Of a stretch of 64,000 bases of DNA, positions 1-64,000 are shown in pieces; the stretch's first letter is position 1; each line of letters begins with the position of its first letter. Source of the DNA: Caldilineaceae bacterium. GTDB lineage: Bacteria; Chloroflexota; Anaerolineae; Caldilineales; Caldilineaceae. The position numbers were made by a program, and so were the translations under genes. Location: assembly GCA_026708085.1 (NCBI GenBank), contig JAPOVP010000049.1, forward strand, positions 1 through 64,000, written 5' to 3'. The notes under the pieces were generated by a model. That model ran no database searches. It saw only the letters and a program-made list of their open reading frames with translations, and was not told where the DNA came from.

Positions 1-98
1 ATGATGTCGCTCAACTGATGAAACTTTGTGCGTTCAACGCGAGGATCTTCCAAATTCTCGAAGTGCTCAAACAGTGATACGCCTGTTTTCTCCGCCAT
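1..98 (-). CDS. ISAs1 family transposase, N-terminal fragment (cut by window edge)
   Basis: Only the first 32 codons are visible. The ATG is at 98 on the minus strand, preceded by an AAAGGGGGG ribosome binding site. The peptide contains LFEHFENLEDPRVER followed by HQLSDI. This is the characteristic start of the DDE_Tnp_1-associated N-terminal domain of ISAs1/H-repeat transposases, which runs as phenylalanine, a few residues, DPR, then a conserved His-Leu-x-Asp-Ile. The catalytic DDE core lies outside the window, so whether the copy is intact cannot be judged. Confidence 0.75.
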   Translation of the reverse strand, partial: MAEKTGVSLFEHFENLEDPRVERTKFHQLSDI

Positions 99-200
99 GA
101 GTCCCCCCTTTGTCTAGTGAAAGGACTCTCAATCGTATCAAATCGTCTCCTTTACGTCATCTGACCTATTTCTCAACCCAAATTAGATGCAATTGCCCTG
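1..200 (-). mobile_element. ISAs1-type insertion sequence, one end only
   Basis: This is the terminal part of an insertion sequence whose transposase runs leftward out of the window. The 5' end of the transposase gene is at 98 (minus strand). About 85 bp further out, 183-200 reads TTAGATGCAATTGCCCTG, which resembles the CAGGGC-type terminal inverted repeats of ISAs1 elements. I take about position 200 as the element boundary. The other end and the target duplication are outside the window, so the boundary is an inference from the transposase family and the sequence of this one end. Confidence 0.5.
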
Positions 201-520
201 CCAAAACCGGGAGACTCTCTGACAAACTTGCTCAGTTACTCCGACGAAAACATCGCGCCGTTTCCGGTTTATTCTAGAATATGTCTGGCAGTCGATTCGA
301 AAACCATGTCTCGGCGCAATTCGCAATCCGCTGAACTTGATGCTCAACTCCTGCAGGTGCGGTTGCGCCGTCGGGGAACGCAACGTGTTTTTCCTGCCCA
401 AGACACAGATACAGGCTCCCTTTTTCCGGACTTGCCCCCTAATTCCGATTGAGAATGACTCCGTTCACTGTCAAGCATAGCTTAGAGTACTCATTTGCGC
501 AACTCCTGCCAAAGATTAGG

Positions 521-546
521 TATATATTGTACATATATTGTATAGG
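521..546. promoter_or_regulatory. tandem 11-bp direct repeat, candidate CarH/LitR-type operator
   Basis: ATATATTGTA occurs twice (522-531 and 533-542) with an exact 11-bp period. On the minus strand this reads TATACA and TGTACA spaced 11 bp apart. CarH-type B12 photoreceptors are known to bind tandem 11-bp repeats containing TnTACA, and a CarH-like gene starts 1.36 kb downstream. The target gene is unclear: no good coding region begins directly after the site. Confidence 0.4.
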
Positions 547-1680
547 TTATGGGCTTCGACGTGGTATCCATTTCATATGCAATTGGTGAGGTTCCAATGG
601 TGGCTAGGTACTTTTGAAATTCTGGGAAGTGCGTTCAGGATTCAACACGAAAGGAACGCCTGCGGGCCTGTTCGGGGTGCTATTGGCTTCATTCCTGCAA
701 AAAGCTAGACAGATTGACCAATGGAGGCACGCGGAGCGGCGCGAAAAACACCAAAAGGCTATTGGGACTTCCGTTGCGTTGATTCGTGGCCTGCAGCGCT
801 TTTCTCCAGCCTATCGTTGTTCAGCTAAACGCCAACGAGCTCCAGACCCTGTTCGGACAGGCAGAACCGTCTCATCAAGTCTGTGGCCCTATGCCAAAGG
901 AGCAGGCCACTCTCTTGACTAAGCGTTTCTCAGCTTCCCTTAACAGGCTGGCTTAGCCAATTCAGAGTGCTCTAACGGGCACCATCGTACCAAGGATGAA
1001 GCACGGCCCTACAGGGCGAGTAGGTAGTTAGCTACCGCCGTGAGATAACTGTCATCCAATCCAAATACTGATTCGATGAGTTGGCAAACCGTCTGCTAGG
1101 AGCGACGGCTTTAAGGAAAGATCTGCATTCTCTGATTGTGCTTCCACATGAAATGCGGGCGGACAAAGAGGCTTTGCCAAGACAGACAGGTCTTCGTCAG
1201 CCATCCTGCTTGTCCAGAATTAGTCACCCTCTACCTAACGCAGAGAACCATACAGGTGCATTCCTCTTGGGGCCGAGAGGGGGGAGGGACAAGGCCTGCC
1301 CCTACCGTTGGGGGCGGCGGAGCGGCGAGGAGTGGGTGTGCGACCGGCGGCAAGGACGCGAGATCGAAACGCGGCGCCAGGGTCGTATAGCTGGAGCGGG
1401 CATTACGGGGGTACTCCCCGCACAGGAGAGGGGTGAAGGCCAGATTGCCCAGAAAAGCAAGGAGAGAGTGGAGAGGAGGGATAAGAAAGAACTGCCGTTT
1501 CCTCTGCCACAAAATTAGTGGCGGAACGGCTGTGCTCTAGTCGCTGCTGCCCTCGGTGAAGGAGAGCTCGCTCCCACTTTGGGATGGACACTGGAACACG
1601 CCGCTATTGAATGGAGTAGTCAAAGTAGGCTATCTTAGGGTTGATCCTCCTTCGCGCGTTACCTCGGCCTTTATGGACAC

Positions 1681-1730
1681 ACCGGACCTGCGTCCCGGTG
1701 GCCTTCTGCGCGGCCTTCAGGCCTAAGGCC
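1681..1730. other. nested GC-rich hairpins upstream of the regulator gene
   Basis: Two inverted repeats lie side by side. ACCGG (1681-1685) pairs with CCGGT (1695-1699). GGCCTT (1700-1705) pairs with AAGGCC (1725-1730), and a second stem, GGCCT (1712-1716) with AGGCC (1719-1723), is nested inside it. There is no T-run after the stems, so a simple intrinsic terminator is unlikely on the plus strand. They may insulate the regulator promoter or form a regulatory structure. Confidence 0.35.
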
Positions 1731-1800
1731 CCCTAGTCTCATTTGTCCCCCAACAAGCCATAATCAGGCGACTGATTTCCTCGACCTCAAAGTGTTGGAT

Positions 1801-1829
1801 TTGTTGATTGGGCAAAAAGTGCGTAATAT
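1801..1829 (+). promoter_or_regulatory. predicted sigma70-type promoter of the CarH-like gene
   Basis: TTGTTG (1801-1806) and TAATAT (1824-1829) are separated by 17 bp, a good match to a vegetative promoter. The site lies about 70 bp ahead of the start codon at 1902. The GTAC cluster at 1873-1910 falls in the resulting leader. Confidence 0.5.
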
Positions 1830-1872
1830 ATCATAGTTTTCTCGTTAGAAACCGCGTTGGCAAGGAACGCGG

Positions 1873-1910
1873 CGTACACGTACGAAGGAGTACATGTACA
1901 TATGAGTACT
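1873..1910. promoter_or_regulatory. GTAC cluster over ribosome binding site and start codon, candidate autoregulatory operator
   Basis: Five GTAC tetramers start at 1874, 1880, 1890, 1896 and 1906, spaced 6, 10, 6 and 10 bp. They form the near-palindromes GTACACGTAC and GTACATGTAC. TGTACA at 1895 fits the TnTACA half-site known for CarH proteins. The cluster spans the GAAGGAG ribosome binding site (1884-1890) and the ATG at 1902, so a bound repressor would block both transcription and translation. Binding by the adjacent regulator is an inference. Confidence 0.4.
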
Positions 1911-3269
1911 GCAACGCCCACATTCAATTTGAAAGCCGTAGTACGAGAAACGGGCATCAAGGCGGAAACTTTGCGGGCATGGGAACGCCGGTACGGGATT
2001 CCCCGACCGGCCAGGAGCCCGGGAGGCCACCGCATTTACTCGCGGCGTGATGTCGACACGTTGCACTGGTTGAATCGGCGTCGTTTGGAAGGTCTAAGCA
2101 TAAGCCGCGCGGCCGAGCGCTGGCAGACTTTGGAAAGCGAGGGTCGAGATCCACTCCAGGAGCAGGGCATAGCTCCCGATCTTCCTTTCTATGGAGACCG
2201 CATGCCTGATTTCTCGGAGTTCACCGTAGGCGAAGGCGAAGACCTGGATGACCAGATCAGTACTGCCTGTACTAAGTGGAAGGCCGCCTGTGTTGCCTTT
2301 GATGAAGCTGAGGCGCAGCGAATTCTCTCGCAGGCATTTGCCCTCTTTCCCGTCGAAACAGTCTGCCTTCATGTGCTTTGCGAGGGGCTACGTCAGCTGG
2401 GGTTGGCCTGGCACGTCGGCAAATTGACCGCTCAACAGGTTTCCTTTGCCGCAGCCCAAGCCATGCAGCGAATCAAAGTCCTGCTGGGCGCGTCACCACC
2501 GCCAACCAGACCTGGCCTGGTACTGATGGCTTGCCCACCAGGAGAACATCACACTTTCGGCTTGGCGCTCTTGCAACTCATTCTGAAAAGGCGTGGTTTC
2601 GGAACCGTCTTTCTGGGCGAAAATCTCTCGCTGAATGAGATGGAAGAAACGCTGGAACGAGTTCAACCTGACCTCGTTGTGCTCGTTTCCCAGCAACTTC
2701 GAACGGCTGGTAATCTGTTGGATATGTCCGAACTGATTATCGGGCAGAGGGTACCCTTAGCATTCGGAGGGCGTGTATTCAATCTCTCAGAGACAATCCG
2801 GCGTGGCGTTCCAGGGGAGTTCCTAGGCCATGACCTGCTTCAGGCGGGGTTCAAGGCCGAATCACTGCTCTTGACTCCCGGTCTTCAGAACGGGCCGGTC
2901 CTTCCCAGCACCAGCTACCAAGAACTCATCGCCCGCTATCGGGCCAACCTTCATCTCGTCTCGGCCCGGGTTTTGAGCGGAGACAATGGAATTCCGCCGG
3001 AGTGGGCGAGGTTGGGAAGGCCTTCTTTCAGCCTTACCAGCTCCATGATGTCGGCGCTGCGTTTCGGTGACCTTGGCCTGATCGCTCTCGAAGCGGAGTG
3101 GGTTTACACCTTCCTTGAGTCCCGAGGCTTGCCGTTCAGAATGCTGGAAGAGTATTTGAACCTGGGCATTTCCGTAGTCCAATCAGTCCTTGGCAGCGAG
3201 GGCGACCCCATTGTCGGCATGTTGGAAACTCTGCGAAGAGACGTGCACCAGTGCTATCAGCAGAGCTAG
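1902..3269 (+). CDS. CarH/LitR-like MerR-family regulator with B12-binding domain
   Basis: This cytoplasmic transcription factor probably controls the carotenoid cluster that follows. Residues about 8-75 form a MerR helix-turn-helix (AETLRAWERRYGIPRP). Residues about 130-210 resemble the four-helix cobalamin cap, and residues 205-330 the B12 Rossmann domain. The lower-ligand motif E-x-H-x-x-G is present (E215, H217, G220). In known CarH light sensors the cap holds Trp-His and, ten residues later, Glu-His. Here W170-H171 is kept, but the later pair is V180-S181. About 125 extra residues follow the B12 domain. The ATG at 1902 is chosen for the AAGGAG site and because the MerR fold starts directly after it; an upstream in-frame codon at 1857 is less likely. 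Light or redox sensing is inferred. Confidence 0.85.
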   Translation: MSTATPTFNLKAVVRETGIKAETLRAWERRYGIPRPARSPGGHRIYSRRDVDTLHWLNRRRLEGLSISRAAERWQTLESEGRDPLQEQGIAPDLPFYGDRMPDFSEFTVGEGEDLDDQISTACTKWKAACVAFDEAEAQRILSQAFALFPVETVCLHVLCEGLRQLGLAWHVGKLTAQQVSFAAAQAMQRIKVLLGASPPPTRPGLVLMACPPGEHHTFGLALLQLILKRRGFGTVFLGENLSLNEMEETLERVQPDLVVLVSQQLRTAGNLLDMSELIIGQRVPLAFGGRVFNLSETIRRGVPGEFLGHDLLQAGFKAESLLLTPGLQNGPVLPSTSYQELIARYRANLHLVSARVLSGDNGIPPEWARLGRPSFSLTSSMMSALRFGDLGLIALEAEWVYTFLESRGLPFRMLEEYLNLGISVVQSVLGSEGDPIVGMLETLRRDVHQCYQQS

Positions 3270-3357
3270 TCCGCGCGAGTTTCCGCCTGGACTCAGTCCG
3301 ATCCAGGAGTGGGAGTGCAGGATCCGGCTCGAGAACCTAGTTGGTTACCCGGCAAGG

Positions 3358-4149
3358 ATGGCTTACCTATATTTTCTGGCAGTTTTTGTCGGCATTCCCA
3401 CACTCTTCTTCGCACTCCTAAACGCTACACTACGCAGACTTGGGATTGAGCTCCCCTCCTCGTTGCAGGCCTGGCCAGTGTTGACCGTGGTTGGCGGCCA
3501 CGTCCTGCTGGCACTGGTCTACACAACTCCCTGGGACAACTATCTGGTCGCCACAAGAGTCTGGTGGTACAACCCGGACCTCGTGCTCGGATTCACCCTT
3601 GGATATGTGCCCTTCGAGGAATACCTGTTCTTTGTGGGACAAACCGTACTCCTGGGCCTGGCTCTGTTGGTAGCCGGGCGCCTTGTACCAGATCCTGCGC
3701 TCTCCTTCCGCCCGCGGCCTTTTCTCCGATTGGGGTCAGCAGGACTGGCTCTGGTTGCTTGGCTGTTCGGGCTCCTGCTGCTGTTTCGGGACCACCTCCC
3801 TGGGACCTACATAGGCTTGGAGCTGGTCTGGGGAATGATTCCGATCCTGATTCAATTTACATTCGGCGCCGACATCCTGTGGCATCACCGGCGCCCGGTC
3901 CTCTGGACCCTATTGCCGGGAACCCTTTACTTGGCCGGCGCGGATGCCCTTGCCATTCGCTCTGGGACCTGGACGATTGATCCGGAACAGTCTCTGGGGG
4001 TAATACTTGGAGGAATCCTGCCCTTAGAGGAGTTCGTTTTCTTTTTGTTGACCTCATCGATGGTCGTGTTTGGCGTGACCTTGGTTATTGCCAAAGAGAG
4101 TCACGTGAGAGCCCGATGGTTCTCGGGCAGGTTAAGGAGCTTCCCATGA
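3358..4149 (+). CDS. crtYcd: lycopene cyclase, fused CrtYc-CrtYd type
   Basis: This integral membrane enzyme cyclises the psi ends of lycopene to beta ends. The 263-residue protein has two repeated lycopene-cyclase domains, each of about three helices. The first has PWDNYLV at about 61, then WWYNPDLVLGF and PFEEYLFF. The second has a counterpart WTIDPEQSLG followed by PLEEFVFF near the C-terminus. The acidic EE pair in both halves is the family hallmark. The start at 3358 gives the typical short N-terminus ahead of helix 1 and follows GGCAAGG. It lies 88 bp after the regulator and overlaps the next gene by ATGA. Whether it cyclises one end or both cannot be read from the sequence; the CruF-like neighbour suggests one. 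Confidence 0.9.
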   Translation: MAYLYFLAVFVGIPTLFFALLNATLRRLGIELPSSLQAWPVLTVVGGHVLLALVYTTPWDNYLVATRVWWYNPDLVLGFTLGYVPFEEYLFFVGQTVLLGLALLVAGRLVPDPALSFRPRPFLRLGSAGLALVAWLFGLLLLFRDHLPGTYIGLELVWGMIPILIQFTFGADILWHHRRPVLWTLLPGTLYLAGADALAIRSGTWTIDPEQSLGVILGGILPLEEFVFFLLTSSMVVFGVTLVIAKESHVRARWFSGRLRSFP

Positions 4150-4928
4150 GAGTAGTACCAGTGAGTCGCGCCTTTTTCCTCGTGCTTGCTGTTCTGTTGG
4201 CCGTAACCGTGTCAGAAACTGCTCTCGCTCACCAGCCGTTCTTTGAGGAGACGGATACTACGGCCAGCACGCCTTTGTTGGTCAGCGATCCCGAAATATC
4301 GACGGCCCTGTTCTCGACCCTTGAGTTGCCCGGGGACGTCGATTTCTTTGCCTTCACCGTTACAGCCGGACAGACAATCGAAGTCGGAATGACCATTCCC
4401 CAGATCAGCGGCCAAGAAGAATTCGCACCCACCATAGGCGTTATTGCCTCAGGTCTGGACAAGGCTTCAGCTAAAGAACTGCCAGCCGATGCCCTTTCTC
4501 TCCTATCGAGTGATGTAGGAGCATACGTGCTGGAACCAACTGAAGCCACCATTTTCTTCGAACCGTTCAGCCGCACCGCCTACTGGCGAAGGCAACGTCG
4601 ACAGATTACCTTTCCTTCCGATGGCGAGGCCGTTGTAGTTGTCTGGCATCCCCAAGGCGCCGTCGGCCGCTATACGCTCGTCATTGGCCAGCGTGAGGTA
4701 CTAGGCGGAGACATTGCTTTCGGTCGCAAGATAAGGGATTATTGGACTCCCGTCGTACTCCAGCAGGCAGCAGAAACTGACAGTCCTGCCATCCCTGGCG
4801 GAAATGACGTCCAACAGCCTGAATCTTTGCGTTCAAACGCATCTCACTCTGATACATCCTCACCCCGATGTTCTTGGTTCATGCGGCTTCTGTCTACTCT
4901 GCTCGGGGCGGAAGAACGTTGCCAGTGA
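4146..4928 (+). CDS. secreted protein of unknown function in the carotenoid cluster
   Basis: I do not recognise a named family. The 260-residue product begins with a clear signal peptide (hydrophobic residues 8-26, likely cleavage after ETALA). A beta-rich domain follows, with LPGDVDFFAFTVTAGQTIEV at about residues 58-77. This resembles the pre-peptidase C-terminal (PPC) beta-sandwich pattern. The C-terminal 70 residues are rich in Ser, Asn and Gln and look disordered. ATGA coupling to the lycopene cyclase and GTGA coupling to the next gene show it is translated as part of the operon. A role in holding or presenting carotenoid at the cell surface is possible but speculative. Confidence 0.7.
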   Translation: MRVVPVSRAFFLVLAVLLAVTVSETALAHQPFFEETDTTASTPLLVSDPEISTALFSTLELPGDVDFFAFTVTAGQTIEVGMTIPQISGQEEFAPTIGVIASGLDKASAKELPADALSLLSSDVGAYVLEPTEATIFFEPFSRTAYWRRQRRQITFPSDGEAVVVVWHPQGAVGRYTLVIGQREVLGGDIAFGRKIRDYWTPVVLQQAAETDSPAIPGGNDVQQPESLRSNASHSDTSSPRCSWFMRLLSTLLGAEERCQ

Positions 4929-5782
4929 GTTTTCGTCTGCCAGCTTTCAGCCCGAATACTTTCGCATCCTGTCGCGTCAAGGGCGTCCGGCTCGCTATAG
5001 AGTTACGAAGTCAGTTGAGTCCTGGCACCCGCGTACTTTTCGGCCTCTGGTTGCTCCTGATGGTCCTGATCCCCCATATTCTTCGACTGGTCGACAGAAA
5101 TACCTTTTTTCTGGCTTTGTCACTCTCGATCGTGTTACAGGTTAGCCTGGTCCTCTTCCTGCTCTTGCCTGCCCTGCAACGTCAATCAACCCTCGCATCA
5201 CTAATATGGATTCTCGCGATCACGTGGCTTGCCGAATTCGTCGGCCACAGAACAGGGTTGCCATTCGGCCGCTACACTTACACGGACGTTCTCAGGCCCC
5301 AGGTCGGAGGCGTGCCGATACAGGTTCCCGCCGCGTGGCTAATGATGTTGCCTCCGGCCTGGGCTGCGGGGACGGCTATCTGCGCAAGGCGTCATACCAT
5401 TAATTACGCTTCCAAGTGGAAACATTTGGCAGCCTGTTCGGTTGTTTCAGGACTGGCATTCTCAGCCTGGGACCTGTTCCTTGATCCGCAGATGGTCGCC
5501 TGGGGAGTCTGGCAGTGGGAAACGTCAGGCATATATTTTGGCGTACCTGCCATCAATTTTTTCGGTTGGGCACTTATAGCGTTCCTTGCATTGTTAGGTC
5601 TTTCCCGCACTTTTGACTCCAATGCATTTCCACGAGAGGCTCTTCTCCTCGTCTACACGATAGTTTGGTTGCTCAATTCCCTTGGGCTTGGCCTGTTCTT
5701 CGATCAGCCCGGCGCCGCAGCAGCTGGCTTTGTCGGAATGGGAGTGTTCGTTGTCATGGCCTGGCGGCAGATCCTTTCCTAG
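4925..5782 (+). CDS. cruF: CruF-like carotenoid 1',2'-hydratase (DUF422 family)
   Basis: This polytopic membrane protein probably hydrates the remaining psi end of a monocyclic carotene. It belongs to the family of CruF and bisanhydrobacterioruberin hydratase. About seven hydrophobic segments are visible. Diagnostic blocks are FGRYTYTD, the proline-rich VPAAWLMMLPPAW, and DLFLDPQMVAWGVWQW followed by YFGVPAINFFGW. The GTG at 4925 overlaps the preceding stop (GTGA) and leaves a 285-residue protein. An in-frame ATG at 4868 would add 19 residues inside the previous gene and is less likely. Its position between a lycopene cyclase and a glycosyltransferase matches a glycosylated gamma-carotene derivative as product. 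Confidence 0.78.
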   Translation: MSFRLPAFSPNTFASCRVKGVRLAIELRSQLSPGTRVLFGLWLLLMVLIPHILRLVDRNTFFLALSLSIVLQVSLVLFLLLPALQRQSTLASLIWILAITWLAEFVGHRTGLPFGRYTYTDVLRPQVGGVPIQVPAAWLMMLPPAWAAGTAICARRHTINYASKWKHLAACSVVSGLAFSAWDLFLDPQMVAWGVWQWETSGIYFGVPAINFFGWALIAFLALLGLSRTFDSNAFPREALLLVYTIVWLLNSLGLGLFFDQPGAAAAGFVGMGVFVVMAWRQILS

Positions 5783-5787
5783 CCCAA

Positions 5788-6375
5788 ATGAATGTCGTCC
5801 TGTGGACTCTGGCCGCCTATCTCTGTGGCAGCTTACCTTTTTCCGTGTGGCTGGGCCGTCTTGTCCTGGGAACGGAGATTCGGCAGTTCGGAGATGGCAA
5901 TCCCGGCGGCACGAATGTTATTCGCGCCGGGAGCAGGCCGCTCGGCCTTGCCGTAATTCTCCTCGACGGACTGAAGGGTCTACTTCCGGTGCTAGCAGCC
6001 CAAGAGTTTGGGGGCCTGCAAAGTTGGGCGCTTGCCTCAGTGGCTCTTGCCGCCGTAACAGGACACGCGTTTTCTATCTTCCTGCGTTTTCAAGGTGGGA
6101 AGGCGGTAGCGGTCACATTTGGGATCTGGGCGGGGTTGACGGGCTGGAGCACCCTGTTTGTACTTGGTGCGCTGCTTCTGTTTGCCTACTATTCGATCAA
6201 GGTGGACGGTTGGGCAGTTGTCTGCGCACTCTTCGGTCTGCTTGTATTCATTGCTTTCACTGGTTCAACCGGCCCCCACCTGTATGTTTGGTTTGGCAAC
6301 GGTCTGATAGTCGCCTGGAAGCACCACCTTGACCTGGCTCAGCGGCCGGGGCTTAGACCTCCTTTTCTGCCATGA
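5788..6375 (+). CDS. plsY: PlsY-family acyltransferase, divergent
   Basis: PlsY transfers acyl groups from acyl phosphate to glycerol-3-phosphate at the inner membrane. The 195-residue protein has the family's five-helix layout and motif 1 (GDGNPGGTNVIRAG, about residues 38-51). Motif 2 reads GGKAVAV instead of the usual GGKGVAT, and the last motif is KHHLDLAQRPG, where Asn-Ile is normally seen. These changes, together with its place between CruF-like and CruG-like genes, leave room for a different acceptor, such as a carotenoid glycoside. Plain lipid synthesis is the default. It starts 5 bp after cruF and overlaps the next gene by ATGA. Confidence 0.82.
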   Translation: MNVVLWTLAAYLCGSLPFSVWLGRLVLGTEIRQFGDGNPGGTNVIRAGSRPLGLAVILLDGLKGLLPVLAAQEFGGLQSWALASVALAAVTGHAFSIFLRFQGGKAVAVTFGIWAGLTGWSTLFVLGALLLFAYYSIKVDGWAVVCALFGLLVFIAFTGSTGPHLYVWFGNGLIVAWKHHLDLAQRPGLRPPFLP

Positions 6376-7502
6376 CAGCGCTGCTCCTGTCAATCGCCTC
6401 CGCTGCGCTCTTAGGGATGTTCCTCATTCTCCTATCAAATCTGCTCTTTTTCCCTGATCTCAAGGAAGGCAACGTCTTCGAAAGGAACGTCGGAGTTTCG
6501 GTACTGATACCGGCGCGCAATGAAGCGGCGGTTATTGGAGAATCTGTACGAAGCCTGTTGCGCCAGACCCATTCGCGGATGGAGTTGCTCATCCTGAACG
6601 ATAACTCTGACGATGGAACAGAAAGAGTTGCGATTGAAGCCTCAGGCAACGACCATCGATTGCAGGTTTTACCCGGCAAGCCCGTTCCCCGCGGCTGGCT
6701 GGCCAAGAACTGGGCTTGCCAACAGCTGGCCGAACAGGCGAGCGGAGAGACACTTGTCTTCGCCGATGCAGACGTTATTTGGCAACCGCGCGCCCTGGAC
6801 GCATTGCTATGGGAATTGAAAAGGACCGACGGCGACATGGTTGCCGTCATGCCTTCGCAGCAGACTGTTTCCTGGCCGGAGCGTCTCTGCGTTCCACTCA
6901 TGGCGCTCGCCATTCACGCCTATCTGCCGGCAGTTGCTGTGCACCACACTAACCACCCTCTGCTTGCGGCCGCCAATGGCCAATGCATCGCCTTCCGCCG
7001 TGCGGCATATGACAGTCTTGGAGGCCATGCCTCGGTGAGAGACAGTATCCTGGATGACGTCGGGCTGGCCCGCCGCGTGAAGAGAGTTGGCCTGCGTCTG
7101 CGAATGGCCGAGGCTGACGGACTGATTGCCTGTCGCATGTACCGAAATTGGAAGACTGTGCGCGAAGGCTATGCGAAAAACATTCTTTCCGGCTTCGGCG
7201 GCATTGCCGGCCTCTTTGCCAGCACTGTCTTTCACTGGGTAGTGTTCATTGTCCCGTGGGGTCTGCTCGGGCTTGGGTTCGCAGGCGGGCAAGTACCGTG
7301 GCATCCATACTGGGCGGCGTTGCTCGTCTTCTCTGGTGTCCTCATCCGGGCCATTTCGGCCTGGCGGACCGGCCAACGGGCCGGTGACGCGATTCTTCTT
7401 CCCATCTCGGTGCTTCTGATGACCGGCATCGCGGTACAGTCGGCTTGGTGGCACTGGCGCTATGGAGGACCATTGTGGAAAGGTCGCCGCGCAGTTCCCT
7501 AA
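6372..7502 (+). CDS. family 2 glycosyltransferase, CruG/CrtQ-like
   Basis: This is a membrane-associated GT-A glycosyltransferase, probably adding a sugar to the hydroxyl made by the CruF-like enzyme. An N-terminal helix (3-27) precedes the catalytic domain, which has VSVLIPARNE (42-51), the nucleotide-binding LNDNSDDGT (75-83), the metal-binding DAD (132-134), and an ILDDVGLARR acceptor-side motif near 225. Three or four hydrophobic helices occupy the last 110 residues, as in carotenoid and hopanoid glycosyltransferases of this family. The 376-residue length fits. It overlaps plsY by ATGA and the next gene by 28 bp. The substrate is inferred from context only. Confidence 0.8.
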   Translation: MTALLLSIASAALLGMFLILLSNLLFFPDLKEGNVFERNVGVSVLIPARNEAAVIGESVRSLLRQTHSRMELLILNDNSDDGTERVAIEASGNDHRLQVLPGKPVPRGWLAKNWACQQLAEQASGETLVFADADVIWQPRALDALLWELKRTDGDMVAVMPSQQTVSWPERLCVPLMALAIHAYLPAVAVHHTNHPLLAAANGQCIAFRRAAYDSLGGHASVRDSILDDVGLARRVKRVGLRLRMAEADGLIACRMYRNWKTVREGYAKNILSGFGGIAGLFASTVFHWVVFIVPWGLLGLGFAGGQVPWHPYWAALLVFSGVLIRAISAWRTGQRAGDAILLPISVLLMTGIAVQSAWWHWRYGGPLWKGRRAVP

Positions 7503-8242
7503 ATTGTGCCGAGCATGTACTTGTGAGTGAGTCAGACGAATCTTTGCCGCAGCTAGATGTGGCAGTCCTGCATGTCTGGACTCTTGGCCTGAAGGTGGAC
7601 AGAGAGGCCCTTTCCCGGCAGGAAGATTCGTTGTCAGTTGAGGAGTGGCGGAGAGTCAGGCGCTATTCCTCAGCCCCACCGGCCCGACGCTTCATCGTCC
7701 GCCGGGGGTTGCTTCGATGGATTCTGGGGAAATACCTCCACTGCTCCCCTGAAGAAATCAAGTTCGTCTACAACGCTCACGGCAAGCCGTTCCTTTCACC
7801 TGAATTCTCCTCTGACCTGCATTTCAGCCTTTCACATTCAGGAGAAGAGGCGGCCCTTGCGGTCGGCTTGAGAGATCCCCTGGGTATCGACGTGGAGACG
7901 GTACGACCTGTAAGGGCTTTGGGCGGAACCGACCTTGTCGCGTCGCCAGAGCAAGATGCTGGACGCTACACGAGACCGACTGCCCCGACAGACTGTCTCT
8001 CGTTCGTCCAAGCCTGGACCCGCCGCGAAGCAGTCGCCAAAGCTGAAGGATTGGGCCTGAACATGTTTCCAGGGCGCTATGAAGTCGATGGCCTGACCGA
8101 TTACATGCTGCCAGCTTCTACTCCTAATGTTTCCCTCTACAGACGGGGCTATCACATTCACACGCTTACTCTGTCTGCAGGCTACGTCGGGGCCTTGGCC
8201 GCTCGCCATAGAACGCCGAAAATCGTTTACTTCCTTCTGTAG
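7475..8242 (+). CDS. 4'-phosphopantetheinyl transferase, Sfp type
   Basis: Sfp-type enzymes move phosphopantetheine from CoA onto carrier proteins. The 255-residue product has HFSLSHSG (116-123), GIDVE (137-141, magnesium ligands D139 and E141) and WTRREAVAKA (181-190). The family consensus in the last motif is W-[TS]-x-K-E-A; here Arg replaces the first Lys while E185 and K189 are kept. The segment between the last two motifs (about 150-178) is short of the usual pattern and reads as divergent. The GTG at 7475 is chosen because GGAGGA sits 5 bp upstream. It is the last gene of the coupled cluster; no carrier protein or polyketide gene is nearby. Confidence 0.85.
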   Translation: MERSPRSSLNCAEHVLVSESDESLPQLDVAVLHVWTLGLKVDREALSRQEDSLSVEEWRRVRRYSSAPPARRFIVRRGLLRWILGKYLHCSPEEIKFVYNAHGKPFLSPEFSSDLHFSLSHSGEEAALAVGLRDPLGIDVETVRPVRALGGTDLVASPEQDAGRYTRPTAPTDCLSFVQAWTRREAVAKAEGLGLNMFPGRYEVDGLTDYMLPASTPNVSLYRRGYHIHTLTLSAGYVGALAARHRTPKIVYFLL

Positions 8243-8336
8243 CCGTTTTTTCCTTTGCCGGGGAAATCTGTACGCGGAAGCACAGTCCTTCACAGGTCGC
8301 TGGCACACCCGCGGCGTTCCATTCCACCCCTGAAGT

Positions 8337-8365
8337 TAGGCATTGGAATTCGGATTCGGTATAAT
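8337..8365 (+). promoter_or_regulatory. predicted promoter with consensus -10 box
   Basis: A perfect TATAAT lies at 8360-8365, with a weak TTAGGC at 8337-8342 spaced 17 bp. It is 50 bp ahead of the start of the small membrane protein at 8416 and separates that gene from the carotenoid cluster. Confidence 0.45.
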
Positions 8366-8415
8366 TGGGATTTGGACGAAGTCTTGACCGATCCGGGATC
8401 ATTGAGGAAAAGAAT

Positions 8416-8706
8416 ATGGCACGACGCAGTCGTAGACGCCGCCACAGCCCAAGCAAGGCCAATCCCCGCAGCTTTAGCGAACTGCGCGCGAATAGGGAGC
8501 ATGAGGATGTTCCTACTCCTGCGACTCGCGTTCAGAATGAGCCAAAAGCGTCGGAACCTTCCGGCCGGTCGGCGCCTGGTCAGGCCGGCAGAGGTCAAGC
8601 CGACTGGAACGTGGAGTACAGTCGGGTCTTCTCCGACTTGAAGCAACTACTGATCGTATCTGTGGCGCTGTTTGCGTTGATGCTTGTGGTGGGGTTGTTC
8701 CTCTGA
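8416..8706 (+). CDS. small basic protein with one C-terminal membrane helix
   Basis: The 96-residue protein has an Arg-rich start (residues 3-9), a polar, probably disordered middle with many Pro, Ser and Gly, and a single hydrophobic helix (about 75-95) at the extreme C-terminus. It would be tail-anchored with its bulk in the cytoplasm. The ATG at 8416 follows GAGGAAAAG. No function is assigned. The basic N-terminus could contact nucleic acid or membrane phosphate. Confidence 0.65.
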   Translation: MARRSRRRRHSPSKANPRSFSELRANREHEDVPTPATRVQNEPKASEPSGRSAPGQAGRGQADWNVEYSRVFSDLKQLLIVSVALFALMLVVGLFL

Positions 8707-8742
8707 CGGTACAGTTCAGCCTTCACTCTCCGTGGAGGCAAG

Positions 8743-9417
8743 TCAGACGGCCTCCTGCCGAGCCGGCTCGTTCCACAGAAGAATTACCCGAATGCCCATA
8801 TGAAGAAAGCAGCAGAGCCAAAAGCTTTGGGTGACGAGGAAGAGGCTGGAGGTCGCTGCCAGAACGAGTGCCGTCAAAAGGCGCTCGGAAAGAGGTGAAG
8901 GCTGTACATAGATTCCAGGCATTGAAATCGCGGCGGCGACCCAAACTGCCCAATATTGGGGGGAGAGCGTTGTCGATACGCTGATGTACAGAAGTTCCCA
9001 AACCGCCCCTCGCAGAAAACACCAATGAAACTCCTGGGCGCAACTCTCGATCAGCGACGGGCTCAAGGTCTGGCTTGTAAACGAGATTCCGTCAACCTGG
9101 TCTGGTTCAGTATGTAGCCGAATGCGAATCAGAACCAATAGGACCAGCAGACACACGAGTACGATCAGGCCCAATGTGTATCGCGAATCCCATTCCAGGA
9201 CGGTGAGCCCCATCAGACGGGGAGATAGTCCCCCCAGAATCAGCCCAAAGTACGGGACTTGGACCCATCGCACAATTCGCACGAATCGTTCCAGTTCCGG
9301 GGCAACCAGACGGGTAAGAAAGGTTGCAGTTCCGGCCACGGTGAAGCTCAACGCCAGCCAGACGGCGGCACGTGTCGGAGGGGCAGTCAGTTGTTCTAAG
9401 ACCCATGTACTATCCAT
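8743..9417 (-). CDS. integral membrane protein of unknown function
   Basis: The 224-residue product has about five or six hydrophobic segments (roughly 16-36, 52-72, 80-98, 140-160, 168-185, 195-215) separated by short polar loops, with a longer loop around 103-135. I recognise no catalytic motif. It is convergent with the small membrane gene ending at 8706 and divergent from the one at 9446, so it appears to be a single-gene unit. Confidence 0.6.
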   Translation of the reverse strand: MDSTWVLEQLTAPPTRAAVWLALSFTVAGTATFLTRLVAPELERFVRIVRWVQVPYFGLILGGLSPRLMGLTVLEWDSRYTLGLIVLVCLLVLLVLIRIRLHTEPDQVDGISFTSQTLSPSLIESCAQEFHWCFLRGAVWELLYISVSTTLSPQYWAVWVAAAISMPGIYVQPSPLSERLLTALVLAATSSLFLVTQSFWLCCFLHMGIRVILLWNEPARQEAV

Positions 9418-9445
9418 AGCCGGATACTAGTGGAACCGATCTCCT

Positions 9446-9640
9446 GTGACCATCCGACGAATACTGCTGGTTGTTCTCCTACTCATTCTTATCATCCTGA
9501 TAAAGCCCAAAACGGTCTGGTCAGAGCTCAAACGAATCCGCGGCCAGTGGAATACGATCTTGACTTTGTTGGTGATCGTAGTCGCAGTATATTTTGCGTT
9601 CGGCCTGTGGCGGGCTTATGTCAGCGGAGGTATTCCGTAG
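9446..9640 (+). CDS. small two-helix membrane protein
   Basis: The 64-residue product has two hydrophobic stretches (about 5-20 and 38-56) joined by the basic loop KPKTVWSELKRIRGQW. It starts at a GTG at 9446, 28 bp from the divergent gene at 9417, so the two probably share a control region. No function is assigned. It is one of several tiny membrane proteins in this window. Confidence 0.55.
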   Translation: MTIRRILLVVLLLILIILIKPKTVWSELKRIRGQWNTILTLLVIVVAVYFAFGLWRAYVSGGIP

Positions 9641-9748
9641 CATACCATCGCCAGCGTAGCGCCAGAAGGGGAAGAAGGCTCGAAGGCCGGCGCTTCAAAC
9701 GGGCTTGCGCCAGTAGATTCCACCTCAAAGTGTTCATCCCCTCCGCCT

Positions 9749-10213
9749 TTACGAGATGGCTGCCAGCGCGCCGGTGGGGCTTTCAGCAGGGGCCACGTTG
9801 TAGGAAACTTCGATCAAGTTACCTTTTTCGTCGATTACAAAGTGACTACGGTGGATGCCCATGAAGGTGCGACCGTACATCGTACGTTCGCCCCATACGC
9901 CGTAGGCCTCGGCGATCGAGTGGTCTTCATCCACGAGCAATGTGAATGGCAGGTCGAACTTGGACCGGAAATTCTCGTGGCTCTCCTGGCCATCGGGGCT
10001 AATGCCGAAGACGACCGCATTTTTCTCCTCGAAGTCCGCATGAATGTCACGAAATCCGCAAGACTGGGTAGTACAGCCTGGGGTATCGTCCTTGGGGTAG
10101 AAGTAGAGCACGACCTTCTGTCCCCGATAATCTGCTAAACTTACTGTGTCGCCGCTGTCAGTCTTGGCCTCAAAAGTCGGGGCGGGGGAGCCGGCGCTCA
10201 GTTCAGTTCTCAT
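9749..10213 (-). CDS. bcp: peroxiredoxin, Bcp/PrxQ type
   Basis: This thiol peroxidase reduces hydrogen peroxide and organic hydroperoxides in the cytoplasm. The 154-residue thioredoxin fold has the active-site stretch YFYPKDDTPGCTTQSCGFRD, with peroxidatic C47 and a second Cys at 52. This five-residue spacing is typical of atypical two-Cys Bcp/PrxQ enzymes. The catalytic Thr and Pro of the TPGC segment are present. It is transcribed alone on the minus strand. Beyond general oxidative stress defence there is no link to its neighbours, though it lies near the pigment cluster. Confidence 0.93.
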   Translation of the reverse strand: MRTELSAGSPAPTFEAKTDSGDTVSLADYRGQKVVLYFYPKDDTPGCTTQSCGFRDIHADFEEKNAVVFGISPDGQESHENFRSKFDLPFTLLVDEDHSIAEAYGVWGERTMYGRTFMGIHRSHFVIDEKGNLIEVSYNVAPAESPTGALAAIS

Positions 10214-10317
10214 TTTTTCCTCCCGTTAGTTCGTCCGTTGCATGCCACTATGACCCCAAGGCGCCGGTCTACACAAGAATGCGCGAAGGGCCCTCTTTCG
10301 GCGTGTAGGAGCCGTTC

Positions 10318-10346
10318 TTGCATGTTGAATGCCTGACTCGTATTCT
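10318..10346 (+). promoter_or_regulatory. predicted promoter of the lipase gene
   Basis: TTGCAT (10318-10323) and TATTCT (10341-10346) are 17 bp apart. The site is 136 bp ahead of the lipase start at 10482, leaving a moderately long leader in which I see no clear structure. Confidence 0.45.
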
Positions 10347-10481
10347 AACCCATGGGGTCGAAATGTTAAAGACCTTCTCCCTCGATTTTGCGGTGGAATA
10401 CGTTGTTTCAGCTTCTTGAATGACTATGTTAGAGTAGAAGTTCTGACTGGACAGACAAGATCTACGGGAGCAGCAAAAGAG

Positions 10482-11294
10482 ATGTCGACGATTCGTAACC
10501 GCCTTTGGCAACAGTACCAGGAAGCCGCCCAGTCCGTTTGGGACCTACCTCCCGCAGGTCAGAGCATCGAAGGAACGGTACCTTTGCCTCCAGTTTCTCC
10601 TCTGGAACAGACAAGGCGAAACCGAACCGTTCTGGTCCATGGCTACAAGGATGAAGCTTCGGTCTTTAATCCCCTTGCCTCATACCTGTCCGAACTGGGG
10701 CTGGAGCCCCACGCAGTAACGCTTGCCCCCAGTGACTGCAGCGTCCCGATGGAAACGCTTGCTCAACAACTGGCCGAATACATAGACAGGAACTTCCTTT
10801 CTTACCAGAAGATTGACTTCGTCGGTTTCAGCCTTGGCGGCATCGTTGCACGCTACTACATTCAGCGAATGGGAGGACTGGCCCGAACAAATCGCCTGCT
10901 GACGGTTGCCGCTCCCCATCACGGCACGTTAATGGCGTACGCCAGTAGCCTTCCCGCCGCCCTTCAATTACGTCCCAACAGCGAATTCCTTCTCGATCTG
11001 AACGCAGACGCTGAAAGCCTTACAAGCATACCGTTCGTCTCCCTTTGGAGTCCCTTCGACCTCATGATACTGCCGCCATTCAGCTCCCGCATGCCCGTAG
11101 CCAGTAACAAGGCCGTATGGACTCTGCGGCACCAGGCATTGATTACCAGCCGGCGCGGGATACGAACAATCGCTGAGCAACTCCTGGCCCAAGTGCAAAA
11201 CGTCCCCAGCCCTACTTTTCCTGACTTGGCAGGGCGCCCTCCTCTATCGCGGCGGACCGCGGGAGATGGCTTCGAACTGCAAAGGCAGAATTGA
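10482..11294 (+). CDS. alpha/beta-hydrolase, lipase or esterase
   Basis: This is a probable carboxylester or triacylglycerol hydrolase of the alpha/beta fold. The 270-residue product has the oxyanion segment VLVHGYKDEASVF (50-62), the nucleophile elbow GFSLGG with S117, and a plausible triad partner pair D193 and H217. The PHHGT stretch after the elbow is typical of bacterial lipases related to LipA/EstA. No signal peptide is present, so it seems cytoplasmic. The ATG at 10482 follows GGGAG. The reading frame is open further upstream to 10329, but that would run through the predicted promoter. Confidence 0.8.
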   Translation: MSTIRNRLWQQYQEAAQSVWDLPPAGQSIEGTVPLPPVSPLEQTRRNRTVLVHGYKDEASVFNPLASYLSELGLEPHAVTLAPSDCSVPMETLAQQLAEYIDRNFLSYQKIDFVGFSLGGIVARYYIQRMGGLARTNRLLTVAAPHHGTLMAYASSLPAALQLRPNSEFLLDLNADAESLTSIPFVSLWSPFDLMILPPFSSRMPVASNKAVWTLRHQALITSRRGIRTIAEQLLAQVQNVPSPTFPDLAGRPPLSRRTAGDGFELQRQN

Positions 11295-11319
11295 ACCTCT
11301 GCTTCTTCGCCTCATTTGA

Positions 11320-12000
11320 TTAACCTGATCTGGAAACAGGCGGATCAGAGAGCTCTGCAACAGCCTCCCGATATCTGAGCATCAGCGCTTTCACTTTCTC
11401 GGGATCCCGTTGACCCCTCCGCGCCTCCACGCCGCTGCAAAGGTCGATTCCGTGAGGCCGAACCTTGCAAACAGCATCGGCTACGTTTTCCGGGCTTATC
11501 CCGCCAGCCAGAAAGATTGGGATTCTGATCTCTTCTTTGAGCGCTGCCACGGCCGCCCAGTCGCCAACTTTCCCGGTACCCCCCAGTCTGGCGAAGCCCT
11601 CACTAGCGTCAACTGAATCCACGAGCAGGGCGTCTGCGCCTGCCTCTGCGTACTCCTCCGGTATCGCCTGCCCTTCCAGGCCAGATAGGTGGACCGTTTT
11701 CCAGATCTCGCAGGACAGGGAACTCTTCAACTCCGAAACAAATGCCGGCGTTTCGTAGCAAAGGAGCTGCAGTGCGTGGGGGCGCAGGGCACTTGTGACC
11801 TCGGCTGCAAACTCCGCGCTTGGATTGCAGAGCAGAATCACGTTTTTGACGCCCGAAGCCTTCGCCACTTCCCCTGCCTCTTCCAGCGTCAGGCTTCTCT
11901 CCGACCATTCCACGCCAACGAGAATGCCGCAGAAGTCTGCCCCTCGCCCCAGCCGCGCATCTTCTGCGCTTGTCGTTCCACAAAGTTTAAGGACGGTCAT
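11320..12000 (-). CDS. phosphoribosylanthranilate isomerase-like (TrpF family), divergent
   Basis: TrpF performs the Amadori rearrangement in tryptophan synthesis. The 226-residue TIM barrel has LKLCGTTSAEDA at the start, with catalytic C7 as in TrpF. D128 in LLVDS is the likely general acid. The phosphate-binding loops GGTG (140-143) and LAGGISPENV (164-173) and the SGVE block (189-192) are all present. The normally invariant QLHG is QLLC (78-81). No other trp gene is near. Instead it lies 86 bp downstream of a beta-RFAP-synthase-like gene, whose known chemistry also involves phosphoribosyl-aminobenzene compounds. It could therefore be true TrpF or a recruited isomerase. Confidence 0.82.
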   Translation of the reverse strand: MTVLKLCGTTSAEDARLGRGADFCGILVGVEWSERSLTLEEAGEVAKASGVKNVILLCNPSAEFAAEVTSALRPHALQLLCYETPAFVSELKSSLSCEIWKTVHLSGLEGQAIPEEYAEAGADALLVDSVDASEGFARLGGTGKVGDWAAVAALKEEIRIPIFLAGGISPENVADAVCKVRPHGIDLCSGVEARRGQRDPEKVKALMLRYREAVAELSDPPVSRSG

Positions 12001-12086
12001 CTCCTCAGCTCCACCGTTAATGATTCCGTTTGAGCGGACCGAATGGCGACCGGCGGCTGCCAGTACTACACTTTCCTGGCAGCCGC

Positions 12087-13082
12087 CTAAGGGTCTCCTG
12101 TCCCTGACAACCTTCTGAATCCACGGTTGTTTGCCCTGGTCAACATGGCTTCCCCGCCTCCCCTAGACGACAACCACACCTTGGCCTTGCCTTGAAGCGT
12201 CGAAAAATCTTCTCCGAAAGCAAAAAGAGTCGGGCCCCAGCTGCTCATTCCCACCCCTTTGCCGCCGTTGGTTTGCAGGAATTCGACGCACTCCGCAAGC
12301 AGGGGGCCCTGCGTTTCCGCTTCAAACACCTTGAATCCGAATCCCTGAAATGCCTCCATCGCCACACCAAAAGTCTCCAGGTCCGCCTCCAAGACGGCAG
12401 GCAGCATCTGTGTAAGTAGAATACGGCACATCTTCTCCACGTCTCCGGCCGGAACCGGGCAGGCCTCTTGGAAAAGATCCCGCTCACGGTCCCCGCTTGC
12501 GCCTTCTCCCTGAGGAATGACAATCAATACGTCCCAATCAGGAAACTCGTAGCGCGCTAAGAGTGGTGGGGGCGGGACGCCAACAGAGGCTGAAGAGGGC
12601 GAGTATCCTGTCTTGCTACCTTCCCCCCGCCTAAACCGGTGCCCTCCGTCCAGTATGAATCCGCCGTGCTGAATTGCGCCGATGCCGATGCCGGAGGTTC
12701 CACCCCTGCCGACCAGGCCTGCGATCTCTGCCGCGCAGGGACTGAGACCGTACAGCGCGCTTATGGCCATACCTGCCCCGACGAGTGTTTGGGAAGCACT
12801 ACCCAGGCCGGCGTGGGGCCGCGCCCTTTCAAGGACAGCGACATTCGCCCCCGGAAAGTTATAGTGGCCGCATACGGCGTGGATGGCCGATTCCAGACGC
12901 CCTTCAAAGCCTGGCTCCATGGGGCAGAAAGCCTTGCAGTTTTGGCTGCGAGTTGCCGAGATGACTGTTCTGGGTTGTTCGAGGGCCAGGCCAATCCCGC
13001 CATCGATTCGGCCTAGTCCACCGTGCAGATCAAGGAGGCCAAAGTGTAGGCGGGCAGGAGTCTGTACGACGATTTCTTCCAT
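12087..13082 (-). CDS. beta-ribofuranosylaminobenzene 5'-phosphate synthase-like GHMP-family protein
   Basis: Members of this family (MptG) condense PRPP with 4-hydroxybenzoate or 4-aminobenzoate in tetrahydromethanopterin synthesis. The 331-residue GHMP-fold protein has TPARLHFGLLDLHGGLGRIDGG (start at residue 8), the phosphate-loop-like GLGSASQ (92-98) and GRGGTSGIGIGA with GGFILDGG (125-147). All are family hallmarks. The ATG at 13082 places RLHFGLLD at the usual distance from the N-terminus. An in-frame ATG at 13127 would add 15 residues without a better ribosome site. Few non-methylotrophic bacteria carry it, and no other methanopterin gene is seen here. Confidence 0.82.
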   Translation of the reverse strand: MEEIVVQTPARLHFGLLDLHGGLGRIDGGIGLALEQPRTVISATRSQNCKAFCPMEPGFEGRLESAIHAVCGHYNFPGANVAVLERARPHAGLGSASQTLVGAGMAISALYGLSPCAAEIAGLVGRGGTSGIGIGAIQHGGFILDGGHRFRRGEGSKTGYSPSSASVGVPPPPLLARYEFPDWDVLIVIPQGEGASGDRERDLFQEACPVPAGDVEKMCRILLTQMLPAVLEADLETFGVAMEAFQGFGFKVFEAETQGPLLAECVEFLQTNGGKGVGMSSWGPTLFAFGEDFSTLQGKAKVWLSSRGGGEAMLTRANNRGFRRLSGTGDP

Positions 13083-13201
13083 GACAATGTGGCTCGAAGG
13101 GGTTCGATTCTGTAGATGTTTCGACATTGTTCAGCGCAGCGAACAGGTCAGACCTCAGCAAGGCGTACAAGAAGGCGGCGTTTCGAAATATGGCTCAACC
13201 G

Positions 13202-16171
13202 TCAGATCGTCTCACCCATTTTGATGGCGTGCGTAACCTGCGACCGCATCAGCGAGACTGTCAGAAGAGCTGTGGAACAGATATAGAGGACCCCAAGAAT
13301 GAGGTTGACCTGGTAAACACGCGGCCAGGCAATCTGAGGCGCCAGAGGCAGCAGCGTCGGCATGGGGTCGATTCCGCTCTGCAAAAAAGGAATGAAGGCA
13401 CCGCTGGTCCAGATTCCAATCCCCGTACCTGCTGTCAGACCGAAAACGAGTAGGACAATGAGCTCCCATCCCATGAGCGAAATTACCTCTTGGGGCGTAA
13501 ATCCGAGGGCGCGCAAAACGCCTGTTTCGATCGCTCGTTCACGAAACGATGACATAGTGAAAAGGACAAAGCCCAGAATGGTCAGTAGTGTGCAGGCCAT
13601 GAATCCGATTGAGAGCAGCCCAACGACGCCTTGAAACTCGGGCCGGCGCAGTGCCTGCAAAACCCAAGGACCCGGCGCTTCCCAACCCAGTATGCGAAAC
13701 CCCTTTTCACGCAGATCCTGTTCTATCAAGGAGTAATCCGGATCAGGTCCGGTCCTCAGCCAGACATCGAAAGGAAACTGTCCTCCCGCACTCTCAAATA
13801 CGTAGTCCAGGTTGCCTACGATTGCAGGCCCGTGATCAGGCACCCATGATGGAAACCTGTCGAAGCTGCCGACGATTTGAAAGTCGATCGGCGCCTCCAA
13901 CCACGTCAGTTCTTTCCGTTGCTCAGGGATGGACACAACAATCCGCAGGTCGTCTCCCTCCTTGAGGACCATTCTTTGCAAGAAACTGTTGGGGACCAGC
14001 ACGCCGTTTGGCGCCAGGGCCAATGCGTTCATGAGCGAACCCAGGCTGCTGTGCGCAAAGTCTCTACGCCAGAAGACGACTTCGGGAAAGTCAATTCGGT
14101 CAATACCAATGAAATGGCCATCTTGTTTCCACTGACCGACCTCGGCAAGAGCCTTGTATCGCCCCACCCTTGCAACGGCCTGCACACCTGGGGCATCTCT
14201 GTGCTCAGCAACAGGTAGGAAAGACCACGAAGTGTATCCTTCCGCTGACGCTGACTCCTGATTGAGAGTATCAGCGTCGGAACGATCTTCAGTGCTCAAG
14301 GACGTAAGGCCCAGAGGATCAATCTCAATGCTTTCTCCCACCTCAGTCAGGCGCATGTCCGCTCCGAATCGGTACCGAATTTCCGCAGCGATCTGCTTGC
14401 CCATCGTTTGTGCCAGTGAAGCCGTGAACACCGCCAGACTCAGAGTCAAGATGAGTAGCAGGAGAGGAATCCGATAGCTTCCTGTTGACCGGGCGAGCCG
14501 GCGTACTGCCAGCAACAGTCCCAGCCCCTCCAGATGCCGGGAAAGCCAGGCTATCGCCAGCATGAGAGGAGTCAAAGCGCGCACACCCAGGAGCGCAAAA
14601 CCAAGTAACCAGAGAACCGGGGTGATGAAAAGAAGGGGATCGAGAATCGGTCCAACGGCGTCTGCGTCGTCCGTTCCCAACGGCGCGAGGCCACCCTGGC
14701 TGCGCAGCCTGAACAAGCCATAGCCGGCTGCCAGCAAGATGAGCAGGTCGAGGGCCAGCCCGTGCCGCCACTTCCAGCGGCCGCGGGCGCGCTCTCGCCG
14801 GTAGGAAGCCAGCGTGTGACGGGTCGCGTCCAGCGTGGGCATAAGGATAAAGAGCAGCGCCAGCCCGACTGCAAATGCGGCGATTCGCTCAACCGATGGT
14901 GTAATCGTCATGGGAGATCCCGACGTACCTCCGAATTCCAGGAATCCTTGTGTCCTGTCAATGACCTGGGCCATTCTGCTGCCGACCGGCACGCCACCTG
15001 CCAAGGCAACGCCACCTAACAAGAGTCCCTCTAACATCACCATGACCGCTAACTGACTTGCCGAAGCGCCGCGACTGCGCAAAAGGGATATTTCGGCTCG
15101 CCGCCTCTCTACATAGACGCCGGCAACGAGCCACAGATAGGCCACGATCGATCCCAAGATCGGTAGTGCAACGACATATAGCGACAGTGTCATCGCTTGT
15201 GCAGCCCGCTGATATCGTTTCAATCCGGAGCTGCTGGGAGCAACAATCAAAGAAGTGCCCGATAGCAACGCGCCGGCCCCCTGGTCGACGCGCCGCAGCC
15301 TATCCAAGAATGCGCTTGCCTCCCTGACCTCAAACTGTTCTCCGTCCAGTACCATGTACCAGGCACCGACGGCAATCTCGCCCTTCATCGCCGAGCCAAT
15401 CTGCCGCGCAAATGCCTCCTCCGACACCAGCAGCTGGTCCCTAATCAGTGCAAACGGGTTGTAGAACCAGTACTCGTCGTGCCGGTCCGTCATCTGCCAG
15501 ACGCCCACGACTTGGAAGGGAATCTGGCTTGGCCGGTCTTTGGCGTCGGCTTTCTCATGTGATAGAGCGACAAATGTCTCGCCTAGTTGCCAGCCCATTT
15601 TTTGGGCCAGATTGATGTTAATGATGACCTCAACAGGATCGGTCCGACTCGAAAACAGACCGCCACCAGCAGGATACCGGCCTTCCAGCAATGTTATTTT
15701 CTGTTCAAGGTCGCTCTGATAGGCAAAACTCAGATCAGCCGTGGGAGAATGGGCGATCGAGTTTGTTTCTGAGTCCTGGCGGAAAATGGAGAAAGGTACT
15801 GTCTGAAAGAAACGGACATTGACGATTCGGGGCAGCCCCAGATCACCTGCCGCCCGTTCTGTCAGAAAGGAGTCGACGGAATGCAGGTCATCCCATTCTG
15901 CGTAGCCATGTTTGGCTCCCAGAAAGTGAAACATGAACGCGAAGGGTGGGTAGTTCTTGGTCTTTTCGTGCAGTTCCTTCCGCAACAGACGGACATAGAC
16001 GGCGTTGCTGTAGGTCGGAATGCTGGTAGTGAATGCGACGGCGGCCAGCAGCCCAACTGAGATTGCGGCGGCCAGCCAGGCTTCGGACTTCAGTCGCTTG
16101 GCGGCGAGCAAGGCGGGGCTGATTGCCGGGCCGATTCGCCTGGAGAACTGTGTCCATATTCGCCTAAACAT
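13202..16171 (-). CDS. very large FtsX/MacB-type ABC permease
   Basis: This 989-residue membrane protein has an N-terminal helix (about 35-52) and a large extracytoplasmic domain (about 55-320). A first FtsX core follows (about 325-450, with ERRRAEISLLRSRGAS), then further helices to about 590, a second extracytoplasmic domain, and a C-terminal FtsX core (about 860-985, with RERAIETGVLRALGFTPQEV). Such proteins normally work with a LolD/MacB-type ATPase in lipoprotein or peptide export or in cell wall hydrolase control. No such ATPase is adjacent. The ATPase 21 bp upstream is of the sugar import class. Its substrate is unknown. Confidence 0.85.
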   Translation of the reverse strand: MFRRIWTQFSRRIGPAISPALLAAKRLKSEAWLAAAISVGLLAAVAFTTSIPTYSNAVYVRLLRKELHEKTKNYPPFAFMFHFLGAKHGYAEWDDLHSVDSFLTERAAGDLGLPRIVNVRFFQTVPFSIFRQDSETNSIAHSPTADLSFAYQSDLEQKITLLEGRYPAGGGLFSSRTDPVEVIININLAQKMGWQLGETFVALSHEKADAKDRPSQIPFQVVGVWQMTDRHDEYWFYNPFALIRDQLLVSEEAFARQIGSAMKGEIAVGAWYMVLDGEQFEVREASAFLDRLRRVDQGAGALLSGTSLIVAPSSSGLKRYQRAAQAMTLSLYVVALPILGSIVAYLWLVAGVYVERRRAEISLLRSRGASASQLAVMVMLEGLLLGGVALAGGVPVGSRMAQVIDRTQGFLEFGGTSGSPMTITPSVERIAAFAVGLALLFILMPTLDATRHTLASYRRERARGRWKWRHGLALDLLILLAAGYGLFRLRSQGGLAPLGTDDADAVGPILDPLLFITPVLWLLGFALLGVRALTPLMLAIAWLSRHLEGLGLLLAVRRLARSTGSYRIPLLLLILTLSLAVFTASLAQTMGKQIAAEIRYRFGADMRLTEVGESIEIDPLGLTSLSTEDRSDADTLNQESASAEGYTSWSFLPVAEHRDAPGVQAVARVGRYKALAEVGQWKQDGHFIGIDRIDFPEVVFWRRDFAHSSLGSLMNALALAPNGVLVPNSFLQRMVLKEGDDLRIVVSIPEQRKELTWLEAPIDFQIVGSFDRFPSWVPDHGPAIVGNLDYVFESAGGQFPFDVWLRTGPDPDYSLIEQDLREKGFRILGWEAPGPWVLQALRRPEFQGVVGLLSIGFMACTLLTILGFVLFTMSSFRERAIETGVLRALGFTPQEVISLMGWELIVLLVFGLTAGTGIGIWTSGAFIPFLQSGIDPMPTLLPLAPQIAWPRVYQVNLILGVLYICSTALLTVSLMRSQVTHAIKMGETI

Positions 16172-16192
16172 GGCCGCCTCGACACTTACATC

Positions 16193-16942
16193 CTATGGCG
16201 AGCGTTTTCCCATAATCATGGCGACGACTTCGGCCTCCGTCGCCTCGTCTCTGGCACGTGTGCCCAAGAGATCACCGTGAAACATGACTGAAATATAGTC
16301 GGCGATTTGGAAGACCTGTTGAATGTTGTGACTGATTAGAATGATCGTCTTGCCCTGTGCCCGCAAAGTGTCAATGAGCTGCAGGACTTCCTGGGTCTGC
16401 TCAACACCCAGGGCAGCCGTAGGCTCGTCCATAATAATGATTTCACCCCCGCGGATCAGCGCGCGACCGACGGCAACGGCCTGGCGCTGTCCCCCGGACA
16501 GGTTGCGAACCATTTCGCGAACGTTTGGAATGCGGGCATGGATGTCGTCGAGAACCTCGTGCGCCTGTCGCAACATGCCCTTGTGGTCCAGAAAGATCTG
16601 CCCGGGCCCACGAGTCAGTTCACTGCCCAGAAACATGTTCATCACCACGTCCCGATTTTCGACCAGGGCCAAATCCTGGTAAACCGCGGCAATGCCAAGC
16701 CCAAATGCTCCGGCTGGCCCACCGATGCGTGTCTCCTGACCGCGCACGCGGAATCCCCCTGCATTCGGTTGCAAGGCGCCGCTGATCAGTTTGATCAGGG
16801 TGGATTTGCCGGCGCCGTTGTCCCCGACAAGAGCGTTTACGCGTCCCGAATAGACCTTCCAACTGACCGATCGCACCGCGTGCACCGCGCCAAAGGACTT
16901 GTCCAGGTCGATCGTTTCCAGAATTACTTCGTCGTTCGCCAT
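16193..16942 (-). CDS. sugar ABC transporter ATP-binding protein, single-domain RbsA/FrcA type
   Basis: This is the cytoplasmic ATPase for the two permeases upstream. The 249-residue protein has Walker A GDNGAGKST (40-48), a Q-loop AVYQDLALV, the signature LSGGQRQAVAVGRA and Walker B IIIMDEPTAALG. RbsA-type proteins usually contain two fused nucleotide-binding halves of about 500 residues. This one has a single half, as in the FrcA subgroup. It starts 33 bp after the end of the preceding permease gene and ends 21 bp before the FtsX-type gene. Confidence 0.92.
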   Translation of the reverse strand: MANDEVILETIDLDKSFGAVHAVRSVSWKVYSGRVNALVGDNGAGKSTLIKLISGALQPNAGGFRVRGQETRIGGPAGAFGLGIAAVYQDLALVENRDVVMNMFLGSELTRGPGQIFLDHKGMLRQAHEVLDDIHARIPNVREMVRNLSGGQRQAVAVGRALIRGGEIIIMDEPTAALGVEQTQEVLQLIDTLRAQGKTIILISHNIQQVFQIADYISVMFHGDLLGTRARDEATEAEVVAMIMGKRSP

Positions 16943-16975
16943 GTGCTACCCCGTATGCGAAGCAGGCATTCCCAC

Positions 16976-17971
16976 TCAAGTCATCCGCGCGCGCAGCACG
17001 CTGAGGATGACGGCCAGGACCAGTGCAAATCCGCGCACAATCAGAATGATGCCTGTAGGGACATCCATCAGCTGCAGACCATTTCCCAGAATTGTCAGGA
17101 AAAAAACTGCTACAAGATTGCGTTCGATACGACCAACGCCGCCAAACAGGCTGAACCCCCCCAACAAGACCGCGGTCAGGGCAGTTACGAAGTCCACACT
17201 GCCCGCTATAGCCAGCCCAAACATGGCTGACTGCTTTGCTCTTGCCGTTACGAGAATGGCGGTCAACGCCGCGGTCAGGGCGGATATCACAAGTGCGATC
17301 CGGATCACCCTGTCTACCGGAACTCCACTCAGGAGGGAGGCTCGGTAGTCGGCGCCAGTGGCGTAAATGTGAGCGCCCAACTTCGTCTGAGTCAACATTA
17401 TGTAGCCAACAATATAGCAGAAGAACATGATCCAGACCGACGAAGGGATCCCAAACACGCGAATAAAAACCGCTTCCTGCAACCCTTCGCGGGCAATCGT
17501 GATCGTTTGGCCTCCACTGAGGAACAGCGCTATTGCCAGCATCACTCCCTGCGTAGCAAGAGTCGCCACGAAGGCAACGATCTTTCCGTTTACAACAATT
17601 AGCCCGTTGAACAGGCCCGCGGCGACGCCTGCAAGGAGGGCGAAAATCACCGTAAGTGGGAGCGAGAAGCCCGCTTCCTCGAAAAGCAGAGCGGTCGTTA
17701 CCGTGGCTACCGCCAGGACACCTTGCGTTGAAGTGTCGATCTGACCGGCCAGGATCGCCACGGTGTAGCCCGCTGTAACGATGCCGGCCAATGAGGCGCT
17801 GATAAGAATGTTCACCAGGTTCCGGGGTGTGAAGAAATACGGGGCGAGAAAGACGAAAACGATGAACATGAAGACCGTTACGACGTAGATACCGTTGTCC
17901 ATCAGGAACAGAAGCTGCTCCCGCCTCCGCCCTGCTATCGGCAGCTCGCCTTGGGTGAATCGCCCTAACAC
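16976..17971 (-). CDS. sugar ABC transporter permease, RbsC family (second copy)
   Basis: This 331-residue inner-membrane permease has about nine or ten hydrophobic segments. The family motifs AGQIDTSTQGVLAVATVTTALLF (first two-thirds) and AVLLGGFSLFGGVGRIERN near the C-terminus belong to the BPD_transp_2 fold of ribose and xylose importers. It begins 11 bp after the other permease. The two copies are clearly related but not identical, which suggests a heterodimeric channel. Confidence 0.92.
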   Translation of the reverse strand: MLGRFTQGELPIAGRRREQLLFLMDNGIYVVTVFMFIVFVFLAPYFFTPRNLVNILISASLAGIVTAGYTVAILAGQIDTSTQGVLAVATVTTALLFEEAGFSLPLTVIFALLAGVAAGLFNGLIVVNGKIVAFVATLATQGVMLAIALFLSGGQTITIAREGLQEAVFIRVFGIPSSVWIMFFCYIVGYIMLTQTKLGAHIYATGADYRASLLSGVPVDRVIRIALVISALTAALTAILVTARAKQSAMFGLAIAGSVDFVTALTAVLLGGFSLFGGVGRIERNLVAVFFLTILGNGLQLMDVPTGIILIVRGFALVLAVILSVLRARMT

Positions 17972-17982
17972 CTGCCCGTCCC

Positions 17983-18999
17983 CTATCTTGTTGCCAGTTG
18001 CTGGCGGATGCTGTCCAGCAATATGGCGAAAACAAAGGCTGACCCGAAAATCAGCTGCCGCACCGGAGCCGCAACGTTCAGGATACCCAGGCCAATCGTC
18101 AATGTGGACAAAAACAGTAGCCCGATCAACGTGCGCTCGATCTTGCCGCTGCCGCCGGACAGCGCTACGCCCGCGAACAGAGCTGCAGTCAGCGACTGAC
18201 CCAGCCCCTCAACGCCAGGTTGCGCGGCCAGCTGCCGGCCGGCGATGAGAATCCCGGCCATGCCGGTTATAACCGCATTCACTACCAACACGATCCGGGC
18301 AATACGGACGGCGTTGATGCCATTCAGAGCCGCGGCAGCAGGATTGCCGCCCATGGCATAGATGTGCGCGCCAAACCGGGTCTGGTTCAGCACGACCCAC
18401 CCGACAGCGTAGGCGACAAACATCATTGGAATCACAAAGGGGACGCCAATGATTTCGAAATTGGCGATGTCGCGCAGCGGCGGTCGTACCAGACGGATCA
18501 TGCCCGGCTGATCAGTCAGATCTATAATGAGAAAGCCGACTCCCCCGCAGACGACGCCGACGGCCAGCGTGGACACGAAAGAGGGTATCCCCTGCTTAAT
18601 CAGATAGCTGCTGAGCAGGCCAACTGCAATCGTCAGAACCACGGTCAGGGCCAGCGCGACCCCCAGCGGCCACTCCAGCAGTTGGAAGACGGCCGCAAAC
18701 ATCAGCGAGGCCATGCCTCCAACCTGCGCTGTAGACAAGTCGATCTGTCCGGAAATAAGTGTAATCGTGTATGAAGCCAGCACGATTCCTGCCGGGCCGC
18801 TCAGTCGCAGAATCGCCTCCATCGTTCTTGATCTGATGAAGAGATCCGGGGCCGCGACCGCAAACAGAATAAGCTCCAGTGCGAATGCGATAAACAGCCC
18901 GTTGTCCAGCAGGAACTGGACAATTCGTTTGCGTCGATTCCTGCCGTCACTGCCGGCAAACTGCGCGCCAACGCGCCGTATAGGACTTCCCGGAGCCAT
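17983..18999 (-). CDS. sugar ABC transporter permease, RbsC family (first copy)
   Basis: This 338-residue permease of the BPD_transp_2 family has about nine hydrophobic segments. It has ISGQIDLSTAQVGGMASLMFA, the TRFGAHIYAMGGNPAAAALNGI loop typical of ribose-type permeases, and GVALSGGSGKIERTLIG near the end. A charged N-terminus (residues 1-30) precedes helix 1. It is the first permease after the binding-protein gene, separated by 109 bp that contain a hairpin. Confidence 0.92.
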   Translation of the reverse strand: MAPGSPIRRVGAQFAGSDGRNRRKRIVQFLLDNGLFIAFALELILFAVAAPDLFIRSRTMEAILRLSGPAGIVLASYTITLISGQIDLSTAQVGGMASLMFAAVFQLLEWPLGVALALTVVLTIAVGLLSSYLIKQGIPSFVSTLAVGVVCGGVGFLIIDLTDQPGMIRLVRPPLRDIANFEIIGVPFVIPMMFVAYAVGWVVLNQTRFGAHIYAMGGNPAAAALNGINAVRIARIVLVVNAVITGMAGILIAGRQLAAQPGVEGLGQSLTAALFAGVALSGGSGKIERTLIGLLFLSTLTIGLGILNVAAPVRQLIFGSAFVFAILLDSIRQQLATR

Positions 19000-19048
19000 G
19001 CCCGTAGGCTACCTCTTGTGTATAGAAGGGGGGTAGTTCAGATAGAGA

Positions 19049-19082
19049 GAGGGTGAGGCCAAAATGAACTAGCCCCACCCTC
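19049..19082 (-). other. intercistronic hairpin between binding protein and permease genes
   Basis: GAGGGTGAGGC (19049-19059) pairs with GCCCCACCCTC (19072-19082): an 11-bp stem with one mismatch and a 12-nt loop. It lies in the gap between the binding-protein gene and the permeases. Such hairpins usually protect the upstream binding-protein message, or partly end transcription, so that more binding protein than permease is made. No T-run follows on either side, so protection or partial attenuation is more likely than full termination. Confidence 0.55.
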
Positions 19083-19108
19083 GATATCCTGTCTGGTAAG
19101 CGTCGGTC

Positions 19109-20212
19109 CTACTCGGACTCGTAGAGTTCGGCGTAGCGCTGATCGACCGTCTCCTGCGTGATCGCCTTGCGCACCTGGTAGGTCTCGAACGGCAGGCCTT
19201 CCAAGGTGGCCAAGGCAACTTCGACCCAGCCCCAGCCCTCACAATAAGGCTGGAATTCGATGAAGCCGTAGTAGCCCATCGGCCGTGTTTTCAGGAACTT
19301 GGCCGGCGGTTCATCGCCTCCCAGTGTAACGAGCATGACGTCCGCTTCGTTACCCGCTTCGGCGACAGCGTTGTACGGGCCAATGCCGAGGCCGTCCCAG
19401 CAGGGAATCATCGCGAAGACGCCTTCAGGATTCGCCGTCATAGCGTCGTTCACCATGTCTTCGGCCGAGCGTCCCGTGGTCAGATCCGCCATGAGGACAT
19501 GGTCGTCATCCAACTCCATTGCCTCCTGGAACGTGGAAGCAGCCGAGCCTGTGCGCGTGACGCAGGCCGGGATGCCGCCGTGGGTCAACTCGATAAAGAA
19601 CAGCTCTCGACCTGCCCAATCCTCCTGCTGTCGCTTCCTGACGCCCTCCACGAGCAACTCCGCACCTCGCATGCCGGCGATCCCGTCGGGAATGCCGTAA
19701 ACGATGGGCGTGTATTCACTGGGGCCGTTGTCGATGCCGATGAACTGAATGCCTTCGTCCAGGGCACGCAAGGCAAGGCCTTCATACACATTGGGACCGT
19801 GCGCGCCGACAATACTCAGGTCGTTCAGCAGCAGCGTCTCCAGAAGATCCGGCTCGGTGGCATAGTCGCCGGCCGCGTCGGATTCGAAGAACTCCACCCC
19901 GTAGAACGCGGCGGCCGACTTCATCGCACCGGACCACTCACCGAAGAAAGGATGGGCCAAATTAGGATTGATGAATCCAAGGCGCCAGGGCTGGGAGAAC
20001 TCGGTTGGAAGCGTAGCCAGGGGTTTGCACTGGTGTGGCGCAGTCTCTGCTTCGATGGCAGCCGCTTCATGGAAGTCGACAGCTCTAGGCGTCGCCGTGA
20101 CGTCTACGACACGCGTCACCTCGACTTCGACGGTCTGGGTTTCGCACGCCGTCAAGACGATCACGGCAAGCGCCAAGATCAGTGCTGCCAAAAGATACCT
20201 CTTGTTCTTCAT
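19109..20212 (-). CDS. sugar ABC transporter substrate-binding lipoprotein
   Basis: This is the extracytoplasmic binding protein of the importer. The 367-residue product has a lipoprotein signal (hydrophobic 6-22, lipobox LTAC, Cys at about 23) and a Val/Thr-rich tether. A periplasmic-binding-protein type 1 fold follows, with FINPNLAHPFFGEWSGAMKSAA (start about 79), DNGPSEYTP and the LGGDEPPAKFL block near the C-terminal hinge. The start codon follows AGGAGAGGTAAG, a strong ribosome site. It is the first gene of the operon. The ligand is probably a sugar or sugar derivative; the sequence does not say which. Confidence 0.9.
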   Translation of the reverse strand: MKNKRYLLAALILALAVIVLTACETQTVEVEVTRVVDVTATPRAVDFHEAAAIEAETAPHQCKPLATLPTEFSQPWRLGFINPNLAHPFFGEWSGAMKSAAAFYGVEFFESDAAGDYATEPDLLETLLLNDLSIVGAHGPNVYEGLALRALDEGIQFIGIDNGPSEYTPIVYGIPDGIAGMRGAELLVEGVRKRQQEDWAGRELFFIELTHGGIPACVTRTGSAASTFQEAMELDDDHVLMADLTTGRSAEDMVNDAMTANPEGVFAMIPCWDGLGIGPYNAVAEAGNEADVMLVTLGGDEPPAKFLKTRPMGYYGFIEFQPYCEGWGWVEVALATLEGLPFETYQVRKAITQETVDQRYAELYESE

Positions 20213-20694
20213 CTTACCTCTCCTTTCGTCCTCGTTGGTGGGAAATGAGTGCTACCTTAACTCTCAAGATTGTAAACAGCTTCTAAGCGGATTTCAAGCA
20301 CGCCGACAGTCTACATACAAACTTTGCCAAAGCGTATTGGCATCCAATTCTCGCTCAGGGCGACAAAGAGATCGTACTTCCCTGGCGGCGATACCAGTCT
20401 CAGAGTCATCTGCGGCGGCCGTCTGACAGTCCCAATGCACAGAAACTGAGGTCCCGATCCAGGCCCAGGCTCTAAACTCCCGGACAAAAGGAATCCGAAT
20501 ACCAGGCCCAGCCGTGTACACGCGTACTCGCAACGCGGGGGTCACCTCTTTGAATCGGATCGAAAGTTTGAGTAAAGAGTTCTCCAGGACTTTCAGTGTG
20601 GACGGGGCGATTGTACGATGAAAGCAAGTTGCCTGTCAAGAGAATCTACTGAGACAACCTGCCCCCTCTGACGAACCCAGCAGAGGGAGGCTGC
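20213..20694. other. intergenic region upstream of the sugar transporter
   Basis: This gap carries the leader and presumably the promoter of the binding-protein gene on the minus strand; a TTTACA (rc of 20270-20275) is the best -35 candidate. A minus-strand frame at 20294-20545 (GTG start, 83 codons) has ordinary codon use and an AGAGG site, but I recognise no domain. I do not call it a gene; it may be the remnant of a regulator or lectin-like domain. Confidence 0.4.
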
Positions 20695-21456
20695 TCAGCC
20701 AAGTTCGCCCGCCATCGTCATGACAACTGTCGCCGCAGCAAGAGCCGCGGTCTCGGCGCGCAGAATTCGCGGTCCGAGAGACACCGGAAGCCATCCCTTT
20801 CTGTTTGCCGAGGCTGCCTCTTGCACGCTAATTCCTCCTTCGGGCCCCACAAGCAGAGCAACTTCGTCGGCGTCGCGCACCGCACGACGTAACCCGGAAC
20901 TGTTCTCCCCCGCCTCTTCCCAGGCAAAAAGCCGGACGCCTCCGCCTTGATCAAGAGCCTCTTCCCAATGCATTGGATCTCCAAGTACGGGAAGCCGTCC
21001 CCGGCGGCTCTGCTCGGCCGCCTCACGCACGATGGCGCGCCAGCGCTCATATTTGGGCAGCAGCCTCGCCGCAGGTCGCACCACCGTGCGACTACTGATC
21101 ACCGGTACGAAACGGCTCACACCCAGTTCCGTGCCTTTCTGCAATACCCACTCGAATCGTTCTCGCTTCAAAACGCACTGGTAGAGGGTCAACTCGATTG
21201 CAGGCTCGCCCTGAACAGGTTCCTTCGCCAGCACGAGACCGGTCGCTCCCCCGGGACTCAGGGACTCAATTTGCGTCGGATAAGCCGCGCCGTTTCCGTC
21301 GAGCAACGTTATCACGCTGCCCTCCTTGAGACGCAGGACGTTGCGCAGCTGATGTGAAATTGGTGAGAGATCGACTTGTCGTTCAGGCTCTGCCGGCATC
21401 CCCTTCAGGAAGAACCAGTGGTTTCTGCCGGCCCCACCACGCTCATTACCCGGCAT
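20695..21456 (-). CDS. rsmE: 16S rRNA m3U1498 methyltransferase RsmE
   Basis: RsmE methylates U1498 of 16S rRNA. The 253-residue protein has the N-terminal PUA-like part (HWFFLKG, then HQLRNVLRLKEG) and the SPOUT trefoil knot, with VALLVGPEGG and the knot end SLGPRILRAETAALAA. The ATG at 21456 overlaps the upstream prmA by 11 bp, so the two are translationally coupled. A longer frame back to 21564 would lie wholly in prmA and gives no conserved sequence. Confidence 0.93.
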   Translation of the reverse strand: MPGNERGGAGRNHWFFLKGMPAEPERQVDLSPISHQLRNVLRLKEGSVITLLDGNGAAYPTQIESLSPGGATGLVLAKEPVQGEPAIELTLYQCVLKRERFEWVLQKGTELGVSRFVPVISSRTVVRPAARLLPKYERWRAIVREAAEQSRRGRLPVLGDPMHWEEALDQGGGVRLFAWEEAGENSSGLRRAVRDADEVALLVGPEGGISVQEAASANRKGWLPVSLGPRILRAETAALAAATVVMTMAGELG

Positions 21457-22423
21457 GTTCTTTTCGGACCACCAGAGCCATCCAATCTGCTTCCTGCCTG
21501 CGTTCCACTTCTTGCAGTCCGTGACGGGCTGCAGCAGCCAACACAATCTCTGACTTCTCCTCAAGTATGCCCGAGAGAATCATGTGGCCTCCGGGCGCCA
21601 GAGGCTCGGCGAGAGAAACGTTTTCGTAAGTCCCATCGAACAGCCCAACCAAGACCTCAGCCAGGATGTTTGCCGCGATCACCTTGAAGCGGCCGGCCTG
21701 CTTCTCAGGTATCGAACCTTGCTCAATGTGCAGGGCACCGCTACAGGTACTGAGTTTGTTCCTGGCAGCGTTTTCCCTCGCTGCCTGAATGGCCAGAGAA
21801 TCGATGTCTGTCGCCCAAACCGGCCTCGCACCCAGCTTTGCTGCTACGATAGAAAGAATTCCGCTACCCGTGCCTATATCCAAGAACGAGTCTCCCGGCC
21901 GTACCCACTCCTCCAGAGCAGCAACGCAAAGCCGTGTAGTCGGGTGAAGGCCTGTGCCAAATGCCATGCCCGGCTCTAGCCGAACCACGACGTCGTCCGG
22001 CAGTGGCTCCGGCTCTTCCCAAGCCGGGGTCAGCAGTACGCGACGCCCAATCCGCATAGGCTTGTAGTGCCGTTTCCAGGCGTGTGCCCAGTCTTCCTGC
22101 TTCAGAGTGCGAACAGCCGGTTCGGGCATAGGATAGAGAAGGCCTAAACGCCAAAGGCCCTCTTCAATCTGCCTCTGAATTCTACGTCCGCGCGGGCCCG
22201 GCTTCAGGTAGGTCTTAACAACCATCCTGTACTCACCGGCAGCCGGGTTTCCTAAATCATCGTAGCCGGTCGACTCCAACACCGCCCCGCCCCCAGAAGC
22301 CTCCCCGGCCGCGCTGTCTTCGACCCAGTCGCCGCCGTTGAAGCGGTTAAACAGTTCGACGACCGCCTCGGCCGCCTCGCCGTCGACCTCGACCGCAATT
22401 TCGAGTAGCTCGTCCGCATCCAT
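21446..22423 (-). CDS. prmA: ribosomal protein L11 methyltransferase PrmA
   Basis: PrmA trimethylates ribosomal protein L11. The 325-residue protein has the N-terminal substrate-recognition domain (with an Ala/Gly-rich insertion near residues 35-50) and the class I methyltransferase core. That core contains MAFGTGLHPTTRL, motif I FLDIGTGSGILS (about 180-191), WATDIDSLAI and NILAEVL, all diagnostic. It pairs with rsmE, as in many genomes. The first base of the gene is 135 bp from the divergent DMT transporter. Confidence 0.94.
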   Translation of the reverse strand: MDADELLEIAVEVDGEAAEAVVELFNRFNGGDWVEDSAAGEASGGGAVLESTGYDDLGNPAAGEYRMVVKTYLKPGPRGRRIQRQIEEGLWRLGLLYPMPEPAVRTLKQEDWAHAWKRHYKPMRIGRRVLLTPAWEEPEPLPDDVVVRLEPGMAFGTGLHPTTRLCVAALEEWVRPGDSFLDIGTGSGILSIVAAKLGARPVWATDIDSLAIQAARENAARNKLSTCSGALHIEQGSIPEKQAGRFKVIAANILAEVLVGLFDGTYENVSLAEPLAPGGHMILSGILEEKSEIVLAAAARHGLQEVERRQEADWMALVVRKEHAG

Positions 22424-22558
22424 TCAGGGCTGTTCTCGCTCGCTTGCAGTTCCTGGCGCGACCTTTGTTGCGATATACTACGTCGTCCAAACAGAAGCTG
22501 GAAACCGGCTATTGCCCTGCTCAGAATCCGCACGGCTCAATAGACATGAACTGATTCA

Positions 22559-23467
22559 ATGACTCCGCGCACACGATCCTATATCAGTCTAGCTGTGTGT
22601 ATACTGCTGTGGGCTTCGATTCCGGTTGCCTCAAAGAAAATTCTGGCAGAGCTGAACAATCTGCAGATGCTCTTCTACAGTACGGTTTTCTCGGCGTTTG
22701 CGCTAGGGGCGCTTGTCGCGGGGCAAGGCAAAGTTTCCAGCATGGCCCGGTATTCGTTACGCGACTACGCTCACCTGAGTGGGCTGGGCTTCCTGGGGGC
22801 TTTCCTGTATTACGTCCTTCTCTACGGGGCTTTTGCAAACACGACCGCAGCCGAAGGCTTCATTCTGGCCTACACCTGGCCCATCCTGGTCAGTCTACTG
22901 GCCGTGCCGCTCCTGGGCCAAGAGCTTACCCCCGTCCGCCTGATTGCAATCGCGATCAGTTTCGGCGGTGTCGTAATGATTGTTTCGCGGGGGCGGATGC
23001 TGGAATTTCAGACGGAGAACCTGGCCGGAAACTTGCTGGCCCTGAGCGGGGCTCTCGTCTTCGCACTTTTCTCAGTTCTGGGCAAACGATCGAATTACGA
23101 TTTTACCATTGCTGCTCTTGTCTACTTCTGCTCCGCACTCGTCTGCGCCTTTACCGCCATCGCCATTGTCGGGGAACTGCCGCTACCTTCCCTCTCCATC
23201 TGGGGCTGGGTACTCTACAACGGGCTACTGGTCAACGGGGTCAGTTATCTTTTCTGGTTCAAGGCGCTGGAACACGGGGACACGTTTATCGTCTCAAACT
23301 TGCTCTACTTGACGCCCGTACTCTCGCTGCCTCTTGTAAAGGTCTTTCTCAATGAATCGGTGCACATGTCAGCAGTAACGGGCCTGGTGCTTATCGTCGC
23401 AGGAATTCTACTGCAGTCCTGGCCCAAATTGGCGGTTTTGACCCGGTCCCGGAGTCCAGGGAACTGA
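22559..23467 (+). CDS. EamA-family (DMT) transporter
   Basis: This ten-helix inner-membrane transporter belongs to the drug/metabolite superfamily. The 302-residue product shows the two repeated EamA halves: the first has LLWASIPVASKKIL and ends around residue 140, the second starts at LAGNLLALSGALVFALFSVLGKR. The family commonly exports amino acids or metabolites; the substrate is not predictable. Ten helices are visible by hydropathy, the last ending with LIVAGILLQSWP. It is divergent from prmA and convergent with dnaJ. Confidence 0.88.
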   Translation: MTPRTRSYISLAVCILLWASIPVASKKILAELNNLQMLFYSTVFSAFALGALVAGQGKVSSMARYSLRDYAHLSGLGFLGAFLYYVLLYGAFANTTAAEGFILAYTWPILVSLLAVPLLGQELTPVRLIAIAISFGGVVMIVSRGRMLEFQTENLAGNLLALSGALVFALFSVLGKRSNYDFTIAALVYFCSALVCAFTAIAIVGELPLPSLSIWGWVLYNGLLVNGVSYLFWFKALEHGDTFIVSNLLYLTPVLSLPLVKVFLNESVHMSAVTGLVLIVAGILLQSWPKLAVLTRSRSPGN

Positions 23468-23517
23468 AAGGGGAGCCTTGGCCTGGAAGGCGTATTCCCG
23501 GGCAAGCCGCTAACGCC

Positions 23518-24642
23518 CTAGTCTGGCCTCAGGATGCGGTCGAGGAGTCCGCGCCGAGGTTCGTGCACTTCGTCACCCAGGCTTTCGGCCAGTTGGCGCA
23601 ACAGCATTTCCTGTTCTTCGGTCAGATCGGTGGGCGTTACAAGCTTCACTGTTACAATCATGTCGCCGCGCCCGCTACGTTGCAGGCGAGCTATTCCCAT
23701 CCCCGCTTTACGAAAGCTTCTTCCGGTTTGCGTACCGGCGGGGATTTCGAGACTCTCCGTGCCACCTCCCAAAGTCGGGATTTCTATCGTTGCACCAAGA
23801 GTTGCCTGCGGGATGCTGACAGGCAGTTCCAAATGAATATCAAACTCTTCCCGCACAAAGTCGGGATGATCTTCGACACTGATCATTACGTAAAGGTTGC
23901 CGCGCGGTCCCCCCAAGGTGCCGGCCTCGCCCTCCCCACCCAAGCGGATACGAGTTCCGTTGTCGACCCCCGCGGGAACATTGACCTTTATTTTGCGGGA
24001 AACTTGCACGCGCTTGCGGCCGTTACAGCGACTGCAAGCTGTGGAAATGACTTCTCCTTCTCCATGGCAAGCAGGGCATGTTGTTGCGGTGACAATCGTT
24101 CCAAAAAGGGGGCTCTGCTGACGGCGTTGTACCTCACCGCTGCCGCCGCAGGTTGAACACCTTACCGGAATCGTGCCGGGCTCGGCGCCGCTGCCCTGGC
24201 AAGAGTCGCAGTCCTCCATGCGGGGCACTTCAATCTCCTCCTGAGTACCAAAGGCGGCATCCTCAAAGCTCAACCTGATGTCTACCCTCAGATCCGCGCC
24301 GCGGCGGGGAGCCCGCCGGTTCCCGCGCCCCATGCCGCCGAAACCGAATACCTCCTCAAAAATGCTGCCCAGGTCGCCAAATCCCTGGCTGAAATCGCTG
24401 AACCCACCGGAGCCGCCCAGGCCCGAATGTCCAAATCGGTCATAGACTGCCCGTTTCTGCGGATCGCTCAAGACCTGGTAGGCCTCATTAATCTCTTTGA
24501 ATTTGGCCTCGGCATCTGCTTCCGGATTGACGTCCGGATGGTACTGCTGAGCCAACTTGCGGAAGGCCCGCTTGAGCGCCTGCTCATCAGCGCCCCGTTC
24601 TATGCCAAGCACTTCGTAATAGTCGCGCTTTTCGCTCATCAA
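23518..24642 (-). CDS. dnaJ: chaperone DnaJ
   Basis: This is the cochaperone that delivers clients to DnaK and stimulates its ATPase. The 374-residue type A J protein has the J domain with YYEVLGI and HPD (about 36-38) and a Gly/Phe-rich linker (73-105). Four zinc-finger repeats follow: CDSCQGSG, CSTCGGSG, CPACHGEG and CSRCNGRK. C-terminal beta domains complete it. It lies 1 bp after a tiny membrane gene and downstream of coaE, not with dnaK or grpE. This suggests it is transcribed from the coaE promoter and is uncoupled from the classic heat shock operon. Confidence 0.96.
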   Translation of the reverse strand: MMSEKRDYYEVLGIERGADEQALKRAFRKLAQQYHPDVNPEADAEAKFKEINEAYQVLSDPQKRAVYDRFGHSGLGGSGGFSDFSQGFGDLGSIFEEVFGFGGMGRGNRRAPRRGADLRVDIRLSFEDAAFGTQEEIEVPRMEDCDSCQGSGAEPGTIPVRCSTCGGSGEVQRRQQSPLFGTIVTATTCPACHGEGEVISTACSRCNGRKRVQVSRKIKVNVPAGVDNGTRIRLGGEGEAGTLGGPRGNLYVMISVEDHPDFVREEFDIHLELPVSIPQATLGATIEIPTLGGGTESLEIPAGTQTGRSFRKAGMGIARLQRSGRGDMIVTVKLVTPTDLTEEQEMLLRQLAESLGDEVHEPRRGLLDRILRPD

Positions 24643-24643
24643 G

Positions 24644-24835
24644 CTATTCCCAACTTATGATCCATGCGCACAGACCGGCCAAGCCAACGGTTACCCCAAT
24701 CAGAGCTGCCCACTGCGCGCCGTCAAATCCAACGCCTCGTGCGCTGAAGAGCAGTATCACGACGAAACCGATTGCCAGCACAGCCCAGTTGGACAGGACA
24801 GTGTGGTCGGACCAGAATCTTCTTAGAAAGTCCAT
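24644..24835 (-). CDS. small two-helix membrane protein between coaE and dnaJ
   Basis: The 63-residue product has an N-terminal amphipathic stretch (DFLRRFWSDHTV) and two hydrophobic helices (about 17-33 and 43-61). It is spaced 16 bp from coaE and 1 bp from dnaJ, so it is firmly within the operon and probably translated. No family is recognised. Confidence 0.65.
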   Translation of the reverse strand: MDFLRRFWSDHTVLSNWAVLAIGFVVILLFSARGVGFDGAQWAALIGVTVGLAGLCAWIISWE

Positions 24836-24851
24836 GTCGGTTCGGACCCCT

Positions 24852-25484
24852 CTAGCGTGCCAGTGTTGTCATCCGCCGCGGATATCGTCGCTTCAAGTCC
24901 TCCCAAATCGCGTCCAACTGTGCGTGTAACTCCGCCAGACTGCCGTCGTTCTCGATGACGCGATCGGCCTGGTTCACTTTGGCCGCCTGCGGTGGCTGCA
25001 GATCGATCATTTGCCGGGCTTCGCTCTCTTCCATCCTGCGCGCCTCCAGAAGCCGCCGCAACTGGGTAGTCAAGCTTGACGTTACGACCCAGATCTCATC
25101 GCAGAGGGTCGACATCAACCCGGCCTCGAGCAGTTTGATCGCCTCCAGTACGATTACGGGAGACTCGTTGTCGGCAATCTCCTGCTTACCCAAGTCAAAG
25201 ATCTTCGGGTGGACGATCTTTTCCAACTTGCCCAGGTCTATTGGATTGGAGAAGACGATTTTGCCAAGTTTCTTGCGATCAATTGTGCCGTCCTCTGCGA
25301 GAATCTCCTGGCCGAAAGTACGCACAACAGCGTCGTATGCCTGTGCGCCCGGCTCGATTACGCGGTGCCCCAACTTGTCGGCATCGATGATGAAAGCACA
25401 CTTCTCCCTGAGGTAGCTGAGAATTGTGCTCTTGCCGGTTGCGATATTCCCCGTCAACCCGATTACCAGAGATTTCCGCGACAT
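24852..25484 (-). CDS. coaE: dephospho-CoA kinase CoaE
   Basis: CoaE performs the last step of coenzyme A synthesis, phosphorylating the 3' hydroxyl of dephospho-CoA. The 210-residue P-loop kinase has GLTGNIATGKST (9-20), the IDADKLGH substrate segment (about 34-41), and the lid region with VVTSSLTTQLRRL and RMEESEARQMIDLQ, all in the right order. It is the first gene of a three-gene unit with the small membrane protein and dnaJ, and has its own predicted promoter at 25528-25557. Confidence 0.95.
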   Translation of the reverse strand: MSRKSLVIGLTGNIATGKSTILSYLREKCAFIIDADKLGHRVIEPGAQAYDAVVRTFGQEILAEDGTIDRKKLGKIVFSNPIDLGKLEKIVHPKIFDLGKQEIADNESPVIVLEAIKLLEAGLMSTLCDEIWVVTSSLTTQLRRLLEARRMEESEARQMIDLQPPQAAKVNQADRVIENDGSLAELHAQLDAIWEDLKRRYPRRMTTLAR

Positions 25485-25527
25485 TTCCGATTAAACCCTT
25501 TGCTATTTGTTTTTTCGACTGGGCCCT

Positions 25528-25557
25528 ATTCTAGCTGAAAAAGCGGTCTGCTGACAA
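25528..25557 (-). promoter_or_regulatory. predicted promoter of coaE-dnaJ unit
   Basis: On the minus strand TTGTCA (25557-25552) and TAGAAT (25533-25528) are separated by 18 bp. They lie in the short gap between the end of the ABC-F gene and the coaE start at 25484. Confidence 0.45.
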
Positions 25558-25562
25558 GCCTG

Positions 25563-27695
25563 TCAAGCGGCCATGGCAGCCCATTCTTCCATCAGTTCTT
25601 CCAGCCGCTGGGAGACAGCCCTGTGCTGGTCCTGCAACGCCTTCAGCTCCCCAAAATCCTGGCGAGCACTCGCTTGGGCCATACCCTCTTCAATCTCGTT
25701 CAACCTGCTTTCCATGCGTGCGACGCGTTCCTCGGTTTCGGCAACTGCCTGCTCCTGCCTCTGGGCCCTTTGCCGCTGACGGCGTGCCTCTCTCTGCCGC
25801 TCCCACTCCTCTTCCGCAGCTGAAGGAGACACATCCTCCGTCACAATCGACTCGGACCCGGAGCTTTGAAGACGCTCCTCCTGCCACTGCCTCCAAGTGC
25901 CGTTGAACGGTTCCAGATGGCCTGGTCGGTTTCCTTTCCCCGGTGTCACTTGCCAGATCTGCGTAGCCAAGGCGTCGATGAGAGCGCGGTCATGGGTGAC
26001 GAGCAGAATGGTCCCGTCAAACTGACGTAGGGCGTCCTGAAGGATCTCCTGGCTGTCCAGGTCCAGGTGATTTGTTGGTTCGTCCAGCAGAAGGAAATTA
26101 GCACCCTGCAGTGTCAGCCGAGCCAGGGCGATGCGGCTTCGCTGGCCCCCTGAAAGGCTCTCGACAGTTTGGAAGACTTCATCTCCTCTGAACAGAAACT
26201 GACCCAGAAAGGTCCGCGCCCGCTCGGTGGGGAGCCGCTTAACTTCGAGCAACGCGTCCAACACGGTCTGCTCGCCCTTCATTAAGCCGTAGCCGCTCCC
26301 CATGTGTCGTTGTGCAAGATAGCCTACGTCAACTGAGGCGCCCAGCTCCACTCTGCCAGTGAGCGGCTCCAACTCTTCCAGGATAGTTCGCACAAATGTA
26401 GTCTTGCCGGCACCGTTTGGGCCGATGAGGGCGGCAACCTTGCCCCGGAACAGGTCCAAGTCGGGAATCTCCAGAATGGGCGTGTCGGTAGGGGAGAGGC
26501 TGCGCATTGGACGCAGTCGACCCTCGCGCACAGGCCGCGGCGATTGCCGGGCAACCAGGTCGTGCTTACTGGATTGTAAGGCCGTTGAAGATGGAGAAGC
26601 TCCTATGTTTCCCTCACTACCGATCCCATGAAACTCTGACTCGGCAGGACCGGAGTCAGAGCCAGATACCGATTCCTTATACCCGGCGATTAACTTACGG
26701 GTTCGCAAGACCAGATCTCCACCGCGTGAGTGCGCGCGCAATGGAAGTCGAATAAACTGTTCAGTCGGAGGCGGCGGCAAGGATTCTTCTTCCAGAAATC
26801 TCTTTAGCCTCGTCTCTCTGCCCTGAGCTTCCTTGGTCCGCTGCCCGGCCTTGTAGCGGCGAACAAACGCCTGTGTCTCGCGAATGAACTCCTGCTGACT
26901 GTCATACTCCTTGCGCCAGCGGGCACGGCGGTCCTCTCTCTGCAGTCGATAGTGGCTGTAGTTGCCCCGGTAGGTCTCCACCCGACGGTGGGCAAGATCC
27001 CATATCCTCGTCGCGACCGAATCGAGAAAGTACCTGTCATGTGAGACGACCACGAGGGCGCCCTTCCACCCCGTCAGCACCCCTTCCAGCCAGGCCATCG
27101 ACCGCAGATCCAGGTGATTTGTGGGCTCGTCCAGTAGCAGGAGATCCGGCTCTTCCAAGAGCAGGCGGCCCAGACAGGCACGAGTCCGCTGTCCCCCGCT
27201 AAGGTGTGACAGTGGCGCCTGCCAAAGGGACTGTTCAAGGCCGAGCCCGCCAAGTACGAATCTGACGCGCTGGTCTACGTCGTAGCCCCCTGCCCGTTCA
27301 AACGCCTCCTGCTGCTTCCCGTAATGCGCCAGCAATCCCTCTAGCTCCTGGTCACCCTGGGCCAGGTCGGTCATCCTTGCTTCCAGGTGGCGCAGTTTTT
27401 GTCCCTCGGCAAGCAGGTCGGCAAAGACGAACTTCAGGTCTTCGAAGAGAGTACGCTGTCCGGCAGGCTGCGGGTCTTGCGCGAGGTAGCCAACACGCGT
27501 GCCCTGTGCGATTGAGAGTTCGCCGCCTACGCTTGTGTCGAACCTGCCCAAGGCACGAAGCAGGCTCGTCTTGCCGGCGCCGTTATGGCCAACCAGTCCG
27601 ATTCTGTCTCCGTATTCGATACGAACAGTGACGTCCTCAAACACGTCGAGGTCGCCGTAGTTTTTTGAAATGTGAGAGGCAACCAGAAGACTCAT
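25563..27695 (-). CDS. ABC-F family ATPase with a large insertion
   Basis: ABC-F proteins bind the ribosome E site and either relieve stalls or give antibiotic resistance. The 710-residue soluble protein has Walker A GHNGAGKT (about 36-43), LSGGQR (165-170) and DEPTNHLD, the linker with ETQAFVRRYKAGQRTKEAQGR (274-293), then a second Walker A GPNGAGKT (425-432) and second LSGGQR. A coiled coil with Glu/Arg/Gln follows to the end. Residues about 341-404 are a Ser/Gly-rich stretch inserted between the first strands of the second ATPase; typical relatives lack it. ATG 27695 is chosen because MSLL-x-A-x-x-I-S-K is the usual start. A TTG at 27773 would add 26 unconserved residues. Confidence 0.92.
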   Translation of the reverse strand: MSLLVASHISKNYGDLDVFEDVTVRIEYGDRIGLVGHNGAGKTSLLRALGRFDTSVGGELSIAQGTRVGYLAQDPQPAGQRTLFEDLKFVFADLLAEGQKLRHLEARMTDLAQGDQELEGLLAHYGKQQEAFERAGGYDVDQRVRFVLGGLGLEQSLWQAPLSHLSGGQRTRACLGRLLLEEPDLLLLDEPTNHLDLRSMAWLEGVLTGWKGALVVVSHDRYFLDSVATRIWDLAHRRVETYRGNYSHYRLQREDRRARWRKEYDSQQEFIRETQAFVRRYKAGQRTKEAQGRETRLKRFLEEESLPPPPTEQFIRLPLRAHSRGGDLVLRTRKLIAGYKESVSGSDSGPAESEFHGIGSEGNIGASPSSTALQSSKHDLVARQSPRPVREGRLRPMRSLSPTDTPILEIPDLDLFRGKVAALIGPNGAGKTTFVRTILEELEPLTGRVELGASVDVGYLAQRHMGSGYGLMKGEQTVLDALLEVKRLPTERARTFLGQFLFRGDEVFQTVESLSGGQRSRIALARLTLQGANFLLLDEPTNHLDLDSQEILQDALRQFDGTILLVTHDRALIDALATQIWQVTPGKGNRPGHLEPFNGTWRQWQEERLQSSGSESIVTEDVSPSAAEEEWERQREARRQRQRAQRQEQAVAETEERVARMESRLNEIEEGMAQASARQDFGELKALQDQHRAVSQRLEELMEEWAAMAA

Positions 27696-28134
27696 GTAAA
27701 GGCAAAAGTTAAAAAACAGGCGCGCACAGAAAGGCCAAACCGTCCTCCCATACCAGATGACATCTCCAGCCAATTGGCATGGGCGAAAGTTTGGCTGCGT
27801 GCGCAGAGTTTACCACATTTTCTGGCTTCTGCCGACAACGAGCAGGGATGAGAGCAGGGCAATTGCTTCTTGATTCGGTGATAGGCGTAACCTTCAGAGT
27901 GCATCCACATGGTTGGCTCCTTTGCAGTCGAGGAATCAACCCAGGATCAGGTTCCTTTGACATGTCGGGAAGGCCGATCAGAATCCAGCAAGATCGGTAA
28001 GCCGACAGACCTGTCAAGATTTCGCCCGCCTGCGTAGTTGTCTGAATCAGGATTTGCTTGACTTTTATGGATTTTCAGGATGGCGGGCGTCTCCCATCGC
28101 GGGCTTGGTTGGGTGGGCGTTTGCTAGTGCTTTA
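27696..28134. other. intergenic region ahead of the minisatellite
   Basis: This region holds the upstream sequence of the ABC-F gene (minus strand) and then non-coding DNA. No gene is seen. Near 28050-28080 the sequence runs ATTTGCTTGACTTTTATGG then GATTTTCAGGATGG, which resembles the degenerate aggattt-type repeats common in this kind of genome and grades into the tandem array. Confidence 0.45.
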
Positions 28135-29095
28135 CAAGAGATCACGAGAGTTTGCGTGCGTTTTCGGATTGTCTGAACTGCAGTTCTCGGGATTGGAGGG
28201 AGGGCTGCAGTTGCTGCCAGCAAAGGCGTGGTCCGACGAGAGTTTGCGAGAGTTTGCGTGCGTTTTCTGAATGTCTGAACTGCAGTTCTTGGGATTTCAG
28301 GGATGGGCTGTGATTGCTACCGCCACTGGCATAGTCGGACGAGAGTTTGCGAGTGTTGTACGAGAGTTTACAAGAGTTCAAGAGAGTTTGCGTGCGTTTT
28401 CGGATTGTCTGAACTGCAGTTCTCGGGATTTCAGGGATGGGCTGTGATTGCTGCCGCCAAAGGCTTAGTCGGACGAGTCTTTGCGAGTGATGGACGAGAG
28501 TTTGCGAGTGGTGTACGAGAGTTTACAAGAGTTCACGAGAGTTTGCCCGTGTTTTGGGATTGTCTAAACCGCAGTTCTCGGGATTTCAGGGATGGGCCGT
28601 GATTGCTGCCGTCAGAGGCGTAGTTGGACGAGTCTTTGCGAGTGATGGACGAGAGTTTACAAGAGTTCACGAGAGTTTGCCCGTGTTTTGGGGTTGTCTG
28701 AACTGCAGTTCTCGGGATTTCAGGGATGGGCTGTGATTATTGCTGGCACAGGCGTAGTCGGATGAGTGTCTGCGAGTGATGTACGAGAGTTTGCGAGTGG
28801 TGTACGAGAGTTTACAAGAGTTCACGAGAGTTTGACCGTGTTTTGGGGTTGTCTGAACCGCAGTTCTCGGGATTTCAGGGATGGGCTGCAGTTGCTGTTG
28901 GCACAGGCGTAGTCGGACGAGTGTTTGCGAGTGATGTACGAGAGTTTACAAGAGTTCACGAGAGTTTGCCCGTGTTTGCGGGTTGTCTGAACTGCAGTTC
29001 TCGGGATTTCAGGGATGGGCTGCAGTTGCTGAGGGCACAGACGTAGTCGGACGGGTGTTTGCTTGTGTTGTTCGAGAGTTCACGAGCGTTTTCCG
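28135..29095. repeat. minisatellite array, seven units with alternating 134/155-bp spacing
   Basis: The anchor GTCTGAACTGCAGTTCTCGG (with minor changes) begins at 28171, 28273, 28407, 28562, 28696, 28851 and 28985. Steps are 102, 134, 155, 134, 155 and 134 bp. The 21-bp difference is one extra copy of a short GAGTTTGCGAGTGGTGTACGA-like subunit, so the true higher-order unit is about 289 bp. Most units contain the perfect palindrome GAACTGCAGTTC, a GGGATTTCAGGGATGGGCTG block, and several ACGAGAGTTTACAAGAG/TTCACGAGAGTTTG subunits. Open frames across it are a by-product of periodicity. The first unit is shorter and more diverged, as array edges often are. Confidence 0.93.
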
Positions 29096-29517
29096 CTTGT
29101 ACGTTCAAAGTCGGATCAGGTCGGGCTATGTCGGATGGATTTCTTTTTGGCTCTGCTGCAGGAGCGCTTTTTGCGTCTGCAGGCCCGTGTCCGGGGTCGG
29201 CTCCTGGCTTGGGCATCCTCAAGAAGGCGTTCACGTACGGAAGACTCACGGCGGCTACCTGATCGAGTTTCTGGCAAGCTTGCGTGGATGAACGGCGGGG
29301 CGCTGCAGTCGTGGATTCGGCGGCGCGAACGTGTCTTATTTTGTATCTGCCCTCTCTTGGAAGGAATCCGTTGACGGTCGGATCATTTCAGTCACATTCT
29401 AACACAGAATGGAAGCCATTTTGGTGACATATTTGCGCAATTTTTGAGTTCGAGTTTCGACAGTTTGGGGGACCGAGGTTTCAGTCACCTGTGCTTTGCA
29501 TGCAACCAACAGGGAAA
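29096..29517. other. intergenic spacer between tandem array and dispersed repeat
   Basis: I see no gene, RNA or strong regulatory signal in this spacer. Short frames cross it on both strands without recognisable domains. Confidence 0.45.
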
Positions 29518-29890
29518 GGCCCAGGCTTGGCCACACGGTGGAGCCCGTCAGTTGGGCGTGCGAGGGCAGGAACAAGGCCGGCACCTACGGGGACCGGATG
29601 GGACTGGCGGGACGTGGTCTGCCCAGACCCCTTCGATTGGGCACCTGTTACGAATGTCGACACCCGGTCGGCGAGGCATGTTGTAGGAGAGGGGGCGTTG
29701 CGGGGGCGGAGCCCCTGCACAAGGGAGGGCCGAATAGGCCCGACCGCCCAAACTGCAGTGGTTAGTGGTTAGTGGTCAGTGGTCAGTGGTCAGAAGAGGC
29801 GCTTCACCTACTTCAGGGTTGAAAGCGGACTGGACATGGCAATGTTGCTACACGAGGGACAGGAAAGTCCACGCCAGTATTGGGATGCAC
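29518..29890. repeat. dispersed intergenic repeat, copy 1 (about 370 bp)
   Basis: This stretch matches 39150-39518 over its whole length. The highest identity is around GGCGAGGCATGTTGTAGGAG, the GGGGGCGTTGCGGGGGCGGAGCCCC core (a GC-rich palindrome), and GGAGGGCCGAATAGGCCCGACCGCCC. A short tandem of TGGTCAG heptamers follows at about 29757-29793 (here partly TGGTTAG). Both copies end near a shared ATTGGGATGCA. There is no transposase and no clear terminal inverted repeat. Both copies sit just upstream of a gene set (here livK). A non-autonomous mobile element or a structural intergenic repeat is likely. Confidence 0.88.
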
Positions 29891-29907
29891 CCTGCTGGGA
29901 AATGACC

Positions 29908-29937
29908 TTGCTTGAATCTGGCGCATTCAACTATAAT
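29908..29937 (+). promoter_or_regulatory. predicted promoter of the liv operon
   Basis: TTGCTT (29908-29913) and a perfect TATAAT (29932-29937) are 18 bp apart. They lie 115 bp ahead of livK and directly after the end of dispersed repeat copy 1. Confidence 0.5.
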
Positions 29938-30051
29938 TGGATTGGGAATCTCCCGATTTTGGGACTTGTTTGTTCCCTACTCGAAATGGGTGCCATACAC
30001 ACGAACATAACTCCCACTTTCATGTAAAGCATTTTGATCAAGGAGGTCCAA

Positions 30052-31308
30052 ATGACAAAGAAACTTAGGTTTTTCAGTCTGTTCCTGGTTGCCGCGCTGA
30101 TGCTGGCGGCTTGCGTGGCTGCGCAGCCAGCCGCCGAAGCCCCGGCAGAAGAGGCCCCAATGGAGGAGGCCGCCGCCGACATGAGCGGGAAGGTGATCAT
30201 CGCCTCAGGCGGGGTGATCCGGATAGGCGGATCTTTCGCCCTGACCGGACCGATTCCTGATCCCGGTCTGAATATCCGGCATGGAGCGGAACTTGCCATC
30301 GATGACCTCAACGCCATGGGGGGCCTTGAAGGCTTCATGTTTGAACTGGTGGCCGAGGACGGTGCTTGCGACGGTACGCAAGGCACTAACGTAGGCAATA
30401 AGTTCGCGGCCGACGAGACAATTGTCGCCGTCACCGGCGGCACCTGTTCCGGCGAGACATTCGGTCTCGTGCCGATTCTTCAGGAGGCGCGGATCCCCTT
30501 TGTCAGTCCGAGCGCCACCAACCCGGACATCACGTCCGCCGACTGCGACGTCTGTAACCGCGTTGCCTTGAGCGATGCCCTGCAAGGGGCTACCGACGCC
30601 GACTTTGTGGTCAACAATCTCGGACTCACCAAAGTCGCGGTTGTCCACGACAACTCCGACTATGGCAAGGGGCTGTCCGAAATCTTCCAGAGCGGCGTTG
30701 CCAACCTGGGTGGCGAAGTCTCCAGTTTTGAGGGCGTCCAGGTAGGAGATACCGACTTTCGCGCCATGCTGGCCAGAGTTGGTGCAGACGGGCCGCAGAT
30801 CATCTTCTTCGGCGGCTACTCGACTGAGGCCGGCCTGATCGCGCAGCAGATGACGGAGACTCCCGGCCTGGAAGACACGGCATTCATGAGCGTTGACGGC
30901 GCCTACACGCAGCAGTACCTGGAGGCTGCCGGCGATGCGGCTGATGGAACCTATATATCATTCGTGGCCGGGGCCGACTCCGAAGAGATGAACGCGGAGT
31001 TTGACGCCAAGTACATGGAGAAGTACGGGGTCAGCCCCGACGACCTCGGGCCGTTCCACAGCCAGAGCTACGACTCGGTTAAGTTGATCGCCGCTGCAAT
31101 TGCTGCCGTAGCTTCTGTCGACGACAACGGCAACCTCGTCATAGACAGAGAGGAACTGATCTCGGCCATCCGCTCTATTGATGCGTTTGAAGGTTTGACC
31201 GGCACAATCAAGTGCGACAGCATCGGCGAATGCGGGGCCGGCGGTGTCCAAGTCTTCCAGGTCTCCGAAGGCGGTTTCAGTCAGGTATCTGGGTTCGGCA
31301 TGGAGTAA
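30052..31308 (+). CDS. livK: branched-chain amino acid-type ABC substrate-binding lipoprotein
   Basis: This is the extracytoplasmic receptor of the Liv importer. The 418-residue product starts with a lipoprotein signal (hydrophobic 7-20, lipobox LAAC). An acidic Ala/Glu/Pro tether leads into a periplasmic-binding type 1 fold of the LivJ/K class, with IRIGGSFALTGPI, GAELAIDDLNAMGG and AVTGGTCSGET. It carries several extra Cys (CDGT, CDVCN, CDSIGECG) that could form disulfides. AAGGAGG lies 5-6 bp before the ATG at 30052. Ligands of this family include branched-chain amino acids, amides, urea and aromatic acids. Confidence 0.9.
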   Translation: MTKKLRFFSLFLVAALMLAACVAAQPAAEAPAEEAPMEEAAADMSGKVIIASGGVIRIGGSFALTGPIPDPGLNIRHGAELAIDDLNAMGGLEGFMFELVAEDGACDGTQGTNVGNKFAADETIVAVTGGTCSGETFGLVPILQEARIPFVSPSATNPDITSADCDVCNRVALSDALQGATDADFVVNNLGLTKVAVVHDNSDYGKGLSEIFQSGVANLGGEVSSFEGVQVGDTDFRAMLARVGADGPQIIFFGGYSTEAGLIAQQMTETPGLEDTAFMSVDGAYTQQYLEAAGDAADGTYISFVAGADSEEMNAEFDAKYMEKYGVSPDDLGPFHSQSYDSVKLIAAAIAAVASVDDNGNLVIDREELISAIRSIDAFEGLTGTIKCDSIGECGAGGVQVFQVSEGGFSQVSGFGME

Positions 31309-31384
31309 CATACTAAGCACTCAGGAGAGGGGGCTTCGGAGCTCCCTCTCCGTTCACCTCCCCGTCAATTCCTCGAAAGCGACA

Positions 31385-32458
31385 ATGACTTCCAGCCCGG
31401 CGACAGCGCAGGCGGCAGGAACAGACGGCCGCACCGACCTGAAACAGTTTACCCGGGCTCTTGGCGCCGCTATTCTGCTGCTAGTCATCTGGAGGGTGAC
31501 CACGGTCGGGTTGTCAGAGGGTTATCCGGCGTCATTCTGGATCTCTCAAGCTCTTAACGGCCTGGTTCTCGGCGGCGTCTATGCCCTGGTTGCCCTTGGT
31601 TACACGCTGGTCTACGGCATCCTGTTCATGATCAACTTCGCGCACGGCGAAGTCATGATGATCGGGGGCATTACTGGCTATTTCGCGCTCCAATTGGCAC
31701 AGGCCCGCGGTTGGATGGAAGGGCCGTGGCCGGTGGTCGTCGTTGCCTTGCTCTTGATCATGTTCATCGGCATGGCGGCATCGGTCCTGATTGGAGTAAC
31801 CCTGGAGCGCCTGGCGTACCGGCCCCTGCGACAAGCACCAAGACTGGTACCTCTCATCAGCGCCATCGGCGCGTCTCTCCTCCTACAGTACTCGGTCCTC
31901 CTGATTTTCGGCGTAAGTCCGCACAGTTACCGCAAGCCGGCACTCATATCCGGAGGCTTGCGGTTGGGGGATGTATTCATACCTTACACAGGTGCCATCA
32001 TCTTCGTCACCTCCATTTTCCTCATGCTGACCCTCTATTTCATCATCCAGCGAACAAAGTTGGGACGGGCCATGCGGGCAGTAGCTGAAGACCGGTCCAC
32101 AGCCTCACTGATGGGTGTCAATGTCAACGCCGTCATTGTCGTAACCTTTATGCTGGGGTCGGCGCTGGCCGGAGCCGCGGGTGTCATGCTCGGCTTTCAC
32201 AACACGGTCGTGAAGTTTAACAGCGGTTTCATACCAGGTCTCAAAGCCTTCACTGCTGCCGTACTTGGTGGCATTGGCAACATCCCCGGAGCAATGTTCG
32301 GCGCGCTCTTGCTCGGCCTGATAGAGGCGATCGGTCCCAGTGCTCTGGGGATACCCACCGAATACAAGGACGTCATTGCCTTCAGTCTACTAGTGCTCAT
32401 TCTGATTTTCCGGCCCACCGGCCTGTTCGGTGAAGTACTGAGCGAGAAGAAAGCCTGA
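31385..32458 (+). CDS. livH: branched-chain amino acid ABC permease LivH
   Basis: This 357-residue inner-membrane permease has about eight helices. Diagnostic blocks are LNGLVLGGVYALVALGYTLVYGI, MINFAHGEVMMIGG, the VERLAYRPLR-type TLERLAYRPLRQAP and, near the C-terminus, FTAAVLGGIGNIPGAMFGALLLG. The first 60 residues are a polar lead plus one extra hydrophobic segment. Its stop and the next start overlap (TGATG), so translation is coupled. The ATG at 31385 is preferred over earlier in-frame codons that would overlap the end of livK. Confidence 0.92.
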   Translation: MTSSPATAQAAGTDGRTDLKQFTRALGAAILLLVIWRVTTVGLSEGYPASFWISQALNGLVLGGVYALVALGYTLVYGILFMINFAHGEVMMIGGITGYFALQLAQARGWMEGPWPVVVVALLLIMFIGMAASVLIGVTLERLAYRPLRQAPRLVPLISAIGASLLLQYSVLLIFGVSPHSYRKPALISGGLRLGDVFIPYTGAIIFVTSIFLMLTLYFIIQRTKLGRAMRAVAEDRSTASLMGVNVNAVIVVTFMLGSALAGAAGVMLGFHNTVVKFNSGFIPGLKAFTAAVLGGIGNIPGAMFGALLLGLIEAIGPSALGIPTEYKDVIAFSLLVLILIFRPTGLFGEVLSEKKA

Positions 32459-34380
32459 TGCCACTGGAATCTGCGACAAGGGCCGTCCGGACGGGACTCG
32501 TCGCCTTCGCCTTCCTGGCCTACCTGATTCTCATCGGCGTCCCCGGAAAGTTAGGCAGCACGGCCCTGCCGGTCCTGGCACTGATTTCTGCGCTCTTTTT
32601 TTGGCTGACTTTGCGTCGCGAATCCGCGGTTCTATCCAGAACCGGAACCGGAGAACGGCCGGCCGCTCTCCAGAATAAACCGGGCTGGGAAATCGGCCCG
32701 CAGAGCGCTTCAGAAGCGTCACAGGTCAAGGATTTCCTGACTTCGATCGGTGGCATAACTGTCGTCCTCAAGGGCCTGCTGGCGGGAATTACAACGGGTC
32801 TGCTCATCGCCTTCCTGAGTGGAGTCACAGCTACGGCCATAGGTAACGGAGTGTCAATCCAACCCGTCTTTGACAAGATTGTTCCCGTCAATCTCGCCGC
32901 CCTGATAGGCGTGAGTCCAGGACAGATAGCGCAAGCCGAAGTACCGTTCGCAAGATTCATTCTTCAGGTCCTGTTTTTCGCCGGCGCCGGGCTACTTGCC
33001 GCACTGTTCGCATCCGCCGCCAGAAGCAGTCAGTTGCAAGCTGCGCAATTGGCGCGGCTGACCACCCGCCTTTCCGGCCCGACCATGGTGAGAGTTGTCC
33101 GCTATGCAGGCATCGCTTTACCGTTCCTTCTGCTTGCCTACATAGCGTGGCTAGGGCTTCCGGGTGTTTCCGTTTTCGGTTCCAATGAGGGGACGATCCG
33201 ACTACTCGTCACCTTAATCGCCACCGGCAGCGGACTGTTTGCTTTACGCCTGTCGCAGCCGGGACGGGAAAGGACGGCTGTGGGTGTGTTGCTTGGCCTC
33301 GGCGTTCTCTTGATGCCATTCATCCTTGATCAGTTCCAGAACTCGGTCATGGGGCTGGTCTTCATTTTCGTGATGATGGGACTGGGGCTGAATATCGTCG
33401 TCGGCTACGCGGGACTGCTGGACCTGGGCTACGTGGCCTTCTTCGCAATCGGGGCCTACACCTATGCCTTCCTATCGGCCCCCTTTTCCTCGCCCTACAT
33501 AAGCAGCATACTCATCTCTATGGGCGTTTCCCCTGAGAGTCCTCTTCTCGGCTACTGGATGGCCCTTCCTGTTGCCATGCTGACAGCAGCCATTGGGGGC
33601 ATCCTGCTTGGTATTCCGGTCCTGCGTATGAGGGGCGATTATCTGGCTATCGTTACGCTCGGCTTCGGCGAAATCATCCGCCTCTTCATGCTGAATCTGG
33701 GGGAGCTGACCAACGGACCGCGCGGTATTCTTGAGATCTCGCAGCCCGCTCTGTTCGGCCTTGCGCCGTCCAGTGTCACTTTCGGCCTGCTCAGCTCCCA
33801 GGGCTGGATCTTTCTGCTGGCTCTGATCAGTTCAGCTCTGGTCGCTTTTGTGGCAATCCGACTGAATGATTCGCGGCTGGGTCGCGCCTGGTTCGCCATG
33901 CAGGAAGACGAAGATGTGGCCGAAGCAACCGGCGTCCACCTCGTGCGCACCAAGTTGCTTGCATTCGCCATTGGGGCGACCTTTGCCGGCATGGCAGGGC
34001 AGCTATACGCTGCACGACAGATCAATATCTTTCCGGAGAATTTCTCGCTATTCGTCTCGATAGATGCCCTGGCCCTCATCATTGTCGGGGGCATAGGAAG
34101 TCCCGCCGGCATCGTTTTGGGCGCGCTCGCACTCAAGGGACTGCCGGAAGTTTTGCGCGGCGTCGACGAGTACCGCATCGTCACGTTTGCGGCCCTGTTG
34201 GTCATCATGATGATCGTGCGTCCCGCCGGCATACTGCCCTCGGCCCGCCGCCGAATCCAGGTCTCCGATCCGAATGAAATGGGACCTGACATGGACTGTG
34301 AGCTGGACGAAGAAGCCGGGGAAATGCAGGCGGCAGAGATCGCGGCGGGCGCTGTGAACGGACAGGAGGAGGCGGTATGA
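32458..34380 (+). CDS. livM: LivM-type ABC permease with a long hydrophobic N-terminal extension
   Basis: The 640-residue membrane protein is about twice the usual LivM length. The core occupies about residues 295-610, with VMMGLGLNIVVGYAGLLDLGYVAFFAIGAY, RGDYLAIVTLGFGEIIR and ALIIVGGIGSPAG. Before it lie about 290 residues with some six or seven further hydrophobic segments (about 11-27, 36-52, 100-125, 165-188, 213-235, 245-263 and 272-292). E. coli LivM also has extra N-terminal helices, but fewer. The C-terminus is an acidic tail. It overlaps livG by ATGA. Confidence 0.9.
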   Translation: MPLESATRAVRTGLVAFAFLAYLILIGVPGKLGSTALPVLALISALFFWLTLRRESAVLSRTGTGERPAALQNKPGWEIGPQSASEASQVKDFLTSIGGITVVLKGLLAGITTGLLIAFLSGVTATAIGNGVSIQPVFDKIVPVNLAALIGVSPGQIAQAEVPFARFILQVLFFAGAGLLAALFASAARSSQLQAAQLARLTTRLSGPTMVRVVRYAGIALPFLLLAYIAWLGLPGVSVFGSNEGTIRLLVTLIATGSGLFALRLSQPGRERTAVGVLLGLGVLLMPFILDQFQNSVMGLVFIFVMMGLGLNIVVGYAGLLDLGYVAFFAIGAYTYAFLSAPFSSPYISSILISMGVSPESPLLGYWMALPVAMLTAAIGGILLGIPVLRMRGDYLAIVTLGFGEIIRLFMLNLGELTNGPRGILEISQPALFGLAPSSVTFGLLSSQGWIFLLALISSALVAFVAIRLNDSRLGRAWFAMQEDEDVAEATGVHLVRTKLLAFAIGATFAGMAGQLYAARQINIFPENFSLFVSIDALALIIVGGIGSPAGIVLGALALKGLPEVLRGVDEYRIVTFAALLVIMMIVRPAGILPSARRRIQVSDPNEMGPDMDCELDEEAGEMQAAEIAAGAVNGQEEAV

Positions 34381-35177
34381 CCGCCCTTCTCAGTGTCCAG
34401 CAGGTTACAAAAGTATTCGGCGGCCTGACGGCAGTCGACAGCGTTGACCTCGACATCGCGGAGCGTTCGATCAGCTCGTTGATCGGCCCAAACGGCGCCG
34501 GCAAGACAACCCTCTTCAACTGCCTGACAGGACTGCACAGGCCGGAATCGGGCGAGATTTTGTTCAGCGGAAGTTCCCTGATCGGCCTCCGCCCGGATGA
34601 AATCACTGATCGCGGCGTAGCCAGAACTTATCAGAACATTCGCCTCTTCGGCAGAATGACAGCGCTTGAAAACGTCCTCGTCGGTCAGCATCTGCGTTTG
34701 CAGGCTTCCCACTGGAGCGCGGTTCTGCGTACGGCCAGCCAGCAGTCCGAGGAACAGGCCGCACGGGAATACGCCCTTGAGCTGCTTGAATTCGTCGGCT
34801 TGAGCGGCCGCGAAGGGGTTGTCTCCACAAACCTGCCATACGGAGATCAGAGATTGCTTGAGGTTGCGCGGGCCCTGGGAAGCCAACCCAGCCTGCTGCT
34901 CCTGGACGAGCCGGCCGCGGGCATGAATCCCAGCGAGACCGACCGCATGATGGAGCTCGTTCACAGGTTACGCGACGAAAAGGGGATTACGGTATTTCTG
35001 ATCGAACACGACATGAAGGTCGTGATGAGCATTTCGGAAAGCGTGGCTGTTCTGGACTACGGCGAAAAAATCGCCGAAGGCACGCCTGAGGAGGTCCGCG
35101 CAAACGCACGCGTAGTAGAGGCCTACCTAGGCCCGGAAGTCGCAGTGCAGGAAGCAACCGACGACGCGAGCCTTTGA
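34377..35177 (+). CDS. livG: branched-chain amino acid ABC ATPase LivG
   Basis: One of two cytoplasmic ATPases of the importer. The 266-residue protein has Walker A GPNGAGKTT (about 36-44) and the family loop TYQNIRLFGRMTALENVLVGQH. In place of the strict LSGGQ signature it reads LPYGDQRLLEVARAL, which is the normal LivG form. Walker B is LLLLDEPAAGMNP and the H-switch IEHDMKVVM. It begins inside the livM stop codon and ends 3 bp before livF. Confidence 0.95.
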   Translation: MTALLSVQQVTKVFGGLTAVDSVDLDIAERSISSLIGPNGAGKTTLFNCLTGLHRPESGEILFSGSSLIGLRPDEITDRGVARTYQNIRLFGRMTALENVLVGQHLRLQASHWSAVLRTASQQSEEQAAREYALELLEFVGLSGREGVVSTNLPYGDQRLLEVARALGSQPSLLLLDEPAAGMNPSETDRMMELVHRLRDEKGITVFLIEHDMKVVMSISESVAVLDYGEKIAEGTPEEVRANARVVEAYLGPEVAVQEATDDASL

Positions 35178-35180
35178 ACC

Positions 35181-35933
35181 ATGTTGATTCTGGATTCCGT
35201 CCACACTTACTACGGCCACATCCACGCGCTTAAGGGCGTGTCCTTAACTGTGATGGAAGGTGAAGTCGTTACGTTGATCGGCTCGAACGGCGCCGGCAAG
35301 ACGACGACGCTCAATACGATCAGCGGTGTGCTGCGGGCCCGAGCCGGCGCGGTCTACTTTCAGAACACGCCTCGCAAAGCAGGCGAGCAAGTCGGGAACG
35401 GCCGCAAAGATGACATTCGACTGGACCGGCTGCCCGCCCATGAGGTAGCCAGGCTGGGCGTCTCTCAGTCTCCGGAAGGACGCAAGATCTTCGCCCGCCT
35501 ATCGGTGCAGGAGAATCTGGCGATGGGTGCATTCGCCCGCACTGACGCCGAAGGTGTCCGATTGGACTTGGAACGCGTCTTCGAGCTTTTCCCACGACTC
35601 AAGGAACGCCTGAGCCAGCCTGGTGGTACACTGTCCGGCGGCGAACAGCAGATGCTGGCGATTGGCCGCGCCCTCATGAGCAGGCCCCGCATCCTACTTC
35701 TTGACGAGCCTTCGATGGGGCTGGCCCCCATCCTTGTGCAACAGATCTTCCAAATCATTCGCGAGATCAATGCCCAGGGCACAACGATCCTGCTCGTAGA
35801 ACAGAACGCCCAGGCCGCCCTGCAAGTTGCCGATCGCGGATACGTCCTCGAAACAGGGAACATAGTCCTGAGCGGCGCTGCCGGCGACCTCCTGGCCAAC
35901 CCGCAGGTAGCCGAAGCGTATCTGGGAATCTGA
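35181..35933 (+). CDS. livF: branched-chain amino acid ABC ATPase LivF
   Basis: The second ATPase of the importer, 250 residues. It has Walker A GSNGAGKTT (34-42), SPEGRKIFARLSVQENL, the signature LSGGEQQMLAIGRAL, Walker B ILLLDEPSMGLAP and the VEQNAQAAL switch. Residues about 62-79 (TPRKAGEQVGNGRKDDIR) are a hydrophilic insertion relative to typical LivF proteins, placed before LPAHEVARLG. It is the last gene of the operon and is convergent with the hydroxyacid dehydrogenase 51 bp away. Confidence 0.94.
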   Translation: MLILDSVHTYYGHIHALKGVSLTVMEGEVVTLIGSNGAGKTTTLNTISGVLRARAGAVYFQNTPRKAGEQVGNGRKDDIRLDRLPAHEVARLGVSQSPEGRKIFARLSVQENLAMGAFARTDAEGVRLDLERVFELFPRLKERLSQPGGTLSGGEQQMLAIGRALMSRPRILLLDEPSMGLAPILVQQIFQIIREINAQGTTILLVEQNAQAALQVADRGYVLETGNIVLSGAAGDLLANPQVAEAYLGI

Positions 35934-35984
35934 CGCGACAGGCCGGCCCTTCGGAAACGTGGGCAGTGGTCGAAGAGGCCGCGC

Positions 35985-36944
35985 CTAAAACAGCCGGCGC
36001 TTGTCCACGATGTTGCGAACAGGCTCGCCCGCAAGATAGCGGCGCAGGTTGTCCCGCAGGGTGTCGATGCGTCGTTGGGGCACGTGTGGATTGTCGGCGG
36101 CGACATGGGGAGTCAGAATTACGTTCTCCATTTTCCAAAGCGGATGCTCCGCGGGCAGCGGCTCTGTCTCGTAAACGTCCAGCGCCGCGCCTGCGATTCC
36201 GCCTGACTCCAGAGCCGCGACCAGCGCGTCCAGCTTGACGACGACCCCGCGACTGATGTTGATCAGGTAAGCTGACGATTTCATTTTCCCGATCTCTTCT
36301 GCGCCGATCAGGCCGACCGTCTCCGGCGTCTGCGGTACGCAACTGACCGCAAAGTCGGCCTCGCCCAGCAGATCGTGCAGCCTGTCCTGGGGCCACAGCG
36401 CGTCCAGGTCGAGGCTGCGCCCCGGCGTCGATGCGGGCCGTGCATCGACGGCGATAACGCGCATGTCGTGCGCCTTACCCCGTCTGGCAAGCTCCGATCC
36501 GATTCCGCCCAGCCCAATTACACCGAGCGTGCAGTCCGCCAAATGGCGTACGGGCGTCCCCTTCTGCCACTCGCCTCGGATCTGGCGGCGCATGTAGAGG
36601 TGTATCCCGCGTGCGAACATGAGAATGAAGCAGAATGCATGGTCCGCGATCATATCGCTGTAAATCTTTGCCATGTTGCTGACCACAATGTCGCTCTCGG
36701 CAAGCTCCGCGAACATGTAGTGCTCCAGGCCGGCGATGGGCGTCTGCAGCCAGCGCAGGCTTTCGGCCCGCTCCAGAAGGGCCGGTGTCAGATCTCCGTA
36801 CATACCGACGGCTTGAGGAATCGCGGCGAGGGCCTCATCTTCGGTCAGCGCGTTGACGATCTCCAGATCGGGAGACACGGCCCGCACCTGTTCAAGTTCG
36901 TCAGGCGTTAGCGGGGGAAAGATAAGAAAGTTCATCGATGTCAT
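35985..36944 (-). CDS. D-2-hydroxyacid dehydrogenase
   Basis: This NAD(P)-dependent oxidoreductase interconverts 2-keto and 2-hydroxy acids. The 319-residue protein has the nucleotide motif GVIGLGGIGSELA (141-153), an Asp at 167 that favours NAD, and the catalytic set R232 (in NISRG), E261 and H280 (in LTPHVA). The Trp/His region LWKMENVILTPH is typical of GhrA/phosphoglycerate-like members. It starts 13 bp after the Gfo/Idh/MocA gene, so the two form a catabolic unit. The natural substrate is not clear. Confidence 0.92.
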   Translation of the reverse strand: MTSMNFLIFPPLTPDELEQVRAVSPDLEIVNALTEDEALAAIPQAVGMYGDLTPALLERAESLRWLQTPIAGLEHYMFAELAESDIVVSNMAKIYSDMIADHAFCFILMFARGIHLYMRRQIRGEWQKGTPVRHLADCTLGVIGLGGIGSELARRGKAHDMRVIAVDARPASTPGRSLDLDALWPQDRLHDLLGEADFAVSCVPQTPETVGLIGAEEIGKMKSSAYLINISRGVVVKLDALVAALESGGIAGAALDVYETEPLPAEHPLWKMENVILTPHVAADNPHVPQRRIDTLRDNLRRYLAGEPVRNIVDKRRLF

Positions 36945-36957
36945 TCCTCTCTGTGCG

Positions 36958-38112
36958 TTAGTCGGGCTTCTGCCTGAATGCAGCGAATCTATCTGCGTTC
37001 AGCAACTGGTCAACGTACACTCTTTCACCGCCCAATTCGTCTGATACATTTGCCCCGATTACGGCAGCCAGGCTGTTCATGGCATCGCCGAAAGGCGAGC
37101 GGATCAGCTCAGGGCGGTTGTCTGCGATCGCCCGCATGAATACTTTACTGATGGCAAATGTATCGTCCCCTCCCCGCCCTTCGTAAAGCGTTTTGGTGAC
37201 GGCACCCTGTGGCGGCGGTTGCGATGGCGGATAGGGTCCGTCGTACTCGTACATCGTGACGCCCTCCCAGAAGATCTCTGCCCTCCCTTCCGTCCACAGG
37301 ACCTGGTGGTCAATAAAGTCGGCGTAGACCCTCCGCAGGCGCGATAGAGTCATCGTGCCTACCGCGCCGCCCGCGAAACCGAACAGAGTGCTGTAGGTGT
37401 AGGGATTGTCAGCCCCATCAATTACCTCATCGTCCGGCCGGTGCTGGTAGTGGGCCTGCACCCACTCTACGTCGCCGAACCAGTAGCGCCACAGATCGAG
37501 AAGATGGATGCCGCCTTCGACCACCGTCATTCCGCTCCAGGCCCGGTTCGCCGTCCATACCCTGTTTCCCGGCCCTCCGTGAAGCTCCGTCTGATGGTGC
37601 TTGACATTGTGCCCTTCGAGTGGCCCGTGATAGGTGTAGCTTGCCATCAGGGGCCGTCTTCCCTCGAGGAAGTGGCGATGGACAGCTTCATGGCGGCCGT
37701 CAAAACGCTGCTGGAATCCTGCAGTGGAGAGCACGCCTGCCTCGTCAATTGCCGCCTCCATCTCAAGTGCCTCATCCAGGTACAAGCTCATCGGTTTCTC
37801 GACGAACAGGTGCAGGCCAGACTGGGCCGCGCGCACAACCTCGCCCGAGTGGACATTGGGTGGAATGCAGACATAGAGGACGTCCAGTTCCTGGCTGAGA
37901 AGCTCCTCAAAGCGGGTTGTATGCAGTATGTCCTCTGGCCGATAGCCGTCCACATAGTTACGGATCTTGTCCGCTGCAAGATTTGCGGTAAACGCGTCGG
38001 CCAAGGCTGAAAGCCTGACCGCGCCCTGCGACTGGAGTGCCCACAGCGACTTCAAATGCTGAAGCCCCCGCTGCCCTAATCCCATCAGGGCCACGCGTAC
38101 GGGTTGTGTCAT
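36958..38112 (-). CDS. Gfo/Idh/MocA family oxidoreductase
   Basis: This family oxidises or reduces sugars, inositols and their derivatives with NAD(P). The 384-residue protein has an N-terminal Rossmann fold (VALMGLGQRGLQH, 8-20), the hinge motif EKPMSLYLDEA (about 119-129, the conserved E-K-P) and a C-terminal alpha/beta dimerisation domain. A WxxP-like region follows, with GGIHLLDLWRYWFGDV where G-x-x-x-D-x-x carries the catalytic His/Asp pair. It lies directly upstream of the hydroxyacid dehydrogenase. Together with the neighbouring Liv importer this suggests uptake and breakdown of a hydroxylated or sugar-acid substrate. Confidence 0.9.
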   Translation of the reverse strand: MTQPVRVALMGLGQRGLQHLKSLWALQSQGAVRLSALADAFTANLAADKIRNYVDGYRPEDILHTTRFEELLSQELDVLYVCIPPNVHSGEVVRAAQSGLHLFVEKPMSLYLDEALEMEAAIDEAGVLSTAGFQQRFDGRHEAVHRHFLEGRRPLMASYTYHGPLEGHNVKHHQTELHGGPGNRVWTANRAWSGMTVVEGGIHLLDLWRYWFGDVEWVQAHYQHRPDDEVIDGADNPYTYSTLFGFAGGAVGTMTLSRLRRVYADFIDHQVLWTEGRAEIFWEGVTMYEYDGPYPPSQPPPQGAVTKTLYEGRGGDDTFAISKVFMRAIADNRPELIRSPFGDAMNSLAAVIGANVSDELGGERVYVDQLLNADRFAAFRQKPD

Positions 38113-38313
38113 CGTAGCTCCTCTATCTCAGAATCATCTGCACGACCCGGGTTCCCGACGCTACACGATTCTGTGCCGGGTAAGGCATGTTCACATTTTC
38201 GCTGCGCGTGTGCTCGAACGCCTTCACCCGACCGCTTTCCATTGTAGCGGAAATCTGCGAGCGGGCAACGGCAGCCGCGCAGGTTGATCGCTTGCATTTC
38301 AAACCTGTGGAAT

Positions 38314-38342
38314 TTGCTGAACTGACTCGAAACGTCTATAAT
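38314..38342 (+). promoter_or_regulatory. predicted promoter of rpmG
   Basis: TTGCTG (38314-38319) and TATAAT (38337-38342) are spaced by exactly 17 bp. Transcription would start near 38350, giving a leader of about 165 nt before rpmG. The 402-bp gap between the MocA gene (38112) and rpmG otherwise holds the divergent promoter of the catabolic pair and the leader hairpin. Confidence 0.6.
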
Positions 38343-38369
38343 CCTGACCGGCAACTGTCTAGTTCGTAG

Positions 38370-38393
38370 AGAGGGCAACCTGCCGCTCTTTTG
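38370..38393 (+). promoter_or_regulatory. leader hairpin followed by T-run, possible attenuator of rpmG
   Basis: AGAG-GGCA (38370-38377) pairs with TGCC-(G)-CTCT (38381-38389), leaving a 3-nt loop and one bulged G, followed by TTTT. Its position about 25 nt after the predicted start and 120 nt before rpmG fits an intrinsic terminator used as an attenuator. Ribosomal protein operons are often controlled this way, but no L33-specific system of this form is known to me. Confidence 0.35.
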
Positions 38394-38514
38394 CCAGTTT
38401 ACCAAAATTGTCTCCCAACCGGCGGCGATATTGGTTGGAAACTGAGGTGTTCTTTTCGCTTGTCCGATAGGGTCAGCGAAAACAGTGACCTCAGGAAGTG
38501 TAACGGAGGCGAAA

Positions 38515-38676
38515 ATGGCCAAGAAAGGACCACGTCAGCTCGTGAAGATGCGCAGCACCGAGAGTCATCATCTCTATCTGACGTCAAAAAACCGTCGAAA
38601 CAACGACAAGAGACTGGAGTTGAAGAAGTACGATCCGGTTCTGCGCAAGCATGTCGTTTACCGGGAGACAAGGTAA
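38515..38676 (+). CDS. rpmG: 50S ribosomal protein L33
   Basis: This is a small basic protein of the large subunit near the E site. The 53-residue sequence has the core [21 protein letters not shown] followed by RKHVVYRET, matching L33. It has no Cys pairs, so it is the zinc-independent (C-minus) form. The ATG at 38515 follows ACGGAGG. It stands alone here, not next to secE/nusG or rpmB. Confidence 0.95.
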
Positions 38677-38758
38677 GGAAACTGCTTGGGCCTGTGTCTG
38701 ACCGCGCCGCAAGCTGCGCTGGGAACAGTTCAGTGGTTTACCAACCGCATGCCATTCG

Positions 38759-38800
38759 AAACCCGCTGCCAAGGATTCTCACTGCAGCGGGTTTCTGATT
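38759..38800 (+). terminator. rho-independent terminator after rpmG
   Basis: AAACCCGCTGC (38759-38769) and GCAGCGGGTTT (38784-38794) form a perfect 11-bp stem with a 14-nt loop, followed by CTGATTTGT. The T content after the stem is modest, but the A-rich 5' side and T-rich 3' side extend it. Confidence 0.75.
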
Positions 38801-38881
38801 TGTAGGGCGATTAGTGGTCAGTCCACAATTTTGGAGGCCTCCGGCAGGTAAAGTTCTTGAGAAACCGTGAGACCTTCCCAA

Positions 38882-38914
38882 CAAAAAAGCAGGGGACCCG
38901 AATGAGTCCTCCCG
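38882..38914 (-). terminator. probable terminator of tRNA-Lys
   Basis: Reading on the minus strand, a GGGAGGAC...GTCCCC stem with one mismatch is followed by TGC and six T (38888-38883 region). It begins a few bases after the tRNA 3' end, as expected for a monocistronic tRNA. Confidence 0.5.
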
Positions 38915-38922
38915 CTCCGGAG

Positions 38923-38995
38923 TGACCCACCAGGGATTCGAACCCCGAACCCGCGGATTAAGAGTCCGCTGCTCTGCCAGTTGAGCTAGTGGGCC
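38923..38995 (-). tRNA. tRNA-Lys (anticodon CTT)
   Basis: The 73-nt sequence folds into a full cloverleaf on the minus strand. The acceptor stem GGCCCAC pairs with GTGGGTC (one G-T pair), the D arm is AGCTCAACTGGCAGAGC, the anticodon stem is GCGGA/TCCGC around loop CTCTTAA, and the T arm carries GGTTCGAATCC. The anticodon CTT is at 38962-38960 and reads AAG. The 3' CCA is not encoded. A consensus promoter lies directly upstream at 39038-39010. Confidence 0.97.
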
Positions 38996-39009
38996 GACAG
39001 CCAGACCAC

Positions 39010-39038
39010 ATTGTAGATAGCGGACCTATGATTGTCAA
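39010..39038 (-). promoter_or_regulatory. consensus promoter of tRNA-Lys
   Basis: On the minus strand a perfect TTGACA (39038-39033) and TACAAT (39015-39010) are 17 bp apart, about 15 bp before the tRNA 5' end. This is the closest match to a sigma70 consensus in the window. Confidence 0.8.
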
Positions 39039-39149
39039 GTTCGGTGCCAGTCATCGTGCATCCCAGATTTGGGGTGGGAACAGCCTGGCGGGGAATCGGC
39101 GCCAGCGGTGGCTGGCGTTGTAAACCATCTTTGGGCGAGACGCGGTACA

Positions 39150-39518
39150 GGCGCCAGGCCTGGCCGGACGGTGGAATTCGTCAGTTGGGGAGGGTGCGAG
39201 GGCAGGCACAAAGGCCGGCACCTACGGGAATCTGATGGGACTGGCGGGACGTGGTCTGGTTAAACACTCTCGGCTGGGCACCTTTTCGAATAGAGACACC
39301 AGGTCGGCGAGGCATGTTGTAGGAGAGGGGGCGTTGCGGGGGCGGAGCCCCCGCACAAGGGAGGGCCGAATAGGCCCGACCGCCCAACTGCAGTGGTCAG
39401 TGGTCAGTGGTCAGTGGTCAGAGACGGCGCTTGTTCTGGCGGAAACTGGAATGGGAACTGACCATGGCTTGGGTGCCACCAGAGGTATACGAATGATCGC
39501 CCCAATATTGGGATGCAT
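39150..39518. repeat. dispersed intergenic repeat, copy 2 (about 370 bp)
   Basis: Second copy of the element at 29518-29890 in the same orientation. Shared blocks are GGCGAGGCATGTTGTAGGAG, the GGGGGCGTTGCGG/GGGCGGAGCCCCC core, and GGAGGGCCGAATAGGCCCGACCGCCC. The heptamer tandem TGGTCAG occurs here as four clean copies (about 39393-39421). The homology fades and returns at ATATTGGGATGCAT (39505-39518). A minus-strand frame encoding similar peptides in both copies is a result of the repeat, not a gene. Aminopeptidase begins 60 bp after its end. Confidence 0.88.
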
Positions 39519-39577
39519 CCGCCAGTCGTTTCGTTGCAGAATACCACTTAAAAGAGTAAACAGGACAGTGACTTCTC

Positions 39578-40876
39578 ATGACACATTCCGATAGGGATCT
39601 CGAACAGTACGCCAATCTCCTGATCCGACTTGGCGTCAACCTGCAGCCGGGCCAGTCGCTCGACATTCGCACGGAGCCCGTTCATCGCGAGTTCGCGCTG
39701 GCACTGGCCTCCGCCGCCTATGATGCCGGCGCAAAGTTCGTCGCCATCGAATACAGTGATATGCGATTGCAGAGCATACGGGCCGGCAAGAGTTCGGAGG
39801 AGGAACTCGATCACCTTCCCGCCTACATCGAAGCCATTGCAAACGAACGAAAAGATGACAAGTGGGCCGCCATCAGCGTAGTTGGCGAAGAAGATCCGTC
39901 GCTCCCCTCCCAGATCGATCCCAACAAGCTGCGCATCCTCCAGACCGCCGAGTACCGTGCCACGATGGCGTGGCGTTCGTCGATGATGGAGATGAAGCAG
40001 CAGTGGAACGTGGCCGCAATGCCCACGCCGGCCTGGGCGCAGAAGGTCTTTCCCGATCTCTGCCCGGAAGATGCGCTGGAACGCTTCTGGGAGGAGATTC
40101 GCCGAATCATCCGCCTGGACGCCGACGACCCGCTCTCGGCGTGGCAGACGCATCTCACCAATCTTGCGGCGGCCCGTTCAACGCTGCAGTCCAAGCAGGT
40201 GCGCGCCCTCCACTTTTACGACCCTGCGCCCGGCCCGGATGGACAGGCCTCAACCGATCTGACGATCGGTCTGACCGACCGGCCGCACTGGGCCGGAGGC
40301 AACAGTGGACTCGGAACCGAAGCAGATAACGGGAGCGGCGCCTCCGCAACGCCCATTTTTCTCCCTAACATTCCCACCGAGGAACTGTTCACCACCCCGC
40401 ATCGCCTGCGGGTAAACGGTTGGACGCGAACGTCCCGCCCCAGCTTCCCCTTTCGCCGGGAGGTAGCCGAAGCCTGGTTCCGTTTCGAAGACGGCATGGT
40501 AGTTGAATTCTCGGCGGGTGACGACCAGGAGACATACGAACAGTTTTTCGACGTCGAGGGCACCCGCTTCCTCGGCGAGGTCGCTCTCGTTGATGTGTCA
40601 TCACCCATTTTCAAGAGCGGACTTACCTACTACAACACCCTCTTTGACGAGAACGCCGCCTGCCACGTTGCTTTTGGCAAGGCGTACCCCATCGGGCTGG
40701 AGGGCGGGGCCGACCTTTCTGAGAAGGAACTCATGGATGCCGGCGTGAATAACTCGGATCTCCATCTGGACGTGATGATTGGCACATCGACTCTTGACGT
40801 GACCGGCCAGCTGAGCGATGGGACCGAATTCGCTATCATGCGTGAGGGCCGATACACGCCCGACGTTCTGGCATGA
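39578..40876 (+). CDS. M29-family metallo-aminopeptidase
   Basis: This aminopeptidase, of the AmpS/thermophilic aminopeptidase family, removes N-terminal residues with a two-metal centre. The 432-residue cytoplasmic protein shows the metal ligands in order: E268 (IPTEE), E334 (FLGEVALVD), H363 (ACHVAFG) and H396 with D398 (DLHLD). The N-terminal domain YANLLIRLGVNLQPGQ is also characteristic. A short Gly/Ser-rich stretch (about 241-257) interrupts the usual IFLPNIPTEE approach. It overlaps the next gene by ATGA. A peptide-recycling role fits, since the downstream enzyme makes methionine. Confidence 0.92.
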   Translation: MTHSDRDLEQYANLLIRLGVNLQPGQSLDIRTEPVHREFALALASAAYDAGAKFVAIEYSDMRLQSIRAGKSSEEELDHLPAYIEAIANERKDDKWAAISVVGEEDPSLPSQIDPNKLRILQTAEYRATMAWRSSMMEMKQQWNVAAMPTPAWAQKVFPDLCPEDALERFWEEIRRIIRLDADDPLSAWQTHLTNLAAARSTLQSKQVRALHFYDPAPGPDGQASTDLTIGLTDRPHWAGGNSGLGTEADNGSGASATPIFLPNIPTEELFTTPHRLRVNGWTRTSRPSFPFRREVAEAWFRFEDGMVVEFSAGDDQETYEQFFDVEGTRFLGEVALVDVSSPIFKSGLTYYNTLFDENAACHVAFGKAYPIGLEGGADLSEKELMDAGVNNSDLHLDVMIGTSTLDVTGQLSDGTEFAIMREGRYTPDVLA

Positions 40877-41835
40877 ATGTAGACGACCCTTTGCAACCCT
40901 TCTTTGCCAATCAGCGGGCCGTTATTCTCGATGGCGGCCTCGCGACTGAACTGGAGTGGAGAGGCGCCGATCTGCACGACGAGTTGTGGTCTGCCCGCCT
41001 TCTGATCGAAAACCCGGCATCGATTCGCCAGCTTCATCTTGACTATTTCCTGGCCGGCGCCGACGTCGCCGTCAGCGCCAGCTATCAGGCCAGTTTCGAG
41101 GGCTTCGCGCGCCGCGGCCTTAGCAGAAAAGAGAGCGCGGCCCTATTGGAGAGCAGCGTACGTATCGCGCAGCAGGCGCGCGACCATTTCTGGGAAGAAC
41201 TGCGCGTCCCAGCCGACCGTGAAAAACGGAAGCGACCTCTGGTCGCTGCTTCGGTCGGCAGCTATGGGGCCTACCTTGCCGACGGTTCCGAGTATCGGGG
41301 CGATTACAGTATCTCCGACCAGGAGTTGAGGGAATGGCACCGCCCGAGGCTAGAAGCATTGCTGGCAGCAGAGCCGGACCTGGTCGCCTGCGAGACTATT
41401 CCATGCTTACAGGAAGGAGAGGTCCTGGTAGGCCTCCTGGACGAATATCGAGACACGCCTGCATGGCTGAGCTTCAGCTGCCGCGACGGATCAAGAGTTT
41501 GCAGCGGGGAGAGATTCGACGTCTGTGTTGAACTTGCAAACAGTTCCCGGGCCATCGTCGCAGCCGGCTTGAACTGCACTGCGCCTCGTTATGCCGAGTT
41601 GCTGTTGCGCAGAGCCAGCAGGGTTACTGACAAGCCTCTTGTCTGCTATCCGAACAGCGGTGAGACGTGGGACAGTGCCTCCAACACATGGACTTCCAAC
41701 AGTGACAAAGGCAGGTTCACCGACAGAGCCGTCACTTGGAACACCATCGGAGCCCGACTGATTGGCGGCTGCTGCCGTACGTCGCCAAACGATATTCGGG
41801 CTTTGGCCGCACTCCTAGTCCCGTCCGATAGTTAG
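40873..41835 (+). CDS. mmuM: homocysteine S-methyltransferase
   Basis: This enzyme makes methionine from homocysteine with S-methylmethionine or S-adenosylmethionine as donor. The 320-residue barrel has ILDGGLATELEWRG (18-31), a Cys in GLNCTAPRY (C235), and C300-C301 in LIGGCCRTSP. These are the three zinc ligands of the family. The length fits the MmuM subgroup; cobalamin domains of MetH are absent. It is translationally coupled to the aminopeptidase. Confidence 0.92.
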   Translation: MNVDDPLQPFFANQRAVILDGGLATELEWRGADLHDELWSARLLIENPASIRQLHLDYFLAGADVAVSASYQASFEGFARRGLSRKESAALLESSVRIAQQARDHFWEELRVPADREKRKRPLVAASVGSYGAYLADGSEYRGDYSISDQELREWHRPRLEALLAAEPDLVACETIPCLQEGEVLVGLLDEYRDTPAWLSFSCRDGSRVCSGERFDVCVELANSSRAIVAAGLNCTAPRYAELLLRRASRVTDKPLVCYPNSGETWDSASNTWTSNSDKGRFTDRAVTWNTIGARLIGGCCRTSPNDIRALAALLVPSDS

Positions 41836-41889
41836 AAAACACTCCAGGCTCCGTTGCCATTTTGGGGTTGTGAGAAACAGAGCCAATCG

Positions 41890-42130
41890 ATCCGCGAAGG
41901 CACGCGAAGGGTCGCGAAGAACAGCTTTTTGTCCACGAAGGGCCACTAAGGGCCGCGAAGAACACCTCTTTGTCTGCGGAGGGCCACAAAGGGCCGCGAA
42001 GAACACCTCTTTGTCCGCGGAGGGCCACTAAGGGCCGCGAAGAACACTTTTTTGTCCACGAAGGGCCACTAAGGGCCTCGAACAACACCTCTGTCCGCGG
42101 AGGACGCGGAGGGACGCAGAGAACACTTCT
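41890..42130. repeat. tandem array of a 41-bp unit, about five copies
   Basis: The anchor TTGTCC-[AG]-CG begins at about 41931, 41972 (GTCTGCGG), 42013, 42054 and 42093, with steps 41, 41, 41 and 39 bp. Each unit is close to GTCCACGAAGGGCCACTAAG followed by GGCCGCGAAGAACACCTCTT. The last copies decay into GACGCGGAGGGACGCAGAG. The frames that cross it (repeated Leu-Arg-Gly-Pro peptides on the minus strand) are artefacts. The DNA up to 42349 is otherwise non-coding and includes a CCCGCAAGGGGTGCCCCTAC fragment related to other intergenic repeats. Confidence 0.9.
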
Positions 42131-42349
42131 GTTTGATCGGCGAAATCACGAGAAGGGCCGGGAGGAAGGGCAAATAGCAGGGCACACACAAAGGAGGCAA
42201 CAAACAGAGCACCCGCAAGGGGTGCCCCTACGGTTGGGATGGCTGGTTGAAATGTCAACAGTCCCTAGCCATTGGCGCGGACGCGAAAGGAGCCGGTCTC
42301 TGGTAAGAGTCCGACTCCAATATTCCAGTCGGGTGAGAGTGAAATGCGC

Positions 42350-42889
42350 CTACTCGGCTCGCTGCGAAAGCAGGTAGGTCAGGAGGTCAGCCAGATCCTG
42401 CTCGCTGAGATCCTCGGAGTATGTTTCGGGCATAACGTCGGAGGTATAGCCGTCCACGATGTAGTCGTTCGGGTTGATAATACTTGTGTAAAGGTACAAT
42501 GCCGGCCCTGCGAGACCCAGCTGCTCGGCCCGACCAACTGCGGTGTCGGCGATTTCAAGCCACGTTGGGGCCACGTCCACCAGGCTGTTGTCGGTTACGT
42601 GGCAACCGATGCAGTTGTGGGGGACTGTAAGGTCAAGGCCCCTTTCGGCATCTCCCGGGATCAGGGCCACTATGTTTTGAGGCAGACCGGCCAGAATCTC
42701 CTCGTCACTGAGCCCGGCAATGCGCGGCCGCGGCGTGGGTGTTGGCGGTACAAATGTCTCCCCCTCTGCGAGAACCACCATGTTGGGCGAGATCAACTGC
42801 AGCCGCGGGTTGGGCGCACAAGCGCTTACTACGACAAGAGCCAGAAGAAAACAGATAATGGCAAGCAGATATGACTTACGACGTACCAT
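42350..42889 (-). CDS. membrane-anchored cytochrome c lipoprotein
   Basis: This is an extracytoplasmic electron carrier. The 179-residue product has a lipoprotein signal with lipobox VSAC (C24) and a Pro/Thr-rich tether (about 47-56). A single cytochrome c domain follows, with heme motif CIGCH (93-97) and probable axial M153 in VMPETY. The last helix LADLLTYLLSQ is typical of class I cytochromes. A TATAAT lies on the minus strand at 42967-42962, giving a leader of about 65 nt. Maturation would need the CcmF/CcmI-type proteins encoded at 60023-62792. Confidence 0.9.
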   Translation of the reverse strand: MVRRKSYLLAIICFLLALVVVSACAPNPRLQLISPNMVVLAEGETFVPPTPTPRPRIAGLSDEEILAGLPQNIVALIPGDAERGLDLTVPHNCIGCHVTDNSLVDVAPTWLEIADTAVGRAEQLGLAGPALYLYTSIINPNDYIVDGYTSDVMPETYSEDLSEQDLADLLTYLLSQRAE

Positions 42890-43126
42890 TCACTATCTCC
42901 ATCGAGAGCTTTAGCGACTGGATAGCAATTGCAAATAGGAATGTCACGAAATACAGCCGCTATTATATAACATGAACCGCCGCTTTACCGCATTCGCACT
43001 CCGCTTGAAACAGATTTCACGATTGGGATGGGGTGCAAGTAGCAGGAAGATTCAAATTGAAGAGACGGAGCGGATCTCGCAGAGTGGGTACCGGGCTAAT
43101 GTCTCTAGCCTATCAAGGGGGAACCA

Positions 43127-43471
43127 ATGGAAGCAAAAAAAGACGATAAGGAAGTCGCCGGCTGGCTCGAAGAAAATCTGCCCTCATGGGAGCTGCGCGC
43201 GGACCAATTATACGGGCAATTCGCTACGGCAAACTGGCGTGTAACGCTGATGGTTGCAAACGCCATCGGCTTCCTAGCCGAAGCCGCCTACCACCATCCA
43301 CGAATAATCCTCAACTATCGCTCGGTTGAGATATATTTGACAACGCATGATGCCGGAGGTGTGACCCAGAAGGACTTCGACCTGGCTTTGACGATAGAGG
43401 AAACGGTTCGCTGGCCTCGAAAGGAGTGGGACACGCCCGGCACCAGGCCCAAAGATTGGCTGCGCAGTTGA
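43127..43471 (+). CDS. pterin-4a-carbinolamine dehydratase
   Basis: This enzyme dehydrates 4a-hydroxytetrahydropterin and often acts with pterin-dependent hydroxylases. The 114-residue protein has FLAEAAYHHPRI (the HHP at 56-58) and the conserved THDAGGVTQKDFDLA (73-87), matching the family, at the normal length. GGGGGA precedes the ATG at 43127. No pterin hydroxylase is in the window; many bacteria carry stand-alone copies linked to molybdopterin or pterin metabolism. Confidence 0.85.
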   Translation: MEAKKDDKEVAGWLEENLPSWELRADQLYGQFATANWRVTLMVANAIGFLAEAAYHHPRIILNYRSVEIYLTTHDAGGVTQKDFDLALTIEETVRWPRKEWDTPGTRPKDWLRS

Positions 43472-43566
43472 AACGTGGGGCAGTGCCCTGCGGTCCAGGG
43501 CTGCCCGATTTGGGTCGGGTAGCACGACGCAAAACGGCCGTTTACCGGAGCGGCCCGGCTTGAGCA

Positions 43567-44337
43567 TCATTTGCTGCCGACTGCGGCCGTAGACGCGCGC
43601 GCCTGAAATGCATGGAAGAGTACGATGCTTCCGGCAATCGCCGCGTTCAGGCTCTCCACCGAACCAGCCATCGGGATCGTGACGCAGAAGTCACATTTTT
43701 GCCGCGCCAGCCGGCTGAGCCCCTTGCCCTCGTTCCCGATGACGACAGCCAGCGGTCCGCTCAAGTCAGCACTGGCCAGAGAAATCGCTTCAGGCCCGAG
43801 GTCCAGTCCGACGGTCCAGATATTCGACTTCTTGAGGAGATCAATCGTGCGGTTGACGTTACCAACCAGGGCAACAGGGATGTGCTCCACGGCCCCTGAG
43901 GAAGCGTTGCTCACGGCGGGCGTGATTCCCGCTGCCCGTCGCTCCGGCAGAATCACACCGTCCACGCCGAAGGCCTCGCCGCTGCGAAACAGCGTGCCCA
44001 GATTGCGCGGGTCTTCCAGATGGTCCAGTACAAGGAAAAGGGGGTCCGGTTTGCCAGCGGCCCGGTTTAGTATTTCGTCCAGTTCGGCGTAAGGAAAGGG
44101 GCCCGTTTCGAGTGCAACGCCCTGGGGATTCAATTGTGCACGTCGGATGCGATCAAAGATGCCGCCCACCACGTGCCGCGTAGGGATTTTGTTCTTCTGG
44201 GCCAGATTTACGATCTCTGCGAGGTTGTCCTTGGGGGCGGACCTGCCGTCTCCTTCCAACCACAAACGGTAGTAGTGTCGCCGTCCTGCACGCATGGCCT
44301 CCAGGACGGCGTGCCGTCCTACGAGCAGTTCGCTCAC
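43567..44337 (-). CDS. rlmB: 23S rRNA 2'-O-methyltransferase, RlmB/TrmH family
   Basis: This SPOUT methyltransferase modifies a conserved guanosine of 23S rRNA. The 256-residue protein has the N-terminal substrate-binding domain ([17 protein letters not shown]) and the knot with [21 protein letters not shown] (motif 1, about 104-124). Next come [12 protein letters not shown] (motif 2) and [20 protein letters not shown] (motif 3). It overlaps cysS by ATGA; the cysS-rlmB pairing is common in bacteria. Confidence 0.93.
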
Positions 44338-45746
44338 CTGGCGTCCTCAATCCGCCAGGTTGTACCCTCCGGTGTGTCCTCCAACTGGACCGAATGAGCC
44401 GCCAGCCCTTCACGAACCAAATCTGCCACCGTCCATTGTTTCTGTTCGCGTAATGTGGTTCGTATTGAGACCAGCAGGTCAATGAATGGCTTGGCCGCAA
44501 GAACGTCGCCGTCCCTGACGTCGGATTCGTCCAGCGACAGGCCCAGGACGCCTGTCAGCTCACGCAGGGTATCCTGTGCGGCTTGGAAGAAAGGTCCGGA
44601 TATTCCTGCCGCGCGTGCCGAGTTAATCGCCCTTACGAGTTCGAACAGGTGCGAAAGAGCCGCGCTTGTGTTGAAGTCATCATCCATCGCCTGGCAGAAG
44701 CCGCTGCGAGCGGACTCTGTCGTTTCTCGCAGATTGTTGACTTCCTCGCCCACCGCAACGGTCCCTGAAGCCGGGCGCAGACCCCCACGCAGTCGGGCCG
44801 TGCTTCGCACAGCTGCGCCAATCGACTCATCCGAATAGGTGACCGGCTTGCGATAGTGCCCTGAGAAGATCAGCATGCGCAGCGCATCGGCCGAATACTG
44901 GCTCAGAAAGCTGTCGATTGTCACCAGATTGCCAATCGACTTGCTCATCTTTTCGCCCGACAGCTGGAGCATCCCGTTGTGGACCCAATAGCGGGCAAAG
45001 GGCTTTCCGGTCAGACTCTCGCTCTGCGCGATCTCGTTTTCGTGATGCGGAAAAATCAGGTCATTTCCGCCGCCGTGAATGTCAATCCTCTCTCCCAGAT
45101 GGTGCAGGCACATGACCGAACATTCGATGTGCCAACCAGGCCGGCCCGGGCCCCAGGGGCTTTCCCAAGAAGGCTCGTCCTCCTTTGCCCCCTTCCACAG
45201 AGCAAAGTCGGCCTCGTTCTCTTTGCCCTCTTCACCGGCGACACGTGTGCCCGCTATGGCATCCTCCTGCCGGCGCCGGCTGAGCTTGCCGTAGTCGTCA
45301 TCTCTGTCGACTCGGAAGTAGACGCTGCCATCCACGGCATAAGCGAATTCAGCCTCGCCTAGCTCCTCGATTACGCGAATGATGTTCGAAATCTCGCTGG
45401 TCACACGCGGATAGGTGTCCGCCGGCTTGATATTCAGGTCGCTCAGATGGGTCAGGTACTTGTCCGTAAAGAACTGCGCCAACTCAAAGGGATCCTGACC
45501 CGTCTCCTGGGCGCGGACGATGATCTTGTCATCCACATCGGTGAAGTTGGTGACGTAGGTTACTTCATGCCCGGTGAACTCCAGGTACCGGCGGATCATA
45601 TCAAAGACGATTGCGCTCATCGCGTGGCCGATGTGGGCGTCTGCGTAGACTGTCGGTCCGCAGACATACATGCGCACTCTGCCTTCTTCCAATGTTTCAA
45701 ACGGTTCCCGGCTGCGAGTCAGCGTATTGTAGATATTGAGCGTCAT
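44334..45746 (-). CDS. cysS: cysteinyl-tRNA synthetase
   Basis: This enzyme charges tRNA-Cys. The 470-residue class I synthetase has MYVCGPTVY with zinc ligand C29, the HIGH motif (38-41), further zinc ligands C209, H234 and a Glu in HHENE, and KMSKS (266-270). The C-terminal tRNA-binding region (about 290-470) has an Ala/Gly/Arg-rich start. ATGA coupling to rlmB shows the two are co-translated. Confidence 0.96.
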
Positions 45747-45792
45747 CGATGTTCCAATCGTTTGCCCAACCGGTGTTCAAAAGGATGTAACT

Positions 45793-46926
45793 TCACTGGC
45801 GGACCGACTCGTAGGCCCTGCGGCGCTCCTGTACCTCCTCCGGAACTGCAAAAATGAGTCGCCCGGCGTTTGTCTGCAACACCTTCGTTACACGCACAGA
45901 GAGCCGCGCGCCCATGTGCCGCCTGCCCTGCTCCACCACCACCATCGTCCCGTCATCCAGATAACCGACCCCTTGGTTCATCTCCTTCCCCTCCTGAATC
46001 ACCTGGATCGTCATCTCTTCGCCGGGAAGTACCACCGACTTGACGGCATTGGCCAGTTCGTTAATGTTCAGGACGCGCACGCCCTGCAGCTTGGCCACGC
46101 GGTTCAAATTGTAGTCATTGGTCACGATGGCTGCGCTCATCTCCCTGGCCAGAAAGACCAGTTTTTCGTCCACTTGCTGGGCATCGGCGGGGTCCTGGTC
46201 CAAAAAAACGATATTCACACCTTCAATCTTCTGCAGCCTGTCAAGAATCTCAAGTCCTCTGCGGCCGCGGTTGCGTCGCAACACCTCAGCCGAATCGGCA
46301 ATGTATTGAAGTTCATTGAGAATGAATCTCGGAACCGCCAGAATGGCCCAAAGAAAGCCAGTCTCGGCCACATCGGCGATCCGTCCATCAATAATTACAC
46401 TGGTGTCCAGGAGCATTGTGTCCGAATGTTGGGGACCGCCCTTCGCGAAGAGAGGCAGCTTCGGCAAGTCTCTACCGTTATCACTTCCGTTCGGAAAACG
46501 GAAGAACGTAAGGATCTCTCTGTGGCGCAACACCATCATGGTGATGCCCAGGTAGCCCATTACAATGACGCCGACAAAGGGCAAGATTGTACCGAATGGA
46601 TTGGGCAGAAGAGACAGGGGATAAGCCAGGAGTGCGGCGATTGCAAGTCCTATTGCCATACCTGCCGTCGCCGCCATGAGCTGGACTGTGGGAATCTGGC
46701 GTAAGCTCGACCGAAGGGCATTCGCCGGTTTGACCGTCAGCCACGGGGCGGCGAAGAGCCCGATAACGCCGCTTACAATTGAAAGAGGAATAATCAGGCG
46801 CGCTGACGTGAGCGTCAAACCCTCAAGAGCCTCTACACCTGTCAACTGCCTGCCCAGTTCCCATCCCAGCAGGACAAAAACAAAGGTGACCAGACTCCTC
46901 AGTAGCAACGCCCAACGCATATCCAA
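45793..46926 (-). CDS. membrane-anchored PIN-TRAM domain protein (YacL-like)
   Basis: This is a probable RNA-binding nuclease at the membrane. The 377-residue protein has four hydrophobic helices (about 8-24, 44-62, 84-104 and 112-133). A PIN domain (about 170-290) follows, with acidic residues D174 and D180 in LLDTSVIIDGRI, then Glu in FILNELQYIAD and TNDYNLNRVA. A TRAM domain (about 300-370) closes the protein. The layout matches YacL-type proteins of Firmicutes and Chloroflexota, whose role is not settled. It sits 46 bp upstream of cysS on the same strand, as in several genomes. Confidence 0.92.
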   Translation of the reverse strand: MDMRWALLLRSLVTFVFVLLGWELGRQLTGVEALEGLTLTSARLIIPLSIVSGVIGLFAAPWLTVKPANALRSSLRQIPTVQLMAATAGMAIGLAIAALLAYPLSLLPNPFGTILPFVGVIVMGYLGITMMVLRHREILTFFRFPNGSDNGRDLPKLPLFAKGGPQHSDTMLLDTSVIIDGRIADVAETGFLWAILAVPRFILNELQYIADSAEVLRRNRGRRGLEILDRLQKIEGVNIVFLDQDPADAQQVDEKLVFLAREMSAAIVTNDYNLNRVAKLQGVRVLNINELANAVKSVVLPGEEMTIQVIQEGKEMNQGVGYLDDGTMVVVEQGRRHMGARLSVRVTKVLQTNAGRLIFAVPEEVQERRRAYESVRQ

Positions 46927-47115
46927 ACTCCCCCAAAGAAGGCAAACGAAAACTACGCATTGAATTCATAATATACTATCTGCAAATTGAGCGCAATGCC
47001 AGATTTCTCTATCCGAAAACGGGAACAGTCAATTTCACCGACAGCGAAACCGGAACCGGCTTCGCCAGACAGCGCAAACTTTCGATTCAAGAGCTCTATT
47101 CCGTTCAGTGCACTG

Positions 47116-48246
47116 CTACTGCAATGACTGGTACAACGCCAGGACTTCACGGGCATTGTGGTGAGCGGAGAATCGCTGACTGTAACTTCGCGCTGCGCAC
47201 CCCATCTCCTTCCTCAGATGCGCGTCCTGCGCCAATTTCATTATGCGAAGCCCGAAGCTCAGATCATTGTTGTCAGTCAGGAATCCAGTCTCTTCGTCCA
47301 CGATCATGTCGGCCACACCGGGGGAGTCGATGCCAATAGATGGCAGACCTGCGGCCGCGGCCTCGATGAAGGTCAGCGGATGAACCTCACTCACGCTGGC
47401 CGACACGAAGAAGTCCGCTACGCCAAGGACCCCGGCGATGCGTTCATATGAGATCGGCCCTGTAAACGTGACCCTGCCCGTCATGCCGGACCTGCGGGCC
47501 AGTTGACGGCACTCATCAAGGCTCGGTCCACCGCCGACGAGCAAGAGATGAAGGTTAGGAATCTCATCTTTCAACGCAGCGAATATTGTCAAGAGACGGT
47601 CCACTGCCTTTTCCTGACTGATCCGGCCCACGTAGACGCCCACCACCGCATTGTCAGGAATCCTAAATTCGGTCCGCTTCGCCTCCGGCTTCGGACTCTG
47701 GAACTGACCCAACTCGATGCCGTTGGGAATAACCTTGACGCGCCCCTGAATACCCCATGACTGCATGACCGCCGCGGCGCTCTGACTCGGCGCAATTACG
47801 GCGCTGCATCGCTGGCTGAACCGCTGGAAAAAGGCATGTAGAGCCGTGTCTGAAAGAGTTTCGGGCACCAGAGGAAGATATTGCTGGACGTACAGGTCAT
47901 ATCGTGTATGGCTCGTAAAGACCAGAGGTATGTCGTAGCGCCGTGAAAAGGTCAGACCGAAACTGCCGCTGATAAACGGATGGTGTACGTGGATCACATC
48001 CATCAGCTTCAGGATGTCCCGGCAACGCGAATCAACGCGCACCGTCAGATGATAGCCTGTGTCCGCGATCGGGATGCTAGGAAGGCGAATAACGTTGCTC
48101 TCGTCGACCGTCTTCTTGTCCTGCTCCGGAACAAAGAGATAGACCTGCTCTCCCCAGCGGTCGAAATGCTCCTTCAGGAGTCCGACGTGATTCACTACGC
48201 CGTTAATGTGGGGCTTGTAAATGTCGCTAAAGATGGCAATCCGCAT
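47116..48246 (-). CDS. family 4 glycosyltransferase
   Basis: This is a cytoplasmic retaining GT-B glycosyltransferase of the GDP-mannose/UDP-sugar type. The 376-residue protein has the acceptor-domain start IFSDIYKPHINGVVNHV (4-20) and the donor-domain motifs VGVYVGRISQEKAVDRLL and HPLTFIEAAAAGLPSIG (an E-x7-E-like block). The ATG at 48246 follows AGGTAGGAA. An in-frame extension to 48321 adds 25 unconserved residues. Relatives make glycolipids or mannosylated lipids; no partner is adjacent. Confidence 0.9.
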   Translation of the reverse strand: MRIAIFSDIYKPHINGVVNHVGLLKEHFDRWGEQVYLFVPEQDKKTVDESNVIRLPSIPIADTGYHLTVRVDSRCRDILKLMDVIHVHHPFISGSFGLTFSRRYDIPLVFTSHTRYDLYVQQYLPLVPETLSDTALHAFFQRFSQRCSAVIAPSQSAAAVMQSWGIQGRVKVIPNGIELGQFQSPKPEAKRTEFRIPDNAVVGVYVGRISQEKAVDRLLTIFAALKDEIPNLHLLLVGGGPSLDECRQLARRSGMTGRVTFTGPISYERIAGVLGVADFFVSASVSEVHPLTFIEAAAAGLPSIGIDSPGVADMIVDEETGFLTDNNDLSFGLRIMKLAQDAHLRKEMGCAARSYSQRFSAHHNAREVLALYQSLQ

Positions 48247-48540
48247 GCGATTCCTACCTGAATCCTTCCCAGTAAACCGGCGCCTGGCCAGCAACGGCGT
48301 GCAGACTCCGGAACCCGGCAACCTGCTGCTTCCAACTCGCAGGACGACGCTTACCTGTTGGCCAACAGCTATTCTCGCTTACATTTCTGATTACGTTGCG
48401 GGAAGGGGAATGTTGCATATGCTTTCGTGCCTGGCGCCGGAATTGTTCGATGCTTCCGAAACCGGAATCTTGGAACTCCTGTCTGTCGTTGGTCTGATAT
48501 GCTCTCTGTTGCCTGCTCTTCACCCTTTATCTCGCCACTA

Positions 48541-48978
48541 TCAGCCGTCGATGTTATTCCCTGCAATATGCAAGTAATAGAGCAGGCGCAGACCTACCAC
48601 AACCAAGGTGGTGAGACCGAGTGCGGCCCCAATGAAAGCCAAAGCGGTCCCGTCGCCAAAAACTGTGGCCCGTAAGGCAAATCCGATTATGTTTCCGAAG
48701 AGGACTGCCAGTACAGAGTTCAGCGCAAATCGACGCAACCCAATTCGGCCCGTCCTCGGGTAGGCCCCGAAAACAATAGCGGCCGCAAACCAGCCCACCA
48801 GAAAAGGGGCGATGATACGAGGTGTATTGACAAACCAGTCACCCGGCCCGCCCGGACTGTGCATCACACGCCCGCCGACTGCGAATACCAGGTAGGAGAA
48901 CAGGTCGCTGGCAACCAGCAAACGCAATGACATAGCCCTGGCGGCTACTTCTCGTTCGGTATGAACGATTTCTGTCAA
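48541..48978 (-). CDS. DUF3054 membrane protein
   Basis: The 145-residue product has four hydrophobic helices (about 20-38, 55-75, 85-103 and 113-135) and matches the DUF3054 pattern: SDLFSYLVFAVGGRVMHS (a D-x-x-x-F with GR-x-x-H), TPRIIAPFLVGWF, and GTALAFIGAALG. Function unknown; the family is widespread in Actinobacteria and Chloroflexota. The TTG at 48978 is chosen because AAAAGGAAG lies about 8 bp upstream; an ATG inside (about 48933) or the frame opening at 49011 are alternatives. It is divergent from threonine synthase. Confidence 0.75.
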   Translation of the reverse strand: MTEIVHTEREVAARAMSLRLLVASDLFSYLVFAVGGRVMHSPGGPGDWFVNTPRIIAPFLVGWFAAAIVFGAYPRTGRIGLRRFALNSVLAVLFGNIIGFALRATVFGDGTALAFIGAALGLTTLVVVGLRLLYYLHIAGNNIDG

Positions 48979-49167
48979 GAGTTCACTTCCTTTTGGTCTC
49001 TGCCCGCACACACGGGCAGACCTGTATCACCCTTCGCTGTGGCCGTATACGCCGTCTACGTATGCTATTTCGCATATGCAGAACCGAACCGACTTGCCAA
49101 AGTACACCTTGACTCCTACTATACCATACCAGAAGACAGCTATAGCCAAAGTAAAGGAATCGGGGAA

Positions 49168-50520
49168 ATGTCAGCATCACCAACGGAGACACTTCTCAGC
49201 GGCTTGCGGTGCCTTCGGTGCGGCCGCACCTTCATGGTTGGCTCGATAGATTACGTCTGCCCCTGCCGCCCAAACCAAGGCAGCGACCTCGGCCATCTTG
49301 ATGCAGTCTACGAATACGACGCAATCGACGCTATGCGAAATGCGCCCCAGGATCCAGCGTATCCCGGCTATTTCAGTCTCTTGCCATCCAAATTCCTGTC
49401 AACGGGACATACCATTGAGCGCTGGTGGCCGCTGCTTCCAGTAAACCCGGTTTCACTCCCTCCCCTTCCTGTGGGCAACACGCCTCTTCTACGCGCAATT
49501 CGTCTCGGTGAAGCGATTCGGGTACCTAAACTGTATGTGAAGGACGACGGTCGCAACCCATCGGGTTCCTTCAAGGACCGGGCTTCCGCCGTGGCCGTCG
49601 CCCGCGCTCGCGAAACAGGAAGGGAGGTGGTCGCCACAGCCAGCACAGGCAACGCCGCCGCCGCTCTGGCCGCCATGAGCGCCGCCGCTGCCCATTCTGC
49701 CGTTATCTTCGTTCCCCGCTCGGCTCCTCAGGCCAAGATCGCTCAGCTCCTCGTCTACGGCAGCCGGGTCCTCGCTGTCGACGGTACTTACGATGACGCG
49801 TTCGATCTGTGCGTGCGCGCCTGCGATGAGTTCGGTTGGTACAATCGCAACACGGGCTACAACCCTTTCATGACGGAAGGCAAGAAGACGGTCAGTTTTG
49901 AGATTGCCGCACAGCTCGCCGAGCGAAATGCCATCGACGGCCATAAGGGGTCGGACGGGCACTCCCCCCCGCTTGTTGCTCCCGACTGCGTCTTTGTCTC
50001 CGTCGGCGACGGATCAATCATAGGCGGTGTATTCAAGGGATTCTGGGAAATGCACACTCTCGGATGGATCGACCGGATCCCGCGTATTTTCGGCATTCAG
50101 TCGACGGCCAGCGCAGCCATCCACGACGCCTGGCGCGACGACCTTGAAGTGCCCCGACCTGTCGCAGCTGCAACAGCAGCCGATTCAATCAGCGTGAACG
50201 CGCCGCGCGACGCGACAAAGGCGCTGCGGGCCGTCCGCGCAAGCGGCGGAGCCTTTCTCCTTGTCGAAGATGAGGCAATCCTTGAGGCGATCCTTCCACT
50301 GGCCCGCCTGGGCGGCGTGTTTGCCGAACCGGCCGGCGCAACCGCGCTCGCCGGCCTGCAGCTGGCTCAAAGAAAAGAATTGTTGGAACCAGGTGAAACT
50401 GTCGTCGTTATCAGTACAGGCAGCGGCCTGAAGGACGTGCCAGCCGCCATGCGGGTTGCTGGGGAGCCTGCCATTATTTCCCCTACTTTGGAAGCGGTTG
50501 CCGAGAACCTGAATATCTGA
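49168..50520 (+). CDS. thrC: threonine synthase
   Basis: This PLP enzyme turns O-phosphohomoserine into threonine. The 450-residue protein has an N-terminal zinc ribbon (C15, C18, C31, C33), PLP lysine K136 in NPSGSFKDRA, and the glycine-rich phosphate loop ASTGNAAAAL. VSVGDGSIIGG and a C-terminal EPAGATALAG block complete the core. A Gly/Ser/His-rich stretch (nt about 49926-49976) between the AQLAE helix and VAPDCVFVSVGDG is longer than usual. The ATG at 49168 follows AAAGGAA and starts directly before the zinc ribbon. Confidence 0.93.
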   Translation: MSASPTETLLSGLRCLRCGRTFMVGSIDYVCPCRPNQGSDLGHLDAVYEYDAIDAMRNAPQDPAYPGYFSLLPSKFLSTGHTIERWWPLLPVNPVSLPPLPVGNTPLLRAIRLGEAIRVPKLYVKDDGRNPSGSFKDRASAVAVARARETGREVVATASTGNAAAALAAMSAAAAHSAVIFVPRSAPQAKIAQLLVYGSRVLAVDGTYDDAFDLCVRACDEFGWYNRNTGYNPFMTEGKKTVSFEIAAQLAERNAIDGHKGSDGHSPPLVAPDCVFVSVGDGSIIGGVFKGFWEMHTLGWIDRIPRIFGIQSTASAAIHDAWRDDLEVPRPVAAATAADSISVNAPRDATKALRAVRASGGAFLLVEDEAILEAILPLARLGGVFAEPAGATALAGLQLAQRKELLEPGETVVVISTGSGLKDVPAAMRVAGEPAIISPTLEAVAENLNI

Positions 50521-50612
50521 GAGAGCGCTTCCGTGCGTACCCTAATGCGGATGATCATCCTGTGCTGGCCAACAGCTATCGAAACTTTTTCTTCCCAGCC
50601 GTCTCAGGTGCT

Positions 50613-51527
50613 ATGAAGAGTTCGCCAAGCAGAGTCTATTCGGTCTCTTCCCTCACAAAGATCTACGCAGGTATGGATTCGCCAGCCAATGAGGCCATCA
50701 GCTTCAGCGTGGAACAGGGCGTAATCTTCGGGCTGTTGGGCGACAATGGTGCGGGCAAGAGCACACTCGTGAAGCAGATGGCAAACCTCCTGCGGCCCAC
50801 AAGCGGTGTGGTCAAACTCTACGGCCGGCCTGTGCAGGAGGATCCCTTTCTCGTACCCCGACACGTCGGATACATGCCGCAAACTGCTCGCACGTTAAAC
50901 TCACTTACCGTTAGCGAGGCTCTGTACTTTACGGCCCACCTCCGGGGCTGCGGGCGCAGAGTAGCTGATTGTGAACGGGAGCGGCTTTTGCATCTGTGGG
51001 ACCTGTATGACATTCGATCCGAGTTTTGCTCGCGCCTTTCAGGCGGTCAGCAGCGATTGCTGCAACTGGCCGTGGCCATGGCCGGGCAGCCCCCGATTCT
51101 GATCCTGGATGAACCGACCAATGAATTGGCGCCGCAGAGGCGAAGGCATGTTTGGGAGAATTTGCGAGCAGAAAACAGGGAACGCGGCACGACGATAATA
51201 TTCATCACTCACGACGCGATTGAGGCGGAAAAAACGGTTCAGCAGGTAGGTATCATGCACAGAGGGCGGCTCGTTGCTCTCGGAAAACCCTCTGATCTCA
51301 AGAAGGCGTTGAACCAGCAGCTCCGATTGACGTTGCGATTCCAGCCGGATTCGCCTCCTGACCTCCCTGCAGGTCTGCGACCACAGAAGCTGGCAGAAGG
51401 TCACTGGCTGCTGCTTCTTGATCAGGATCGGGTCGAGGCCGCCCTGTCTGCGTTGGACCTTTCACGAATCGACGACTTTCAACTCCACTCGGCGACACTT
51501 GAAGACCTCTATCTGCATTACCTATGA
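50613..51527 (+). CDS. ABC transporter ATP-binding protein, ABC-2 exporter type
   Basis: This is the ATPase partner of the permease that follows. The 304-residue protein has Walker A GDNGAGKST (about 43-51), the Q-loop MPQTARTLNSLTVSEAL, the signature LSGGQQRLLQLAVAMA, Walker B ILILDEPTNELAP and the switch ITHDAIEAE. A C-terminal domain of about 80 residues follows. The ATG at 50613 gives a normal N-terminus; a GTG at 50562 is possible. It overlaps the permease gene by ATGA. Such pairs export drugs, peptides or polysaccharides. Confidence 0.92.
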   Translation: MKSSPSRVYSVSSLTKIYAGMDSPANEAISFSVEQGVIFGLLGDNGAGKSTLVKQMANLLRPTSGVVKLYGRPVQEDPFLVPRHVGYMPQTARTLNSLTVSEALYFTAHLRGCGRRVADCERERLLHLWDLYDIRSEFCSRLSGGQQRLLQLAVAMAGQPPILILDEPTNELAPQRRRHVWENLRAENRERGTTIIFITHDAIEAEKTVQQVGIMHRGRLVALGKPSDLKKALNQQLRLTLRFQPDSPPDLPAGLRPQKLAEGHWLLLLDQDRVEAALSALDLSRIDDFQLHSATLEDLYLHYL

Positions 51528-52285
51528 TGAAATCACGACTGCCCCTTCCCCTGTATCTGCAGTTCTGGGATCTGTTTCTCATCGAGTTGAGCAACTGGCG
51601 ATGGGGTTGGCGGAATCTCGCCTTGACAGGTACGGTCCTTCCGGTGTTCGGGATCCTTTTGCTCGGTTCCTTCGCACGTGAGTTGGGATCCTATGCGCTT
51701 TCCTTTGTCCTGATAGGGAATCTGGTTATGGCGCTACTTTTTGAACATATGGGAAAGATGATAAGCCATTTCTCCTACATGAAGATGGCCGGCAGTCTGG
51801 ATTATTTCGCCACTTTGCCGGTACGCAAAACTGTTCTGATATTTGCGGCGTCCACTGCTTTCTTCATTCTGTTTCTGCCTTCACTGGTCGTTGTCCTCGC
51901 CGGCGGCGCCGCAATTCTGCGGCTGAATCTTCAAATCCACCCGCTGGCTTTGGTAGTCGTCCCGCTGTGTGCTCTTCCACTGGCAGGCATCGGGGCACTG
52001 ATGGGCGTCACTTTTCGAACACCGGAGGAAGCTTCGGCAATGGGCCGGTTACTGACGATTCTGATGTTGACGGTGGGGCCTGTGCTGATCCCTCCAGATC
52101 GCTTACCAGACTGGCTGATTTGGCCCGGCTTCCTGAGCCCGGCAACCTATGCTGCTTCTGCATTGCGCCAGGTTCTCTTGGGCCCACTCACCACACGCCT
52201 CCTGTTAGACTCCGCAGTTTTGGCCGTTTGCATTCTCGTCAGTTTCTGGATGGTCGATCGAAAAATGGACTGGCGAGAGGGCTAA
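51524..52285 (+). CDS. ABC-2 type permease
   Basis: The 253-residue membrane protein has six hydrophobic segments (about 28-52, 58-82, 103-125, 135-160, 173-190 and 225-245) and the short FLSPATYAASALRQVLLG stretch before the last helix. This is typical of the DrrB/NodJ-like ABC-2 family. It is translationally coupled to the ATPase at 50613. Substrate not predictable. Confidence 0.88.
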   Translation: MMKSRLPLPLYLQFWDLFLIELSNWRWGWRNLALTGTVLPVFGILLLGSFARELGSYALSFVLIGNLVMALLFEHMGKMISHFSYMKMAGSLDYFATLPVRKTVLIFAASTAFFILFLPSLVVVLAGGAAILRLNLQIHPLALVVVPLCALPLAGIGALMGVTFRTPEEASAMGRLLTILMLTVGPVLIPPDRLPDWLIWPGFLSPATYAASALRQVLLGPLTTRLLLDSAVLAVCILVSFWMVDRKMDWREG

Positions 52286-52479
52286 ATCGCAACAGGGGGC
52301 GACACTGTCTCACCTGTGCGTCTATCGACTTTCTTCCCACACTACAGTTTGGGGTTACCCACTAAGTTCAATCGCCTCAGTTTCGCCATAGATGTCCCAA
52401 TCTGTTACGATTGCCATGTTTCCTTGCGGCCCTGGAAGGGGTCGGCGCCTCAACTTCTGAACCAGGAGGAGTATGTGCA

Positions 52480-53862
52480 GTGACACGACCAATCGTACCC
52501 GGGCCAACTTACGCGGAAATGCGCGATCCGACGAGGCTCACGACCGGACTCCGGGAGGAGGCTTCATCCGCGCTGGCCAGCAACGAACTGGCCCCGCTCA
52601 ACCTCTTCAACATCAATTGGAAGAATACCGGCACAGATGTAGAGCACATCCTACTGCCGAGAGAGTTGACCGGAGTACAGGCCAATATCATCGTTCTCAG
52701 CGGGCGTACTTTTCCCAGCGGTTCGATGAAGGTCGGGCCCGCCTATACAACGCTGGCAGAAGCCGAGGCGCTCAACGGCCTCAGACCTGGCGACCGCAGC
52801 ATCATTGGACCCAGCACGGGTAATTTCGGCATCGGGACTGCCTACGTCAGCGCATTGAAGGGCTATCAGGCCGTTGTCGTTATGCCGGATACGATGAGCC
52901 AGGAGCGCTACGAACGCATTCGCAAGTATGGGGGTGAACTTGACCTGACGCCGGGGACCGAGTCGGACGTAATTCTGACCCTGGAGCGCACGCACAGCGA
53001 ATATGTAAGCAAGCCGGAAAAATATGTCGTCCTCGCACAGTTCGAGCTGATGCCCAACTACCGCTTCCACCGGCACGTCACCGGCGACGCGGTCGAAAAG
53101 GCCGCCGGCGGTCTCGGCAACGGACAGGTTGCCGCTTTTGTCAGCGCACCCGGCAGTGCCGGCACGCTCGCAGCCGGGGACCACGTCAAGTCGCTATATC
53201 CTGACGCTCGAATTGTGGCCCTTGAGCCCCGCCAGTGCTCGACGCTCTTTGACGGCGGCCAGGGCCAGCACCGCATTGAGGGTATCGGCGACAAGATGGT
53301 TACGTTAATTCACAATGTCTACAATACCGATCTCCTCATGCTCATCAACGACGAGGAAACAGTCCAGGGGATGGAGGTCGTCCAGTCGGGAACGGAGGCG
53401 CTCGTTGACCGTCTCGGATTGGATAGTCAGGAGGCTGAGGCACTGCGGGGCAAGTTCGGCCCCAGCTGCATCTGCAATATCGTCGGCGCCATCAAGACCG
53501 CCAAGTACCTTGGACTGGGCCCGCAGGATAACGTCGTCACTATCGCCACTGACAGTTACGACCGCTATCCCTCCGTCAGCGCCGAACTATACCAGCGCCA
53601 CGGCGGCAGGCCGGACGCGGACACGTTGGAAACCTGGGCTAAGGCCGTTTTCCTGGGTGCCTCCGTTGGCGAGATCATTGATCTCAACCGGCCCGGCGAA
53701 CACGACCGTCTGCAGACAATGAAGAGTGACCTGTGGACGCGTTTCGGCTACGGCAGCGACCTGATTGGGCGAATGGCCAGCCAGGTCTTTTGGGATGAAG
53801 AGTACTGGAAAATCGAGGATATCGATCCCAGGATCGAGGAAATCCGCGGATCACTGGGTTAG
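52480..53862 (+). CDS. threonine synthase/cysteine synthase-like PLP enzyme
   Basis: This fold-type II PLP enzyme has an unassigned reaction. The 460-residue protein has the PLP lysine K84 in FPSGSMKVGPAY, a phosphate loop GPSTGNFGIG, and SAPGSAGTLAAGDHVK where the ring-nitrogen loop is expected. It lacks the N-terminal zinc ribbon of the thrC-like gene at 49168. Relatives are annotated as cysteine synthase, threonine synthase or diaminopropionate ammonia lyase-like. The GTG at 52480 is chosen because AGGAGGA lies 9 bp upstream. It is 195 bp from the ABC-2 permease. Confidence 0.85.
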   Translation: MTRPIVPGPTYAEMRDPTRLTTGLREEASSALASNELAPLNLFNINWKNTGTDVEHILLPRELTGVQANIIVLSGRTFPSGSMKVGPAYTTLAEAEALNGLRPGDRSIIGPSTGNFGIGTAYVSALKGYQAVVVMPDTMSQERYERIRKYGGELDLTPGTESDVILTLERTHSEYVSKPEKYVVLAQFELMPNYRFHRHVTGDAVEKAAGGLGNGQVAAFVSAPGSAGTLAAGDHVKSLYPDARIVALEPRQCSTLFDGGQGQHRIEGIGDKMVTLIHNVYNTDLLMLINDEETVQGMEVVQSGTEALVDRLGLDSQEAEALRGKFGPSCICNIVGAIKTAKYLGLGPQDNVVTIATDSYDRYPSVSAELYQRHGGRPDADTLETWAKAVFLGASVGEIIDLNRPGEHDRLQTMKSDLWTRFGYGSDLIGRMASQVFWDEEYWKIEDIDPRIEEIRGSLG

Positions 53863-53964
53863 GCAGTTTGGGTCCCGAATATGACCAACTTCACGCCACG
53901 AGTGAAGGTAATCGATCTCTAACCTGTTGCGCCTTCGATGAGACATAAAGGTACGAGTTGCGTC

Positions 53965-55278
53965 TCAGTCGGTCTCTCTGATGACCGGGTAATCTCCGCC
54001 TGCCGACCGGACTACCAGCCGCTCACCTGCCGTTGTCTGCTCCGGGGCGCTGACAACAGCCCCGCTGCCCCTTTGCACAATACTATAGCCTCGCGAAAGG
54101 ACTGACGAAGGGTTAAGCCCCTCGAGTCGTGCGCTGGCGGCGTCCAGCTGCTCTTTTCGGCGCTGCAACGCAACCGAGAGAACGCGTCGAATTCGTTCCA
54201 CGGATTCATCCAGCCGCTGACGCGCCAGGTCAATTTGACGCGTCGGTGCGGCACGAAGCAGCCGGCGGCTAAGCTCGTCCAATTGCACTTGCCGATCAGT
54301 AACTTCGTCATTTCCGCCGCGTAGCAACCACAACTTGATCTGCCTGACGTTTGCCTGCAGCTCGCGGCGGTCTGGCGTCGCCGCTACCGCCGCGCCGGTC
54401 GGCGTTGGCGCCCGCAGGTCAGCGACAAAGTCGGCGATCGTGAAGTCAGTCTCATGGCCGACCCCGGTCACGACCGGCACCTTACTCTCAGCAATGGCCA
54501 GGGCAACGACTTCCTCGTTAAATGCCCAGAGGTCCTCTATCGAGCCGCCCCCTCTCACGAGCAGAATCGTGTCCAGAGGGCCCTCGCCTCGTTCAACCTT
54601 CGTTGCCGCTGTGTCGGAGGACCTGTACCCGTTGCCTGCGAACAACAAGGGCAGATCAGCATGATCATCTGCGAACAAACCGCCAGGGGGCTTTACGGCC
54701 CCTGCGAAGCGGTTGGCAGCAGCGAGAGCTGCAGCAATCTGCCCGGGCGCTTCCGCACCCTGGACCTGTGTCGGAAATAGAAACGCCTCGGCGAGCGGCC
54801 AGCGCTGCCCCAGAACTCGCAGCACATCCTGGAACGCTGCCGCGCTCTGACTCGTGACAATCCCCAGTCGCCTTGGCGACGCCGGTATCGGTCGTTTCCG
54901 CTCCGCTTCAAACAGTCCTTCCGCGGCGAGCCTCTCCTTGAGCGCCTCAAACCGGGCGTACAGCTGCCCGCGTCCTGCGGGCCGGATCTCATCGGCATAG
55001 AACTGGTACTGGCCTCGCTCGGGGTAGACGCTGACATGCCCATGCGCCAGAATCTGGTCGCCCTCACTGGGGAGCCAAGAATGGCGATGGGCGTTGCCCC
55101 TCCACATAACCGAACTGATGACCGCGCCGCTATCTTTCAAGCTGAAATAAACGTGCCCGCTTGCCGCCCTGGTCCACCGGCTGACCTCAGCCAGGACCCA
55201 GACATCCTGGAGGAGGTCGTCTTGCTCGAACAGGGAAGTGACGTGCGCCGTCAGCTGCGTGATCGTAAGTGGATTCAT
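53965..55278 (-). CDS. xseA: exodeoxyribonuclease VII large subunit
   Basis: XseA is the catalytic subunit of a single-strand-specific nuclease in DNA repair. The 437-residue protein has the N-terminal OB-fold (VWVLAEVSRWTRAASGHVYFSLKD), the catalytic core with RLGIVTSQSAAAFQDVL, VRGGGSIEDLWAFNEE and TGVGHETDFTIADFVADLRAPTPT, and a C-terminal helical region. Residues about 192-234 (Pro/Gly/Asp-rich) are an insertion between the AAALAAANR helix and the DTILLVRGGG strand; typical relatives have only a few residues there. No xseB gene follows within the 100-bp gap. Confidence 0.94.
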   Translation of the reverse strand: MNPLTITQLTAHVTSLFEQDDLLQDVWVLAEVSRWTRAASGHVYFSLKDSGAVISSVMWRGNAHRHSWLPSEGDQILAHGHVSVYPERGQYQFYADEIRPAGRGQLYARFEALKERLAAEGLFEAERKRPIPASPRRLGIVTSQSAAAFQDVLRVLGQRWPLAEAFLFPTQVQGAEAPGQIAAALAAANRFAGAVKPPGGLFADDHADLPLLFAGNGYRSSDTAATKVERGEGPLDTILLVRGGGSIEDLWAFNEEVVALAIAESKVPVVTGVGHETDFTIADFVADLRAPTPTGAAVAATPDRRELQANVRQIKLWLLRGGNDEVTDRQVQLDELSRRLLRAAPTRQIDLARQRLDESVERIRRVLSVALQRRKEQLDAASARLEGLNPSSVLSRGYSIVQRGSGAVVSAPEQTTAGERLVVRSAGGDYPVIRETD

Positions 55279-55486
55279 AGTCTTGCATTGTACCACGTGG
55301 GCAGGCCGTGACCACAGGACATGGCAGCGCGGCGTTGTGGCGATTCTTTCGCTCGCCCGGACGAGATTTGCTTAAGCCTGCTTCTTGCACTCCTGGAATC
55401 GCCAACCGAGGCCAGAATTTGGACTCTCATCACAACTCACTGGCGAAATGCAATGCACTAATCCTTTAGCATTTGGGCTCAATATA

Positions 55487-55515
55487 TTGACAAACTTCTA
55501 TATAAAGGTTACACT
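55487..55515 (+). promoter_or_regulatory. predicted promoter/operator of the arsenic operon
   Basis: A perfect TTGACA (55487-55492) and TACACT (55510-55515) are 17 bp apart, with the AT-rich CTTCTATATAAAGG between them. The site is 93 bp ahead of arsR. An ArsR protein would be expected to bind here. The rest of the 329-bp gap (55279-55607) shows nothing else. Confidence 0.6.
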
Positions 55516-55607
55516 GCCTTGCAAAGAAATTAGTCCTGTTCACTGGGCTCACTGGAATTGGACTGAAGAAATTCCTGATACGCTCAGGTCTATACGGGGG
55601 GAAGACG

Positions 55608-56048
55608 ATGGCGATTGATTCGATTGCTGTCAACAGCACAGAGGCAAAGAGGGCCGCAGCTCCGTTTGGGGACTCTGCCACCGGTTCCTTGAGACAGGAC
55701 CGTATCAGGGAAAACTCGGAGGGAGAGTTCGCCGCCGACGCAGAGTCGCACAGTTTGGCGGCAGCCTTTAAGGCCATCGGCCACCCTGTTCGACTGCAGA
55801 TCCTGGACTTGCTCTCCTGGCAGCCAAGCCCTATGTGTGTTTGCCATATTGAGGCCCGCTTCACACTATCGCAGCCCACGATTTCCCATCACTTGCGCCT
55901 GCTTCGCAAAGCGGGCCTGGTGAACAGCGAGCGACGGGGAACCTGGATTTACTATTCGGCATCAAAGGCAGGCATCGGGCCGCTAAAGGCGTTTTTGAGT
56001 TCGATCATACATGGTCATGGAGGAACATCTCGTGTCATCCCCAACTGA
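55608..56048 (+). CDS. ArsR-family winged-helix metalloregulator
   Basis: This repressor is probably relieved by arsenite. The 146-residue protein has an unusual 45-residue polar N-terminal extension, then the ArsR fold from about residue 48: AAAFKAIGHPVRLQILDLL, then CVCHIEARFTLSQPTISHHLRLLRKAGLV and the wing RRGTWIYYSAS. The CVCH motif (Cys-x-Cys) sits at the position of the arsenite-binding pair in ArsR. The start follows GGGGGGAAG. It overlaps the arsM start by 17 bp. Confidence 0.9.
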   Translation: MAIDSIAVNSTEAKRAAAPFGDSATGSLRQDRIRENSEGEFAADAESHSLAAAFKAIGHPVRLQILDLLSWQPSPMCVCHIEARFTLSQPTISHHLRLLRKAGLVNSERRGTWIYYSASKAGIGPLKAFLSSIIHGHGGTSRVIPN

Positions 56049-56931
56049 ATTGATGCAGAAATCAGGTAAAAAGCAGCCAGACAGTTGCTGTGGAATGGAA
56101 CTGGCCACCCAGCGGCCAGCGCTCAATGACCCTGCGGCCATCCGCGCGGAGGTTTTGTCCTACTACGGAAACGTGGCCGAACAGCAGTTGAATGGCAATG
56201 GTAGTCAAGACTGTTGCGGCGGCGAATTCTACGCTCTCGAAGATCTGAGCCAGCTGCCCGACGCCGCCGTCAACAGCAGCCGCGGCTGCGGCAATCCCAA
56301 TGCCATCGCTTCCCTCAGGACCGGCGAAGTCGTGCTTGATCTTGGCTCCGGAGGCGGTTTGGACGTCCTGCTCGCGGCCCGCCAAGTCGGTGACAGCGGT
56401 TACGTGTACGGCGTCGATATGAACGACAGCATGCTGGAGCTGGCACGCCGTAACGCCAGCAAGGCGGGCGCGGCCAACGTGGAGTTTCGCAAGGGGGATC
56501 TGGAGGAGCTGCCACTTTCCGAAAATACGGTCGACGTGATCATCTCCAACTGCGTCATCAATCTCACTGCCGACAAGGGCAAGGTCCTCAACGAGGCCTT
56601 CCGCGTGCTCAAGCCGGGGGGGAGGATAGGGATTTCGGACATTGTCGTCGACGGTGACCTTTCCGGGCTACCGGTGAGCGAAGACCAGATTCGGGCGGGA
56701 CTTAGCTGGGCCGGTTGTATTGCCGGGGCTTTGACGGTAAGTGAATTCACCAGCTTGCTCCAGGCCGCCGGCTTCGTCGAAATCGTCATGACCATCGAGC
56801 AGCGCTATACAAGCGCCGACTTTAGCGGCGAACTGCCTTCTGCGCTCACAAATCTGAGTGCGGACTTGCTGGAGGATCTGCTGCAGCGATTTACCAGCAG
56901 CAGCATCCAGGCGCGAAAGCCCGAGAGTTGA
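56032..56931 (+). CDS. arsM: arsenite methyltransferase ArsM
   Basis: This enzyme methylates As(III) with SAM. The 299-residue protein has methyltransferase motif [13 protein letters not shown] (102-113) and Cys residues at the known arsenite-binding places: C86 in RGCGNP, C174 in SNCVINL and C229 in AGCIAGAL. Paired CC at 19-20 and 61-62 add further ligands. The GTG at 56032 is favoured because GGAGGAA sits 6 bp before it; ATG codons at 56011 and 56017 lie inside arsR. It overlaps the MFS gene by a TTGA junction. Confidence 0.93.
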
Positions 56932-58181
56932 CCCGGTACTGGACGGTCTGGTCGTCGGCGCTGCTGTTCTTTGCCGCCTTCTACGCCCTCCTCGTACCAA
57001 TCCCCCTTTACCTGGAGGCGGCCGGCCTGCCCGACTGGCAGATCGGCCTGGTTCTCGGGGCCTTTGGCATCGCCTCGCTGGTTGGACGTCCGCTGACAGG
57101 AGCCCTGTGCGACAGCCTAGGCAGCCGTCCAGTCATCCTTTTCGGTACCGCGGCCCTGGCTGTCGGCGCGGCGACAATGAGCTTCACCGCCAACCCCGTC
57201 CTGCTCTTTGGGCTGCGCGTGCTGCAGGCGGCGGGTTATGTCACCTTTACGACGGCCGCCACGGCGCTCGTCGCCGACCTGGCGGAACCGCGTCGCAGAG
57301 GCGCAGCTCTTGCCCTTTTCGGCGCCGCGGCCAATGTCGCCATCACGTTGACCCCGGCTGCAGTCAACGCCGGCCTTGCATTTCTCACTCCGCAATTCGG
57401 TTGCCCTTCTTCCCCCTGTCCGACCTGGTGTACGCAACCGCTGACGTCAGCCAGTGCGGTAAACGTTGCATGCCCATTTTGGGGTCGCGGGATCGGTCAC
57501 AGCGCGTTCTTTCTGAGTTCATGTCTTTCTATCCTGGCTGGTGCACTGGTCTGGCGGGTCATACCCCGGACCAGCCGCCGGGAGAACGCAGATTTCAGTC
57601 TTATCCAGTTGGTCACGCTGCCGAGTCCCTTACGGGGCCCTATGCTCACGACGGCACTTTTTGGTGTAAGCTTCGGCGCGCTGTTCGCCTTTCTGCCGCT
57701 ACTGGCGGAACGGAGAGAGCTTACCTCGGTAGGCACAGCTTACTCAATCTACGGCGTCTCTATCATCGCGACTCGCATATTGACCGGACGTCTGCTCGAC
57801 AGGGCCGATCGCAGCCAGGTGCTTCTTCCGGCCCTGATTGTAAACGCTGCCGGCCTGGCAGGGCTCGCCTTCGCAACAGGGGTGCCCCTCCTTGTCGGCA
57901 GCTCTGCCCTGATGGGCATAGGCTCCGGGATCAGCCATCCAGCGCTGATCGCCATCTGTGTCGACCGCATGCCGTCCGCGCAGCGCGGTCGCGCCACAGC
58001 CGGCTTCTATCTGGCCTTCGATCTTGGGATTGGAGTAGGAAGTTGGTTTCTTGGCCTGGTGCTCGACGCGTTCGGTCTGCACTGGCTGTATTTCGCGGCT
58101 TCGCTCGTCAGCGTTGTAGGCGCCTTGACCGCTCCCCTACTGTCCGGGAAGTTGCACGCTCAAATGCAAGCGGAAACTTGA
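56928..58181 (+). CDS. MFS transporter of the arsenic operon
   Basis: This twelve-helix major facilitator is probably an efflux pump. The 417-residue protein has the MFS signature GRPLTGALCDSLGSRP (53-68) between helices 2 and 3, and a second half with TGRLLDRADRSQ. Residues about 156-190 (Cys/Pro/Ser-rich, with four Cys) are inserted before helix 6, where related pumps have a short loop. The TTG at 56928 overlaps the arsM stop. Position after arsR-arsM suggests export of methylated arsenicals. Confidence 0.85.
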   Translation: MTRYWTVWSSALLFFAAFYALLVPIPLYLEAAGLPDWQIGLVLGAFGIASLVGRPLTGALCDSLGSRPVILFGTAALAVGAATMSFTANPVLLFGLRVLQAAGYVTFTTAATALVADLAEPRRRGAALALFGAAANVAITLTPAAVNAGLAFLTPQFGCPSSPCPTWCTQPLTSASAVNVACPFWGRGIGHSAFFLSSCLSILAGALVWRVIPRTSRRENADFSLIQLVTLPSPLRGPMLTTALFGVSFGALFAFLPLLAERRELTSVGTAYSIYGVSIIATRILTGRLLDRADRSQVLLPALIVNAAGLAGLAFATGVPLLVGSSALMGIGSGISHPALIAICVDRMPSAQRGRATAGFYLAFDLGIGVGSWFLGLVLDAFGLHWLYFAASLVSVVGALTAPLLSGKLHAQMQAET

Positions 58182-58250
58182 CCTTTTCAGGCCGGAAGTG
58201 GTGGGCTCCAGGTCTGTGCTCGGGCAGTTCGGTTCTCTTCCGAGATCTGG

Positions 58251-58982
58251 CTACTCTGCACAGGTGGCCTGCAGTACCCAAACCTCCGGCTCCTGCGGCA
58301 GGGCAGCCTTCGAAAGCTCAACTTCAGGCGTTGAAGCCCACCGGACACGCGCCGGCGGATATCTCTGAGTGAACTCTTGCACTTCAGCCATTTTTGGAAA
58401 CTTGCAGCCGGGCAGTTCATAGTGCATCGGGATTGTCACCGCCGGGCGCAGGGTGTAGAGGGCGTCGTGAAGGTCGCCAAGCTCAATGGTAGGAGGCCCG
58501 CCGGTGGGAACGATTGCCACGTCCACTTCCCCCATCTGCTCCAGCTGCCAGGCATCCAGGCGGTTGCCCACGTCGCCAAAGTGAACAACGCGAATACTCT
58601 CGACTTCAAAACAGTACATGGCGTTGTCGCGAGGCTGCAGCTTCACGCGCATCGACTCCATCGCCGGGACGGCTTCAAACCGGATGCCCGCCCCGGCTAA
58701 GAAGGTAGAACTGTTTCGATATGCGTCATGTGCAGCATTGGGGCCCGGAGATTCCTCGCCATCGAAACTGAGTATGTGGGTGGCTGTTACCACTTCGGGG
58801 CTTCCAGGAATCATCTCTGCGTTGGCGTGGGCGGAGTCGTCATCCGAACTGCGAACGACGATATCGGCCGACTCGGTAACTTCGGCGAATCCCGACTTCT
58901 GCGGCGTATAGGGATCGGTAATGATGCTTACGCCGTCGCCTTCGATTCGCAGACAAGCGTGAGCATACCATTTTATTTTCAT
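58251..58982 (-). CDS. metallo-beta-lactamase-fold protein with degenerate metal motif
   Basis: The 243-residue protein follows the UPF0173/UlaG-like fold: IKWYAHACLRIEG with an early His (8), IITDPY, then a central FGDVGNRLD and IPMHYELPG at the C-terminal side. The usual H-x-H-x-D-H is replaced by VRSSDDDSAHANAEMI, leaving mostly acidic residues and one His. The ATG at 58982 has GGAG 8 bp upstream. It is 34 bp from the alcohol dehydrogenase and co-oriented. It may bind a different metal set or be a non-catalytic relative. Confidence 0.8.
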   Translation of the reverse strand: MKIKWYAHACLRIEGDGVSIITDPYTPQKSGFAEVTESADIVVRSSDDDSAHANAEMIPGSPEVVTATHILSFDGEESPGPNAAHDAYRNSSTFLAGAGIRFEAVPAMESMRVKLQPRDNAMYCFEVESIRVVHFGDVGNRLDAWQLEQMGEVDVAIVPTGGPPTIELGDLHDALYTLRPAVTIPMHYELPGCKFPKMAEVQEFTQRYPPARVRWASTPEVELSKAALPQEPEVWVLQATCAE

Positions 58983-59016
58983 TCGAACACTCCGGAAGTT
59001 GCCCTCGCCCTCGGCG

Positions 59017-60054
59017 TCAATCGGGAAACAAGATAACCGACTTAGTCCCCTCACCAGACTGAACGCGCCGCACCGCCGCCAAGATGTCGTCCAGCCCGCA
59101 CCGGGTGGAAATCACCGCCTCGATATCGTCGGCGTGCTCTGCCACAAAGTCGTGCGCTCTGTGAAACTGGCTCACTGACGAGGCGAACGTCCCGGTCAAT
59201 ACGACTTCACCATAGTGGATCCAGCGGGGATCAACTTTCATCATTTCCCCGCGCGGAGTTCCGCCGAAGATATTGAAGACGCCACCATTGCGCACCAGCT
59301 GCAGGTAGGTCTCCATCACTTTCGGGATGCCTAATGCCGCAATGACAATGTCGGCGCCAACACTCGTCATCTCGCCCACGACGGCCGCCGTATCCTCCAA
59401 GTCCGGGTTGATCACCCGCCTGGCTCCCAACTTCAGCGCCTTGTTTAACCGGTCCACGTTGACGTCTACACAGACTACCTCCGCGCCGTACGCCGTCGAA
59501 ACGACTGTGTGCAACAGTCCCAACGGACCCGCGCCAATCACAACGACCGTATCCCCGGCCTTCGTCCCGCACTGGTCGGCAGCCGCAATGCAGCAGGAGG
59601 TCGGCTCTATCATCGCCGCAAGATCGAACGGCATCTCACCGATGTCCACCACCCCGCCCAGCCGCACAACCTCTCGCGGGATCTTCACGTACTCTGCAAA
59701 GCCGCCGTCGTCGCCATGGCCCAGGCCATGCTCTTGCAGGCAAAGGCTGTTGCGCCCCTGCAGGCAGTACAGGCACTGGCCGCATGCCGCAATCGGGTAG
59801 ACCGCCACCCGCTGGCCGATGTGCAGCCCGGCACCGTCGGTGCCATCCCCCAATTCGACGACCGTACCTGCAACTTCATGCCCTAAGATCGCCGGCAACT
59901 CGGCAGGAATCCCGGCGCCGCTCAGAATCTTGACGTCGGTTGCGCAGATACCCGACGCCCTCACCTTCACGACAATCTCTCCGCTGCCTGCCCGGGGCCG
60001 AGGCACGTCGTCTATTCGGATCTCATTCTTCTGGTAAACGACTGCGGCCTTCAT
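59017..60054 (-). CDS. zinc-dependent alcohol/polyol dehydrogenase
   Basis: A medium-chain NAD(P)-dependent dehydrogenase of the threonine/sorbitol dehydrogenase group. The 345-residue protein has the catalytic zinc ligands Cys in GICATDVK and His-Glu in LGHEVAG. Structural zinc cysteines are in CGQCLYCLQGRNSLC, and the Rossmann motif VVIGAGPLGLLHTV is present with a downstream Asp (VDVNVDR) favouring NAD. The ATG at 60054 begins the conserved MKAAVVY and overlaps the upstream CcmI-like gene by 32 bp. The substrate is not known. Confidence 0.93.
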   Translation of the reverse strand: MKAAVVYQKNEIRIDDVPRPRAGSGEIVVKVRASGICATDVKILSGAGIPAELPAILGHEVAGTVVELGDGTDGAGLHIGQRVAVYPIAACGQCLYCLQGRNSLCLQEHGLGHGDDGGFAEYVKIPREVVRLGGVVDIGEMPFDLAAMIEPTSCCIAAADQCGTKAGDTVVVIGAGPLGLLHTVVSTAYGAEVVCVDVNVDRLNKALKLGARRVINPDLEDTAAVVGEMTSVGADIVIAALGIPKVMETYLQLVRNGGVFNIFGGTPRGEMMKVDPRWIHYGEVVLTGTFASSVSQFHRAHDFVAEHADDIEAVISTRCGLDDILAAVRRVQSGEGTKSVILFPD

Positions 60055-60424
60055 TCGGAAACGCTTCCTCCACCCTGCGACGATTCCTGATCTCAAGCTC
60101 CACGCGATCACTAATTTGGACTGATTGCGGTCCCAAACCTTGGGACCCGCCATACTCCACGTCGATCCTCTCAATCAGCCTCATCGCCCGGTTACGCAAG
60201 ATTCTATTGAAGCGCTCGAAGTCCTCGTCCTCGATCTTGCCGACGCTGTGATCGAACTCAAGCTCTCTGATCGACTCCAGCGCAACTTCCTTGCGCGTGA
60301 TCAGGTCTACCAGCTCCTCTCTATCTGAAGAGATCGAGGTCTTGAACCGACCAAACAGAGGCCAAGTGACATAGCCCACCGCCGCGATACCCAAAACGCT
60401 TATCAGAAAAAGCACTACCCACAT
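60023..60424 (-). CDS. CcmI-like small membrane protein
   Basis: The 133-residue protein has an N-terminal helix (about 3-22) and a charged region with KEVALESIRELEFDHSVGKIEDEDFERF (start about residue 49). This matches the conserved part of CcmI/CycH N-terminal domains. It is much shorter than CcmI with TPR repeats and ends soon after. It lies downstream of a ccmF gene on the same strand, which supports a cytochrome c maturation role. Confidence 0.72.
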   Translation of the reverse strand: MWVVLFLISVLGIAAVGYVTWPLFGRFKTSISSDREELVDLITRKEVALESIRELEFDHSVGKIEDEDFERFNRILRNRAMRLIERIDVEYGGSQGLGPQSVQISDRVELEIRNRRRVEEAFPNEGRSRLPEE

Positions 60425-60701
60425 AGGCCTTGAGATGCTTCAGCGTTGGTCAACTTCTGGCGGATTCTGTCCAAATCAGGCCTACCCCGCACGGCTCTGG
60501 TAGAGAAGGTGACCATCTACCATCGGCCCTCTGGGCCAGTCAGCCAGAAGGTTCTTAATTCCGGTGCCCTTTCTCCCTACTCCCCTAAGCAAGCAGGCGC
60601 TCTGGGCGGCCCTACGCGACTAAAAGTGTGCACTACTTGGATCAGATAGGGGAGAAGTCTGTCGCATGACTGACGAGTTGCGGACCCCTCCTATCCCCAT
60701 T

Positions 60702-62792
60702 TTAATCCGCCGCCTGGCCGGCCGTCGCCCCTTCAGTAAACAGAGAGGTTACCTCGCTGGAAGACCGCCGTGGCTGCGGGTGGGGCCACACACTGACTAC
60801 GGTGCCCAACACGACGAGCAGCCCTCCCACCCACATCCACATCGTCAGCGGATTGACGTACACAGTAAAGGTGGCGCTGCTGCCGTCGCCCTGCCATCCG
60901 TTGAGAATGACATAAACGTCTTCAGCAGGAGTCATACGCAGACCAACCTCGCTCGTTGGCTGGTCCGGCGTCTTGTCATAGATGTTGCGGCGGGGAAATA
61001 TCTTACCGAGTTCCCGGCCTGTCTGCGCATCGGACACCAGGAGGTTCGCCCTTATCTCAGTGTGGTTGCTCCTCTGCACCGATTCAAGTGCCACATATTT
61101 GAGGGAATATCCTGACAATTCGACCGATTCCCCTTCAGTCAGCGTTACGTGCGTCGTCGACTGATAGAACTCATTGCCAATGACGGCGACGCCAATCAGC
61201 ACGATACCAAAGTGAATTACATAGCCGCCGTATCGACGCCCATTACGACGAATCAGTCCCCAGAGCGCCACCGGCAGCGCTTCGCCCTTCGAACGCCGGC
61301 GCGCATTCATGCCTCGCAAGAACTCCTGTACGATCGTTGCCGCCACGAAAACACAGACACTGAACCCGACGACAGGAAAGAGGTTGCGGCTGGTCAAGAG
61401 CAGAAAAGGAACCGCGATCAGAGCGACAGCGAGGGGCCAGGTGAACTGACGTCGCAACGCATTGGCGCCTGTCTTCCGCCAGCCGAGCAGTGGACCCACG
61501 CCCATCAGAACAAACAGGAGCAGAAAGAGAGGCCCGGCCACCCGGTTGAACCACGGCGCGGCCACAGAGATGCGTTCGCCCGTCAGGATCTCGCTGAACA
61601 TGGGGTAAAAGGTACCCCAAAGCACAACGAACGCGATTCCCGCAAACAACCAGTTATTGGCCAGAAAGGCCCCCTCCCGGCTTGAAATCGAATCGATTTC
61701 GTTTTCTCCTTGCAGGAAGGGCATTCGCCGAAAGAGAAGCAGCAGGAATCCGATGGTGGTCACTGCCAGGAAAACGAGGAAATAAGGGCCCACCGGGCTC
61801 TGCGCGAAGCTGTGGACGCTGCTAAGGATGCCGCTGCGGGTGGTGAAAGTTCCCAGGATGACCAGAGTAAATGTCAGCCAGATCAGCGTAACGTTCCACA
61901 CCTTCAGAATGCCGCGCTGCTCCTGGATTATGATGCTGTGCAGGAATGCCGTCGCGGTCAGCCACGGCAGGAAGCTTGCGTTCTCCACAGGGTCCCATGC
62001 CCAGTACCCACCCCATCCCAGCTCCATGTACGCCCACTGACTGCCCATGATGATGCCGGCCGAGAGAAACATCCACGGGATCAGCGTCCAGCGCCGTACG
62101 GTACGCACCCAGCGCCGGTCCAGACGTTTGCTCAGAAGGGCAGCAACCGCAAATGCAAAGGGGACGGTTAGCCCAACCCATCCCAGGTAGAGCATGACCG
62201 GGTGAATCACCATCCAGTAGTTCTGCAGCAGCGGATTCAGGCCGCGCCCGTCGCTGGGCACGACGCCTATCTGTTCAAAAGGGTTAGCGCTGAAAACCAG
62301 AAGGACAAGGAAGAACAGGAGAGTGGCCAGCAGTGTCCCGTTGACAAAGGGCATCAGTGTCCGCTGGCTCGTTCGAAATGTCAGGGCCGTAGCCGTACTG
62401 AATAGACTGAGCAGGAGGGTCCAGAACAGAAGACTGCCGGCTTGACCGCCCCAGATCGCGGCGAACTTGTAGAAGGTGGGTAGCGTTCGCTCGGAACTGT
62501 TCCAGATATAGCTGATCTGGAACTGGTCCGCAAGAAGCCCGTACCAGAGGATAACTGCGGCAATGCCTACGAGACCGCAGACAGCGAAGATTGAGTGAAA
62601 GCTGCTCTCTGTGAGCCTGTCGCTCCAGGAACCTCCTTTCAGTGCATGGGAGGACGGACCTTGCCCCGAAAGGAGGGCGCCCTGTTCGGCCTGCTTAGCG
62701 TCCAGCCTGCCGCCCCAGAATCCTGCCGCCATACCGAAGGCGCTCAGGATAAGGGCAAGCACCAGTGTCAAGTAAGCGAAATCAAATATCAT
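60702..62792 (-). CDS. ccmF: cytochrome c maturation heme lyase CcmF
   Basis: CcmF transfers heme to apocytochrome c with CcmH/CcmI. The 696-residue membrane protein has about 14 hydrophobic segments and the WWD heme-handling motif [19 protein letters not shown] (start about residue 249). The start [15 protein letters not shown] and the extracytoplasmic C-terminal domain before the last helix are family features. It starts 6 bp after the CopA stop, so the copper ATPase and ccmF are one unit. A CcmI-like gene lies 277 bp downstream; other ccm genes are not in the window. Confidence 0.93.
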
Positions 62793-62798
62793 CGCCCG

Positions 62799-64000
<1,202 letters not shown>

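Follow-up and report, generated by a model that had tools for sequence, protein, structure and literature searches.

A Caldilineaceae minisatellite that resembles mobile DNA: a locally expanded repeat module associated with ISAs1-type elements

The minisatellite at positions 28135–29095 of the window (the whole analysed stretch of 64,000 nucleotides from a Caldilineaceae bacterium, contig JAPOVP010000049.1 of assembly GCA_026708085.1) is probably a locally expanded copy of a non-coding repeat module, distributed across its genus by ISAs1-family transposition. It has the look of mobile DNA that gains and loses length, not of a site dedicated to chromosome organisation, and the striking array is explained without a new system. 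The genome is a draft MAG of 6.24 Mb in 193 contigs; hence, array lengths rest on the assembly.

TRF recovered the reported minisatellite on the + strand (tandem units of 102–155 bp) with a period of 289 bp (2.9 copies, 87% match, score 1278) and also called periods of 134 and 155 bp, with matches lying within 28239–29080. TGTCTRAA anchors start at 28039, 28170, 28272, 28406, 28561, 28695, 28850, and 28984, giving anchor-to-anchor distances of 131, 102, 134, 155, 134, 155, and 134 bp. The 134/155-bp alternation described in the original prediction holds for the last five intervals, from 28272, but not for the earlier ones (131 and 102 bp), and the true start of the array lies around 100 bp to the left of 28135, at 28039. 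By anchor position, the + strand carries a first unit of 131 bp to the left of the reported start (28039–28169), of the TGTCTGAATCAGGATTT type that is amplified in the relative G010; a 102-bp unit (28170–28271); 134-bp units at 28272–28405, 28561–28694, and 28850–28983; 155-bp units at 28406–28560 and 28695–28849; and an incomplete final unit (28984–29095). The array is itself part of a larger block at approximately 27855–29514.

A 155-bp unit is a 134-bp unit with one extra 21-bp pair of ACGAGNGTTT-like boxes (10/11 bp each). Examples of ACGAGNGTTT boxes at 10/21-bp spacing lie at 28494–28544 (+ strand), as placed by TRF and by box positions and spacings, and the box-pair pattern is far above chance, with 106 matches in the genome versus 1 for a reversed control. 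A palindrome had been described in most units, and GAACTGCAGTTC does indeed occur at five of the eight anchors (28175, 28277, 28411, 28700, and 28989), with no further occurrence outside the array within the window; its position is taken by ACCGCAGTTC in two other units and by GAATCAGGATTT in the first. There is no clear support for growth of the array in 289-bp dimers: identity between units two apart (85.1%, 92.3%, and 89.6%) does not exceed that between neighbours (91.0%, 91.8%, 89.6%, and 91.0%), even though alternation along the array is seen for the 21-bp insert and for a CTGCAG/CCGCAG difference. The + strand of 28001–29000 is strongly skewed (GC skew +0.32, AT skew −0.23).

The array sits in a long intergenic region between divergently transcribed genes: an ABC-F type ATPase gene on the left (25563–27698, − strand; Pfam and orthologues) and a LivK-like periplasmic binding protein gene on the right (30052–31308, + strand; Pfam). 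Two ORFs overlie the array, neither of which matched a Pfam family; given this lack of Pfam matches, the long intergenic position, and the absence of the array from most relatives, the phase variation that had been proposed is not supported. The position between divergent genes and the palindrome in five units would be compatible with the array acting as a structured non-coding RNA or regulating the genes on either side, but this reading is highly improbable: an Rfam search of the array returned no family match, the predicted folding of the array strand does not surpass that of its shuffles (z = +1.85, with 19 of 20 shuffles folding at least as well), TCAGGATTT units replace the palindrome in the relatives G010 and G007, and the array is missing from most relatives that have this gene pair.

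Local expansion of a mobile module is the reading favoured here, and unit types and numbers do differ at one and the same locus between genomes. Every one of the 17 genus genomes has the ABC-F ATPase gene, and most preserve its synteny with the binding-protein operon. Array sequence occurs at the orthologous locus in G000, G009, G010, and G007 and is missing from G012, G008, G006, G011, and others, which together make up most of the relatives. In G010 the locus contains four 141-bp units, nearly identical and all of the TCAGGATTT type, against eight anchors and a different amplified unit type in the window; the G009 array is interrupted by an assembly gap and the G007 contig ends inside the array, and neither gives unit counts. 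These differences lend support to the unequal exchange envisaged in the original prediction, in the sense of tandem growth by slippage or unequal exchange, and the pattern fits lineage-specific expansion and homogenisation. Since G012 is closer to the window (90% protein identity) than G010 (84%), array loss in G012 is likely.

The repeat is dispersed and restricted to the genus. A genome search for further arrays, which had been proposed together with the original prediction, found the same modules at 23 loci, and a 301-bp piece of the array used as a BLAST query matched 60 places in the same genome. The loci share a polar layout in which 10-bp ACGAGNGTTT boxes are followed by a TGTCTGA module and a stretch of GGGATTT/GGATGGGCTGTGAT, present in n repeats, and after these by GTCGGGTNAN boxes and a T run; tandem periods vary by locus (113, 117, 118, 121, 122, 129, 130, and 142 bp). 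Array matches were found in 14 of 17 genus genomes versus 0 of 29 genomes from other genera of the family, and the box-pair pattern in 16 of 17 (control: 0–1 matches per strand), the single-contig closed genome G020 of the same genus serving as a natural negative control with 0 box matches. When 84,980 species were scanned for three exact boxes, 36 stretches were returned, nearly all from Caldilineaceae MAGs; isolate names suggest that the lineage is sponge-associated. Box-pattern matches in Streptomyces, Actinoplanes, Bacteroidales, and a Granulicella MAG were set aside, as they look like independent 10-bp repeats. Boxes on a Halieaceae MAG contig (JAPOQD010000096.1) resemble the Caldilineaceae repeat, which could reflect a misbinned contig or a transfer. 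Plasmid records yielded no match, and a literature search for the GAATCAGGATT word returned only unrelated strings.

The dispersed elements share inverted ends, a transposase-derived end, and target duplications of 9–10 bp. Sixteen of the 23 loci carry, ahead of the array, the 3′ terminus of an ISAs1 transposase gene (72%–87% match to the IS), and the orientation of this IS-derived end relative to the array is constant at all 16; arrays on C23 (at 104.7 kb), C167, C181, and C49 lack it. The reference IS is an intact 1253-bp copy in the relative G007 (L219), which is flanked by a perfect 10-bp duplication, GCCCCTTGAC, and encodes a 378-aa ISAs1-family transposase (NF033564, E 5e-133). The reverse complement of its 3′ end corresponds to the left ~160–260 bp of the array-bearing elements. 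Its inverted ends are also theirs: the inverted end CAGGGCAATCGCATC gave 92 matches versus 4 for a control, CAGGGCAATCGCATC-like ends bound many array loci, and terminal inverted repeats lie on both sides of elements on C122 (two), C129, C59, C94, C12, and C140.

Target duplications around array elements comprise one perfect 10/10 match, CCCGTAATTC, two of 9/10, and two of 8/9, each with a chance probability of 0.0004 or less. Fifteen end pairs were tested, of which six had no duplication and two were borderline; pairs without a duplication are as expected for old copies, but this is not proof. The elements, which are non-coding and ~0.7–1.7 kb long, contain no intact transposase gene, matching only IS positions ~974–1253, and an alignment of eight of them revealed homology from end to end, with the box cargo inside. 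Taken together, the shared ends, target duplications, and end-to-end homology indicate that the dispersed array-bearing elements are, as judged from their sequences, ISAs1-derived MITEs with an internal minisatellite.

The window copy is not an intact MITE. To the left of its array lies a remnant of the left end of an ISAs1-type element (27855–28038, + strand), comprising an imperfect inverted end, CAGGGCAATTGCTTC (27855–27869), and ~170 bp, with an 81% match to the corresponding end of an element of 676 bp on C60. On C60 the array lies just outside the right end of that element; in the window it follows directly after the left-end remnant, and the simplest reading is that a deletion joined the two. 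The block common to both copies spans ~28037–29514 and includes, to the right of the array, a conserved segment with GTCGG boxes (29096–29514, + strand; BLAST); the C60 sister copy matches window positions 28658–29514 at 74.8% (BLAST). Because an end-pattern search found no right inverted end, the window copy has no target duplication, and its similarity to the IS extends no further than the inverted end, arrival of the window copy by transposition is something we can only infer.

A typical element of 0.7–1.7 kb has the terminal ~160–260 bp of an ISAs1 transposase gene as one end and the opposite inverted end as the other, with ACGAGNGTTT boxes, a TGTCTGA module, and GTCGGGT boxes in between. 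Such elements would be moved in trans by an ISAs1 transposase. The module in the window would have arrived by ISAs1-type transposition and then been fused to the left-end remnant, with unit number changing through slippage or unequal recombination, and the array presumably has no dedicated host function. The conservation of the module across divergent copies could also mean selection.

In one rival explanation, helically spaced ACGAGNGTTT boxes are sites for a DNA-binding protein (nucleoid-associated, a transposase accessory, or replication-linked), and selection favoured tandem growth. Box spacings of 10/11, 20/21, 30/31, and 40/41 bp in the genome would suit one-sided protein binding, and the enrichment of box pairs in 16 of the 17 genus genomes is in keeping with this; however, tandem duplication of a 10-bp word yields the same spacing. 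The closed genome G020 is devoid of boxes, and most relatives have no array at the locus. Orientation could be cited in favour, as the G-rich strand of the array agrees with local GC skew at 20 of the genome's 22 loci (20 of 23 if the disagreeing window copy is included) and at 25 of the 33 loci on two closed chromosomes, but in other genomes, where flanks are short, only ~15 of 27 array loci do so (hand count). Unrelated repeat families are oriented as strongly or more so, GTTGCGGGGGCGGAGCCCC (51/55 and 24/25) being one example. The GC-skew bias therefore says nothing special about the array, and replication orientation was rejected as an array-specific signal. Sites of this kind are an unlikely explanation. 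An extended version, in which the ACGAG and GTCGGGT boxes keep helical register, follow the direction of replication, and together make up a polar protein-binding system hitch-hiking genus-wide on ISAs1 elements, is very unlikely.

The dedicated roles in protein binding, partition, and chromosome organisation that had been suggested for the array are not supported. About two dozen dispersed copies exist, mostly on transposon-derived elements; the palindrome is not conserved in relatives, being absent from the G010 and G007 units; most relatives lack the array at this locus; and the orientation bias is common to unrelated repeat families. In this genome, G017, and G019, more than 80% of the clusters of unrelated intergenic families (GTTGCGGGGGCGGAGCCCC, a CAGTGGT tandem, and GGGCAGGCACAAGGCC; for example, at window positions 29691–29750 and 29756–29793) follow local GC skew, with the G-rich strand on the presumed leading strand. 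Why several such families, unrelated to one another, should be aligned with replication is a separate question that lends itself to testing.

An assembly artefact would account for the many related elements found at contig ends, as expected of collapsed repeats. Such an origin of the array is extremely improbable, since its units are separated by many substitutions, the sequence on either side is unique and shows synteny with relatives, and the same kind of array occurs in the single-contig genomes G017 and G019. The contig itself breaks inside an ISAs1 IS: window positions 1–200 (− strand) hold the 5′ end of a full ISAs1-family IS, including an inverted end (186–200) and the transposase start (92.5% to the IS in L219; PF13808). 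At least eight other contigs of the same genome end ~55 bp inside the same multi-copy ISAs1 ends, and short-read assembly thus breaks there.

Among known systems, the BOX elements of Streptococcus pneumoniae, which have the form boxA-(boxB)n-boxC, the ends being fixed while internal boxB modules vary in number (PMC3049150), are the nearest design, a resemblance in architecture only and not membership. BOX ends resemble a resident IS, and there is a slight leading-strand excess (PMC3049150). The array-bearing elements are likewise dispersed, non-coding, and composite, with fixed, IS-resembling ends, an internal module in variable tandem number, and mild leading-strand enrichment; however, their ends are ISAs1, their length is ~0.7–1.7 kb, they include a remnant of the transposase gene, and their array is not predicted to fold. 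With ISAs1-family IS (NF033564, PF13808) they share the inverted ends, the 10-bp target duplication, and the last 160–260 bp, in which the transposase gene ends, but they lack that gene and their middle is replaced by repeat modules. As in bacterial IS-derived MITEs—Nezha with ISNpu3, cited as an example in PMC3049150, or MITEAba12 (PMC6382973)—they are non-autonomous, share inverted ends with an IS, have target duplications, and occur in many copies; unlike these, they are strongly G/T-skewed and carry an internal minisatellite.

The analysis thereby describes, for an uncultured lineage of the Caldilineaceae, a BOX-like family of IS-derived elements whose internal minisatellite can expand. 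The arrays are possible markers for strain typing, and related elements cause breaks in short-read assemblies.

Two further repeats were observed. A second minisatellite lies at window positions 41889–42167, with a period of 41/123 bp and CGCGAAG-type repeats (TRF), and its CGCGAAG-type word is also dispersed in relatives. The TTGTCTGAATCAGGATTT module elsewhere forms one arm of a ~100-bp inverted-repeat element (IMG/VR contigs L378:6120-6219 and L381:10063-10161); among 400 sampled genomes of the phylum, it occurred only in the genome studied here, with 44 matches.
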